Source: Pollenia angustigena
Lineage: Eukaryota > Arthropoda > Insecta > Diptera > Polleniidae
Length of the DNA stretch: 64,000 nucleotides
Reading direction: 5' to 3'
Assembly (NCBI GenBank): GCA_930367215.1
Contig: OV884059.1
Span: forward strand, 146,566,511-146,630,510
Shown: positions 1 to 64,000 of the stretch, piece after piece
Position numbering within the stretch: position 1 is the first letter of the stretch
How the letters are laid out: every line of letters begins with the position of its first letter
Position numbers and translations under genes: made by a program
Notes under the pieces: generated by a model
The model's database searches: none
The model's input: only the letters and a program-made list of their open reading frames with translations
Told to the model about the DNA's origin: nothing

Positions 1-194
1 TATACCATAGAGGAGAAAATCCTTGCGCCCGGCCGAAGGCCTGCTGTGCTGAGAAGCTTTAGTTAGCGAAGCCGGTGTTTGTTACACCATAGAGGAGAAA
101 ATCCTTGCGCACGGCCAAAGGCCGGCTGTGCAGAGAAGCTTTAGTTATCGAAGCCGGTATTTGTTATACCATAGAGGAGAATATCCTTGCGCCC
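1..194. repeat. 82-bp tandem repeat, about 2.4 copies
   Basis: Copies begin at 1, 83 and 165, each opening with TA(T/C)ACCATAGAGGAGAA and including a GGCC-rich palindrome. The array runs off the left edge, so its real copy number is unknown. An open frame that starts inside it is a by-product of the repeat. Confidence 0.85.
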
Positions 195-531
195 AAAAGT
201 GTTTTCGTTATATATTTAATATATACACCAAGAGAAAAAGCAGCAAAACCATTTTTAAATTTTTTTTTACCATATTATGTTTCATTTAACCAAATCATTG
301 TCACCGACAACCATATTATGGTTAAATTAGTTTCTTTAAAAATAGCTTTGTTGGTTGGGACCATAATGAAACATGTTTTTCTCTGCGTGTATGCAGATAA
401 TTTTTTTGTATTTAACTTCTTTAGTAATTATGGACCTAATGACTTTTGAAAGTGTCATAATGTCCATTTGCAAAGTGTCATAGTGTCCATGGACGTTATG
501 ACACTTTTGAAAGTGTCATAAAGTCCATGGA
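195..531. repeat. AT-rich stretch ending in short direct and inverted repeats
   Basis: No gene is seen. Positions 444-531 contain three versions of AAAGTGTCATAATGTCCAT-like sequence plus an inverted copy, a small cluster able to form a hairpin. Confidence 0.5.
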
Positions 532-690
532 TTAATTCAAGAATTTCATAAAACGCAATATTTTTATGGGAGCCCCCTTAAGAAGTGGTGATAAGAGGAA
601 CGTATGTCTCGAGAAAATGTTAAAGATAAAAAACTAAATTAGGTTGGTCACACATTTTATTCCACTAGAGGCAATTCCTGGTCATTTATG
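532..690 (+). repeat. Dispersed repeat, partner at about 19,040-19,210
   Basis: Shares the core ATGTCTCGAGAAAAT, followed by ACAAAAAACTAAATTAGGT-like sequence, with 19,081-19,130. The left end (CATAAAACGCAATATTT, GGGAGCCCCC) is found inverted at the far end of the 19-kb copy. Family unknown. Confidence 0.6.
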
Positions 691-1210
691 GGACTTTTTC
701 TTCAATATATCTCTAGTCTGCATTGAACATTTTGTATGCAGATTTTAATCATTTATGGTTTGTTTTGTTTGCAGCTTCGTTTTGTATATCGTCAGCTCAG
801 AATTGGTTTGGCGCATATGCCAAAAAGTCGGAGTGGAGAAAAACGACAAAGAAGATTTACATGAAGATTTCTCAAAATGTACCCGATAGAATTTTTTTAT
901 ATTTTTACCACTGCTTCCGGTATATGTTTTGAAGAAAAATTTTTGCGCACTTTCATTAATAAAGTTAGAATTTAATAGTATTTTTTTGAAAATGAAAAAT
1001 ATTGTTTTGTGCCGCAGTGTGTGGCTTTTTGTGCTGCATACGTATACTTATTGCTGTGTATTGAGTAACTTGTTGTTGAGATGAATTTTTTTTTATAGTT
1101 TTTTTATTTGATTTTAATTTACAAAAACAGAAAAAACAGTTCTACTGTTATGAAAAGTTACATAAAAAGCCACAAATTAAACAACTTAAATAATGCAAAA
1201 GGAAAAAGAA
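691..1210. other. Intergenic AT-rich DNA
   Basis: Nothing recognisable. A 69-codon frame at 723-932 has no family resemblance and is probably chance. Confidence 0.5.
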
Positions 1211-1213
1211 AAT

Positions 1214-2083
1214 TTAAAACTTAATATTGAGTAAATTTTTATAATAAGCTTTATCAACACGTGGAAGAAATATAAGCAAGTCTTTTATGTCTCTATTTTT
1301 ATCGCTGGAAATAAATGATGGTTTCGATATTTTCAAAACATTCGTCAACAAATTCTCAGGAGTTTTCAAACAATTTTTTGATGCAGACTTAACCAAAATT
1401 GCATTTTTATATTTTTCCTCTCTGGTAGAAGTTTTATAATATATACATTAATCATTATTTTAACTGTATAGAAGTACTTTAATTTTAGCAAAAGGGACTT
1501 TTCGAAAGTCCGTTTTATTTGCTTCCAACGAGTATGTGCGAAAATTTTCCGGAAGCATTTCCATAACTTTAAGTTTTGTTTTATTATTTGGCATTGTTTT
1601 AAGTAAATTTAGTAAATAAAGAGGACTATGAATTTCAATATTCTTTAAGTACCGGTCAATAACACCATGGACAAAGTCCACTTCTTGAATTAAAGAATGT
1701 TCTGGTTCTGAAGACTTTTGTATTACGGCATCAATATTATTTTGTTTAAAGAACATTTTGATTGCGGTTGCGTTAATTTGATTTTTATTTTGAGGTACGC
1801 AAGAATCGCTCCATAATGTCAAAGTTTTAATTAGTGGATAATCTTTTATTAATTAATTTAAAATTTTAATTAAAGCACTAGCAATATCGTTACCACTCCC
1901 ACCGCTATGAGCTTCCGTCCACAAGGCACAATAAGTAAAAGTTGGTATATTTAGCATAATAATGGTTGCTGTAAGATTGTACATATTCAATTTTCGTTTG
2001 TAGTAAAATGTTGAAGCATTTCCCTTAGGTAGGCTAAAAACACTTTGCATATCATAGCAAACCGTACACTTGGTTGGGTCCAT
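1214..2083 (-). pseudogene. Degenerate DUF7869-type transposon protein, C-terminal part
   Basis: Reading from 2083 to 1214 gives one continuous frame broken only by TAA codons near 1853 and just below 1463. Recognisable blocks in order are CYDMQSVFSLPKGNASTFYYKRKLN, shortened here to its signature LPKGNASTFYYKRKLN, then NDIASALIKIL, LWSDSCVPQNKNQINATAI, EPEHSLIQEVDFVHGVIDRY, IEIHSPLYLL and the tail DIKDLLIFLPRVDKAYY. These match the multicopy arthropod DUF7869 proteins, which are associated with mobile elements and resemble DDE/integrase-type nucleases. Inference: a recently inactivated C-terminal fragment. A stop (TAG) precedes the first ATG in frame, and no N-terminal part is seen upstream. 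No terminal inverted repeats were found for it. Confidence 0.7.
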
Positions 2084-3018
2084 TATTTTATAAAACTATT
2101 TTTCACAAATTAATTTTCTTGTTGTCATTTTATTTTGCTTTTGCTTTAACTATATTTTTTCTTACGGCAATGCAGCAAAGCAACAGTAAAATTTATTTTG
2201 TACGTTTTTGTATGAAGAATTTGCTGCAAACGCCAAACAATGGATTGTAGAGCAAAACAGTACTTAAAAAATTTTGAAACAGTTGATATGCAGCAAAATT
2301 AATGCTTTATATCTCAGAAACCATGAAAATTTTCGCGAAACAGGTTTTTGATTTAGAAAGAGGGTATTAAAAAAATATATTCCTCATACCTAACTCATTT
2401 TTTTTTAAAGTGGTCGGTAGGTCAAACCAGTAATGAGCATACGATATGTCTGCAAAAAATTTGAAGCCTAACTGCATTTTACAATTTTTTATGAATTTTT
2501 AAAAAACAAAAATTTCGAAATTTTGATAAAAAAAATTATTTTTTTTCCAAAAAAAGAAAAAATATGTTTCTTAAACGACTGCTCATATTAAATAGGAAAT
2601 GTTATTGCGCAATTTTGGTTTTTTAGTAATTTCAATAAACTAAACCGTTTTTGAGTTAGGCGAATATATGTTGTGCAACCTACTTCATTTTCGAAATAAC
2701 GGTATATCTCGAAAAGAAGAGCTAACCTAAAAAAATGGTGGGCACCATTGGATTCAGCGTATCCGAGTTATGCTAAAACGCCATAAGCCCGGCTGGTCTA
2801 ATTTTGCAACTAGCACAGTGTTATCGGCGACAATTTCTTTTGAAACTGCTACCACTTCTCTAGCTCTCACTTATTGTATTAATATCAAGCTGAACCAAAT
2901 AACACTTAACTGCACAACAATTATTATTAAACTCGCAATATATCACTTGCGAGGGCTTTAATAATCATAATTAGTTATTTTGTTTTATAAATATGTACAT
3001 ACAATTTATATATACATA
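2084..3018. other. AT-rich DNA with old repeat fragments
   Basis: No gene. The stretch about 2,560-2,710 (TTGAGTTAGGCGAATATATG and TTGTGCAACC) is an inverted relative of 18,840-18,960, so an old dispersed repeat lies here. Confidence 0.45.
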
Positions 3019-3724
3019 TGGGCATTTCTTTCTAAATGTCCACCGTGACCGAACATTTAAAAGTTATTAAGATTTTACTACTTTTATAAATTCCCCCAAA
3101 AAATCGCTCACTAAGACTAACAAGCAAACTATTAAGTTGTACAAACGTATTGTATGTTTTCTTTCATAATATCTACCTTAAAAGAGGTGATATTTGATAG
3201 AAAAATTATTCCAAACAAATTTGCTTACGTGGGCTGTAATCTAAGTAAGATTTCGAAGAGAATTATGTTATTCGGATTAACGGTTAATTTTTATTTTGTT
3301 TTTATCATTATTCAGTTAAATTATTATGGAAAAAATTTCACGTTCGAAATGTCACGTATCGACACAGATTTTGGCTTAAAAAAAAATGCAGAAGATTTTT
3401 GAATCAAACCAAAGACATTTAAATGTTACGTTGCTACGTAAAATTCTGAAAGTAGTGTGACTAAAAAATTGTGCCAGGTTTCGCCGAATTACGCTTTTTT
3501 ATACATGGCCACAAAAACTTCTTCTTTTTTTTCACGTTCGAACCACTCCTTTTTTGCCATTATCTTCGACCTAGAATCGCGCCCTCCATAAACTTTAACA
3601 TAGATAACAGTGCTTTCTTAGTGCTATAATTTAAGGGTTAAAAGAACGTAAGAATATTTGTTGTTTAAAATGTTATTGCATTTTTGATGCGTACGACTGT
3701 CACGTTCAACACTATGGAATTACC
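3019..3724 (+). repeat. About 0.7-kb dispersed repeat, copy 1
   Basis: From GGGCATTTCTTTCTAA to TCAACACTATGGAATTACC it aligns along its whole length with 31,147-31,917 in the same orientation. Shared landmarks are TGTCACGTATCGACACAG and GATGCGTACGACTGTCACG. No terminal inverted repeat or clear target duplication is seen, and no coding capacity. Confidence 0.8.
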
Positions 3725-4237
3725 CAATGAGCCCACTGTACGTCGTTTTGGAAAATCCAGTAAATATTCGCACTTATTTTAGAAGTCGCATTTAATATTT
3801 TAAAATTCACTGCATTTAATAAAATAAATGTACGTAAAGTTAATTCACTAAATAAAAAAAATTTTAATCATCATTTTGATACCGATTTAATTCCCTAAGT
3901 TGTTAATTTTTTTTATAAAAATAGAACGTACTGGTTGTTTAAATATTTTATGAATATAAGTTTTAATTGTTTTAAATAAAATTTTAATTAAAATAGTTTT
4001 TTCGGATTTTAAAAACACGCCTGTACGAACCGTCTACTAAACTAAGACTGTTGTTTAATTAAGCCGCGATTCACTATAAAATTTAGCTTAACTATATTTT
4101 AAACACACAGTCAAAAAGTCAGATAGTGTTGGGAGCTAAAAATGCAACTGTCTGGGAGATTTTTTTCATATGCAAGTAAGCCTTATCAGTTTGTCTCACA
4201 CTATACAAGTTTTCTTTAATTCTCTATTTATACCAGG
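3725..4237. other. Intergenic AT-rich DNA
   Basis: No gene, RNA or repeat structure recognised. Confidence 0.4.
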
Positions 4238-4440
4238 GTTGGCAAAAACCCGGGTTTTTACAAAAAACCCAACCCAGCTTTTTCGTGGGTTTTTCTGTAT
4301 TGATCTAATAACACAGGTTCACAAATTTTAAACTTTTTGCCATAACCTCAAAAATGAGATGTTTTCTAAGGTAATTTGGGGTGGTGTAACACGAATATGG
4401 CACTCATTTATTTCTCTCAAGATGAGTTTTCGAGATATTG
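4238..4440 (+). repeat. Dispersed repeat, inverted partner at 9,950-10,200
   Basis: The block from GGTTGGCAAAAACCCGGG through AGATGTTTTCTAAGGTAA to TTTTCGAGATAT is the reverse complement, with divergence, of 9,950-10,200. The AACCC-rich tip also recurs at 57,903-57,990. Confidence 0.65.
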
Positions 4441-4899
4441 ATCAGATTAAAATTCGCCGTGTTACTATCTATGTTTAAATTAATAAATATTAAATTAATA
4501 AAGCCCACTTACGGTAAATGTACATACACACAAATGGGCATATGTAATCAGTGTTCGAACATAAACACTATCGCCCTTATCATGAATTCCACATGTGAAA
4601 ATTTCCAAATAAAATTTTTTATTCACATGGATTTTAATTTCGTATCATGAATTCCATGTGAATAAAATAACATACCTGATTTTAAAAGCCTGTGTCATTC
4701 TATTCGGAGTTGTAAACAAGAAACAATTAATGTGTTTAAGAAAACTGTTTTTGGAAATTTATGGAACTAATTTTTTTCGGGAAAATTTGAAAATGTAAAG
4801 CTTTGACACAGGAAAAAGATTTTCTCGAACAACATGCTGTTGTATTTTCTGAATCGTAATCGTTATTGACAATAATCGATTACTATTGATTTGTAATTT

Positions 4900-5570
4900 A
4901 AGACGATTATCTCAAAGAGCAACAAAACTACGCGAAAATTGCTGAAATTCGGAAAAGTTTGCAAAAACAAGCCATAAAATGAATTAAAAGTCCCTGAAAC
5001 TATAAGCAATTGCACAAATTCGGTAAAAATTGCAAAATTAGCGGAAATTCGCAAAAACTTTCTAACACAGTGGCATGATAGCAAAGTCTAATATTTATTA
5101 AAAATCGTTAAAGCTTTAAAGAATCAGAAAACTTATAGGAAATAATCGCTTCTATCGCCAACATGGCTAAAATTCGAAAAATTGCAGTCTTGGAAACAAA
5201 CTCTAAAATTTATTTGAAATCGCTAAACCGGCAAAAGAAACAAAATGTCGAAAAAAAAAACAAAAAAAATTCCAAAAAATAGCGGAAATTCGCGAAAAAA
5301 TTATAAATTTCAAACAAGCCATAAAATTGATTAAAAGTCCCTAAAACTATAAGGAATGGCAAAATTTTTGTAAAAATTGGTAAGTTAACGGAAATTCGCA
5401 AAAATTTGCTAAGCGCGGCATGATAGCAAATATATTTATTAATAATTGGTAAAGCTATAAAGAATCAGAAAACTTACAGTAAAAATAGCTCTTATCGCAA
5501 ACATGGCAAAAATTTCTGAAAAATTCTAAAATTTATTTGAAATCGCGAAATCGGTTATAAGGAAATTATT
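4900..5570 (+). repeat. Two diverged tandem units, about 347 bp apart
   Basis: CAAGCCATAAAATGAATTAA followed by AGTCCCT(G/A)AAACTATAAG occurs near 4,968 and again near 5,315. Both units continue through AAAGAATCAGAAAACTTA. A third, inverted copy lies at 20,095-20,275. Confidence 0.7.
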
Positions 5571-5660
5571 AAAAAATATTTATTTGCTAGTTATTTACCG
5601 TTTTACTCATACATATGTATGTAAATGGAATTAATGAAATTTGTGCATTTAAAACGTTGT

Positions 5661-5895
5661 TATACCCTCCACCACCATCAGTGGTGGATGAGGGTATGTA
5701 TACTAAGCTTGTCATTCCGTACGCCTAAAACCGTTTTAAGTAACGCTATCATAATAAAATTCGGTACGTGACAGTTTTGTAGAACTAGAAATTATACTGT
5801 TAAATTTCGTGAAGATCGGCCCATAATATACCATATGCCACATATGGTGGAGGTTATTAAAGATTCGCCCCAGCCGAATATAGCACTCTAACTTG
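5661..5895 (+). mobile_element. Short copy of the TATACCCT...CTTACTTG repeat family
   Basis: Starts with a hairpin (CCTCCACCACC/GGTGGTGG inside TATACCCT...AGGGTAT) and ends GGTGGAGG...CCGAATATAGCACTCTAACTTG. The same ends bound the larger copies at 14,454-16,531 and 44,125-45,332. At 235 bp it is probably internally deleted. Mechanism unknown. Confidence 0.6.
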
Positions 5896-6439
5896 TTTTT
5901 TTTTTTTTTTTAATTTTAAATATAAACTTACATTTTCTTCCTTTTTCCGACAGACAAATCTTTGTAAATTATTTTCTTCATAAATTAGTAAAATATTTCA
6001 CATGTGAGCTATTCACAATCGTGTGAATTTTTTTTGAAAACAAGCAAATTGGAAATAAATTTTTTCGGAGTTTCAAAATTTAAACATTCGGAAATGTTCA
6101 CAACACATTTTATTCATGATACCAACTCTTCACACATTCGGAAATTATTATATATCGATCGCTCCTTAGTGTTCGGTTCGGTAGATTTGTGGAAAACACA
6201 AAAGCTAATAGTGTTTGTGTAGAAAATTGTTAAGGAAAAAAAACGTTTCCCTTTTTGTTATCTTTCAAACACAAAAATAGTACTGTTTTTGTCCAACTCA
6301 ACAAAAGATGAGAACATTTAATTCCGTTCGGTTTTTTTAAAAACTTGATTGTGTTCGATTCAGCTCATAAATGTTCGTTCGTTACTGATTTGCGTAGCGC
6401 CCTTTTGGCTGGTAAAATAAACCAAACATTTTTAACAAA

Positions 6440-6620
6440 AACAAGTGTTCTGTTTTTTTAAATGAAGAACGGACACTTTATAATGTTCGGCTCTCTCCTG
6501 AAAATGGTTACGAACGGTATTAAGGGTTGCGTTTTTCTACACAAACACTAAAAAAATAGATATCGTTCTTGGGTTTGTAAGCCAAACGCTAAATAATGTA
6601 CTGTTTACTTTCGAACACTG
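6440..6620 (+). repeat. Dispersed repeat ending TTCGAACACTG, partner at 9,510-9,693
   Basis: Shares ACTTTATAATGTTCGGCTCT, ACGAACGGTATTAAGG and AAATAGATATCGTTC in order with 9,550-9,650. Both end in TTCGAACACTG. An inverted CAGTGTTCGAA lies at 4,549, so the real element may be much larger. Confidence 0.6.
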
Positions 6621-6639
6621 GTTTAAACCATGGTGAAAT

Positions 6640-7154
6640 AATAAAGGTGGCAGCACTGCGCCAGATGACGATTTTTTGCTCTTGCATTGTTGGTCCAATC
6701 TTATGTCAAAGTTTTGTTTATGTTTACAAAAAGTCCACGTTTTGTGCTGTGATTATTGTATTTGATTAAAGTTTTTAATAATTTTTAATTAAAATAAATC
6801 AGAACATTTAAAAAAAATTTTTTTAAGCAAAGCTTTTCTTAAAAAAGAGCATATAAAAAAATGTCACCCCCCCCCCCCCCTAGATTTTATCCGGGCTACG
6901 CCCATGTATTCGTATATTGTCATCGGGAATATGTATGCCTGCAAAGTTTCATCAATTTGCATTGAGTACAAGGCGGTTAAATTAACGTTACAAGATTTGA
7001 TTTTCCGAAGTGAAGCTAAAGAAAAGGTTTTAAAAAAGAAATTGAATATAATCTTATATATAAATACGGAAACAATTTTTTTGTGGTTGAATTTTAAGTA
7101 TCTTATCGTCTACCGATTTTAATGAAACATATATTGTTTTAAAGGAATTTGGGT
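6640..7154. other. Repeat debris with a 14-base C run at 6867-6880
   Basis: GGTGGCAGCA at 6,646 recurs at 30,988. The homopolymer of fourteen C is followed by TCCGGGCTACGCCCATG, a small GC palindrome. No gene. Confidence 0.5.
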
Positions 7155-7162
7155 GTAGATAT
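7155..7162. repeat. Left 8-bp target-site duplication of hAT element
   Basis: GTAGATAT, identical to 9070-9077. Confidence 0.85.
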
Positions 7163-7618
7163 TAGGGTATTCATTTAATCGACCTTTTGCTTTAATCGGT
7201 TAATCGCTCGATTAATTAACCGAGGTTTTGGTTTAATCGGTTAATAATCGGTTAATTTTGTTTTTGATCGGCTAACCGATTAATAAAGTTTTTTATAAAT
7301 TAAGTAATTTCAATATATAAAAATGCATTAATTGCTTATTATTTGGAGTGTATAAGTAAAAAAAAAAACAATAACATACCAAACATAACAATTCTTGAAC
7401 TAAAACGAGAAAGCAAAAAAAAAAACAATTCATAAATATGTAATACGCATTTTTCAATTTATGCGCAAGGTGTGGTATCAAGTCATATCGTCATAATATC
7501 CTAAAAAACAAACTGAAAAATATTTAAATTTGTTTAAAATAAATATTGTTGTGTTTCAAACAAAATAAAAATTGTAATGCTGTGTTCATTGATTCTTCAT
7601 AACTGTATAGTAGAAATC

Positions 7619-7870
7619 TATATTATAAGCGGGTAAATATGCAAACCTGCTATCTAACTTTCAGCACATTTTACAGGAGAGACAAAAAACTGTTTATTTT
7701 TCCTATTTGAAGCTTGATAGAAAATTAAAACTACAGTCAGTTTTTCACACTTCAAGACTTTAATAGAAGAAAAACTACATGCTGGTTGACGAGGCGTATC
7801 TTTCTCTACCACACGGCATCAAAATCTCAATTTAAATAAAAAGTGGTTTGCATATTCAGCCGACGATATA
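7619..7870. mobile_element. Small TIR element nested in the hAT (family of 39,763-40,017)
   Basis: The right end GCCGACGATAT and the internal AAACCTGCTA, GGCGTATCTTTCTCTACC and ATCAAAATCTCAATTTA match the 39.8-kb copy in inverted orientation. It shows that this MITE family was active after the hAT landed. Confidence 0.6.
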
Positions 7871-7944
7871 TATTTCCTGTAATTATTTTAAGACATAAGA
7901 CTTTATGACTACCTTGTGAATCCACAAAATATTTACGTATTTAT

Positions 7945-8187
7945 TCAAAAGTAAACTGAGATAATTTTATTAGTTATTTCAATAGTTAAAGGACATCTTA
8001 TATAATAATCATTTAGAAAAATAATTGTGTTTAAATGTTTAGGATTAAAGCGATTCTTTTCTTTAGTTTTAAAAAAAGTTGACTTGGAAACAGTTCTTTC
8101 ACTTATCGTAGATGAATGGCTGACTTCCAAAACGTCAAATGCTTTGTATAAGAACAAAGTATAATGTTTCATTAAGCCGCAGTACAA
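7945..8187 (-). pseudogene. hAT transposase C-terminal relic
   Basis: The 80-codon minus-strand frame contains SSTISERTVSKSTFF followed by KNRFNPKHLNTIIFLN. These fit the conserved hAT C-terminal dimerisation block (S-x-ER-x-FS ... R-x-L-x-P-x-x-x-x-x-L-x-FL). The start Met of the frame is not a true start, since upstream sequence that should encode the DDE core is missing or scrambled. An 18-bp piece of this coding strand (8118-8135, GGCTGACTTCCAAAACGT) recurs inverted at 8461-8478, suggesting a fold-back rearrangement inside the element. Confidence 0.7.
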
Positions 8188-9069
8188 TATATATGCAATG
8201 CAAACCCTTCCAAAACATCAATGGTGTGTATTAGTAACGCAGCAAAAAACCATCAGAGCATCGGTTTCAAAGTTGATGCTTTGTGATATTTGACATTTAA
8301 TTTGCAAGCAATGCAGATTTATTTTAATGTATTATTCATTGCATCACTTACATTTCAAAAAGTTTAAATAAACAGAACACATAGTTGCATTGTTTCGGCA
8401 CTTTGTACATGTGCATCGTTAAAATACAGTAGTAAAACTGTATACAAACTTTGTATTAGTACGTTTTGGAAGTCAGCCAATATCTAATATCTCAGTACTT
8501 TTCCAGGATTTTTCTTAACATATAAAATACTCCATTATGCCATTAGAGTTTTTAAAAATTGTTAACACTACTAATTGTTTCGGTTAATTTTGTTAAAAGA
8601 CTGATATGAGAAGATATGATAAAAAACAAATAACTAAACACAAATATATAAAAAGTACGTGAAACAAAAAAAAAGGTATTGGCAATCATATATTTAACCC
8701 ATTTTTCGCCACATTCCTGTTGATCGATGAAGAAGATAAAAAAAAACAGTGAAAAACAATGTAATTTAAGTCATTGGTCGGCGGAAAATGGGTTAAAATG
8801 AAAATCACTGAACATCTTCTTTGTTTGTATGAAAAAATATTTTCTAAACAAATACATTTTGTATATGAGACAAAACAAATAATTAAAAACACACAATAAA
8901 ATATGTTATAATACTACAAAATATGGTACATTTTGTTACTTCGGTTAATCGACTGAAATTAACCGGTTTAATCGTTAATCGAAAAAAGCCGATTTGAAAT
9001 TAACCGATCAGTTAATCGGGTAGTAATTAATCGGTTAACCGGTTGACGGTTAACCGAATGAATACCCTA

Positions 9070-9077
9070 GTAGATAT
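9070..9077. repeat. Right 8-bp target-site duplication of hAT element
   Basis: GTAGATAT, identical to 7155-7162. Confidence 0.85.
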
Positions 9078-9509
9078 GCACAATATATTTTTTTTTTTTT
9101 AATTTTTTGATTCAAAGTGTTTGAAAAGCGTTTTTATTTATCTTACAGACGTACAAGTTGGGTGAATAGTGCATTTTTGCCGTTCTCTTAAAATGTGTAC
9201 GTTTTGGTTGTATAACGCACAGGTTTTCTCGAAAGTAAATGTCGAGTGGTCGAATTTTGGCCACCGGGCGATCCTAGTTAAAATAAAATTGGGTAAAAAT
9301 TTATTTATCTCATCACTCTGCCGAAAATTTGTATCAATTGTAATTTTAACAAAAAGAAAAAGCCAGCGAAATAATTTTACATAAACAAAACATAGACACA
9401 ATAAACACATAAGCTGTTCGTGCTGCGGTCGTTGCTAAAATTTTTGGTTTGTTCATTTCTTTATCAAGAAACACTATCGAACATTAAAATATAATGTTTG
9501 TCTACGTTA
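9078..9509. other. Intergenic DNA, overlapping short frames on both strands
   Basis: Two opposed frames of 71 and 90 codons overlap at 9,138-9,410. Neither resembles a known family, and they look like chance. Confidence 0.4.
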
Positions 9510-9693
9510 TCGCTACAATTGTTCTGTTCTTTAGCAAAGAATAGAATACTTTATAATGTTCGGCTCTTTCTTGAAATAAGTTACGAACGGTATTAAGGAT
9601 AATGTTCTTTTACACAAATACTAAAAAAATAGATATCGTTCCTGGGTGAGTGAGCCGAACGCTAAATAACGTTCTGTTTATTTTCGAACACTG
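9510..9693 (+). repeat. Dispersed repeat, partner of 6,440-6,620
   Basis: Same order of landmarks as the 6.4-kb copy, ending TTTTCGAACACTG. Confidence 0.6.
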
Positions 9694-9949
9694 TAGGTAA
9701 TGTTTATTCGGGGGAAATCGTTATTTCTTAATTCTTTGTCCGACGATAACAATTTTACGCTTACTACGTTATTTAAGATACATGTTAAAATAAAAAGCGA
9801 AATAAAATGGTAAGTTTTGAAATTTTTCATGTTTAAAGTCCTTTAACTCAGTAAATCTTTATCCGATGGACGCAGTTTGGATATGTTTTTAAAGAGAAAA
9901 GAGATATCTATGCAAAATGTTTAATCAGTTAAACAGTTCTCGAGATTTT

Positions 9950-10265
9950 TCAAAATATCTAAAACCACTGAAGAAAAACACGATTTTCGCGTATATCTCG
10001 AAAACGCTTCTTGAGAAAAATAAATAAAAGCCATATTCGTGATCAACTGCCCCGATTTATCTTAAAAAACATCTCATTTTTAAAGTTATGGCAAAAAGTT
10101 AAAAATTTGTGAACCAGTGTTATTAGATCATTACACCAAAAACCATAAAACCCCCCAAAAAAGCATTGAAAAACAACCTGGATTTTGCCAACCCTGCAGA
10201 GTTATGACCAAAATACTGAAATCCTAAAACGTTACTGTGTTTTAACCCATCACCGAAGGTAGAAA
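9950..10265 (-). repeat. Inverted copy of 4,238-4,440 joined to a fragment of the 14.5-kb repeat
   Basis: 9,950-10,197 is the inverse of the 4.2-kb repeat. 10,196-10,265 (GTTATGACCAAAATACTGAA, then CATCACCGAAGGT) matches the internal and terminal parts of the 14,454/44,963 family. Confidence 0.55.
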
Positions 10266-10946
10266 GGTTTAATATCGAGGCTTAACCGCAAAAAAAGCTT
10301 AAGCGAAAAAAACAAAATTTTAAATGAAAAGGTTTTTTTATTTTATTTCATATCAATTTTGTCGCTAACGCTAAAATTGATTTTGCTATAAAATCGTAAC
10401 GGTACCTTATGTGACCATGACATTTGAGAAGATGATGCAAATGCTGCCAATTAAATTATTTATCAAGCTTACAGGCTCAGTTAGGCGAACGTTGCGGTAC
10501 CGTTTCTGTACTGTATCAATCAGATGTTCGCTTTTTGTTATATGAAAACCAATACAAAAGCTTACAGAAATGTAATGTACTGTAGTTGCAACGTACCATT
10601 CTGTATTAAATAGAAATTCATACCGTTTTTACGTGACATTTCTAAAACAGTGATGGGAGGCTTGTATGTTACATTTAATGCGGGTATTTTTGCTTTTTTT
10701 TGTACTCTTTTCAGTAAAGCTATAAAATTACGAAAAAAAAACAACTTTAAATACAACATATTTCCATATATACAAATATACATATGTTAGATGTACATAC
10801 AAAATAAACAAATGCATATACACATACAATGGAAATGTAAAACATATAAAAGACTTTAAATGGTATCAAAAAACCTTGTTTGGTGCATGCATTTTTACAT
10901 TATATGCTAAAATACAAATTTGTTTATCGTAAATCTATAATATAAA

Positions 10947-12774
10947 TCGTCCCCTTAATATAACAATAGCGTATGTGCTCATACGCTATTATTTTTTTAT
11001 TGCATATTTAGAATCTCCATCATTGATTTTATGTCTGGTCAAAATTTCGTCAAATTCTACTCTAAGTTGGTCAAAATGTCGTTTGAAAAAATTGTTTTTC
11101 TTGTTCAAAAATTTCCTTCATATGCGCTATTTTACTTCAAATTGCCACTCCAAAGTTGTTTAAAGAATAAAAGTGTAAACGCATTATACTCCATTTTTAC
11201 CTGTAGAAAAAAAATACAATTTATGAAAACTTTAACTCATAAAATAGCTTATAATAATATACACTATTGCTTGAGAAATAGATTCATTCCGACCATCGAA
11301 AGCTGCATGATCTCCAAAATTTGTGCAAGAAGAATATAATTACTCGTGGCTCGCAGTCACTTTTTTTTAACTTACAATGTGGAAAGAAGCGAAATTGTTT
11401 AGATGAGCCAGATGAAGCAGAGGAAGAGAAAGAAGACGAATGAATTTCTAGTTGTTTTTGATTTACGCAATGTATACCTTAAGTTGTCATAATTTTTTGG
11501 TTATAATAACCCAAATTGGAAAGTAATGAATATGGGCCACTGAATCAACAAAACTATGAATTAATCAGGGGTGTCATAGAAACCGATATTATCGGTATTG
11601 GATTTGAAACCGACAAAAAAAATACGTTGGTGTCATGAAATCCAATGTTGTCGGTTTTTTGTTCGAACTACAATTAGTGTCGGTTTTAGGTGTCACAGAA
11701 ACCAATGTTATCGGGTTTTTATTGAAAAAAAACCAAGCAGCTTACAGGTCTTGTTTTTTTATATTGGAAATTAATCAAGTTGTTAAAAGGTTAATTTTTT
11801 ATTTTATTTTTTTCAACAGTTAGATTTTTTCCACTGATAGAAGCAAAATAAAATTGATTAATTGGTAAAATAGTATTTTTTGCATGTTTCCGGTAGTCTC
11901 CGGCAGCGGGCTGCTGCAAATTAGCAAGTCTTCTTCTCATTTTTTCTGTAAACAGCAAATATGCAACAACAGCAGCGGTCATTTTATTTAATTCTAAAGT
12001 TAAACAACAAATTTGTTTAGATTTTTAATAAATTTAATTTAATTTTTACAAAACAATAAAATTACACAATACCAATGCAATGCAAGTAATAACACCTTGG
12101 CATTTCTTTCATGTTTACTGTATTACCACTTCTTATTTTCTTTTCTCTAATTTTCCTTTAATTAAAAACACAGCTTTTAACAATATTTTAGCACTAAAAT
12201 CATAATTTACAAAATTGTCAAACAAAAATTGCACTTAAAGCACATGAGCCAAAACATAAAACAGCTAATTCGAATATCGGTTTTATTTGTATTCGAAAAA
12301 AACAAATCCGACTTGTTTTCATGACACCAAATGAAACCAATATTGGGTTGCAAAACCGACATGAGCAAAACCGACTTGGATTCTATGACACCCCTGAATC
12401 ACTGTTTTATAATGTTACAAATTGATATTTTTGAGATCAAATATTTTATTAAAAATACCGTAAAAGTATTGAATAAAACAGCGTATACCATACAAAATAA
12501 AATAGTGTATACATCATAAGAATTCCTTAAAAAATAAAATAGCCTATATGGAGATCTTGCACTTTGAATGACACAATTATGGTCTTAAAGGATGCGTAGA
12601 ATAAAAAAAATTGGTAAATTTAAAGACAAGAAACGGTATTATGTATTCGTCGAAAAATCCAATATGAAGAATTTTTATTGAGGTTTTAAGAGAAATCCGA
12701 TTTGACAAAAACTTTAAACACGGTTTTCTCAAATCCCAAAAAAATTATACGCTATTGTTATATTGAGAGGACGA
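10947..12774. mobile_element. 1.83-kb element with 28-bp TIRs inserted in the foldback arm
   Basis: The TIRs are TCGTCCCCTTAATATAACAA... (10,947-10,974) and the inverse ...TTGTTATATTGAGAGGACGA (12,747-12,774). The paralogous arm at 13,140-13,200 shows the uninterrupted site (TCTATAATATAAATATTAAA inverted), which fixes both boundaries. No clear target duplication or transposase. It carries the 11,566-12,396 element. Confidence 0.75.
11566..12396. mobile_element. PIF/Harbinger-like MITE, third level of nest
   Basis: The TIRs CAGGGGTGTCATAGAA / TTCTATGACACCCCTG are perfect over 16 bp and flanked by AAT on both sides (candidate 3-bp duplication). The left subterminal part repeats a GGTGTCA(T/C)AGAAACCAATGTTATCGG-like motif three times, given here as GTGTCATAGAAACC, GTGTCATGAAATCC and GTGTCACAGAAACC. 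A 63-codon minus-strand frame (11,982-11,791) may be a shortened N-terminal remnant of the parent's protein, but I do not recognise it. Confidence 0.65.
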
Positions 12775-12906
12775 AGTATTTAATTATTAACGTTTTTTAA
12801 CATACACAAAATACCGTTTTAATACCATTTAAATCACTTGGTACTTTTTCTGCACAGTGGTCACCATTTAAACATTTTTGATTCCCATTACTGTGTGTAT
12901 TGTTTT

Positions 12907-13044
12907 AAGGCTCAGTTAGGCGAACGTTGCTGTACCCGTAATGTAACGCACCGTACTGTAAGCACGTTGGTGCACTTATAGAACGTTTAAAAACGTGTCA
13001 TATGTTTCCCCATACATAAACAAAAAGCAATAGTATTACATAAA
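12907..13044 (+). repeat. Foldback terminal module b
   Basis: Begins AAGGCTCAGTTAGGCGAACG and continues GTGCACTTATAGAACG, CGTGTCATATGTTT. Its inverse is 13,660-13,781. It forms the loop of the larger foldback, so modules read A, b, inverse A, inverse b. Confidence 0.75.
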
Positions 13045-13659
13045 ACACAACAAACAGTGATGAGAATCAAAAATGTTCAAATGGTGACCGTTGTGCAGAA
13101 AAGGTACCACGTGATTTAAATGGTATTAAAACAGTATTTTGTGTATTTTTAAAAAATTTTAGTAATTTAATATTTATATTATAGATTTACAATAAATAAA
13201 TTTGTATTTTAGCATATATACATTTTAAGCATACATATATTGTAAATGTGCATACACCAAACAAGGTTTTGATACCATTTAAAGTCTTTTATATGTTTCC
13301 CTTTTTCATTGTATATGTATATGCATTTGTTTATTTTAAACATCTAAACATATGTATATTTGGAAATATGTTGTATTGTAAGTTGTTTTGTCGCAATTCT
13401 ATAGATATACTAAAAAAAGTACCAAAAAAAAAAGAGCAAAATTACCCGCATTCAATGTAACATACAAGCCGCCCATCACTGTATTACAAATGTCACGTAA
13501 CAACGGCATGAAATTCTATTTTATACAGATTGGTACGTTGCAACTACGGTACATTGCATTTCGGTAAGCTTTTGTATTGGTTTTCATATAACAAAAAGCG
13601 AACAGCTGATTGATACAGTACAGATACGGTACAGCAACGTTCGCCTAACTGAGCCTTTA

Positions 13660-13781
13660 TGTGTACTCTTGCTTTTTGAAAAACATATGACACGTTTTTA
13701 TATGTTCTATAAGTGCACCAACGTGCTTACAGTACGGTGCGGTACATTACGGGCACAGCAACGTTCGCCTAACTGGGCCTT
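13660..13781 (-). repeat. Inverse of foldback module b
   Basis: Matches 12,907-13,030 inverted (AACATATGACACG, TAAGTGCACCAACGTGCTTA, GTTCGCCTAACTGGGCCTT). Confidence 0.75.
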
Positions 13782-14453
13782 GAGTTTTTTTTGCGGTAAT
13801 TCCTCGAAATGTATATTAAAGTTTGTCAATCCATGGCGAAGGGTTCGTATTAGAGTTGTCAATTATTCACCTTTCAACATTGTTCGAATAATTCAAGTAA
13901 TTGTTTTTGTTCGTTCAAACGATTAAACCTAAAAAATTATTCAATTAATCGATGAGAATAACGAAAAAAAAATTATTTCTACAAAAAATTACGTATTATA
14001 AATCCATCCGTCTATTTGTCTACAGCTGTGGAAAATCTTTCTTCTTCTCTAATTTTTCTCAAATCCACTTTGACTTTTTTTCTTGATGCGTAAAACTTTT
14101 CATCTTATCCACATATCGTTGTACTTAAACACATCGTAAAACCCATTATTCTTAAATAATCCGATATTACTTTGTGTTTTGGAAAAGCGTTTGCAGACCT
14201 ACCATTTTCAGACAAACTTCTGCATACAATTTCTTTTATATACTACATATATACATATAGAACAACCGCTCTCTTTATGTATTTTTCCATTGAACCAAGT
14301 TCGTCATTTTTTGATGTCGTTGGATTATCTTCCACTGCATCGTTTTCAATGGTAATATTGTGGCACTTGCGCAAATGATAATTAAAAAAATATATAATAA
14401 AATAACAGTATTTTCTTCTTTCATGATATGATTTATATAAATAAATTCTTTAT

Positions 14454-15339
14454 TATACCCTTCGCCACAGGTGTAAAAGGGTATATATAAGTTTGTCATA
14501 ACGTTTGTAATTTCCACAATATTGATTTTAGACCCCATAAAGTATATATATTCTGGGTCCATATGAGAAGAGAAGTTGATTTAACGATGTCCGTCTGTCC
14601 GTCTGTCCGTCTTACGTTTGATATGTGTTTTCCGGATAATCCAGACATGATAGCGGCTAGGTTGTTTTACATTTATGTCACATATAGTCCACCATTTCTT
14701 GCTATTGAAATTCAGCAAGATCGGTCCACAAATGGCTGAGATATGATCAAAAAACCACGACTGCCTCTAATTTTTTCCAAAAATCCCTTGTTGTTGTTGT
14801 ATTTTTATTGCTTTTTTCTGTATATCTGGAGAACGGTAAGAGCCAAAGTTTCCAAATTGGGTACACACATTTTGGTTGTCAATACACACCACCCTACAAA
14901 ATGTGGGCGGGATGGGAGAAGTGGGCGTGGTACCTCCCGTACAAAAAAAAGTAAAAATTGTATAAAAACCTTAATTTTAGGGCTGTCATATGTCCTATGG
15001 ATATGACTTATATACCAAAATATCGGAAATTTGTAGTGGAACATATTTTATAAAGAACTCGGGAAAATCGGTTCAGATACAAAAAAGTTATGACCAAAAT
15101 TATTTTTTTTTTTTTTTAAATACCAATTTTCGGTAACCATGGATCTTCCCGAGTCCAAGTTTTATAACACAAATAAATGGTAAATTTCTTGCTCAACACG
15201 TCGGTATATAAATCTGTCAAATCGGTTAAAAAATGGCTGAGTTATAATCAAAATACTGAAATCCCAAAAGTTACTCTTTTTTATAATTAAGTTTGTTTTT
15301 TTTATAATTAAGTTTGCTTAAATATATGTACACATATGT

Positions 15340-15386
<47 letters not shown>

Positions 15387-16531
15387 TAAAAGCCAATTTA
15401 ATGGAAATGTTATTTTTAAGCACGTTGGTATATAAATCTGCCAAATCGGTTAAAAATGGTTAAGTTATGTGCAAAATACTCCAAAAAAGGACTAAAAACA
15501 TTAACATTTTTATAAAAACTAAAATTTTACAGCTGTATTATGACCTATTCATACGTTTTAAAAATTGTATAAAAACCTAAATTTTAGGGCTGTCATATGT
15601 CCTATGGAAATGACTTATATACCAAAATATCGGAAATTTTAAGTAGAACATATTTTATAAAGAACTCGGGAAAACCGGTTTTTTTTTAAATACCCATTTT
15701 CGGTAGCCATGGATCTTCCCGAGTCCAAGTTTTATAACACAAATAAATGGTAAATTTCTTGCTAAACACGTCGGTATATAAATCTGTCAAATCGGTTAAA
15801 AAATGGCTGAGTTATAATCAAAATACTGAAATCCCAAAAGTTACTCTTTTTTATAATTAAGTTTGTTTTTTATTTTATAATTAAGTTTTTTTTTTTTATA
15901 ATTAAGTTTGCTTAAATATATGTACAAATATGTAGGTATATATATATATGCCTATAAGCCAATTTAATGGAAATATTATTTTTAAGCACATTGGTATATA
16001 AATCTGCCAAATCGGTTAAAAATGGTTAAGTTATGTGCAAAATACTCCAAAAAAGGACTAAAAACATTAACATTTTTATAAAAACTAAAATTTTAGAGCT
16101 GTATTATGACCTATTCATACGTTTTAGATATCAAAATATCGGAAATCTTTAGAAAAACTCGGAATATCGGTAAAAAAAAAGTAATGTCAAAAATATAGTT
16201 TTTTTTTAATACCTATTTTCGTGAACCATAGAACTTCCCGACTACAAGTTTTATCACCAAAGTAAATGGTAATTTTATACTTTAAGATGTCGGCATGACC
16301 AAATACTGAAATTCGATCAAAACTTAACGTGCTATATATTAATTAAACTTTTAATATATTTAATAGCACGCAATCATGTGCAAATAATTAAATAAAACTA
16401 AACGATATATATTTTATAAATATACATGTATATATACATGTATTTAAATATATATATAAACTTCTGTTCTTTCCAAACCATGGTGAAGGGTATATAAGAT
16501 TCGGCATAGCCGAATATAGCACTCTTACTTG
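14454..16531 (+). mobile_element. 2.1-kb TATACCC...CTTACTTG repeat with internal 607-bp duplication
   Basis: Left end TATACCCTTCGCCAC with hairpin to AAAAGGGTATA, followed by CCCATAAAGTATATATATTC and three GTCCGTCT units. The right end is GGTGAAGGGTATATAAG, hairpin ATTCGGCATAGCCGAAT, then ATAGCACTCTTACTTG. A 607-bp segment (14,953-15,559) is duplicated in tandem (15,560 to about 16,120). The first copy carries a (TA)n run at 15,342-15,383 that is short in the second. The GTCY tract and core recall dipteran 'mini-me'/DINE-1 type sequences, but the canonical Helitron CTRR end is not seen. Confidence 0.6.
15342..15383. repeat. (TA)n microsatellite
   Basis: About 21 TA units, inside the first internal duplicate. 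The second duplicate has only about four. Confidence 0.85.
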
Positions 16532-16860
16532 TTTTTTTAACTTTTTGTTTATTTCTAAACTGTTCACCCGAGAGTGAAAAATCCCCTGTCTTGAAAATTT
16601 GTTAACGTTTGATTTAAATAGAAAACAGTTGATACAATTGCTTGTCAACTATTTGGTTAATAAATACTATGAGTACTCAACTCGGGTTTTCTTACTAAAG
16701 GTGTTATGATACTTGCTATTTTTTGTATTGGATTTTTTTAGGATTGACTGAATGAAACAACAAATGCGAGAAAGAACAAGATATACAATATGTAAACAAA
16801 CCCTTTTTTTCTGATTGACATTTCTCATGTATATTTTTTTGTTTGACTAAAACAAAAACA

Positions 16861-16947
16861 ATGGCAAAAGCTTGGGCAGATGAAACTATTTTGTTTTTGA
16901 TAAACGAAATGAAGCAGGTGCCCTTCATATGGGATTTCAAATCATAA
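16861..16947 (+). pseudogene. Truncated MADF/SANT-like domain start
   Basis: ATG at 16,861 opens a 28-codon frame, MAKAWADETILFLINEMKQV then PFIWDFKS, that ends at TAA 16,945-16,947. The pattern W-x-D/E-x-x-x-x-L-I-x-x-x-x-x-x-P-x-x-W-D is the first helix of MADF or related SANT/Myb domains, which in insects occur in regulatory proteins and in the accessory proteins of PIF/Harbinger transposons. No remainder of the domain follows in any frame that I can see, so it is a fragment. Similarity is from pattern only, over a very short stretch. Confidence 0.4.
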
Positions 16948-17468
16948 ATTTTCAATTAAAGAATATACCACGATGTAATTCGTAATATTTTTTATTATTT
17001 GCATTAAATTTTATTGTATTTAAAAAAAATTTTTTGTGATTCCAAAACAAAATGTAAACAATACAAACAATATTGCCCACGTTTTTTTCCCACAAAAACC
17101 CGTCAAAAAGGCTAAAAATCGCAAAACAAAAGTTAAAAACCGCTACTTTCGATCAAAAATTAAAAAAATTGGCAACAGTGCTAACATTTAATCTGGAAAT
17201 GTCAATTTTAAGTTATAAAATTTTATATATTTTTTTTTTGGCAGTCTTAGACTATTTATCGATAACACATGTATATTTGTTTGACATTTCAAGATTTTTT
17301 ATGATATAATCATACTATTTACACTTAGTAAGTTTTCCTATGCAAATATATTTGCATTGTTCTCCAATATAGAAAAAATACAAAAAATAGCAAGTATCAT
17401 AACACCTTAAACACTGAGATTTATTACAATCAGGACTACAATATTTTTTAACTTTCCTACATTTTGTA

Positions 17469-18184
17469 ATGGGGGATCCAACCATAATGCACGATGTTAA
17501 TTGTGAGTCACAGCTTAACGTCAAGTTTTTTGACCAATTTAATTTGACATTTATTTGTTTCAGTGTTTTTGACAAATTCAACCATGAAGGGGTCCACAAT
17601 TAAGCAGCGCGTTAAGATTGTTGAAGCCTTTTACGAAAATGGGCCTTCAAATCAAAATGCATTTCGTTCACTTCCTGATTTTTTGGTCCGCATAATCGAC
17701 CAAATGTGTCCCTAATCGGGAAAATTTTGTGCGCAAATTTCTGCAAACCGGGTCTCTAGGAAATGTGAAAACACCTGTGCATGCCCGCCCAATTCGTAAA
17801 TGGCAAACAGTGTCCGTGGATGGTGTTTGCTATTTTTTGAAATTGAGAATATGGACATGGAAGATATGTGGTTCCAACAGATAATGCCGCTTGCCAAACA
17901 GCCAACGAAACAATGGCTCTTTTGCGCGAGAAATTCAATGGCCGTGTTAAAAGAGAAAGTGCACATTAACAAGCCAAGAACAATTCAAGAGCTTAAGGAT
18001 GAGATAATTTGGCACATTAACGATATTGAGCCTTAATTATATCACAGAGTCAATGAATATATGGACCGTTGGAAAGAGGTATGCCACCGATGCCGTAACG
18101 AGCATTTGGCCGAAATTTAGTTTCACACATAGTTGTCATAGATCCTTCTATAATAATAAAAAATATTATGGTGGGACCACCCTT
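17469..18184 (+). mobile_element. Tc1/mariner-type element, internally deleted, TA target duplication
   Basis: TIRs read GGTCCAACCATAATGCAC-like at left (17,474-17,490) and the inverse ATTATGGTGGGACCACC at right. TA flanks lie at 17,467-17,468 and 18,185-18,186. The paralogous host element at 52,700-52,730 keeps the empty site. The coding remnant in the plus direction starts ATGAAGGGGTCCACAATTAA at 17,585. Recognisable blocks are KQRVKIVEAFYENGPS, DMEDMWFQQ, KEKVHINKPRTIQELKDEI and EVCHRCRNEHLAEI, in more than one frame. The central DDE core is deleted. Confidence 0.8.
17585..18120 (+). pseudogene. Tc1/mariner transposase relic
   Basis: The N-terminal helix-turn-helix portion (QRVKIVEAFYENGPS), linker GSLGNVKTPVHARP, a fragment around the second catalytic aspartate (ENMDMEDMWFQQ) and the C-terminal LKDEIIWHINDIEP...DRWKEVCHR are all present but joined through deletions and frame shifts. 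Full-length members of the family are about 340-360 residues, and roughly half is missing here. It cannot encode an active transposase. Two other relics of related elements in the window are at 46,676-47,215 and 55,419-56,213. Confidence 0.75.
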
Positions 18185-18394
18185 TACAAAATCACTAAAA
18201 ACGTATAAGAATAAATCAAATTCTAAGATTTTATTTTATTTGTTTTTTGATAAAAAAAAAATTGTTCGATTAATCGACATTAATTAATCTATTTATTCGT
18301 TATTCGAAAATCGACATTTTGAAATTATTCGAACAAGAGTTTAATTTTGTTTGATCGATTAATCGAATTATTCTTAATCGGTTGACAACTCTCT

Positions 18395-18830
18395 CTCTAT
18401 ATATATATATTAGGGGTGGAATAGTGCACGACTTCTTGATTTCGATACGCTAGAACCCCCAATTTTTTGAAGTTAGTAAAAAAAAACGCAAAAAAAGCCA
18501 AACAATTATGGGTGTGGGATGGGGGTAAATGGCTCCTCATCGGGGGCAAAGCTAAGAGAAAACGGTACAAAAGCCAAAAAACAGCTTCACAACTGTTCCT
18601 GAGTCGCTCCTAAATTTTTTATTAACATACTAACCCCCTATCTGTGCTCCTTAAAGGGGCTCGCATGCTAAATATTATTTTATATAAAATTACCCGCCAC
18701 CCCCCTTCTAGCCCTAGAAAGCCCCTAGAAGAGTCAAATATATGACGGACCGCCAATATTTTTGCTACCCGAGCATTTTTTCAGAACATACCTAGTCTCC
18801 ATCTTTAATCATTAGGGTGGTCCCCATACA
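18395..18830. other. Unusually GC-rich noncoding stretch
   Basis: Runs such as GGGATGGGGGTAAATGG, CACCCCCCTTCTAGCCC and AAAGCCCCTAGAAGAG stand out against the AT-rich surroundings. No open frame or RNA fold recognised. It continues into the repeat at 18,830. Confidence 0.4.
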
Positions 18831-19260
18831 AAAATTTCGAAAATGGCGGAGTTGCACAACATATGTTCGCATAACTCAAAAACGCTTTAGCTTATTGAAA
18901 AAACTAAAAAAACCGAAAAACAGTCGTTTTAGAAACAATATTTTTTTTCCAAACGTATAAAATACGAAATTACAAACAAAACAAGCCATAAATGATTAAA
19001 ATCTGTAAGCAACTTTTGATTTCATTCACAAAAGTCGAAAAATTTTAATTAAAGCCCCCCTAAAAAGTGTAAATAAGGGGCAATATGTCTCGAGAAAATA
19101 TTAAGGACAAAAAACTAATTGAGGTCGGTCATACATTTTATCTTACAAGGGGCGACCCCTGGGCATTGAGGGGGGCTCCCATGCAAATATTGCGTTTTAT
19201 GATATTCTTAAATTAAGGTTAAGCACGGCTAAGCATATTATGGTTGGGCCTTAAGACTTT
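18830..19260. repeat. Composite of dispersed repeats shared with 532-690 and 2,560-2,710
   Basis: 18,840-18,960 is the inverse of the 2.6-kb repeat and 19,040-19,210 matches the 0.6-kb repeat. 19,237-19,255 (ATTATGGTTGGGCCTTAAG) is one end of the MITE family complete at 35,417-35,690. Confidence 0.55.
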
Positions 19261-19455
19261 TAAAATTTTTCGAAAATTTTTCATAAGATGTTAGAGTCTA
19301 TGCGTTGAATTTTTTGTAAAGCAGCTGATTCATATGTTTTGCGTCTTTTTTGGGTGATAGAAAACAAATTTTGCAGATTTTTTTCATGTTTCATTTATAT
19401 TTCGATTGCAAAAATGTTTTTTTCCAGTTAGTTTGCTGTGACATAACCGTTTCTT

Positions 19456-19692
19456 TCATTGTAATGCTTTTTGATACACGAAATTTTTTGTTTTGTTGTC
19501 TAGCGTGTAAACAAACAAAGCGGATGGTTTTCCGACAAGGAAACAGGCAACATATAATTGACCATGGGAGAAGCGTGGATTTTCAAGGTTAATTCGAAAA
19601 CACTTAATTACTGTTCTTGTGATTTGTTCATTATCAATTCCTGTCCTTGTGATTTGTTTATTGTCATTGCGAATGCAAGACGCAGATGTCAT
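19456..19692 (-). pseudogene. Helitron helicase C-terminal relic
   Basis: Minus-strand frame with INLENPRFSHGQLYVACFLV then GKPSALFVYTLDNKTKNFVY, which matches the end of the Pif1-type helicase of Helitron (rolling-circle) transposons, normally H-G-Q-L-Y-V-A-x-S-R-x. Here the S-R of that motif is F-L, and the sequence upstream (TRTGIDNEQITRT, repeated) is a local duplication, not helicase. No Rep domain is in the window. Sequence at 19,960-20,090 with ATAGATAGATAGAT may be the trailing noncoding end of the same or a related element. Confidence 0.7.
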
Positions 19693-20094
19693 TCATAAAA
19701 AGAAAGAAATTAGCCAAATCGGACCAGTCATTAGTTGTCGAGGTATACCGTTTTCACAAATTTTTACAAAATTGGTCTTAAAAATTTGCATGGTCAGTTA
19801 TACTTGTTCGGATCATAACCCTAGGATTCGTAATCATTTGTACCAAGTTTGAGTTGAATCTTTAAAGAAATTGAATTTTATTTTTATATTTATATAAAGC
19901 GAATTAGGGTAAAAAGGAATTTTAAATACATCGGTGGGCTTGGAAAACTTTTCTTTCTCTACAAACCTTATTCGGACTACTACAAACATTTAAAAAAAAT
20001 AGCCATATTGGTCCAGTCGTTCTCATGTGATGCGATAACCAACGAATATCAATTCATTTTTATTTATATAGATAGATAGATAAATAATAATTTG

Positions 20095-20275
20095 CTGTAA
20101 TGCTGCTATTAGCAAATTTTTGCGAATTTCCGCTGATTTAGCAATATTTATAGTTTTAGGGACTTTTAATTAATTTTATGGCTTGTTTGAATTATTAAAC
20201 ATTTTCGAAAATTTTTGGTATTTTTGGAAAATTTTCTGAAATTTTCCAATTTATGAGTAGCTTTGTTGCTCTTTA
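20095..20275 (-). repeat. Inverted copy of the 4,900-5,570 repeat
   Basis: GCGAATTTCCGC, CTATAAAG-free variant TTTATAGTTTTAGGGACTTT and TTTATGGCTTGTTTG correspond to the 5-kb units reversed. Confidence 0.6.
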
Positions 20276-20289
20276 AGGCAATCGTCACC

Positions 20290-21500
20290 GCTATAAAAGG
20301 CCACTATCAACACTATCGTTGTTTACGCGGCGAAAAGTGTAATGCTTTATGCCATTAGAAAGGGCAAATTTTTTTAGACAAAAATATGCTACCCTTTTAA
20401 AGAGCAAAATATTTTTTAGAAATAAACACCAATTGCATTTTTTAAATAAAATGTCACATTTTGTTGTAGAAAAGAAAATGCCATAAGTTATTTGTATAAA
20501 TGTTAAATAATGATAAGTTGTTATCACTTTTCTTTAACAAATCCCGCTTTAGTACAGACAAAAATAACTCGACAGATGTCTTATTAAAAAATTCAATAGT
20601 GGAAGCTAATTTTATATTTTTCCCAAATTTCGTTAATTCCAAAAGTAGTATTATTATAAAACCTTTAAAAAAAATTAAAAAAAATTGTCAAATCGCTTAT
20701 TTAAATAAAAAAACCCAATTTGTACTTACATATTTACTGGCTTTTGATTACTTTATCATCGATCAATCGTTTTATAAAAAGTTTTTTAAATGACATTAGT
20801 AAAATAACTATTAAAAGGTTCAGAGATTATCGCTTTCAATTTATTTGATTTGTTTGATTGAATTGGGAATTTCATATATGTATTTTAATTATATTTTTTA
20901 ATAAAATAAGGAATTAATTTAATAATAAAAACCAGTCGTTAATACGGAATGTCGCATCTAAACTTCACGACAAAACGGTTTCGAGAGGTTCAATTTATAA
21001 AACTTTCATATCATAAATTGCGGTATTGGTTTACAACTAAGACCTTAAAAAATCTTGCAAGACTATTAAGAAAGGCCAGATCGTATAATTAAAACGAATT
21101 GCATTGATTTTGTATAAAAGGAAATAAACAAAAGCTAAACACAATTATGGGCCGACAGAATACATTTTCTATTAAAATGTTTAATCAGATGAAATTATTT
21201 TTCCCAAATTGTACAGTAATATCGTTATTGGCTAGATATAATTTTAACGCATTTATGTATTTTTCGGCAGTGAGCTTGATAGAAGAGCTTAAGGCTCAGT
21301 CAGCCGGGAGTAATAGTAACAGTCACCTTACCGTAAAAAAGTAACACCAATCTATTTCTAACTGAACAACCTAAACAAAAGCGGCAAGCGTTTTTTTTAA
21401 ACATGAAAATTTTATTTAAATACAATTTCAATAAAACAAACCGACACACAGAGGGATTTGTCCATACAATGTTTGGCAAAAAATATAAGGAGTGCTCGTA
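20290..21500. other. Intergenic AT-rich DNA
   Basis: No recognisable gene. A 97-codon frame (20,500-20,793) is almost wholly AAA/TTT-type codons and is probably chance. AAGGCTCAGT at 21,292 and ACTGAGCCTT near 22,900 could be ends of one element, but this is unproven. Confidence 0.4.
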
Positions 21501-21504
21501 GAAT

Positions 21505-21852
21505 GTTGAAATTTTGCTCTGAGCCTTTGGTTAGCTCAATTAAGAAAAATATAAAGTTTCATCAAAATTCGCCACGCCCTCCACCCACCGCCCATAGAAC
21601 CCAAAATTAATTTTTGGCCCAAAGTTGTTGAAATTTTGCTCTGAGCCTTTATTTAGCTCAATTAAATAAAAAAATAAAGTGTCATCAAAATTGGCCACGC
21701 CCTCCACCCACCACCCATAGAACCCAAAATTTTTTTTGGCCCAAAGTTTCTGAAATTTTGCTCTGAGCCTTTATTTAGCTCAATTAAGAAAAATATAAAG
21801 TTTAATCAAAATTGGCCACGCCCTCCACCCACCGCCCATAGAACCCAAAATG
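21505..21852 (+). repeat. 122-bp tandem repeat, 2.9 copies
   Basis: GAAATTTTGCTCTGAGCCTT starts at 21,508, 21,630 and 21,752. Each unit contains GGCCACGCCCTCCACCCACC-like sequence and CCATAGAACCCAAAA. Units differ by a few substitutions and short A/T runs. Confidence 0.9.
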
Positions 21853-22669
21853 AAATCAGTTAATAAATCCACATTATTATTGCAATTTATAAGTTCCTTG
21901 CACAATTCACTTTATGAAACACAAAAGGAACCCATTTTAAAAATTTGTTAGGTTTAATAGTTTTCTTAAACTTTTTTTGGCAAATATTATTATTTCAAAT
22001 AATCATATGGTTTTGTTTTTATTTTTTTGTTATGCACTTTTTCGATATTGCTGTCAATCAGTTATTAAAAAGTAAAAGTAAAAGCTTAAAAGTATATAAA
22101 ACCTTTTACTGTAAATATGCATTGCAATTTACTGTAAATATTCACAAAAAATACGTGAGTTTTATCACAAAATTTATAAGTTTGTTCAGCGATCGCAAAA
22201 AGTCGCAAAATTTTTTTACATAAAATGAAAGAAAACATTCCAAACTTTAATTTAGTAGTAGTACTAACACGGAGGTAGACCGAGCTAACTTATTTTTTTT
22301 CTAATGAAAACTGCAAATGCTAAATTTTTTTGGAGTCATTTTGATTTGCTCAGATCTGTTTAACTATATATGTAATTTAAATAATTTTTCTTTCCTATTA
22401 AATTTAAAATACTATATTTTAATAAGAATGTTCTAAAACTATTCGTAGTTAAACCATATTTATTGTATAAACAACTGAAATGTAGTCAAATATTCATCAG
22501 TTTTCGTTGTATAATATTTAGATAACTTTACCGCACTCTTTTTTATACAAAATTGTATTTTTTTCGAAAACAAATCATGGTTTTCTACTAATGAAACATT
22601 TCTCTACAGAATTGCATATAAGATTTCTAAAAAATAACTGTAAAAAAATAGACTTTTTGCCAAAAAAAT
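21853..22669. other. Intergenic AT-rich DNA
   Basis: Nothing recognisable. A 92-codon frame at 21,945-22,223 lacks family resemblance. Confidence 0.35.
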
Positions 22670-22860
22670 ACCACTGTGCGACATAGCGATCTGTCAAATA
22701 AGATTTATCATCCGGGTGGTTTCTAATTCGCATTATAATGGTTTGTTTCGTATAAATTGTATGCAAATGAGAAGTTTTGACATACAAAAAACGCTTCCGC
22801 TCTTATTTAGGTAGCTCAGTTACAGATTGAGACGCAACATCTAACTGCTAACTGTAATCG
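22670..22860 (+). repeat. Dispersed repeat, inverted partner at 34,240-34,380
   Basis: GATCTGTCAAATAAGATTTA, CCGGGTGGT, GAAGTTTTGACAT and CGCTCTTATTTAGGTAGCTC occur in reversed order and orientation at 34 kb. Confidence 0.65.
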
Positions 22861-23316
22861 CTCTAATTGCTTTACATACAACAAAATGAATCAGCTTACT
22901 GAGCCTTTAGTCATCGCTCCTGTCATGTCATGGACCTGGCATTAAAAGTTTTTGTCATATGAAACTGTCTCTGTAATATTTCAATACATTTTCATGGCGA
23001 CTCCATACTAAGTATTTTTACATGGGGTCTAGAAAAATCATAAAGAGATTTCGAAAAATTTAATGGCATAATTATTCTTTTCTAAACCAACAACAATAAA
23101 ATATCTATAGTTTCCCTAACCTTTCTGCTTGTAATTTTGATCATCTAAAGATTTTGTTAACATTTCTGCTGTCACAAAAGCAAACAATTGTCAAAAGCCA
23201 AAATGTAAACTGTTACAAATAACAATTTTATTTATATTTGAAACTATTTTAACAAAAGTAGTTGTTTCTTAATAAGTTCCTGGTCTCTAACAACTTCTTT
23301 GGGTTTCTTTTCAATT
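22861..23316. other. Intergenic DNA
   Basis: No gene or clear repeat apart from the ACTGAGCCTT motif near 22,900. Confidence 0.35.
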
Positions 23317-23546
23317 GTTTAGGGCCGGGTTTTTGGGATGCGGATTAAGTTTAAACTTAGTTTAACGTAGTCGAAACTTTGATTTTTTCGGCCAAATGTA
23401 ATTTTTTTTATTATTTCATTAAAGACCAACATTTAAAGCAAAACAAAGCTGTTCCGTCAAAATGTTGTATACAAAATTCGTAATGGCGGCACAAATCTGT
23501 TTTCAGATTAAAATAGTTTAACTGAAATCTAAAAAAACCCAGCCTG
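23317..23546. mobile_element. About 230-bp TIR MITE, copy 1
   Basis: Ends GGGCCGGGTTTTTGGG and AAAACCCAGCC, with TAAGTTTAAACTTAGTTTAA inside. Inverted copy at 58,473-58,718. Confidence 0.6.
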
Positions 23547-23816
23547 AGTCGATTATTAAATATATTTATTATCAATGATTAATTTCTAAAAATTTTTATT
23601 GTAAATTTTATTTCTACATTCTACAAACTTATTTCATTAAGATACAAATACAGTATTTAAAATTATAGCAAAATCATTAAATGTATGCAATATTTTCATT
23701 ATACATAATTTAATTTCTATATTTGGCATTTTTTTAATGCTTTTAATTGTTACATATATACTCACAATATGCTTTCTTTTATTATATATTATTATTAAAT
23801 TAATGCAATTATATAC

Positions 23817-23822
23817 TTTATT
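23817..23822 (-). terminator. Candidate polyadenylation signal of the host gene
   Basis: AATAAA on the minus strand, about 120 nt after the stop codon at 23,942. Another lies at 23,778-23,783. Choice is by position only. Confidence 0.4.
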
Positions 23823-23941
23823 ATACTGCAATACTAAAATTTTTGAGATTTTAAGAAAAGAAGTGAGTTATGAAACATAGGGAAATTATATTGTTGTATA
23901 TTAAAATATATGTATGTATATAGACTAAATGTAAAAGGAAT

Positions 23942-24233
23942 TTAAGTTTTACGAGGTGTATAAATATGAGGAGCAAAATCATAAGTCATTAGTTTCGGAG
24001 CCAAAAATCCACCAAAACCAGGTCTACCCTTATGATAGATACCAATCCCAGCCAAAGGCACTGAAGGGATTGAAACCACATCTTGTATGTCTATAAATGG
24101 CACAGTTGATTGTGAAGCATCTTTGTTGAAACTAGAAGCAGAAAATTCCAAATATTGATTGTGACGAGAATCGGGTACCGATTTTGCAATCGTGCGTGTA
24201 GGCAGATCGGGGTCTTGAAGTTCTATTTTAGCT
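23942..24233 (-). CDS. Common terminal exon
   Basis: AKIELQDPDLPTRTI to HIYTPRKT and TAA. Acceptor TCTATTTCAG. Confidence 0.85.
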
Positions 24234-27200
24234 CTGAAATAGAACAATTTTTTTGTAAATTTTCTTAAAAGTTAATTTAAAAAAAATCACCTTCTATCAC
24301 CACTAACATCTGTATTATCGTTAGATTTCCAGAAACTGTTTTCGTTGGGATTAACTAGTTGCCCAGTTTCAAAATTAAATTCACTTAATCTGGCTTCCAA
24401 ATTCAAATGTGCTCCCACTACTCGAAACCGTACACCTGTCACCACAAATGTATTATCATCGGTGTGCACATCATCCAAATCAATGGAACGGGCACCATAA
24501 GTTAAGGTGTAATAGTCACGATTATTATGAACCCCCTTCTCGTTAAGTGTATAATTATCGACTGGTTTCCATTCTAATGAAGATTCGTTAATCATTCCTC
24601 TGGGCAAAAGTTGGCCTTCTTGTATTTGCAAATGTAAAACACGATTTTGTTTGGTAAAACGTAATCCTGTGACAACTCTGTGTCAAAATAAAGGTTTATT
24701 AGATTTTGTTGTTTTTCAAATAAAATTTTGAGGTTAGTTTTGATATCAACTTACTTGTTGTCATTGGTATTTGATAAAGTCTTACGTAAATTGAAATAAC
24801 GATCCGTTTTGGTACTGTATTGATCATCGCACAAACAGAAACAATAGGTACAATGCCAGAATAAATAACGCCACCATGATTCAACCTAGAAAATAAAAAT
24901 TATTTAATTATATAAATTTAAGATTAATTTTCAATAGTTTAAAAATTACCGGAGTTTTTCCACGAGGGCAACTATTAGTCTTTCCTAAAGTAACACCATT
25001 TTCATATTCAATAAACTCATAACGGCGTACACTATCTCGAGGCTTGAAAAATATTTGTTTATTAATTTAAATACTTAAACTTAACTGAAACTCTACATAC
25101 CGCAGTACATATCGTCATATCCGAATCAACATAACGGCAATTGTGTATATTACCCGAACAGCGTTCTTGTCTGGCACAGAATTTATCTTTAAAACATCCC
25201 TCATTCTTGCCTCGTTCATAATCATCACAAGTTTTCCAACATTCACGATTATAATCCATATCAACTTCATTCTCAATGTAGCCCTGCACTAAACGTGTCA
25301 CCTCCTCATAAGTCTTACCCTGCACGTACTTCTCAGGATCACAACGCCAGACAATACGATCGGCCCGTTGCATAACTTCGCGTAATAAACGCACAGTTTT
25401 CTCAGTACGTTTTTCATAATCATTACGCATAAGTTCAGCTTCTTGCGTGAAATTTCCTACAAAATTAAATTATTATTTAAAATTATTTTTCGAAATTCTT
25501 ATCAAAAGAATTAATTTGCTCAAACTTTATACTAACCCTTGCCATACACTCTCAACATCATCCATGAGAATTCCATCATTGTGTAACCTTTAAGTTCCGT
25601 TAATGCAATATCCGTATATAATGAATAAATAAATTGCTGGGTAGATTGTTGATTTAAACATCTTTCTTCTTTGGAGGCCTAAAAATTATAAAAATCGTGT
25701 TCAAAATGTTGATAATTTATGAAATATTTAAAAAAATCTTTGTTATATAAAATTTGCCGTTCGTTCATATTTATGTATATAAATATATTTTAATGGTTTT
25801 TACTACCTTTTTTATAATAATTTTAATTTTCTTTTTTTTATTATTGTAACATGGAAATAAATTGCCGTGTAGATTTTCACAGATGTTTTAATAACAATTA
25901 TTTAATTGTGGTTTTTGAAATAGCGTTTCGTAATTAATTTTAAGTTTCAATAAGCGGAATTTTATAAAACGTAAATCAAAGGTGTGTTTTATTAGGATTG
26001 CTTTACAAAATTTGGTTTCGCAAACCATTTGTCTGAATTCGAAACACATATAATTTTAAGGAAAACAATAAATTCTTCAAAATGTTTGAGTGCCAAACAA
26101 TTTTTAATTGTTGTAAAAAATAATTAAGTTTTTAAATTTAAAGTTTTAATATTAAAAATTAAACGTAATAACTCATTTAAAATACCACATTTTTTTGAAA
26201 ACGAAAGATTTTGCACAAAGCACGTTTATCTAAAACAATTTTTGTATTAAGATTATAAAAAGGCACGTTTCAAATGCGTTTTACTTAAGGTTTGTCTTTG
26301 CAATAATTTCTTACGCCTGTCCATCGATTTCGAACAAAGATTTCATTTGCTTAACTTACATTTAAAACAAAAATCATGTCTTAAAATTTGTTTTTGTTTA
26401 AAAAGTAAGATACGAGAACGTATTTTTCGTTCAAAATCGAGGGACAGGCAGTTAATATATTTTTAATGTTTCTTATTAAAAAAAAGGTTTTATTTTATTA
26501 AATATGGGACTTGTGGTAAATTCTGGACCTAGCAATTTTTTCCTGGCATAATAGTTTTTATAAAAAATAGTCATGACTTAGAAGTGATGTTTGTATGGGA
26601 GCTACGGTCAAATATGAACCGATTCCGATCAAATTTGATATAATGCTTTTTGTTGCAATTCAATATTTTAAGCCCGAATTTAACCTTGAAACCAGCATAA
26701 AGATGGTTAATGGGCTCAATAATTCTTTTCCGAAAAAACCTTTGTATGGGGGCTATTAGTAATTATAGGCCGACTTTTGCCATTTGAATAAGTTTCCTCT
26801 ATATGTTTAATCAAATAGCATTTTTGAACGAATGATCCAAATCTCATTATATTATCTCCAACATTGCGACCTGTAGTTTGTTTTGGCACAAGGTTTACAT
26901 GGGCAGATAACAAGTCGGACGAAAGGCCATAGTAAGATCGAATCGGTAGACTAAAATGGGTCCTAGAACCAATATTTGTATGTGTTGCACATATTAGCAC
27001 AAACGCCTTATACTTTCATCAACTTAAGTTGTGAGGGTATAAGTAGTTTAATAACTACCTCATGTGTTGACTAGAATCGAGTCCAAATGCAAATCCATAA
27101 AACCAGTTATTTTCAAAAAAAAACTAACTACTAACTAACACACTTCGCGTGTATAAAGTTTTTAAAAGATTTTAATCGTTTTTTATTATTGAAGAGAAAA

Positions 27201-29272
27201 TCGGAAAATTGCTTTAAAAAAATATTATTTTTTGTAAAAAACAACTATTATTCTCACATATTGAAAATTATGTTAAAACATTTTATAAGGTTTAAGTTTA
27301 AAACTGTATCGTAAAAATTTAAAGTTAGTTTTAGAATACGAGGATCATTGATCTTTTTCCAGCAGAAACAAAACCTTAACTTCAAATTGAGAATGATATA
27401 AAATCAATCCAATTTATTAATGGCAAAAGTTAAAAAGAAACTTGAAAAATTTTACTTTATTTATGAGTAATAAATTTAAGCAAACAAATTAAACGCTGGA
27501 AAATTTGTGTCTTTAAACTTTAATATCAAATGTTATATTAAACCATTATTTGAATATTATTAAAGGCTAGTTTACACTATCTCACAAGTTTTACGTATTC
27601 CATAATACCTTGTGAGATAGAAATCTAATGGGTTTTGTTGCGACTGTCAAAAAATCTAATTCAACATAACAGTTTGTATTCACATTACGCAAAGTATAAA
27701 CACTCACCCTAGAAAAAAATGCAACCCTGATCCAATTACAAGTATTTTTGTTTAGAAATTTTTCAGAAAACGATGAAGTCGTATGGGATGTCAAACTTTT
27801 TTCATTATACTTGTCATTTTCATCACACATGCATTCACACTATCAGACTTTTACATATTTCTTGAGTTTTTGACATATATTAATACAAAGTATAATAGTG
27901 TAAACTAGCCTTATGGAATTAAACAAAATTGTTTTTTTCAAATGTTCATCGATTTTGATTTTTTGATTCTTTCGCCTTACTTACAAGTAAAACAAAAACA
28001 ATATTTTATAATTGGATGAACAGGCAGTTAATTTTTGTTTATTGTACTTTTGTAGTGCTTTCTCTCTGAAACTCTATACCCAAAAGATATATTTCCCATT
28101 ATGTAAACATATATGTATGTATATGAAATATTCTAAAATACTTTTAGTTCAATAGTATTGTAAGATATTTGCTAAGTTTAAGAAAAGAGTTTAAAATGAT
28201 TTTCGGAAATTGGTCTAAAGACGTTTATGTATAAATATGAATTCCTTTTGCAGAAATATTAAAAGTGACCTTATATTTAGGCTATGGCTTTTATTGGACT
28301 AATTAAAAAAAAAAAGATTTATTGTATGCTTATTAATTGCTTTATACATATGTGGACAACGTTCTATTCAGAAACTAAAACGTTGTGTAATGAAAATTTT
28401 ATATTAACATGAAATACACTTTTTCTAACACAAATCTCACGCTTTTATGATACATTTAGTTTATATTTAATACTATATAGTTATATATCGTCTCCTTTAA
28501 TGCAAACGGACGTATATACACCAAAATTCGAAATCGAGTTTTTAATTGATTATGGGTTATTTAATTAAACTATATTTTCACAGAAATTTTTAGGAAACTC
28601 AAATACAACAATACTTTATTATTATTGATTTTGTAATGTTTTTTTTTTTGCTAACGTCCGTTTGCATTTAAGGTGACGATATGTAGGTATATATTTTTTA
28701 GGTTTCCAATAATACAACTTTCAACTAACCATCATGGCACGATAATACATAGTCTGCTTAACCATTATCAATTCTGTATCCTGAAATATGCGTCCCATTG
28801 AAAATGTCTTATCGTTACGTAAAATATTATCCATAAGATCTTCCAAATCTTGAGAAACTGTAAAATCCACACTATTCTCTTGGGCATTAATAAGACGTTG
28901 AAAAGCTCCAAATAATGTTTCGATTTGCTGTAAATCTCGTTCCAAAATACTCCACTCATAGTGATTTAATAGTTCATATTTGCCCAAGGGCCATGTTGAA
29001 TTCATATGTTCATTAATGAACTCACGATGGCTATCGACAATTTTATGCATTTGTTGCTCGGTATTCCGATTATTAGGCGAACGATTTAAATGTTGCCATA
29101 TTGACTGTTCCAAACTCATATATTGATCTTTAATAGCTTCAATTTTAATGGGGGGAACATTATGTCTCGGAATTAAATAAGAGACCGAGCTTTGAGCTAT
29201 ACTTGTATTACAATAAATTACCAGTATCGATAAGGTTATTAGCGGCAATATTTGTGTTTTTAAAGTGGCCAT
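23942..29272 (-). CDS. Same gene, form B (647 aa) from an alternative first exon
   Basis: Exon B (29,272-28,730, 181 codons) starts MATLKTQILPLITLSILVIY, a clear signal peptide, and runs to YYRAMM before a GTTAGT donor, in phase 0. Joined to the six common exons it gives 1,944 nt with no stop. Its N-terminal region has the same overall layout as A1+A2 (long helices and an LxxLMDxI-type stretch shortly before the junction) but little identity, as expected of an old duplicated 5' module. No acceptor site in frame precedes the exon, so it is a first exon, not an internal one. The two forms would be driven by promoters about 9.3 kb apart. RNA evidence is needed to show both are used. Confidence 0.7.
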
Positions 29273-32200
29273 ACTGAACAGTTTCCCGGCTCTTTTATGA
29301 TGTTTTTTTGGAACGTTGTATAGACGTGGTTGTTTATTTAATTTATTTGTATTTTTTTTTTTTTTTTTTTATTAAATTATGTATTTTCTTTTGCTTGTCT
29401 TTTTGTCTTTAATATTTTAGTATTCTTTTTTGATTTGGATTCTTTAAAAGCAAAAAGTTAAACAATGCCATTAATTTATTTTCTTTACTTTGTTGACAAT
29501 TTAAAAAACGGAAAAATTTGTTCAATTTATTTTTGATAAGTACATTTCTTTCAGCAGCCAATACGCCGTATTTATGTTTGGTATTTTTAAAAACTGTTTT
29601 TTTATGTTTCTTTTACATTTTTTTATGATTTATTAAACAATTTTATTTTTAATTGTTTAAATATCAATTCTCATAGGTATTAAAAGTTCGTTACATATTC
29701 TTTTTCTTGAATGCCTTGATTTCTTAAGAATATTTTAAGAATCATTCAGAAAAATACAAATTATCATAAAATAAATATAAATTGTGCAAATATTGCAAAA
29801 AAAAATTAAATATTCTGCAAAATAAACATATTTTTTAAGCAGATATATTTTCTGTATACTGTTAAATTAAAAAAAAAAAAAAAGTTCTACAAAATTTGCT
29901 TTAAAATTTTTATGACTTCCTCAACTTACATAAATAAAAGAGAATATTTTAAAATATTACAATAACAACAATCTGAACAGTAAATATATATACATATATG
30001 TATATATATGTATACAAATATATTCTGACAAACTGAATAATCCACCACTTGCTAATAATGCATTCCATTCATTAAAAAAAGTCTGTGAAATGTAACAGTT
30101 TTATTGTTTAAACAAAATCTCTATTATTGTGTGTTGGCTGTGATGGTGACCTTAAACGGTGAACAAAGATTTTAAATTATTTTAATTTGTTATTTATTTA
30201 TATTTCAAACGAAATCTCTTAATAAGTACGCATTCTTTTTTTTACTCATTTACTTTAACTGTATTAATTAAATTGTTTTCACTAGATTTTTATTTTAAAT
30301 TGAAGCTAAAAAAAATGTTCATTTAATTTAATTTTTTATTTTATTTTCCATTCTTTTTCGTTATTTTTATGCGATTTAAGTTTTTTTGTATATCTTTTAT
30401 TTAATTTAGTCGTTTTCGAACGGATTTCAACCGTACAGAACGCGTTTCAATTTTATAATAAGAATGTATCTCAGCAAAAACTCAATTCAAACGAGAACTA
30501 CTAAAATTTTTAGTTAAACAAAAGAATAGAGTTGCCAAGTTTTCATTTAGTAGTTATTAAAAAGAAATTGAACAAATATTTTATAAATTTTTAAAATTAA
30601 TCAAGATTAGGAAATGTGTTCGTTATTTAGCTTGGCTGAAAAACTGCTTTTAAAAGAAAATTTTGAATTTCGTTTTAATTATGTACTTTTAAATAAGTAA
30701 TTTATTCGAACGGCAACTCATATTTGTTTTGTATCTCTATACATTTTGTTCTCTTATCTCTTTGTATCTGTTCCCATTTTATTGTAATTCCTACTCTTTG
30801 CAAAATCGTTTAAATTGTTGAGAACAGTTTTCTCCTTTTTATTTTTTTTTTTTGCTTTGTTTTGTTTTAGTTTTTTTTTGTTTATATTCTCCCTCAGATT
30901 TCTATCTGTTTTTTGTGATTCTTTATTATGGCAATAAAAAAATATACCTGTGTCCGAAATAATGTACTTTTATAATGCAATAATAAGGTGGCAGCATCTA
31001 GTTAGCAGATGTCGTCGTTTTTAACATGAATTGGCTGTTTTGACAGATGAATACAAAAACAAAATTGTTTGTGGTTTTTTGTGTAATTATTGTTAAACTG
31101 TCCAATTAAGGAACTCAAACTCAGACCTGGATCAAATGCATTAAATATGGGCATTTCTTTCTAAGGGTCCATCGTGACCGAAAATTTAAAAGTTATTAAA
31201 AGCATTTTGCATGATTTTGTTATAGAGAAATAGTTAGATTTTACAAATTTTATAAATTCCGCCAAAAATTCGTTTACTTAGAAGAACCAGCAGACTGCAA
31301 AGTTGCACAAACTTAATATCTTATTTGTGATAAATTTTTATTGTATGTTTTCTTTAATATTATCTTCTTTGAAATAGGTGATATATAATAACAATTATTC
31401 CGAAAAATTTCCTTACATGGTCTGTAATCTAAGGAAGAGTTCGGAGAGAAATACATATGTTATTTGGATTAACGGTAAATTTTTATTTTGTTTTAATAAT
31501 TATTCTGTTAAATTATTATGGAAAAAATTTCACGTTCAAAATGTCACGTATCGACACAGATTTTGGCTTAAAAAAATACAGAAGATTTTGGAATCAAACC
31601 AAAGACATTTTAATGTAACATTTCTACGTAAAATTCTGAAATTAGTTTGACTATAAAATTGTGCCAGGTTTCGCTGAATTGCGCCTTTTTATTCATGGCC
31701 ACAAAAACTACTTCTATTTTTTCACGCTCGAACCGCTACTTTTTTTGCCATTATCTTTGACCTAGAGTCGCGCGCCCTCCATCAACTTTAACATAGATAA
31801 CAGTGCTTTCTAAGTGGTATAAAGTAAGGGTTAGAAGAACGTAAAAATATGTGTTGTTTAAAATATTATTGCATTTTTGATGCGTACGACTGTCACGTTC
31901 AACACTATGGAATTACCAATATACTAATGCATTGAAAATTTTTTTACATTAAACCAGATCATTGGTAGTGTAAGTTTGTTTCATAGCCATTAACTTTAGC
32001 CATTTTAATGCACTATTTTTGCACTTCATTATTTTCTTATTTTTAAATGCCATTAAATTAATGCACTACTTTTGCATTATTATTACAACACATAATTAAT
32101 AGGGCGTTATTATTGTATTATCACTACAGTAGTGTAAAACAACAATTCATTATTTTTGCATTATCATTAAAACTCTTATGAAGTGATTCAAATGACGCTT

Positions 32201-35200
32201 TTGTAATTTACAGACAAAGCGCCTTATATCATAGTTAAACACATAAATGTGCTGTTTTAGTTCTTTAAATTTCTACGAAATATACTATTTTGTTGAAAAA
32301 ATTACTTTGTTTACAGTTAACCTTTAGTTTTTATTAACGATTGCAAAACTTAAAAAAATGTCATAATTGTAATGCTTAATTGGCTTACAAGATAAAAAAA
32401 AAAACAATTTCTATTTAATTTTGCAGCTCATAAGTATATGTGTTAAAGATAGTGCAAAAATAATGCGTTATTATTTTAAAAATACTCTAGTGATAACGCA
32501 ATAATAATGCAGTATTGATGGTGTGTTTTTCTATTGTAATGCAAAAGTAGTGCATTAAATGTTATACAATTTAATGGTATTTGAAAACTAATGCACAGCT
32601 TTGACAAGAAAATAATGCAGTGCAAAAAAAGTGCATTAAAATGGTTAAGTAAATGGTAATTTATGATCAATTTAATGGTAATATAAAAGTATTGCAAATT
32701 GCCCAGATCTGCTCAAATTTAAATTTGGACATTAGTTGATGTTAGCTGCTTCTCATCTTCCTTGACAAACTAAGAGTAAAATAATTTATCGATTTGAATG
32801 ACTTTTTCATTCGCAATTCCTCGATTAAGGTTTTAGCGTTTTGTGAAAAATATTTCTTAACTTCTACGAGAAGTTTGTCGGTCTTATCAAAAAAAAAGTT
32901 AAAGTTCACGTTAGTACAGAAACTAGGAGCCAAGGTTGCCAATTTAGCCATTTCCCAGCTAGATCTTGCAGTTTATTTTTCTTTTAATTTTTTTTGCATG
33001 GCTGTTTTGTATTTCCATTTTTGTAATATTTTTTAAGACAAATTTGTGACATTTGTTTATGAAATGTGCTGTTATTACTTTGATGTTAATTATAACCTTT
33101 AATACTTTAAAATGCATTCAAAAGGCATAATTTGATTTTTCACATTTGTGAAGCTTGAAAACATTAAAAACGGATATTGCCTGAGCCTGACTTTTGATTG
33201 CAATGACTTGCCAATCTACGTACAATTTGAAAAGCTTTTGAAGATGATTTCGTAGTAATGCTATGTAAAGAAAGTAACAGTAAATCAGTATATTAAAGTG
33301 GACAAGAGAACCCAAAAAACCGATGAATAAAATAAGAATTTTAATGGTATCCTTATTGTTACAGAATATGCTCAGTTCCTTCAAAGAGAGATTATTGTTC
33401 AAATTTAAGCGATCTTTGAAATTTAATGGTTTCGGATTCTATTCGTAGAAATTGATACGATATTTCGTCATAGAGTACATTTTATTGACAACGCAAAAAA
33501 CAAGATAATGATGTAATCTGGGAACTTTTTTATTTTTCTTTTGTGTAAAACGCATTAAATTAAAAAAATTGTTTCTGTTACCTTTTATGTAATTAATGGA
33601 AGTTTTTGTTAAGTTTTGGTTAAATGCAAGGTACAAAAATTGTATGTACTCCTGAGTTAAATCATGCAGTGTTTATTTTTTTAAAAATTTAGCCAATTTT
33701 AGTTTCAATTCTAGCCTTATTTTGAACTGTCGAGTTGGCAACCTTGCTAGGAGCTAATAAATCAGTGCAAGTTAAACTCTTTTTGATTAAAATGTGTTGA
33801 AACCAGCAAATCTTTAAATCAGTTAACATATAAACCATCTCTAAACGCATAAAATTGGGCGTTTAAACTACCAATGCATTCAATATGAATTAACCAAAAT
33901 TAATCGTAGTGCTGCCACATTCTTATTTTTTAAACTACATATTATATATTTATGGCGCACTGTTTTTAAGTTTTTAAGCTTAAACTACATATTAATTTTA
34001 GTTTAGTTCAAATATACCAGCGTTTAAACTTTCACATATTTATTAGCCATAAGCCTTATACACTTTTGTTAGGAAAAGTGTCAATTCTGGTTCAAACGGA
34101 TTTTCGAAATCGTCTATCAAGAGTGGAAAAAACGTTGTTTTTTAAACAAAAATGGTATTATTATAAATTTTAAATAAAGATACATAATCTTTGAAATTTT
34201 TTTTTGTAAAGTGTAGTCCAACCAAAACGCACGATGTTAATTTAAATACATATCGCATTTCTAACTGAGCTACCCAAGTAAGAGCGGAAAGCATCTTTTT
34301 TATGTCAAAACTTTTAATTGTCACGAATTAAACACCACCCGGCTGGAAAATCTTATTTGATAGATCGCTTGGTCGTTTTAATTTATTAAAAATGTATTGG
34401 CAATAGAATTCTCATGTTTAAAAACTCAACTCAAATAAATAAATTTTCAGTAGGGACAAAAAACTTTTTTATATGGCGCATATCATAGTAATTTCACTAT
34501 TTCACCATCTTTTTTGCAAAATATTAGAGAAATTGGCCTCAAATTTGTACAGTGGGTAAAAATGACCACTGTTTATCGTTTTCCAGAAAAAAGTGAAAAT
34601 GTGTAAATTTTGAGTTGACTCTCTTTGGAGTCCAATATAATTTCGAGAATTAAAACACAAGTTTAAACAGAAAACTGTAAAACAATTTTTTTTCCAAAAA
34701 TATCACTAAACACATACGAAAATTTGCCTGATCAAAGAATCGCGATTTTTGCATAAATGTAGAAGATTTTTAATTTTTGACAACACTGATGAAGTTTGTT
34801 GCTGAAAAACTCTTCTTATTTTTTAGTGAGAATTTTAAATGTATTCTCTCTTTGTTAAAATTGCCTTGAACAAAAAAACATTGTTTGTTTCTTTATAAAA
34901 ATTAAAAAAAAAAGAAAAAAAAAACATCTGTATTACAAGTGTAAATGCAGACATAAAGACTGACATTTTTAAAATTTTTGGTAAAGCGGGTATGGGTACT
35001 AACTACATACTTAAGTACCTACCACAAAATGTAGAAAGTGCTTGTGATTTTTTTTTTTTTTTTTCGATATCACCAAAATGTGTATAAGTTTGTTTTTTTT
35101 TCTTCTCTTTTATAAGGTTTTAATAGATGATGGTAATTATTTTAGTAGTTATGATACTTGTACAACTAAATGGGTCACTGACACTTAAAATAAACATTAA

Positions 35201-38200
35201 TTTTTTAACTGAGGCAAATGCCTAAGAATGAGGTTAGATTTGTTTTTTTTTTAAATTCACCAAAAAATATGTATACCTATCATTCATACTATTTTCTTTT
35301 AAGTTCAATCATGATTCATACATTAAATTGCATATTATTAAATATATATATATATTTACCTACATATATGGATTTATTTTTATTAAACTAGTTTTTTGTA
35401 TTTGGTCTTACTAGTTAAGGCTCAACCATAATATGCATAGTCTTGCTTAACCTACTGTCAAAAATTAACAAAATGTCTCTCAAATGTATTAAAGAAAACA
35501 AAAACAAAATAAAAAAACATTTGATTCCGTACGGAATGTGCGATTAAATTCGCACCTTGCTTAAGCAAATGACAGTTTCATTAAACTTAGCAAAAAGTTT
35601 CCTTAAGTTCAAAATGGTTTGCTTCATATAATTTACATGTATTCGCTCATTCGCTTAAGCCAACTTAATCACATTGTGGTTGGGCCTTAAGTCGACAAAA
35701 AATAACTGCTGGTCTTTGTTCTCTTTATTATTTTTATAATACTCTCTTTTCTTAATAACGGATATACATTTACAAAGAGAGAAGACAATTATTTTCCAAA
35801 TTGTAGTTTTTATTTCTTAGTAAAATGCTGATTTTTTTCATGTTAAACTCAGAGTTTAGATGGTTTTATGATGATTCACGGCTCTGGCCCAAACAACTTT
35901 CTTTGTTACATCTTTTTTTTACTTATAAAGTATTGAAATGTTTCCCACAGTTTTGACCATCAAAAATGTTTCGTCATTAATAGCTTTGTTATATTTTTCA
36001 TGAAGTACAATGTACATGTGTATGTACGTACATAGTACATATCTAATAAATTTAGAATCTCTAAGTACTACCTACTTCAATATACTGTTGTTTAGCCTTT
36101 TTGTGTTTTATTTCGTGTACAAAAAGGTATGTTCAATAAAATATGCAATACATCCATGGAGTTTTTTGAAAAACAGCGTGTGTCTATTATTGTCGATTTT
36201 GGGTTAATGATCCCAAATTGCTTAATATGAAATGGTCCTTATGTTTTAGAATAATATAGATCAAATTAAAAAAAAGGAAGTTTTTACTTGTATATTTTTG
36301 ATTTCTTAAATTGTGACGAATCTCTATTTATTGTTGTAGCACATACATACATTGTTATTACATAACATATACCTATGTATGTATTTCAAAATTAATTTTT
36401 GAAAAATTTATTAGTTTATAAAAACTTCTTGTTAAATGAAAATCACCTGTTGTTTTCTCTGCCTATTTAGTGTCCATACTAGAAGTCTGTTTTATCTTTA
36501 ATGCAGTCATTACCACTCCATAGTCTCTCGAGCAGTCAATAATTGTATTTTTCACACAGGCACGGCCGGCAATTCACATGTACAACAACAACTTTGTTCG
36601 GGTCACTCCATAGTCTCGCTAGGCAGTCAATAATCGTATTTTTTACACAGACACGGTCGGCAATTCATATGTATACAACAACTTTGTTTGTTGCTTGGTT
36701 ATCACTGCTTTAATGACATCTAATTTTTGTAAAATTTTGACTAGCTAGTTATAAAAAAAGTTTGAAATGTTTTACACCAAGCACAATACTTTTGGTGCCC
36801 CTAAAAAAATTTTATATGACCTATACATTTATACAAACATTTTAAGTGAAATTGTTTGGAAGACCTATTAATCTTGCAACTGTATTGTTAATTCTATTTC
36901 TCTATCTTTTTTAAAATAATTTGTTTTTATTTCATTGTTTAAAATACATAATTTTTGCCTAAATACCTACACTGTGCTATATAAAAAAAGTGTTTTATAT
37001 TAAGGACCTAATAAAACATAACGTAATATTTTTAAACTAATATTATTAGAATTAAATCTTAAAATCTACAGTGTAATCTAATATCAACTTTTGAGCAGAA
37101 TAAGCCGGAAATTTAGATTTACCTACCCAATTTTGAATAAAATAAAACCTACAACTAATTTGCGTTATTTTGTTTCTCTGCTCCACAAAATAGATAAGAA
37201 TGTTTTAAAAAGTGAAGAAACCCCTCTTCCACTCCTACCTTTTAACCTAGTGTATGTTTTGATTGCATGATTTATACCTACCTATAAAATTTTAAGCTTT
37301 ATTATTAAATATATTTTTAAATATAATAATAAATTATACAGATGATTTTTTCTTTATACCTACATACATACATACCGCTCATTTACTTCAATAGTGACAT
37401 AAATCAAAATATTAAATTTTGGAGATAGGTATGCAGAATTGTTCGCTATGTTTTTCTTTACATTGTGTATACAATTTATCCTTACATCTTTTATACTTTC
37501 CCCGTTTGAAGAGACGGTGTCGTTATTTTTTTAAGTGGTTAAAGCAAATCAAAAACTCTAAACGCATTTATCTAGAAATGGATTTTTTTGAGTCATGTTA
37601 CTATTGAAGTAAATGAGCGATATGTATTTCAAAAAGGGTCGTCGAAAAATTCTTTATTCGTACACTCTATACCTATGCATAGGTATATTGTTGAAAATGA
37701 ATAAAGCTATAATGTACCTTTAGACTTTTAAGTTTATATGTAGATATTATCAAATATATAATAGATTTTCTTTGAGTCCGATTTCCAGCAAAACCACACA
37801 AACCATGTTTAACTGTAAACAATAAAAAAAATTGTTTCACATTTCATTACATATTTTACCTCAAAACTTTGGGCTAACATTTCAAACATATTTGAGCCTG
37901 ATTTATTGGCCTTATCATCCGAACTGAACATAGTTAAATGTAAGCGATCCATTAAATGATGTACCGAATAAGCGTTAGGCGAAACGGTCCATTCAGCAAA
38001 CGTCAACAATGTCGAAGATTCCAATTTGTCCTGATAGAGTTCATATTGTTGCATTTGCTGAAAACGCGACGTTATACGATTCATAGTATCGGTAATTTCA
38101 TATCGCTTTGTCAGCAATGGCAAATTGCCTTCAATAAAATTATCAACCGATTGTATCGCCAAAGCAACTTGTTCAGCATGCTGCAAACAAAGTCCAACAA

Positions 38201-38532
38201 AAACAATTAGGTCTTATGAAAATTTTTTTATATCATTTTCACCTTTAACTTGCCTGATCTTCGATGAGTTGAATTTGCTTACTAACTTCTTTAAGGCGTG
38301 ATAAAACTTTTCGCTGTTTCTCACGCATTAAGGGAAAATTTATATGTGAACCAAGTGGGGAAGTTTGTACAATATCCCAGGCTTTTAACACAGCCGTTGT
38401 GACTTCTTTTACTACATGAAACACATCAAGAGCATCTTCTATTAAAGCTGTAGAGGTTGTAGGTGCAGAAATTAGCAAACACGTGAATAGCAAAAAGCCC
38501 AGACATGACAACGCAGCGCCTTTCAATTTCAT
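23942..38532 (-). CDS. Secreted DUF4803-like protein, form A (666 aa, 8 coding exons)
   Basis: Exons, 5' to 3': 38,532-38,254; 38,180-37,860; 25,678-25,537; 25,456-25,101; 25,042-24,950; 24,885-24,755; 24,677-24,291; 24,233-23,942. They join to 2,001 nt, an unbroken frame ending in TAA. Residues 1-30 form a signal peptide (MKLKGAALSCLGFLLFTCLL). Residues 31-200 are helical and variant-specific. From 201 come ALTELKGYTMMEFSWMMLRV, a cysteine-rich segment (about 320-366, CWKTCDDYERGKNEGCFKDK and on), WWRYLFWHCTYCFCLCDD (about 400-417), and a beta-rich C-terminal region with DDNTFVVTGVRFRVVGAHLN. The family assignment is from memory of conserved blocks; the molecular function is unknown. Every junction except the first is GT-AG; the first needs a GC donor. 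Introns are mostly 56-81 bp, with a few somewhat larger and one of 12.2 kb full of transposons. Confidence 0.8.
24291..24677 (-). CDS. Common exon 5
   Basis: KVVTGLRFTKQNRVLHLQIQ onward, a beta-rich region ending SGDR plus two bases, donor AG|GTGATT. Confidence 0.85.
24755..24885 (-). CDS. Common exon 4, WWRYLFWHC motif
   Basis: VESWWRYLFWHCTYCFCLCD to NTNDN, donor AA|GTAAGT, phase 2. Confidence 0.85.
24950..25042 (-). CDS. Common exon 3
   Basis: 31 codons, PRDSVRRYEF to CPRGKTP, phase 0, acceptor TTTTCAAG, donor CCG|GTAATT. Confidence 0.8.
25101..25456 (-). CDS. Common exon 2, cysteine-rich
   Basis: Completes GNFTQEAELM and contains the conserved cysteines of CWKTC, GCF, FCARQERC, NCRY and ICTA, plausibly disulfide-bonded in the secretory pathway. 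Confidence 0.85.
25537..25678 (-). CDS. Common exon 1
   Basis: ASKEERCLNQQ to MMLRVYGK plus one base. Acceptor AATTTTTAG, donor AAGG|GTTAGT. Accepts both 5' ends in phase 0. Confidence 0.85.
26315..26449. mobile_element. 135-bp hairpin MITE in intron
   Basis: GCCTGTCCATCGATTTCGAA and its inverse TTCAAAATCGAGGGACAGGC, about 21 bp each with two mismatches. A degraded relative lies at 27,945-28,028. Confidence 0.6.
26500..27042 (+). repeat. Degraded dispersed fly repeat in intron
   Basis: Contains TTGTATGGGAGCTA, TTGTATGGGGGCTATTAGTA, ATTGCGACCTGTAGTTTG, ATGGGTCCTAGAACCAATAT and ends GTGAGGGTATAA. The pattern is typical of an abundant noncoding repeat in calyptrate flies. A 94-codon frame inside it is incidental. 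Confidence 0.5.
27563..27912. mobile_element. 350-bp TIR MITE in intron
   Basis: Perfect 18-bp ends AAGGCTAGTTTACACTAT and ATAGTGTAAACTAGCCTT. The flanks suggest a TA-type target. No coding potential. Confidence 0.8.
28485..28682. mobile_element. 198-bp TIR MITE next to exon B
   Basis: ATATCGTCTCCTTTAATGCA... and its inverse, about 29 bp with few mismatches, ending ACGGACGT toward the inside. Confidence 0.75.
28730..29272 (-). CDS. Exon B, alternative first exon of form B
   Basis: 181 codons, phase 0 at its 3' end, donor ATG|GTTAGT. A 198-bp MITE lies 48 bp beyond the donor. Confidence 0.75.
29273..31146. other. Upstream region of exon B, AT-rich
   Basis: No other gene. TTATAAAATT read on the minus strand near 30,455, next to a CG-richer patch (30,415-30,450), is a possible promoter, but nothing decisive is visible. 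AAGGTGGCAGCA at 30,985 has an inverted TGCTGCCACATT at 33,911 and may bound an older 2.9-kb element containing the next three repeats. Confidence 0.35.
31147..31917 (+). repeat. About 0.77-kb dispersed repeat, copy 2
   Basis: Full-length relative of 3,019-3,724 with the same ends. Confidence 0.8.
31955..32711. mobile_element. Foldback MITE with long imperfect arms
   Basis: Left arm 31,995-32,160 and right arm about 32,465-32,645 are inverted relatives rich in TAATGCACTA(C/T)TTTTGCATTA. The outer tips are CAGATCATTGG and CCCAGATCTG. Confidence 0.65.
32931..33746. mobile_element. hAT non-autonomous element with perfect 8-bp target duplication
   Basis: 12-bp perfect TIRs CAAGGTTGCCAA / TTGGCAACCTTG. 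CTAGGAGC flanks both sides exactly (32,923-32,930 and 33,747-33,754). At 816 bp it has no recognisable transposase; minus-strand frames inside are unremarkable. It sits in the large intron of form A. Confidence 0.9.
34240..34380 (-). repeat. Inverted partner of 22,670-22,860
   Basis: Preceded at 34,212 by GTCCAACCAAAACGCACGAT, a mutated Tc1/mariner end like that at 17,474. Confidence 0.6.
34381..35412. other. Intronic AT-rich DNA
   Basis: No recognisable element or exon. Confidence 0.35.
35417..35690. mobile_element. MITE with TTAAGG...CCTTAA ends
   Basis: Ends TTAAGGCTCAACCATAAT and ATTGTGGTTGGGCCTTAA, with GCTTAA motifs repeated inside. One further end at 19,237-19,255. Confidence 0.65.
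36514..36690 (+). repeat. 90-bp tandem duplication
   Basis: CACTCCATAGTCTC begins at 36,514 and 36,604. Units share CAGTCAATAAT(T/C)GTATTTT, CACGG(C/T)CGGCAATTCA and ACAACAACTTTGTT. Confidence 0.85.
36691..37375. other. Intronic AT-rich DNA
   Basis: No gene or clear repeat. Confidence 0.35.
37376..37619. mobile_element. 244-bp Tc1/mariner-type MITE
   Basis: 25-bp ends CGCTCATTTACTTCAATAGT... and inverse, two mismatches, with TA one base outside each end. Confidence 0.75.
37860..38180 (-). CDS. Exon A2 of form A
   Basis: 107 codons, HAEQVALAIQSV to FEMLAQSFE, phase 0 on both sides. Acceptor TTTGTTTGCAG, donor GAG|GTAAAA. Confidence 0.8.
38254..38532 (-). CDS. Exon A1, signal peptide exon of form A
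   Basis: 93 codons, ATG at 38,532. Ends ...IQLIEDQ, then CAG|GCAAGT, a GC donor. The only downstream GT alternatives shift the frame into a stop, so GC is needed to reach exon A2. Confidence 0.8.
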
Positions 38533-39762
38533 TTTGTTTTAAATATTTGTGGTAGAACCAGTTAAGAAAAGCTTTTAACAAAGAACACTTTTGTATACAA
38601 CTTAAAAACTATTTTTTTTTTAACAAGTTTTATATTTTTAAAGATTTTTTTAATACTTTTTTAAATTATGTTTAAACTTTTTTCAACTTCTTTATTAATG
38701 ACTAGTTGGAGTAACAAAAAAAATTTAATTTGTGTGTATTTTTTTTTTTTTTAATTTTGTCTTTATTTATTGTTACATACACACATTAAGCACATGATTC
38801 AACCGACCGTATCACTAGACCCCGACTGTTTCGTGACTTGTTCCAGACGTCACCTCGACTCGAGTGTTAAAATTCATTTGATTTGTGTCTTTAACGGTTT
38901 ATACTCCAATGCAGTGATATTAAACATTTTTATTTGATTTTCATATCACATATTCTCTTTTCTCTGTTATCTCGTTAAAGTTTCATAAAAACTCTCTTTT
39001 AATGTTTTTAACTTGTATATGTGTGTAGTGTTGCCACATTTTACCGATTTTAAAATCCAATAGATTATTGATTTTTTCTCCTAATTGTTACGATTACAAG
39101 TGTATTCCCGAACTTTAGGTTTTGGCTCGATTTTTAGTACTATGGTGAAGGGTATATAAGCACTTGTAATTGTTTTTAAACATCATTGATCCGAACATTA
39201 AAATACATTTTTTGAAAAATAAAAAATGTTAAAACCATGGCATAATAAGTACAAGGTATAGTCATTAGCATGGTAATGCGGTTTTGTTACTTTTACTTTA
39301 CAAAGTAACGTGCTGTTTTGTTTACTTTGTAAAACAAATATCCACAAAATAAGTTTGCCTTTTGTTTCCGCATCGATAACTGTTAATTTACAATTAGGAA
39401 CGTGTTACATTGTCAATGCTTAAATGGTTGCGTTTAGCAATGCATGACTTTGTTCAGTTGCATTGCAAATGACCTTTAAGAATGTACCCATGCTTTCTTT
39501 ACCAGATTCAGTGCTTACAGTGACGAGTAGAATAGAACACCAAAAAGTAGTATACATATATTTATAACAACAACAAGAACAAATATAATAAACTCATAGG
39601 GGAGGCGGGAAAATAAAACTTGTATATAAAATAATGTCTTTTTATTGTTTTTTGCAAAACTAATCGTTTTTTTATTGTTTTACTTTTTTGGATTTAAAAT
39701 TCCCAATTTTTAGAAATATGAATGCTTTGCCTTTAATAAATATTTAAAATAATTAACACTAA
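38533..39762. other. Upstream region of exon A1
   Basis: A CG-richer patch at 38,805-38,875 (GACTGTTTCGTGACTTG, CGTCACCTCGACTCGAG) stands out and is a plausible 5' UTR or promoter of form A; no TATA box or clear initiator is seen. GGTGAAGGGTATATAAG at 39,145 is a fragment of the 14.5-kb repeat end. Confidence 0.35.
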
Positions 39763-40017
39763 TATCGTCGGCTTAGAGTATAAACCTGCTAACTCCACTT
39801 TTTAAGTAAATTGAGATTTTAATGCCGTATGGTAGAGAAAGATATACCTCGTCGACCAGCATCTAGTTTTTCTTCAATTTGAGTCCTGAAGTGTGTCACA
39901 TCAACAATATTTTTGGTTTTCTCTTAAGCAGCAAATAGGAAAAATAAAAAGTTTTTTGACTTTCCTGTCAAATTTGTTAAAAGGGAGTTAGCAGGTTTAC
40001 ACTCTAAGCCGACGATA
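39763..40017. mobile_element. 255-bp TIR MITE
   Basis: TATCGTCGGCTTAGAGTATA...CTGCTAACTCC and inverse. A relative lies at 7619-7870. Confidence 0.8.
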
Positions 40018-40123
40018 TGATATATGTATGTAGGGACTTATAACAGTTTGTTAAAAGGGAGTTAGCAGGTTTACACTGTAAGCCGACGATATGATATATG
40101 TATGTAGGGACTTATAACAGTTT
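39976..40123 (+). repeat. 74-bp tandem duplication of the MITE end and flank
   Basis: Copies 39,976-40,049 and 40,050-40,123 differ at one position (CTCT versus CTGT). Very recent. Confidence 0.9.
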
Positions 40124-41238
40124 TTAATATAACTAGCATAGATGGGGATAGTGCACTCATTTTGCAGTTTCAACTCACACTTAGTGTTAGTTCAAAAATA
40201 TTGCAAACATTTTGTTGATGTTGAGTGATAAATTAAAAATTTGCAGCCTAACATGAGTGATAGTGATTTTAAAAAAATAGTGTGATTAAAAAAAGCAATC
40301 ATCCGCTTATTGCAACTTTTTTTTCTTCACTTCTTTGAGTGCAACTTAAATTGTTGCACTAAATTTAAAATTAAAAACTTGTTTTTTCATTCATTTTGTT
40401 TTAGGTCTTTACTTATGCATATCCTCAAAAGAAATCAAAAACCATGCACATACAAAGTTCCATTTTTTTAAATTTTAGTGAGACAATATTTGTATGCAGT
40501 TTTTTGATTGCATGCCCAAATTTTGCACTATTTGAATTGAGTGCAGGTTTTTGCATTCAATCTGCTTTTAGTGATAGTGAAAAAATTTGGATTAAAAACC
40601 ATAAATAGTTCAACAAAATAACCACAGTACTAATTATTGTTAAAGCTAAGGCACGAGCTCTATGTTTCCATTTGTCCTTCAAGTTGTGCTGAAAAAGGTC
40701 AACAGGAAAAGGAAAGACAAAGAAAATGAAAAACAAAACAAATAATGTACTTTGGACTTCAAGAAGAATTCTTGACAAAAGTACGAAAAAACAGAAGTAA
40801 GGAAAAACATGTAAAATAAATTAAAATAGATAATCATGCAAAGAAAATTTCGATCTATCAAAGGTTAAATACAATTTGGTTTAAGGATTGATGTTTGACT
40901 TTTGATTTCAGCAGTCGTCGATGGCTGTGAGTGTTGGGAGATTTCATGTCAAGTGACCCAATTTTTAAATCGATGTCTTCCGATTTGGGTGAAATTAGCA
41001 CCAAGTCCTATTAAATAGTAGTTAAGACACAAATTTTCAACAAGATCGGTCAAAAAGTTTCTGAGATAAAAGGGGTCAAAGTTTGACATTTTGGCCATAC
41101 AGGTGTTCTTTCTCATACATGTTACTTATTACCTATTGGTATTAGACAAATTTGTCCCAAGTAGCTTAGATACCTATTTGATCAGTCTTTTTAAAAACAC
41201 TATTTTTGTTTTTCTTTTAATTTTAAAAATTTTTTTTT
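40124..41238. other. AT-rich DNA with a noncoding repeat
   Basis: 40,160-40,590 has inverted GTGCA and GCAATC motifs resembling a decayed MITE. 40,930-41,100 (GTCAAGTGACCCAATTTTTA) looks like dispersed-repeat sequence. No gene. Confidence 0.4.
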
Positions 41239-41553
41239 AATTTAAAACTTTTTTTATTGTTTTTTAGCGGGAATGTTTTTTTTTTTTTTGCTGAAAAGAA
41301 AGCTTATGTCTTTTCCTTTAAGGTAGTTCTGGTCTTTTAGGAAAAAATTCAAAATAGTGCTGCATATGCTAAAAATGTAAAAACCCTCGTCTTGAGTTAG
41401 AAATTATTTTTTTATACATAAGCCACTTTTTTATACATGAGCCACACTACATAAGCGACCAAAACTACCTTTAAGGAAAAGACATAAGCTTTCTTTTCAG
41501 CAAAAAAAAAAAAAAAATTCCCGCTAAAAAAAATAAAAAAAAAGTTTTAAATT
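41239..41553. repeat. Large hairpin, 91-bp arms and 133-bp loop
   Basis: Left 41,239-41,329 and right 41,463-41,553 are nearly perfect inverses (TTAGCGGGAA, GCTGAAAAGAAAGCTTATGT, CCTTTAAGGTAGTT). The right arm abuts the solitary 471-bp-family copy. The loop repeats TTTTTTATACAT(A/G)AGCCAC twice. Confidence 0.8.
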
Positions 41554-41943
41554 TCAAAAGATTTTGTTATTCGTGCTTAATTCCCAGTTTTTATTATTGA
41601 TAAAAACACTTGAAATTTATTGTTGATGGGATAAGTTATTCCTATGCGCATTTCACTGGTTGCTTAGGCCAGATCATCAGGAATCTTCATCCATAAAGAT
41701 TTTAGAAAAACTAAAGATATTAAACCAAATAAAACTGTTAAACGTATAAGACTTATAGCAACAGTTCTACTTGTAATAATATCAAAGCTTAAACAACAAA
41801 ACAAAATTTGTATTCCCAAAAATTGAAATTACTTTTTGATAATAAACAGGCAAGTGCACGGCCTAAAAAACACTTAATTGACAACATCTTTTGTAAGTTG
41901 TTGTTGTTTTTATTTTGTTTTTCTTAACCTACTTACAACTACA

Positions 41944-42493
41944 AGTAAAAGGTCTGTCTGCGTACACATATTTTGCGAAAAATGTTGCAAAATGTTGTCT
42001 GCGTACTCCAAATCTCTTGCAGCGAGAGAGCCGAAAAGAGAATTTTTTGACAGTTGGAAGTTAGAGAACTTGCTAAATGTTACTGGAGAAATTTCCGCTT
42101 GCAAGATTTTGCAAATAGTTTGAACAGCTGTTTGATTGAAATAGTTTTTGTGAAATGAAATTATTTTTCTCCGTTGTCAAGCTGTTGGAGGGCACTGTAT
42201 TGGGCATTTCATTTTTTTTTTCCATTATACCCGGCACTATGTTGGGCAATGTAAGCAAAATAAGTTTTATAAAAAACCCGACAAATAAAACTAAAAACTA
42301 AGAAGAAATTGAATTTACCGAAATAATTGTTATTTCAATTTTACACACCGATCAGCTGTTTTCTTGCAAAATTTCACTGGATACTGTCTGCGTACTTTTT
42401 GAGATTTTTTCAGCCGATAGAGTAATATTGGTCTTACTCTCCCAAAAAAATTTACTGAGTATTTGCTACTGGAAAAGTACCCAGACAGACCTA
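41944..42493. mobile_element. About 550-bp TIR element inserted in the solitary unit
   Basis: Ends AGGTCTGTCTGCGTAC and GTACCCAGACAGACCT, one mismatch in 16. The 471-bp array supplies the uninterrupted site (ACAACTACAATTAATGTTGA). Superfamily not assigned. Confidence 0.75.
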
Positions 42494-42516
42494 ATGTTGA
42501 GAGAATTTCAACTAAT

Positions 42517-43096
42517 TGTAGTGGCGATTTTGAAACGTGTTTGGCGATGGGATTTCCCATTTGGCGACTGACGACATTTATGGCGATTTCTTATATAACT
42601 GGCAATTAACTTGGCTATTTTAACCTATTATATTATTTCGTCGATTTTGTTTAACAAATCGACATTTTTTGTTATCATTACTAATATAAAAAAACATATT
42701 AAGTGAATTTTATATTCAGTCACTATTTAATTCTAATAGTACGTATGTAATTGTCATAGTATGTAGGTCAAAATTCCAGTAATGAAGTCGGTGAGGCTGA
42801 AGTGTACGATCTTATAGGCTTGTGTACTTAATTAAGGTTTTTAACTGAACACATATATTATCTGCAATTTATGTTATTTAAAAAAAAATTACAGAAACAA
42901 AACAAAATTTACTTCGGCGACTTTTTGGTATTTTTTCTCAGTTTTTGGCGATTTTTGACTAAAAATTATACTAGCGTTTTTTGTATGCAAAATTTAATTT
43001 AAAAAAAAAGACAATTTTACAAAAACTGAACAAAATCGAGGTTTGGCGATTTCTGACATCCGGTTTGGCGATGGAGCTCAAAAAAATCTGACAACC
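42517..43096. mobile_element. hAT-like element lacking its left tip
   Basis: Right end TCTGACAACCCTG (inverse CAGGGTTGTCAGA), followed by GTAGTGGG. The left flank reads GTAGTGGC then GATTTTGAAACG, so the target octamer is kept but the first 11 bases of the expected left end are missing. TTTGGCGAT motifs recur near both ends. Confidence 0.65.
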
Positions 43097-43170
43097 CTGG
43101 TAGTGGGGAATGTAAGATGAGATAAACCCACTGTTTATTGTTGATGTGTTTTGTTTAAGCTTTGATATTT

Positions 43171-43836
43171 AAAATACCGATATATCGATGTATCGATATT
43201 GAAATACGACTATCGAATTCGATATTTTTTACAGTCAGTCTTCATTAAAACTCAAAATTTTAGACGTTTTTCAAACAATATGTTTTTAAAGAATTGGCAT
43301 CACTGCCAACTAATATGAATATCTATAACTCCCCGTCTACAACTGACTTGATTTGCTGTTATAACGTGATGTTAAAAAAGCGTTGTTAAAATATTTGCAT
43401 TAACAACCGTGTTATTACATGAGAACAACTCTAACATGATGAGTCTATACTAAACACTAGCATCATATTAGTGTTAATATTAAGCATTTCATGTCAGTTG
43501 TAGACTGCATGTAAAGATTGGCATTAATAAGAAGAATAATTAAAAAAGCGGGGTTTTCACATTGCAGATTTCTAATTAAAACAGAAAAGTCAAACAAACT
43601 TGAAAATATTTATTTTATGCGGTTTTGGAACTGTATGTGCCTATATATATTTGGAATAATAATAAGATTTGTGCATATATATATATGTATATTACATTTT
43701 TTAATTTGGTAATAGTTTCAGCGAAATACGTTCGATATATCGATACATATATATTTTTGAAATAAACAATATCGATACTTTTAAAAAATTTCGATTTGAT
43801 ATATATCGATATATTTTTTCAATTTGGCCATCCCTA
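43171..43836. repeat. Repeat bounded by TATCGATA clusters
   Basis: CGATATATCGATG/ATCGATATTG at left and ATATATCGATAT with CAATTTGGCCATCCCTA at right. The last is a plausible hAT-like terminus (TAGGGATGGCC inverted). The left tip is not defined. Confidence 0.5.
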
Positions 43837-44124
43837 TCACACATCGACATCTAGACCCTATTTTGAAGGGAAATAATATTCAAGACATTATCTAATCTTT
43901 TGAGTCCAAATCCACAATAAAACCAAGAAAAAAAGTATTAAAACCTATGTACAAAATTTTATCAAATTATCCCTAAAAGTGATTCTTGGTCGATCGATAT
44001 TGTTATGGTAAATATATTTTCCTAATTGATAAAATCTACAGGGGTGTGCTGGAAATCAAAAACGTAAAACGCAAGAATTTGAAAGTTATTTTTAATACAC
44101 TTTTAATGCAATTTTTATTATTTT

Positions 44125-44962
44125 TATACCCTTCACCACAGATGTAAATGGTATATATAAGTTTGTCATAACGTTTGTAATTTCCACAATATTGATTTTA
44201 GACCCCATAAAGTATATATATTCTGGGTCCATATGAGAAGAAAAGTTGATTTAACGATGTCCGTCTGTCCGTCTTACGTTTGATATGTGTTTTCCGGATA
44301 ATCCAGACATGATAGCGGCTAGGTTGTTTTACATTTATGTTAAATACAGTCCACCATTTCTTGCTATTGAAATTCAGCAAGATCGGTCCACAAATGGCTT
44401 AGATATGACCAAAAAACCACGACTGCCTCTAATTTTTCCAAAAAATCCCTTGTGGTTGTTGTATTTTTATTGCTTTTTTCTGTATATCTTGAGAACGGCA
44501 AGAGCCAAAGCTTTAAAATTAGGTACAAACATTTAGGTTATAAATATACTCCATCCTACAAAATGTGGGCGGGATTGGAGAAGTAGGCGTGGTACCTCTC
44601 ATACAAAAAGTATTAAAAATTGTATAAAAACCTGAATTTTTTGACTGTAATATGACCTATGGTTACGCCTTATATATCAGAAGATCGGAAATTTTTAATA
44701 AAAAATATTTTCTGAAAAACTCGGGAAAATTGGTTCAGATACGAAAAAGTTATGACCAAAATATTAATTTTTTTTTGAAAAATACCCATTTTCAGGAACC
44801 ATAGATCTTCCCGAGTCCACGTTTTATAGCCAAAATAACTGGCAAATTTCTTCTTTAACACGTCGGTATATAAATCTGTCAAATGGGTTAAGAAATAGCA
44901 GAGTTATGACCAAAATACTGAAATCCCAAAATTACTCTTTTTTATAATTAAGATTGTTTTTT
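44125..44962 (+). mobile_element. Second long copy of the 14.5-kb repeat (left part)
   Basis: Collinear with 14,454-15,300 at high identity: TATACCCTTCACCAC, CATAAAGTATATATATTCTG, two GTCCGTCT units, then AAATCCCAAAATTACTCTTT. It is joined directly to another member at 44,963. Confidence 0.7.
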
Positions 44963-45332
44963 ATACCCTTCACCGAAGGTCCTACACCCTATAAAGTATA
45001 TATATTCTGGGTCCTTATGCAAAGCGAAGTTCAAATCCGGTTGTCGTCTCTTCTTCCTATCCCCTCACCACCCCTTCGTATTTGTTTACATATACTAGCA
45101 TAATGCCCAATATGATTTTCGTTATCACCCTTCTTTATTATTTCATATATTTAACGAAATAATTTTAACAAATAGAAACTATAAACGATTTAAAAAAAAT
45201 ATTTACCAGTTATCGCTTTTTAAATTTCATATAAATGTATATGTAAAAATTATTTAGTTGCTTTCTATTCTACTCGCACAATGGTGAAGGGTATATAAGA
45301 TTCGGCACAGCGGAATATAGCACTCTTACTTG
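44963..45332 (+). mobile_element. Third, short member of the same family
   Basis: Begins again with TATACCCTTCACCGAAGG and a second CCTATAAAGTATATATATTC block, ends GGTGAAGGGTATATAAG ... CACTCTTACTTG. Either a nested or head-to-tail insertion. Confidence 0.65.
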
Positions 45333-46150
45333 TAGTTAATTTGTATTCTTTTTCACCAACAAAATCTCCCCTTATTTGAGATTAGAACGCCAAATCTGGC
45401 AGCCCTTGTTATTAACACAATCGTAGAGATAGATTTTTTAACTGCTGAGTTTGGATTTTTTTTTTTCTCTTTTTCTGTTCATGTCGTCTTCTTTGATATA
45501 CATATGTACATCTATCATAGAAGTATGTACTATGTTTTTATAAATTTTGTTTATATTATTTTTTATTTGTTTATTCTCTTTTATTAAGTTGTTTATATTT
45601 AATGAAATGCAATACACTCCCGGCTTCATTATATATTTTTGATACGTTACATTGCAAATTCCTTCAAACTTTATTCAGTTAAAAAAATACTTAGTACATT
45701 TAAAACTTCATGTGCCTTATCAGTACGGTGACCATCCGTTGTGTATTATACAGAACAGTTCTTTAAAAATAATAACTTAAATGGGTAAACATTTGTATAT
45801 AATGCCTAATTTTTTTCTAAATAGAACACAAGGGCCCTGTTTTTCAAAACTACAAGTTACAAATCTACAAGTAAAATATATTTGAAACAATAACAAAAAT
45901 TGTAAAATTGTTGCTTTTTAAAGTATTTACTGGTAGTTTTGAGAAACAGGGTTAAGGTTTGAGAAAGTTTTTTTTTTAAATTAAGGAAATAAAAAACAAT
46001 ATAAAATGAAAATGCTCAAGCTCGAGGTCTGTTCTACTTATGTACATTTTTCTTTATTTGTTTTCGATATTTGATATTCTTTGAATATCCTCATTAGGGG
46101 AAAAAAGGAAATAAAAAACATTACCATGTACATATTAAAATTTGAAAAAA
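45333..46150. other. Intergenic AT-rich DNA
   Basis: No gene or defined repeat. Confidence 0.35.
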
Positions 46151-46345
46151 AAAACTTATATTTTCCATTTTCAAAAAAGCTGTCAGCAGAATTTCGAAGC
46201 CTGGGCTTTTATTTGTATATCCTTAGCTCACCCCGCGAAGCTCTAAGCTTGTCTGCAGGAAACCAAAGTCTCTGGCGGGAATCGAACACGCAACCCCGGC
46301 GCTGAAAGATTAGCTCACTACCAGCTAGCCTACCGGGGCACTCCC
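46150..46345 (-). mobile_element. tRNA-derived SINE
   Basis: On the minus strand, TAGCTGGTAGTGAG fits an internal A box and TGTTCGATTCCCGCC an internal B box of an RNA polymerase III promoter, about 35 bp apart. A CTTTCA loop and GC-rich flanking stems give a decayed tRNA-like head (46,260-46,340). An unrelated body follows (AGCTTCGCGGGGTGAGC) and then an A/T-rich tail. The head does not fold as a clean tRNA and lacks matching acceptor stems, so it is a SINE, not a tRNA gene. Confidence 0.65.
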
Positions 46346-46675
46346 CGGTATGGATTTTTGACAAATCTGGTAAACTAACTTCAAATTCATATTGTTGTTT
46401 ACTTGCTTGAAATCTAAAATGTTTGCAAACTAGAAATCAGAGTGCCAATTTCGAAACGGGCTTGACTTGGAAATAAACTCTTGGTTCCCTTATTACGGCA
46501 AAGTCAATGTTTGTATGTATATCATCTTGTACACAAAAAATGTTAAACTGTCCGTTAGTTGCAAGTTCCCATTCCAAGTGGATTTTATAGGTTTTTTTTT
46601 AAATCAAAAAAAAAAGTTAAAAATCCGTTAAGATATGCGTACTGTATTCAATGAAATAGATAAATTCTTATAAAT

Positions 46676-47215
46676 GGTGGTCCAAAGTGTGGTCCGATTA
46701 TAATTGTAAATAAAACAACAAATTTTTAGAGAATTTTCTTAATATTTTTTGTTATAATAGAAAGATCTATGACAGTTATGAACAAGTGAAACAAAATATC
46801 GGCCAAATGCTCTTCAAAGCTTCGGTGGCATACCTCTATCCTATGGTCTATATTTCCAATGACTGAGACATAATTGAGGTTTAATGTTGTTACAAGAATT
46901 CCGCTATCATCTCCTGATAGCTTGCAAGATATAACTGCTTGGCCGACCACATTTTCCCAGCCCATAAACCGCACCAAACAGTCACTCTTTGTGGATCAAT
47001 CGGCTTTTCAACAATAACTCTTGGATTTTCATTTGCCCAAATGCGGTAATTCTGCTTGTTAACGATCCACTAATGTGAAAATGTGCCTCGTCGCTGAAGA
47101 TGATATTCTTTGTAAAGTCACCATTCACTTCTGTCTGTTCAACCAACCATTCGCCGTATTGACGACGCAGTGATGTTCGTGAGATGTTTAATTTAGATAT
47201 TCAATGCAAACACCG
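46676..47215 (-). mobile_element. Tc1/mariner-type element relic, copy 2
   Basis: Minus strand encodes, in broken frames, ISRTSLRRQYGEWLVEQTEV, NIIFSDEAHFHISGSLTSR (first or second catalytic aspartate in FSDEAHF), ENPRVIVEKPIDPQRVTVWC and IDHRIEVCHRSFEEHLADIL. The 5' end and the middle are missing. Confidence 0.75.
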
Positions 47216-47655
47216 CTAAGTTAAAAAAATAAAAATTCTGTAAAAGCCGCCATTTTATTTGTTTTTTAATTCATTTATCAATTTCGTACAAAACTCCGTA
47301 AGTAACGCGCAATTTCTGGTTAATTCTCCTGCAAAACTCCATATGGCTTGACATTTCAATTTAAAAAAAAAACTGTTTAAATCGATTTCCTTAGAATTTT
47401 GGTTTTTTTTTTTTAAATAAACGAGGTCGACGGTTCTTCAGCCACACTATAATGATTTTAAAAATATGTTCAAGTAAAGTTATTCTTAAAACAACAACAA
47501 TGTATGTATGCATATGTTTGTAAGAATCCCGAATTAAAAAAAACAATTGTTGAAATTATAATTCAAAAGAAGATAAAACTCCACTTATGCTTTAAATGTT
47601 CTTTTTGGGTACTTCATTTTTCTAATTAGTAGACAAAAAAATACACTTTCAATAT
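47216..47655. other. Intergenic AT-rich DNA
   Basis: Nothing recognised before the array. Confidence 0.35.
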
Positions 47656-47667
47656 ACATTCATATAA
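47656..47667. repeat. Left 12-bp direct repeat flanking the 471-bp array
   Basis: ACATTCATATAA, identical to 52,346-52,357. Confidence 0.85.
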
Positions 47668-50600
47668 ACACTTGAAATTTATTGTTGATGGGATAAGCTA
47701 TTCCTATGCATTTCACTGGTTGCTTAGGCCAGATCATCAGGAAACTTCATCCATAAAGATTTTAGACAAACTAAAGATATTAAACCAAATAAAACTGTTA
47801 AACGTATAAGACTTATAGCAACAGTTTTACTTGTAACAATATCAAAGCTTGAACAAAATACATCAACAATAAAAAAGTGGGTTTATCTCATCTTACACTC
47901 CCCACTACAATTAGTTGAAATTCTCTCAACATTAATTGTAGTTGTAAGTAGGTTAAGAAAAACAAAATAAAAAACAAACAACAACTTACAAAAGATGTTG
48001 TCAATTAAGTGTTTTTTTTAGGCCGTGCACTTGCCTGTTCATTATCAAAAAGTAATTTCAATTTTTGGGAATACAAAATTTTAATTTCAAAAGATTTTGT
48101 TATTCGTGCTTAATTCCCAGTTTTTATTCTTGATAAAAACACTTGAAATTTATTGTTGATGGGATAAGCTATTCCTATGCATTTCACTGGTTGCTTAGGC
48201 CAGATCATCAGGAAACTTCATCCATAAAGATTTTAGACAAACTAAAGATATTAAACCAAATAAAACTGTTAAACGTATAAGACTTATAGCAACAGTTTTA
48301 CTTGTAACAATATCAAAGCTTGAACAAAATACATCAACAATAAAAAAGTGGGTTTATCTCATCTTACACTCCCCACTACAATTAGTTGAAATTCTCTCAA
48401 CATTAATTGTAGTTGTAAGTAGGTTAAGAAAAACAAAATAAAAAACAAACAACAACTTACAAAAGATGTTGTCAATTAAGTGTTTTTTTTAGGCCGTGCA
48501 CTTGCCTGTTCATTATCAAAAAGTAATTTCAATTTTTGGGAATACAAAATTTTAATTTCAAAAGATTTTGTTATTCGTGCTTAATTCCCAGTTTTTATTC
48601 TTGATAAAAACACTTGAAATTTATTGTTGATGGGATAAGCTATTCCTATGCATTTCACTGGTTGCTTAGGCCAGATCATCAGGAAACTTCATCCATAAAG
48701 ATTTTAGACAAACTAAAGATATTAAACCAAATAAAACTGTTAAACGTATAAGACTTATAGCAACAGTTTTACTTGTAACAATATCAAAGCTTGAACAAAA
48801 TACATCAACAATAAAAAAGTGGGTTTATCTCATCTTACACTCCCCACTACAATTAGTTGAAATTCTCTCAACATTAATTGTAGTTGTAAGTAGGTTAAGA
48901 AAAACAAAATAAAAAACAAACAACAACTTACAAAAGATGTTGTCAATTAAGTGTTTTTTTTAGGCCGTGCACTTGCCTGTTCATTATCAAAAAGTAATTT
49001 CAATTTTTGGGAATACAAAATTTTAATTTCAAAAGATTTTGTTATTCGTGCTTAATTCCCAGTTTTTATTCTTGATAAAAACACTTGAAATTTATTGTTG
49101 ATGGGATAAGCTATTCCTATGCATTTCACTGGTTGCTTAGGCCAGATCATCAGGAAACTTCATCCATAAAGATTTTAGACAAACTAAAGATATTAAACCA
49201 AATAAAACTGTTAAACGTATAAGACTTATAGCAACAGTTTTACTTGTAACAATATCAAAGCTTGAACAAAATACATCAACAATAAAAAAGTGGGTTTATC
49301 TCATCTTACACTCCCCACTACAATTAGTTGAAATTCTCTCAACATTAATTGTAGTTGTAAGTAGGTTAAGAAAAACAAAATAAAAAACAAACAACAACTT
49401 ACAAAAGATGTTGTCAATTAAGTGTTTTTTTTAGGCCGTGCACTTGCCTGTTCATTATCAAAAAGTAATTTCAATTTTTGGGAATACAAAATTTTAATTT
49501 CAAAAGATTTTGTTATTCGTGCTTAATTCCCAGTTTTTATTCTTGATAAAAACACTTGAAATTTATTGTTGATGGGATAAGCTATTCCTATGCATTTCAC
49601 TGGTTGCTTAGGCCAGATCATCAGGAAACTTCATCCATAAAGATTTTAGACAAACTAAAGATATTAAACCAAATAAAACTGTTAAACGTATAAGACTTAT
49701 AGCAACAGTTTTACTTGTAACAATATCAAAGCTTGAACAAAATACATCAACAATAAAAAAGTGGGTTTATCTCATCTTACACTCCCCACTACAATTAGTT
49801 GAAATTCTCTCAACATTAATTGATGATCTGGCCTAAGCAACCAGTGAAATGCATAGGAATAGCTTATCCCATCAACAATAAATTTCAAGTGTTTTTATCA
49901 AGAATAAAAACTGGGAATTAAGCACGAATAACAAAATCTTTTGAAATTAAAATTTTGTATTCCCAAAAATTGAAATTACTTTTTGATAATGAACAGGCAA
50001 GTGCACGGCCTAAAAAAAAAACACTTAATTGACAACATCTTTTGTAAGTTGTTGTTTGTTTTTTATTTTGTTTTTCTTAACCTACTTACAACTACAATTA
50101 ATGTTGAGAGAATTTCAACTAATTGTAGTGGGGAGTGTAAGATGAGATAAACCCACTTTTTTATTGTTGATGTATTTTGTTCAAGCTTTGATATTGTTAC
50201 AAGTAAAACTGTTGCTATAAGTCTTATACGTTTAACAGTTTTATTTGGTTTAATATCTTTAGTTTGTCTAAAATCTTTATGGATGAAGTTTCCTGATGAT
50301 CTGGCCTAAGCAACCAGTGAAATGCATAGGAATAGCTTATCCCATCAACAATAAATTTCAAGTGTTTTTATCAAGAATAAAAACTGGGAATTAAGCACGA
50401 ATAACAAAATCTTTTGAAATTAAAATTTTGTATTCCCAAAAATTGAAATTACTTTTTGATAATGAACAGGCAAGTGCACGGCCTAAAAAAAACACTTAAT
50501 TGACAACATCTTTTGTAAGTTGTTGTTTGTTTTTTATTTTGTTTTTCTTAACCTACTTACAACTACAATTAATGTTGAGAGAATTTCAACTAATTGTAGT

Positions 50601-52345
50601 GGGGAGTGTAAGATGAGATAAACCCACTTTTTTATTGTTGATGTATTTTGTTCAAGCTTTGATATTGTTACAAGTAAAACTGTTGCTATAAGTCTTATAC
50701 GTTTAACAGTTTTATTTGGTTTAATATCTTTAGTTTGTCTAAAATCTTTATGGATGAAGTTTCCTGATGATCTGGCCTAAGCAACCAGTGAAATGCATAG
50801 GAATAGCTTATCCCATCAACAATAAATTTCAAGTGTTTTTATCAAGAATAAAAACTGGGAATTAAGCACGAATAACAAAATCTTTTGAAATTAAAATTTT
50901 GTATTCCCAAAAATTGAAATTACTTTTTGATAATGAACAGGCAAGTGCACGGCCTAAAAAAAACACTTAATTGACAACATCTTTTGTAAGTTGTTGTTTG
51001 TTTTTTATTTTGTTTTTCTTAACCTACTTACAACTACAATTAATGTTGAGAGAATTTCAACTAATTGTAGTGGGGAGTGTAAGATGAGATAAACCCACTT
51101 TTTTATTGTTGATGTATTTTGTTCAAGCTTTGATATTGTTACAAGTAAAACTGTTGCTATAAGTCTTATACGTTTAACAGTTTTATTTGGTTTAATATCT
51201 TTAGTTTGTCTAAAATCTTTATGGATGAAGTTTCCTGATGATCTGGCCTAAGCAACCAGTGAAATGCATAGGAATAGCTTATCCCATCAACAATAAATTT
51301 CAAGTGTTTTTATCAAGAATAAAAACTGGGAATTAAGCACGAATAACAAAATCTTTTGAAATTAAAATTTTGTATTCCCAAAAATTGAAATTACTTTTTG
51401 ATAATGAACAGGCAAGTGCACGGCCTAAAAAAAACACTTAATTGACAACATCTTTTGTAAGTTGTTGTTTGTTTTTTATTTTGTTTTTCTTAACCTACTT
51501 ACAACTACAATTAATGTTGAGAGAATTTCAACTAATTGTAGTGGGGAGTGTAAGATGAGATAAACCCACTTTTTTATTGTTGATGTATTTTGTTCAAGCT
51601 TTGATATTGTTACAAGTAAAACTGTTGCTATAAGTCTTATACGTTTAACAGTTTTATTTGGTTTAATATCTTTAGTTTGTCTAAAATCTTTATGGATGAA
51701 GTTTCCTGATGATCTGGCCTAAGCAACCAGTGAAATGCATAGGAATAGCTTATCCCATCAACAATAAATTTCAAGTGTTTTTATCAAGAATAAAAACTGG
51801 GAATTAAGCACGAATAACAAAATCTTTTGAAATTAAAATTTTGTATTCCCAAAAATTGAAATTACTTTTGGATAATGAACAGGCAAGTGCACGGCCTAAA
51901 AAAAACACTTAATTGACAACATCTTTTGTAAGTTGTTGTTTGTTTTTTATTTTGTTTTTCTTAACCTACTTACAACTACAATTAATGTTGAGAGAATTTC
52001 AACTAATTGTAGTGGGGAGTGTAAGATGAGATAAACCCACTTTTTTATTGTTGATGTATTTTGTTCAAGCTTTGATATTGTTACAAGTAAAACTGTTGCT
52101 ATAAGTCTTATACGTTTAACAGTTTTATTTGGTTTAATATCTTTAGTTTGTCTAAAATCTTTATGGATGAAGTTTCCTGATGATCTGGCCTAAGCAACCA
52201 GTGAAATGCATAGGAATAGCTTATCCCATCAACAATAAATTTCAAGTGTTTTTATCAAGAATAAAAACTGGGAATTAAGCACGAATAACAAAATCTTTTG
52301 AAATTAAAATTTTGTATTCCCAAAAATTGAAATTACTTTTTGATA
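47668..52345. repeat. Inverted tandem array of a 471-bp unit, about 10 copies
   Basis: The marker CACTTGAAATTTATTGTTGA starts at 47,669, 48,140, 48,611, 49,082 and 49,553 (period exactly 471). After about 49,822 its inverse TAAATTTCAAGTG ends at 49,891, 50,364, 50,835, 51,306, 51,777 and 52,248. Forward units cover about 4.6 copies and inverted ones about 5.4. Units are almost identical; I see only an A-run change (9 versus 7) near 50,010 and one T-to-G at about 51,870. No open frame or RNA promoter is apparent. A 12-bp direct repeat flanks the block. Confidence 0.95.
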
Positions 52346-52357
52346 ACATTCATATAA
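52346..52357. repeat. Right 12-bp direct repeat flanking the 471-bp array
   Basis: ACATTCATATAA, identical to 47,656-47,667. Confidence 0.85.
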
Positions 52358-53044
52358 TATTTACCGTGTTTGCATTTTTATATATTTAAATATTTTGGAT
52401 TCGAACATGTGGTGCCGGAAGCCAGGCACTTTAAATCTCAATGTTAGTAATTTTTCACAAAACCTGATAAGTTTGTTACTGTAAAACAATAACATGTATT
52501 AATACTAGAGTTGTCAACCGATTAAGAATAATTCGATTAATCGATCAAACAAACCCAAACTCTTGTTCGAATAATTTCAAAATGGCGATTTTCGAATAAC
52601 GAACAAATCGATTAATTAATGTCGATTAATCGAACAATTTTTTTAATAAAAAAAAAAAAAAATTCTAAGCTTTTATAGAATTTGATTTATTCTCATACGT
52701 TTTTAGTGATTTTATACAAAATGTAGGAAAGTTAAAAAATATTGTAGCCATAGCCCTGACTGTAACTACCCTACAAGAAATGGATGACCAAAACTAAAAA
52801 AAAAAAATTTTACTAACACACTTGCAACAATTTTACATTAGTTGTACCACTCTAACATATATGTTAGAGTAGAACAACTGAAAACAACACAAAAATTCCA
52901 ATTTTTTTTTAATTTTTGTTATACATACGCTTTACTGGCTAATATTTGTGAAAATTTGTGAATTGTTTAAATTAAATACTGCAAAATATTTTAATAATTA
53001 TTAAAATAAATAAAGAAAATCCAAAGGATTTGGGTAAGTAAGTT

Positions 53045-53486
53045 ATAAAAATGCGAAAAAGAAAAACGCGAAGCTGAAGATGCGGAAAAGCCTAAATAAA
53101 ATTTGGATGAAGCCAAAAAGACTCATATCCGAAGATCCCAGTTGGCCAGCTGCATATTTGAATGTGTCGAAAATTAACAGAAACGTTAAAATCTATCGTT
53201 TAAGACTTCAAGGCAAAGGTTTAATTTTTTATTTACATTACGGATTTTTACAATGTTTGGTACACTAAAACCTGTGCCAGAAGGCAAATCGGTAAGTTTC
53301 GTTTCGTGAACAATATTGTAGAAACTCATTTATTTGTATTATACACCAGGTGGACACGAATTGCATGTAGATTACTGGGAATTAATTGGTTTGGCTCCTG
53401 CTGGCGGTGCTGAAAGTATTCTCAATGAAGAGGCTCATCCCGATGTTCAGTTGGATAATCGTCATATTATGATTAGAGGCGAAAAC
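53045..53486 (+). pseudogene. Asparaginyl-tRNA synthetase fragment
   Basis: Pieces in several frames match cytosolic AsnRS (class II, charges tRNA-Asn): KREAEDAEKPK, NLDEAKKTHI, LQGKGLIF, FLQCL, GTLKPVPEGKS, then PGGHELHVDYWELIGLAPAG followed by GAESILNEEAHPDVQLDNRH and IMIRGEN. This is the N-terminal extension and the OB-fold anticodon-binding domain; the catalytic domain is absent. There are an early stop and frame shifts. After GKS lies a 58-bp segment with a GTAAGT donor exactly where the coding sequence is interrupted, so the copy comes from DNA, not from processed mRNA. Confidence 0.85.
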
Positions 53487-53868
53487 ATTTTTCCGTGTTA
53501 ATTCTTCCACCTGCAGTGAATGGTGTAAACGCATACGTACAGCAGTCATCTTGATTTGGTTGCATTGTAAGGAACCAAAGTTGGTTATACGATATTCAGA
53601 GGTGTGTTATCACGAAAATTTGTTTTTAAATAAAATTAAGTCGTCTTTTGTTTGTATCTTACAGTATTTTGCAAATTGTAGCGAAAAACACAAATCTAGC
53701 ACTTCTTGATCGCACAGTGACCTCTTTAGTGTGTGCTCTATACAATTGTGGGGAATCAGACACTCTTTATGGTTTAACAAATTGTCTAAAAAGCTTTTAG
53801 TAAAAACTAAACACGGCAAACGTTTCGAATGGATACAATATATAGCAGAATTGTACAATGATATTTAA
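53485..53868 (+). pseudogene. SMG1-like kinase fragment
   Basis: Directly after the AsnRS piece the frame reads TFFRVNSSTCSEWCKRIRTA, HCKEPKLVIRYSE, then a GTGTGT donor and CTTACAG acceptor (53,602-53,664), then LLDRTVTSLVCALYNCGESD, TLYGLTNCLK and, after stops and a shift, KRFEWIQYIAELYND. The pattern TCxxWxxRIR ... P..V.R ... ALC/ALY resembles the helical (HEAT/FAT) portion of SMG1, the nonsense-mediated-decay kinase. Identity is by motif memory only. Two in-frame stops mean no product. Confidence 0.5.
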
Positions 53869-54028
53869 AAACAGTTAAATGGTGTTTGATCTAGCCAAAC
53901 GTTTTGCAAAAACCAATAACTTTTTAATAAAACTATTGGTTACGAGCAACCTCTAATATTTAATAAAAAAACTGTTATCATCTTACGTTTATGAAAGGAG
54001 GAATAATTGTTACGGTCCCTGTTTTATT

Positions 54029-54280
54029 AAGCTTTTGCAATATTCCCATTCTTTAAATATTTCACTTGGTTTTTGCTTAAGCCAACCTTTGGTTAAAATT
54101 TATGCTATAGATGTAAACATACACTTAGGAATGATTCTAATGAAACTACAAGATATTCTGGTAGTGTATAGGATCATTCCTTAGTATATGTACTTATCTA
54201 TAGCATCAATGTTAACCAAAGGTTGACTTAAGCAAAAACCAAGTGAAATATTGAAGTTGGGACTATTGCAAAAAAGCTTT
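54029..54280. mobile_element. 252-bp foldback MITE
   Basis: AAGCTTTTGCAATA with CAACCTTTGGTTAA and its inverse TTAACCAAAGGTTG, ending TATTGCAAAAAAGCTT. Arms about 110 bp. Confidence 0.8.
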
Positions 54281-54460
54281 ATAAAATTTAAATTACCTCA
54301 TAGGACAAAAAATAATTATTTATTTATTTAATTTATTGTGTAAAACGAACAAATATTGAATTTTATTTTAAATAAAAAACAAAAATATGTATGAGAATTT
54401 AATAAAATTAATCGTGTTTTATTTAAGCTAAAAAGTACTTCAACAGTGACGAATATATGC

Positions 54461-54553
54461 ATCAGTACTGACTAGTCAGCTGTGACCGGTATATACATCA
54501 GTACTGACTAGTCAGCTGTGTCCGGTTTATACATCAGTACTGATATGTAAAGA
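54461..54553 (+). repeat. 36-bp tandem repeat, 2.4 copies
   Basis: CATCAGTACTGACTAGTCAG repeats at a 36-bp period, followed by CTGTG(A/T)CCGGT. Confidence 0.85.
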
Positions 54554-55418
54554 GTATAAGAGTAAACAGCTCAGATATATGTTTTATCTACCACAAAATT
54601 CATAGGTTAAAGAAGGATGCAAAATCACACGTACACAAAAGTTTGTCATTTTTTTCACGTTGGCCTTAAGAAAATGATAGAAACTTTGTTCTACGCGATG
54701 ACCGATATCTGTATCAGCAATGTCGGTCATATGATAGGTCAAATGACCGTCACTATTCTTGTAGGGTAATTTCAATGTTTATTAAGCAAAAACCCTGTTG
54801 AGTACTCATAGTATTCCAAAAATGTATTTTATGTTCTTATAGAACAAATCTTTGACAAACAATTGTATAAACTGTTTTCTTTTTAACTCAAACGTGTGAA
54901 ATAGAATAGAAATAAACAAAACGCTAAAAAATTAAAGAATTGATTTACATATCGTCGTTCCGGAGTTATCTTGTCGTATATCACAAAATCGAAAAAAATG
55001 AGATAAGACCGTTTCCTGCGGTAAATTTAACAGATCTATCGATATGCGCAATCCTCACGTCTCTATCTCTTATGGTTAATGAGATATTACGAACCCATTT
55101 TGTTGTATATCCACGTTTGCGAAAAAATTAATGCGTTATAATACCGTATGTAGCATAATTGTGGATATACGACAAAAATCGTATGAAAACTTTCAATTAA
55201 AAAAATCTTGCGTTATCTTGTTGTATGTGAACAAAGTATATTAGACAAGTTACAAAAAAGAGACTATCTTATTAATATTGCTGTTATTTTAACATTTTTC
55301 GTTTTATATGTAAAGATATTTTTCGGACGTAGTACACAACGGCTATTTATATTGATGGAATTATTGCTATAATGCTTAAATTCATTTTATTGTTAAGCAA
55401 TTAAAGTTTAATTATTCA

Positions 55419-56213
55419 GGGTGGCCCAACCATAATGCACATTGTTAATTGTAAATAAAACAAAAAGTTTTTAGAGAATTCTCTAAATATTTTTTATTAT
55501 TATAGAAGGATCTATGACAAATATGTGTGAGAAGCTCGTCTTGGCTTCGGTTGCATACCTCTGTCCTATGGTCCATATTTTCAATGGCTCTGAGACATTA
55601 TTGAGGTTCAATGTAGTTAATGTGTCAAATTATCTAATCCTAATTGAATTGTTCTTGGCTTATTGACGTACACTTTTTATTTTTAATATTACCAAAGAAA
55701 GAAGGCCAACGGTTTCAAATCATATGATCGTGACGTCCAATTAACATGGCCATTCTTTTAGAACTTCTTATCGTCCAGGTACATATCCTCCATTTCTGAC
55801 AAAAAGAAATCCGTTATCAGCTCGCGATAGCGAACACCATACCTCATTTTCGAAAAAGTAAGGCCCGATGATGCCGCCTGGCCATAAACCGCACCAAGCA
55901 TGCATGCACAGGCGTTTTCATATTTCCTACAGAGCTGGTTTGCTAAAATTGGTGCACAATTATCCCGATTGTGGACACATTTGATCGATTATGCTGCCCA
56001 AAAAAAATCAAGATGTGCACAAAATGTTTTTTTTATTTGACCGCCCATTTTCGTAAAAGGCTTCAGCAATCTTAGCTCGCTGCTCAATGCTGCACCTCTC
56101 CATGCATGAATTTGGCACTGATACCAAGAAATGTCAAATTAAGTTGGACAAAAATTTGACGTTACGGTGTGACTCACAGTTAACCTCGTGCATTATGGTA
56201 AGACCACATTTAA
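55419..56213 (-). mobile_element. Tc1/mariner-type element relic, copy 3
   Basis: Left GGTGGCCCAACCATAATGCAC, right TGCATTATGGTAAGACCAC. The minus strand shows ENMDHRTEVCNRSQDELLTH near the C-terminus and GNMKTPVHAC near the N-terminus, in several frames with stops. About 795 bp, so internally deleted. Confidence 0.75.
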
Positions 56214-56260
56214 GTAATAATAAACCTTAAAATTATTCATACATAAGGAAATTCGATAAT

Positions 56261-56925
56261 CACCCCTATCGTGAATAACAAGTGGAATTTTTGTTCCCAT
56301 AAAATTTTCATTCCCCTCGAAGGGAAAAAAGCAATCGTGAATTTCATATGAAAAATTTTCCACTCTATCAGTTCCAATGAATGTAAAAAAAGAAGAAAGA
56401 TTAACAAAATTAAAAAATCAATGAAATTTTTGTTCAAAATATACAAGTATAAATTTTAAAGAAAAGTTGAAATAAAAAAGCAAAATATTTAGTACTGGAG
56501 GGATAGTATGATTACAACGTTAGTTTTTTGCACTTTTTAAATTTAATGTAGTAAAATATTTTCCAAAATTCTGTCACCAAGTCAAGCGAAAGCTTCACAA
56601 ATCCGCAGGCAATCGACCTGTTGTTTTGCATTTTGTTGAGCAATATATGGGTTTGTGCCTTATTAACTTTATTAACCCTTAATAATCGATTTATAGGAGG
56701 AGTCACTTACATACGTGTTCTGTTCCCTAGCAAAAATAAAGTGAGAAAATCTAAGGGAAATGTGAACAAATTACTAGGGAAAACATTTCTCACGATAAGG
56801 GGAATTTTTTCCCGTGAACATTTTTTCACGTTATTATTTTCCTTTGAATTACATTTTTTCATGGGAGTTGTTCATGATCGCAAAGGGGAAAAATCACGAG
56901 GGAAAAATTATTCACGATAGGGGTG
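56261..56925. mobile_element. 665-bp TIR element
   Basis: Perfect 18-bp TIRs CACCCCTATCGTGAATAA / TTATTCACGATAGGGGTG. Many internal TTCACGATA/GGGAAAA motifs in both orientations. A 99-codon frame inside looks incidental. Related fragments near 4,560-4,670. Confidence 0.8.
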
Positions 56926-57330
56926 AATATAAAAACTATAACTATACGTAAATACATTTGTCACTTTCATAAATTTTCGTTTCGAAAATTATTATAACTT
57001 AATTTTCAATATTGGTTAAACACGTGAATGTAGGTTTTTAATAACTTATTTTGACTTATATCATACAAACTAAAAAATATATCGCAAAAAGTGGCGTATA
57101 CGACAAAATTGAAAATTTTTTTCGGACGTGACAATCGCTATAACTTGAAAATTTATTTCCATGACTTTGGATATTTTTACATAAATCGATAAAGAACTTC
57201 AAACACAATATCTGACAAAAATATTGGACGACTTTTTTTCACGTACATTTTTGCGTATAAAAATTTGAACCTTAAGATTCGATTTCCTAAAAAAAAATTT
57301 TTGTGATATACGGCACGACGATATGTACAT

Positions 57331-58472
57331 GGGCATTTCCATTTTGACGTGACGTGAGTACAAATTTGTAAAAGGATTTTTTTTTTTAAATGCAAAGTAA
57401 TGAAGTAGCACTATAGTCAGCAAAAAAAATTACAACAATCGACGCTAAGGAGTTGCGTTAAAAAAACGGTAGTGGATTTTGAAAAAACTGAATAAGACTG
57501 CGAATTGAGCGAGACGTTTTGTATAAAACCTTTTTTAGTAAACTTTGGACATATATAGATTTATTTTTAAGCTATAAAATTTTAAAATCTTTGCTCGTTT
57601 AAAGGTACTTATAGGCATTTCAGCGTTCCATTTCAGTATTATCCTGTTTAAAATATTATATATTTTTACCATTTGCGCAAGTGTCACAATATTACCATTG
57701 AAAACGATGTAGTAAAGGTAATCCAACGACATCAAAAATGTCGAACTTGGTCCAAGGAAAAATACATAAAGAGAGACAGCGTTTGCTCTATAGAAGAAAT
57801 TGTATGAAAAAGTTTAGCTGAAGATGGAAGGCCTGCCAACGCCAAAGTTATATCTGACTATTAAGGAATTAAGGGTTTTACAATGCCTTTAAGTAATACA
57901 ACCAGGGTTGGCTGCCCACTGGGTAACCCAGAAAAACCCACCCGGGTTTTAATGGGTACTTTGTTTTAAAAAACCCAAGTGGTTTTTTTTTTCTTTATAT
58001 TCATTTATACAAAGATGGTATAATTTTTAATTTTTTTTACAGAAAAATAAAAGAAAATTAATATAAAATGAATACAAAGTGTTTATATGCCCATTTGTAC
58101 GTATTAGCGTATCCACTCGATTAATCGAGCAATTTTTCCGCCATTATTTGATCGAATAATTAAAAAAGCCAATTTCGAACAACGAATAACTCGAACAATT
58201 TATGTCAATTAATCGATTAAAACTAATTTCTTACATTTAATGAATCAAAAGTAAAAGCAAAAGTTTTTTTGGCCAATGACAAATGAAGAAATGGCAGATT
58301 TCCTACTTTGACTGCAGTTTTTTAAAAGCTGACTATAAACGTCAAATTCGTAAAAAAAAAAATTCAATAGCAGTTATAAATTTGTAAACCAAGTACTGTC
58401 AGATAATGGGTTACCTGTTATTACCCTACTGGATGTGACATTTGAGATGTCAATACTTTTGTTTTAAAACCC
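57331..58472. other. Tail of hAT copy 2 and intergenic DNA
   Basis: 57,903-57,990 is an AACCC-rich tip related to 4,238-4,290. Nothing else recognised. Confidence 0.4.
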
Positions 58473-58718
58473 TAAGGCTGGGCTTTTGAGATCTCAGTTA
58501 AACTAGGTTTAGTAAATTTGAAAACCTATTTGTGCCGCTATTACCAAGTTTGCATAAAAAAATTTTGACGGAACAGCTTAGTTTTGCTTAAATGTTGGTA
58601 TTTAATGAAATAATGTTGAAAAAATGTTGGTCTTTAATGATATCACATTTCGCCGGAAAAATCAGCGTTTCAGACTACGTTAAACTAAGTTTAAACTTAA
58701 CCCACATCCCAAAACCCC
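58473..58718. mobile_element. About 245-bp TIR MITE, copy 2
   Basis: AGGCTGGGCTTTTGAG with AGTTAAACTAG at left and TTTAAACTTAACCCAC with CCCCAGTC at right. Inverse of 23,317-23,546. A TA flank is likely. Confidence 0.6.
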
Positions 58719-59440
58719 AGTCTAACGGCGATTTCTTTTCTGAGAAAAATGTTGCATTAATGTTACATGTTCTACATTTTTGTGTTCGTTTGTACAAAAA
58801 ATACAACTGTGGGAAGTTCTTTTGTGAATATGTTGATGAAAAACATGCAAAACATGTTGCATATTTTACCCTTCCTTTTACTTAAGGTGTTCATACTGCC
58901 CTGTCTTACAACTTTGGTACTTACTACTTTGTTTGTACAACAAATGTTTTATTTTGTTTGTCATAATTCATACCGCCCATAATTTTCTAAAAAAATTGTT
59001 TTAAAACAAAATATAAAAAAAGTCTATTTATATTATAATCGTTTTAATTTTTATAAGCCATTAGTGATGTTAATATTTGTTTCCAACCCGTAATAGCGTG
59101 CAGAAACCGCTAAAATAGCTTTAAAAATCGCTAATTAAGTACATTAATGATGAAAGTGTAATAGTTGTAAATAAAAGCACTAATTGTGTTCTATTGAAAT
59201 TGCACAACATGTAACACTTCGAGCGATTATAGGTAACATTGGAAAATGTTGCATGTATATACTGTAACATATTTTTCTCAGAAAAGAAATCGCCATAAGT
59301 GTCCTTGTTTGAAAACTAAGTTTCTGGTTTTTGTCTTTAAAAACTAAATTAACCAAACCTATAGTTTTAAAATAAAGGAAATTAAAAGGGGATTTAAAAA
59401 CAAAGATCCTGTTTTAAAAGATTATAAAAAAAATTCCTTT
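58719..59440. other. Intergenic AT-rich DNA before the retrotransposon
   Basis: No gene. AACATGTTGCA motifs recur on both strands (58,755-59,250). Confidence 0.35.
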
Positions 59441-59947
59441 TGTTGACGTCTGGCTGGTGTAAACACATATTTTGTTTGCCCGTGTGGGCAGCGACTGTCG
59501 TTCCTTCGTGTGGAACGGGATTTAGTGGTGCCATCTGGCAACCAACCATGTGATATGTGGCTCAGCTGTGCTTTAACGCCACCTGTAAAATGAATTCGCG
59601 TAATCACTGCTTTTAATAAAACCGAACCAGCCAGACGTCGGCAGATAATAAATTAAAATTATTAAATTAAATGTAAATTGAGCCAAAGTTAAAAAAAGTG
59701 AAAGAAAGTAAATAAACTTAAGATTAAAACTAAAGAGGAAAATCTGTGATTTTTATTAAACCCAAAAGAGCCATTGAGCCACAAAAAATAAGGGTGCATT
59801 TTCTAGTGTGTGAAGTGAGTAAATGTGTGTGCGCCAGCCGCTAATTGACCTGTCTCAACCAACCATTAGAGTGAGGTTCCCAGCCACTTTGTAATTCCGG
59901 ACAACGTACTCAAGCAACAGGTAACCAGCCCCATTTTCACCCCAACA
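59441..59947 (+). repeat. 5' LTR of a BEL/Pao retrotransposon
   Basis: Begins TGTTGACGTCTGGCTGG and ends CCCCAACA, three bases before the primer site: TG...CA-type ends. AATAAA occurs at about 59,612 and 59,710. Length about 507 bp. The 3' LTR is outside the window, so the start is judged by its TGT and not by LTR comparison. Confidence 0.65.
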
Positions 59948-59950
59948 TTT

Positions 59951-59966
59951 TGGTCCTTCGAGCCGG
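59951..59966 (+). promoter_or_regulatory. Primer-binding site, tRNA-Tyr
   Basis: TGGTCCTTCGAGCCGG is complementary to the 3' end of insect tRNA-Tyr (…CCGGCTCGAAGGACCA), the site where reverse transcription would begin. It is usual for BEL-type elements. Confidence 0.85.
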
Positions 59967-60348
59967 GAAGAGAATAATAAGGTACGTACTCTGTGGAATT
60001 TGGAAATTATATATATATTGTGTCGCGAGAAATTGAGGTTACGTCGCGCCAAAAATAAGACCATAAAATTTTAAGAGCCATCTTTTTTTACTCGCCGGTT
60101 CTACCCGTTACTCGTCGAATTGTTGTTATTTTTTTTTGTAGCCCAATAAGTCAATTGTTGTATTTATATAAATAAAAGGAAAAATCCAACATAAATTTTG
60201 TTTGCCTCAAGTTGTTTTATTTTCATAAATAAAAGGAAAAGTGTTGCCAGCGCGTCAATTTTTTTTTCAATTAAATTTTTGCTGGGAATTGATTTTTTGT
60301 GGCTCTTAAGACAACTAGATTATTTTGTTCGATTTTTAAAAATAAGAA
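59967..60348 (+). other. Untranslated leader of the retrotransposon
   Basis: 382 bp between primer site and gag start. AAGGTACGT at 59,980 could act as a splice donor, unproven. CATAAATAAAAGGAAAA-type repeats at 60,168 and 60,224 (about 56 bp apart). Confidence 0.6.
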
Positions 60349-63300
60349 ATGGCTACATTTGAAAAATTTATTGAGGCTGCAGATGAAATAACGAATATGG
60401 AGGTTATGTTGAAAGAAGAAGATTTTTCAACGTATACCAATGTTGCGTTCGAGTTTGAGAAGAACGAGTTAGAGAAAAGTTGGGAAAAATTTAAGAAAAT
60501 TTATGGCGAGTGTTCCGGGGACACTATAGAGGAAAAAAAGGAATTAATAGCGGTCAAGACAAAATTTCCTCTGGTGCGAAAAACATATATAAAATGTTTA
60601 AATATTTTGGCGAATGCAAAACAGGTAGTAGACGATGAGAAACAAAAAAGTAAGGAAGCAGTGGCTCCCAATCTTTGTTCAATACCTGTACCCCCTTGTG
60701 ATACTGGCGTTTTTCATGGCGATTACGTTTCGTGGCCCACCTTCAGGGACATGTTTACGGCAATCTACATAAACAATTCTAGACTTAGCCCTGTAGAAAA
60801 ATTGTTTTATTTATTTCAAAAAACAGATAGTGAGGCCCGTGATATTAACAGAAATATTGCCCTCACAGCAGAAAATTTTGAGATTGCGTGGGGAAATTTA
60901 AAATCCCAATATGAGAATAAACGGGTGTTAATAAATAGTCAGCTTAAGACTTTATTTAATTTGGCTCCATGTCAACGAGAAACGGCTGCGGAAATAAAAA
61001 GGCTCCAAAGGGAGATTAATAATTGTATTTCAGTGCTAAAGTTATATAAAGTAGATATTGCCTCATGGGACCCGATTTTTGTTTTTCAATGTTCGTCTCG
61101 GCTCTCAGAAAATACTTTGCATCTGTGGGAGCAATCGGTAAAAAATAAAACAGAGGTTCCCAAATGGGAAGAATTAAATAATTTTCTGACCGATAGATTT
61201 CATGCCCTTGAAAGTGTTTCTGACATTATAGTAGCGAACAATATAGCTGCCAGTGGTTCCCAAGCAGGCCCTTCACATAATAATACTTCTACAAAAGTTA
61301 AGCAGTTTAAGACACATCACACAAAAGTTGACTCTAGCACATGTAAATTATGTAAGGAAAATCATAAGATTAGTGTTTGTAATAAATTTTTGAGCATGGA
61401 TTACAAAAATCGTGTTTCAACGTTAAAAAGATTTCGTTTTTGTTTTAATTGTCTTACTATGGGGCATTTGTATGGAGAGTGCAGTAGTGCTAATGGCTGT
61501 TCTAAATGCAATAGAAAACACCATACACTAATACACAAAGAAATAGTAAGAAATAACAATAATAATCAAAGCCAAGCAAACACTAATTCTCAAGCTCAGA
61601 GTCAAAATACGCAAAGTCAAATACAGTCCACTAATGTTGCCGGCCCTTCTAGTGTAGTTCAGTCACATCATACCTCTGTTGCAAAAAAGGTTATGTTAGC
61701 CACAGCCTGGGTTAACATTTTAAGTTTTGGTTCCTGTTACAAGGTTCGTGCCCTGATAGATCCATGTTCGGATGAAAGTTTTGTTTCAGAAAAGATACAA
61801 AAATTATTAAAGTTGCCAACTAATCCAGTTTCTGCAGAAGTCTCAGGTTTAGGCGGAGAGATAATTAGTTCGTCTTCGAAAATGGCAGTTTTTACTATTG
61901 TTTCTCTTTTCGATCAGAACGTGGCTCTAAATATTCAGGCCCTTGTTGTCCCTCGAGTAACGGGTAGTATTCCAACACATTCATTTTTGCCTCAAAAAGA
62001 GATTGAGCTGCCCAAATTGTGTTATGCTGATCCGAAGTTTTATGAAAGCAGTGAGATTGATTTGTTGTTAGGAGGTGATCTTTATCCTTCTATTCTTCGT
62101 GGTGGAGTAAGGCATGGTGTTTTTGAATCGTTAGTGGCTCAAGAAACCATTTTTGGTTGGATAGTTACAGGTCCAACGCCTGCTAGAGTTTCCCCTCGAA
62201 TATTAAGAGTGTCTCATATGACAAAAGTTGCAATTGATGACCAATTATCGAAGTTTTGGGAGTTAGAAGAGGTGTCTCAGAGACGTATTTTGTCAGAAGA
62301 GGATAAAAAATGTGAGGAGATCTACAATTCTACTACCACTAGAAACTCTGAAGGGAGATATACTGTGAGTCTGCCCTTTAAAAATAGTTTGCTGTCGCTT
62401 GGTCCCAATAGGCATATAGCTGTTTGTCAATTTCTAAGAAATGAAAAATCTTTGATGCGCAATGCTGAGCGTAAAGCCCAGTACGATGAGGTCCTAAAAG
62501 AATATTTAACCCTATGGCATATGGAGAAAGCAGAAAGTGCTGAAGGTGGCCAGGGTTATTATTTACCCCATCATGGCGTTTTTAAGCCTGAAAGTACAAC
62601 TACGAAATTGAGGGTAGTTTTTAATGCCTCAAGTCCTTCGGCAAATGGCAGAAGCTTAAATGATTTGTTGTACACTGGCCCTATTTTGCAAGCTGAAATA
62701 GTAAATCTAATTTTGAGATGGCGATTTTTTCAGTTTGTATTTAATGCGGACATTTCAAAAATGTACCGGCAGATTTTTGTGACTCCCACACATAGGCCGT
62801 TCCAGAAAATTGTGTTTCGAAGCAGTGATGGTGCAGAACTTACTGATTACCAACTGAAAACGGTGACTTTTGGTGTAAATTGTGCCCCATATTTGGCCCT
62901 TAGAACCATTCTACAGTTGGCGAGTGATGAAGAACGACGTTTTCCGTTAGGTGCTAGAATCCTGCGAGAAAATATGTACGTGGACGATGCCCTAGTTGGT
63001 GCCCATTCAGTTGCGGATGCTTTGGTGGCACGTGAGGAATTAATTGCCATTTTGGATATGGGGGGATTTGAGCTCAGAAAATGGACCTCGAATTCTGCAG
63101 AAATTTTGAAAAATTTGCCCCATGATCACCTGCTTAATTCTTCATTTTTGTCGCTCGATGAAAAAAGCACAACAAAAACGTTAGGGATTCGCTGGAATGC
63201 GGCAGAAGATGTGTTTTTCTTTGTTGGGGAAAAGATAACACTAAAAGCCTCATATACGAAAAGAGAGGTTCTTTCTACCATTGCTCGGCTATACGATCCT

Positions 63301-64000
63301 GCGGGTTGGTTGGCTCCGGTGGTAGTTGCAGCAAAAATTATAATGCAGCAAATGTGGCTTGATAAGATCGAGTGGGACGAGGCAATCAAACCAGTGGCTC
63401 TGCAGAAATGGCAGACTTTTGTTGCGAATTATGCGGATATTGAAAAGATTAAGTTGCCACGTTGGGTTCAATATTCGCCTGGCTGTACTATTCAATTTCA
63501 CGGGTTCTGTGACTCGTCTGAGTTGGCGTATGCAGCTACAATATATATAAGGGTACAGCTCGAAAATAAAGTTTTATCAAGTTTGCTCACATGTAAAACG
63601 AAAGTGGCCCCAATAAAGAAGCCGTCTTTGCCTCGTTTGGAGTTATGTGGAGCAGTTATTTTGGCAAATTTAGTCGATAATGTGGTACCTACTTTTAACG
63701 TGAATAAATCCCCCCTGTATTTGTGGTCCGATTCCACAATTGTCCTAGCTTGGCTAAGAAAACCACCTTGTAGCTGGAAAACATTCGTGGCAAATAGAGT
63801 AGCTACAATATTAGAAAAAGTGGGGAATAAAAACTGGTGTCACGTGGCTTCAGGTGATAATCCTGCCGATCTAGCAACCCGGGGGCTGATCCCTGCGGAT
63901 TTGATAGAAAATATGCTCTGGTGGCACGGACCTGAGTGGCTCAACTTGGAGCCGTCTTCGTGGCCCGTAGGAGCAGTGGAGTTCGAGACGGCAGAAGAGT
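60349..64000 (+). CDS. BEL/Pao gag-pol polyprotein, open to window edge
   Basis: ATG at 60,349 opens a single frame with no stop through 64,000 (1,217 codons, C-terminus outside). Domains in order: gag region resembling DUF1759 (about 100-270); cysteine-histidine knuckles (about 332-398, CKLCKENHK, FCFNCLTMGHLYGEC, CSKCNRKHH); aspartic protease of the DUF1758 type (about 450-590, ALIDPCSDESFVS, the active-site D with PCS instead of the usual SGS); reverse transcriptase (about 690-900, LRVVFNASS, FNADISKMYRQI and the catalytic YVDD at 877-880); RNase H region (about 1,050-1,150, GFCDSS, PRLELCG, LYLWSDSTIVLAWL). Integrase would lie downstream, outside the window. One uninterrupted gag-pol frame is normal for BEL. 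The lack of disablement suggests recent insertion. Insects' BEL elements without env stay inside the cell. Confidence 0.95.
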   Translation, partial: MATFEKFIEAADEITNMEVMLKEEDFSTYTNVAFEFEKNELEKSWEKFKKIYGECSGDTIEEKKELIAVKTKFPLVRKTYIKCLNILANAKQVVDDEKQKSKEAVAPNLCSIPVPPCDTGVFHGDYVSWPTFRDMFTAIYINNSRLSPVEKLFYLFQKTDSEARDINRNIALTAENFEIAWGNLKSQYENKRVLINSQLKTLFNLAPCQRETAAEIKRLQREINNCISVLKLYKVDIASWDPIFVFQCSSRLSENTLHLWEQSVKNKTEVPKWEELNNFLTDRFHALESVSDIIVANNIAASGSQAGPSHNNTSTKVKQFKTHHTKVDSSTCKLCKENHKISVCNKFLSMDYKNRVSTLKRFRFCFNCLTMGHLYGECSSANGCSKCNRKHHTLIHKEIVRNNNNNQSQANTNSQAQSQNTQSQIQSTNVAGPSSVVQSHHTSVAKKVMLATAWVNILSFGSCYKVRALIDPCSDESFVSEKIQKLLKLPTNPVSAEVSGLGGEIISSSSKMAVFTIVSLFDQNVALNIQALVVPRVTGSIPTHSFLPQKEIELPKLCYADPKFYESSEIDLLLGGDLYPSILRGGVRHGVFESLVAQETIFGWIVTGPTPARVSPRILRVSHMTKVAIDDQLSKFWELEEVSQRRILSEEDKKCEEIYNSTTTRNSEGRYTVSLPFKNSLLSLGPNRHIAVCQFLRNEKSLMRNAERKAQYDEVLKEYLTLWHMEKAESAEGGQGYYLPHHGVFKPESTTTKLRVVFNASSPSANGRSLNDLLYTGPILQAEIVNLILRWRFFQFVFNADISKMYRQIFVTPTHRPFQKIVFRSSDGAELTDYQLKTVTFGVNCAPYLALRTILQLASDEERRFPLGARILRENMYVDDALVGAHSVADALVAREELIAILDMGGFELRKWTSNSAEILKNLPHDHLLNSSFLSLDEKSTTKTLGIRWNAAEDVFFFVGEKITLKASYTKREVLSTIARLYDPAGWLAPVVVAAKIIMQQMWLDKIEWDEAIKPVALQKWQTFVANYADIEKIKLPRWVQYSPGCTIQFHGFCDSSELAYAATIYIRVQLENKVLSSLLTCKTKVAPIKKPSLPRLELCGAVILANLVDNVVPTFNVNKSPLYLWSDSTIVLAWLRKPPCSWKTFVANRVATILEKVGNKNWCHVASGDNPADLATRGLIPADLIENMLWWHGPEWLNLEPSSWPVGAVEFETAEE

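Follow-up and report, generated by a model that had tools for sequence, protein, structure and literature searches.

Opposed arrays of a 471-bp repeat in Pollenia angustigena as probable insertions of a retrozyme-like element copied from both target strands

The window analysed here, a stretch of 64,000 nucleotides from Pollenia angustigena, contains a block of opposed tandem repeats at 47,656-52,357 that probably arose when a non-autonomous retroelement of the retrozyme kind inserted once; its RNA, probably circular, would have been copied by an enzyme of the Penelope-like element (PLE) type from both strands of the target. This reading draws on the two arms and their order, the preferred positions of their tips, the flanking duplications and the template variants common to both arms, as well as on the matching insertion plan of a PLE in this genome, all of which are visible in the sequence; from these patterns we infer, in addition, hammerhead activity, circularity of the RNA and a PLE protein as the agent.

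Structure of the opposed block and an older copy

The block comprises 4.6 antisense and 5.4 sense copies of a 471-bp unit with a single switch in orientation, confirming a first-pass annotation of about ten opposed units bounded by a 12-bp repeat. Positions in the unit, u1 to u471, are numbered from window position 50,485 on the + strand (reference unit, 50,485-50,955). The left target-site duplication, ACATTCATATAA (12 bp; 47,656-47,667), is followed by an antisense arm of 4.6 units (47,668-49,822, - strand) with its inner end at u82 and its outer tip near u361, where the alignment extends a few bases into the duplication. The arms meet in a 2-bp overlap, or microhomology, at 49,821-49,822, from which a sense arm of 5.36 units, representing the proposed RNA strand, runs from an inner end at u281 (49,821-52,346, + strand) to tip A at u449, ending ...CTTTTTGATAA at 52,346. 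The right copy of ACATTCATATAA occupies 52,346-52,357, its first A being common to tip A. The units in the block are identical, save for an A8 run extended to A10 in one and a T to G change in another.

Within the window, ACATTCATATAA occurs only at the two block boundaries, and a 12-bp match at randomly chosen boundary pairs arose in 56 of 200,000 trials. The bounding repeat has the character of a genuine target duplication, and insertion of the whole block in one event, as the annotation had proposed in preference to a satellite grown in place, is most likely. The unmatched outer tips to which it drew attention were a real clue, with the offset being 88 nt in unit phase (u361 versus u449) rather than about 120; the left tip at u361 is itself atypical for the family. 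The hexamer TTGATA, found three times in the unit when read as a circle, coincides with three of the four tips in the window, which prompted consideration of a LINE with a TGATAA tail; this was dropped because the wider set of loci has two preferred tips.

An older copy lies at 41,541-43,169, with 95% identity to the block unit over its best stretches. It too is inverted-then-direct, and is interrupted by two insertions: an antisense arm covering u416-u164 (41,541-41,796, - strand) precedes a sense arm that covers u410-u88 (41,803-41,948, +) up to the first inserted element, continues over u86-u121 (42,492-42,527, +) up to the second, and ends with u112-u182 (43,100-43,169, +).

Arms, tips and target duplications across the genome

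The genome holds at least 171 matches to the 471-nt family at E<=0.001, among the best 40 of 404 candidates scored, and a 236-bp probe from the older copy gave at least 42, among the best 40 of 1,461 candidates scored. The 53 loci compared, all from this one genome, were picked by match score rather than architecture, and consist of the two window copies, 31 others among the matches listed and 20 of 36 others found with the 236-bp probe. Two arms are present at 36 of them and a single arm at 17, with the longest arms reaching 17 units. Strand switches run from antisense to sense in 36 of 37 cases, the sole exception adjoining an older 88% fragment in locus L027.

The outer tips concentrate at two sites about 38 nt apart, which together span 8% of the unit and account for 73 of 81 tips: tip A (u440-u454, ending ...CTTTTTGATAA; 50,924-50,938 on the + strand of the reference unit) and tip B (u400-u416, ending ...CTTTTGAAATTA; 50,884-50,900, +), the latter being preferred at other loci than the window block. 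Where both ends of a two-armed locus could be read (29 loci), 21 pair A with B, one pairs A with A, none pairs B with B, and seven fall into other classes, a category that includes L011, L018, L024 and the second window copy because the automatic count halts at interruptions. Departures from the A/B rule are the window block (u361), L028, L030, L040 and the second window copy.

Flanking repeats were assessed at 25 of the 36 two-armed loci, the remaining 11 being left out since a tip lay beyond the sequence analysed, was interrupted, or was neither A nor B; the 17 one-armed loci fall outside this count. An exact repeat of at least 12 nt within 10 nt of the tips was present at 19 of the 25, versus 4 of 600 mock pairings. 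At 22 A/B loci the duplication is 12-18 nt long, 17 of these being perfect and five having one mismatch; L011 entered the duplication analyses with its outer tip at u403. No target duplication was found at L040. Among the sequences compared, none represents an empty site for the window copy, the right flank of which, used alone as a genome query, identified a dispersed repeat. A related repeat next to L049 lacks the insert of L026 and can be aligned over the L026 junction at 76%, weak evidence for an empty site because the duplication there is of low complexity. The two recurring tips, single order and 12-18-bp duplications are the pattern that target-primed reverse transcription by a Penelope-like enzyme would be expected to leave, and make unnecessary the DNA transposon or re-integrated circular DNA offered in the first-pass annotation: the circle, if there was one, would have been RNA rather than DNA.

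Template variants, the candidate hammerhead and the form of the RNA

Variants, counted as substitutions only, indicate what the arms were copied from. Those fixed in one arm are also fixed in the opposite arm in 54 of 58 observations. Within young loci, 144 variant positions covered by at least four units divide into 46 in all units, 83 in one unit, four in all but one unit and 11 intermediate, with the one-unit class fitting later mutation. In L031, the window block and L034, with 10, 11 and 15 unit pieces respectively, the variants relative to the consensus are shared by all units of the two arms or, as a rule, are limited to a single unit. The intermediate variants of L022 alternate GAGAGAGA, and those of L028 recur about every four units, as would follow from repeated copying of a dimeric or tetrameric ring. 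None of the 11 intermediate variants is spread over both arms, save for the difference between arms in L017, which differ at u125 and u130 and therefore did not come from one monomer.

The unit has 28% GC and is essentially non-coding, its longest circular ATG frame being 32 aa. The sense circle is strongly self-paired (z = -5.4 against 100 shuffles), and the opposite strand is also unusually so (z = -4.6). A candidate type I hammerhead lies at 50,759-50,804 on the + strand, in which helix I (GTTTC/GGAAT), the core CTGATGA at 50,764, helix II (CTGG/CCAG, with U.U at its base), GAAA and a palindromic helix III (AUGCAU) can be drawn, with predicted cleavage after 50,799. Further CTGATGA cores are at 50,293, 51,235, 51,706 and 52,177 on the + strand and, on the - strand, at 47,734, 48,205, 48,676, 49,147 and 49,618 (+ coordinates). 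The motif sits in the sense strand, which the geometry of insertion demands as template. A descriptor composed after the candidate had been seen matches once in the sense strand of the unit and in one of 20,000 shuffles, and has no match in the window outside the two copies. The core is kept in 227 of the 229 copies that cover the region, and is lost in L065, the most diverged copy seen (83%). The weak points of the candidate are the U.U mismatch at the base of helix II and the minimal helix III. Rfam hammerhead models gave no match in the block at E<=10, and also missed the hammerhead-like motifs of PLEs; RF00163 had no match in the genome, with its control likewise giving no signal. A 25-base exact pattern detected no unit-like matches in viral and genomic contig collections.

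Inner ends do not pile up at the predicted cleavage site (0 of 91 observed, 2.7 expected) and arms exceed one unit, which together argue that the template was not a cleaved linear monomer. Rather, homogeneous and periodic copying, together with self-pairing, point to a circle. The template would be a 471-nt RNA that was most likely a circle, the probable product of self-cleavage by the hammerhead followed by ligation. An enzyme of the PLE type would cut both strands of an AT-rich target about 12-16 nt apart, leaving 3' overhangs, and each 3' end would be extended on the RNA from a preferred internal start, near u449 (tip A) or near u411 (tip B), with one site per strand as a rule. Both cDNAs would then make a varying number of circuits of the template before short homology joined them, yielding antisense-left, sense-right arrays inside a target duplication. 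We lean, with rather less assurance than for the reading just given, towards the more general idea that retrozyme RNA circles are themselves the template of transposition: a Penelope-like enzyme would start on one circle at two fixed positions, with the two cut strands of the target as primers, and make several turns, laying down opposed arrays and the seeds of satellites in one insertion, with dimer and tetramer circles also used to give period-2 and period-4 patterns.

Penelope-like elements, related systems and rival explanations

Within this genome, PLE L061 combines an inverted arm with tips that lie about 32 nt from each other and a 14-15-bp duplication with one mismatch, and contains a reverse transcriptase (RT) domain and a GIY-YIG match just under the cut-off. 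Predicted cleavage-to-tip distances are similar in the two, at 99 and 131 nt in this element and 94-96 and 132-134 nt in the unit. RT and GIY-YIG were found in separate PLEs of the genome, whereas the 471-nt unit encodes neither, and no sequence similarity was detected between the unit and the PLEs examined here. With purified PLE protein, both strands of the target are cut and then extended, synthesis starting at two adjacent sites inside the RNA (PMC11167929). As far as the available sections of these sources describe them, PLEs resemble the family in having an inverted and a direct arm, tips offset by a 30-40-nt 'tail' (about 38 in the family) and a target duplication, as well as two internal RT starts, extension of both strands and a hammerhead-like motif in the repeated part, as proposed for the family, and differ in encoding RT and endonuclease (PMC11167929, PMC3846280). 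In vitro, the start site is the same on both strands, unprocessed RNA is the main substrate and hammerhead cleavage is not needed for insertion (PMC11167929); strict A/B pairing and the use of a circle are therefore not predicted by the assay. The hammerhead of the anole PLE needed PLE protein in order to cleave.

The annotation's statement that the block fits no known family held for Foldback elements, and gave way in respect of metazoan non-LTR retrozymes, which it resembles. These are likewise short, AT-rich, non-coding tandem repeats with strongly self-paired RNA, target duplications of more than 4 bp (12-18 nt here) and PLEs in the same genome, according to the sections available (PMC7229834, PMC7761336). 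Their published descriptions, so far as accessible, also include a type I hammerhead-like motif, the U.U at the base of helix II in axolotl Amex2 and the palindromic helix III loop in Amex1, both of which have counterparts in the candidate motif. The group is further defined by the absence of an LTR, a primer binding site and a polypurine tract, and by expression as small circular RNA. One difference is size: reported RNAs are about 170-400 nt (PMC7229834, PMC7761336) and reported repeats 150-450 bp (PMC7229834, in part), making the 471-bp unit slightly larger than that range. The available sections of PMC7229834 and PMC7761336 contain no mention of opposed arrays, A/B tips or arms sharing a template, the word 'inverted' is absent from the accessible main text of PMC7229834, and a search of accessible literature text found no opposed retrozyme insertions. 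Schistosome W-elements have hammerheads and one presumed target duplication, with no opposed arrays described in the sections available (PMC8490949).

The family has a further parallel, which is mechanistic and lies outside these elements. In LINE-1 twin priming, synthesis on one RNA is primed from both ends of the target, which leaves the 5' part inverted and short homology at the junction. Such priming and joining are proposed for the family as well, but twin priming happens only occasionally and on a linear poly(A) RNA, whereas the family here is mostly two-armed (36 of 53 loci), with two preferred internal sites and many turns of one template.

An unlikely alternative retains PLE-type two-strand priming and replaces the circle with a long linear RNA, transcribed from a tandem array already in place and left uncleaved. 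The dominance of unprocessed RNA and dispensability of hammerhead cleavage in vitro (PMC11167929) accord with it, arms of up to 17 units require just a long RNA, which could in part mimic a circle, and periodic variants could be inherited from an array in which a higher-order pattern was already established. However, had an old array been transcribed, unit-specific changes would be expected at corresponding positions of the two arms, yet none of the 11 intermediate variants extends over both arms, the arm difference in L017 aside, and the variants of L031, the window block and L034 are instead present throughout both arms or, as a rule, confined to one unit.

Explanations without an RNA template fare worse than such a transcript. 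A Foldback-type DNA transposon with tandem units in its terminal inverted repeats is very improbable, despite the precedent of Tetris in Drosophila virilis, where opposed arrays of ~220-bp tandem repeats form inverted ends inside a target duplication (PMC4079207, in the sections available). Tetris is a DNA transposon whose true inverted termini have outer domains and whose duplications are 8-10 bp (same source and sections), whereas here the outer ends are different unit positions about 38 nt apart rather than inverted copies, 17 of 53 copies have a single arm, and no transposase is encoded in the 471-nt unit, the part examined. A Foldback or other TIR transposon was rejected on the unequal termini and the long, variable duplications, bearing out the poor fit noted in the first-pass annotation. 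It is exceedingly improbable that a satellite grew in place and was then inverted, or that extrachromosomal DNA re-integrated, beside a chance flanking repeat: homogeneous tandem units would be expected, and unequal exchange could produce the higher-order pattern of L028, but growth in place gives no reason for duplications at 19 of 25 loci, one order in 36 of 37 switches, or two preferred tips. No greater probability attaches to an artefact of assembly or library construction, through palindromic reads or a collapsed repeat. Near-identical opposed repeats are hard to assemble, and the number of units may be misjudged; however, the centre is asymmetric (u82 against u281), the flanks lack mirror symmetry, and other loci repeat this architecture, each with a duplication and variants of its own. 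A mirror-type artefact was rejected on the asymmetric centre and this recurrence.

Reverse transcription of circles into multimers was known before as a drawn model (PMC7761336, in part), and PLEs had been suggested as likely helpers on the grounds of their co-occurrence with retrozymes and of hammerheads in common (PMC7761336, PMC7229834, in part). The insertions described here, read as copies made by a PLE-type enzyme, would record RNA start sites, priming by both target strands, the usual service of one template for both arms, and many passes. They tie retrozymes to the PLE mechanism reconstituted in 2024, an assay in which the circle-as-template idea is testable, and offer a one-step origin for opposed satellite arrays, as well as a way in which such RNAs may return to chromosomes.

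At L060, 1.5 units stand some 350 bp upstream of a fragment of a PLE, which suggested that the unit might be the pLTR of a PLE; this was rejected, since the PLE there is truncated and none of the PLE ends examined is similar to the unit. In L062, a piece of PLE interrupts a diverged unit between u100 and u102, and is read as a nested insertion.

Opposed arrays and their boundaries

The opposed arrays most likely arose as retrozyme insertions, in which both target strands acted as primers in the manner of a Penelope-like element (PLE) and a single RNA, probably circular, was copied over several rounds. The window block (47656-52357) consists of 4.6 antisense copies of a 471-bp unit, numbered u1-u471 from an origin at window position 50485, followed by 5.36 sense copies, with a single switch at 49821/49822. 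The antisense left arm extends from an outer end at u361 to an inner end at u82, and the sense right arm from an inner end at u281 to an outer end at u449, and all unit copies are alike apart from one A8/A10 run and one substitution. The target duplication ACATTCATATAA encloses both arms; a 12-bp match was found in 56 of 200,000 trials with randomly chosen boundary pairs. An older second copy (41541-43169) has a like plan on a smaller scale, broken up by insertions at 41949-42491 (ends AGGTCTGTCTG...CAGACAGACCT) and 42528-43099 (short flanking repeat GTAGTGG). Its left tip adjoins the right end of a ~340-bp imperfect palindrome (41227-41565, 75% self-complementary). Within the right flank of the block (about 52480-52757) is a dispersed repeat that has 2,835 genome candidates (40 scored) and is also found near 18185-18392, and a 1218-codon open frame with Pao retrotransposon peptidase (Peptidase_A17) and DUF1759 domains occupies 60346-63999 (+), continuing past the window end.

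Searching the 1.37 Gb assembly (31 contigs) with the unit gave at least 171 matches at E<=0.001 (40 of 404 candidates scored), and a 236-bp probe from the second copy gave at least 42 (40 of 1,461 candidates scored). The 53 loci examined comprise the two window copies, all 31 others among the unit-search matches listed and 20 of 36 others from the probe search; two arms were present at 36 and one at 17. The change is from antisense to sense at 36 of the 37 strand switches in these loci, the lone contrary switch being where locus L027 is joined to an older 88% fragment. Outer tips (n=81) fall at A (u440-455) in 35 cases, at B (u400-421) in 38 and elsewhere in eight. Among 29 two-armed loci readable at both ends, 21 pair A with B, one is A/A (L040), none is B/B and seven are otherwise paired. 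Four of the seven are affected by interruptions: L011, L018, L024 and the second copy in the window, whose real right end, u182, also lies outside both A and B. The other three, L028, L030 and the block in the window (u361/A), are true departures. L028 (799-8858) is a sense array of 17 units in which variants have period 4, and its short antisense start is at u406.

Target duplications measure 12-18 nt at 22 A/B loci (the 21 and L011), are perfect in 17 with one mismatch in five, and are mainly A and T as judged by eye. Because AT-rich DNA biases the duplication finder towards long matches, mock pairings were made between the left end of one locus and the right end of another: an exact repeat of at least 12 nt, no more than 10 nt from the tips, was present at 19 of 25 two-armed loci, against 4 of 600 mock pairings. 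No target duplication was found at L040, and that of L030 is just 8 nt.

Strand and form of the proposed RNA template

Priming by both target 3' ends on one RNA would place an antisense copy on the left and a sense copy on the right, and on that premise the observed order makes the RNA of u sense. Independently of the order, the sole hammerhead-like motif found is on this strand. This candidate has the core CTGATGA at u280, a helix II of CTGG/CCAG with a U.U at its base and then GAAA, a palindrome AUGCAU (AUGCGCAU in older copies), and a helix I of GUUUC/GGAAU, with cleavage predicted after u315. A descriptor composed after the motif had been seen matched 1 of 20,000 shuffles in sense and none in antisense, and had no match in the remaining window beyond the two copies. 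CTGATGA is kept in 227 of 229 copies spanning the region, and is lost in L065, the most diverged copy. Both oddities of the candidate are shared with axolotl hammerheads described in passages of PMC7229834, one having a U.U at the base of helix II and another a palindromic helix III loop. Rfam gave no hammerhead match for the block, and missed the PLE hammerhead-like motifs too; an RF00163 search of the genome gave no match, its control also being without a match anywhere. In circular form, the unit folds much more stably than 100 shuffled sequences (z = -5.4), with z = -4.6 for the opposite strand.

No inner end out of 91 came within 6 nt of the site of predicted cleavage, where 2.7 were expected, and the longest arms reach 17 units. 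Taken together, these results rule out cleaved linear monomers as the template and point to a circle or else a multimer that stayed uncleaved. Where a variant was fixed in one arm (at least two units), it was also fixed in the opposite arm in 54 of 58 observations, in keeping with a single template for each insertion; the count includes some subfamily-marking variants and treats each arm as a separate observation, such that a locus with two long arms enters twice. The four exceptions comprise three in L017 and one in L027. The L017 arms differ at u125 and u130, as though copied from two template molecules.

Young loci contain 144 variant positions, with 46 in every unit, 83 in a single unit, four in all but one and 11 intermediate. 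G and A alternate at u142 across eight units of locus L022, and in L028 variants at u44, u51 and u171 recur every four units, those at u292, u301 and u392 being less regular. Repeated passage round a dimeric or tetrameric ring would be expected to leave such periodic variants; unequal exchange could also be their source.

Proposed relationship to Penelope-like elements

Retrozymes, PLEs and the idea of circles being reverse-transcribed into multimers are already known, according to passages of PMC7761336. The listings, abstracts and passages covered by a literature search contained no description of a retrozyme-PLE insertion anatomy with multi-turn opposed arms, and it is this anatomy that joins the three. 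The anole PLE protein, when purified, cleaves the two strands of the target and extends each of them; its reverse transcription begins at a pair of adjacent sites inside the RNA, and these set the "tail"; the same start sites are used on either strand, and hammerhead cleavage is dispensable (PMC11167929). According to passages of PMC3846280, it is common for PLE insertions to carry inverted repeats and a target duplication, with or without a tail.

One PLE protein used as query found at least 60 matches in the genome (58 of 8,120 candidates scored), 30 of the 60 listed being full-length-like, with frames above 800 codons and no stop within the match, and GIY-YIG gave at least 19 (150 of 493 candidates scored). 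In the PLE at L061, an inverted arm (637-1457 against 4469-3646) is accompanied by a 201-bp direct repeat, tips ~32 nt apart and a 14-15 bp duplication with one mismatch (judged without its own control). An RT domain is present in its frame, along with a GIY-YIG match slightly below the curated cut-off, and it is a broken copy, since stops interrupt its endonuclease end. From hammerhead-like motif to tips it measures 99 and 131 nt, compared with 94-96 and 132-134 nt in the unit, and no sequence similarity to the unit was found in the PLE ends examined. At L060 (3043-3748, minus), 1.5 units of 92.5% identity, with an end at tip B, lie ~350 bp upstream of a truncated PLE in like sense. By eye, the PLEs of L066-L070 have in common a TTAGGCCYTATTAGCT-like sequence after the hammerhead-like motif, possibly a protein-binding element.
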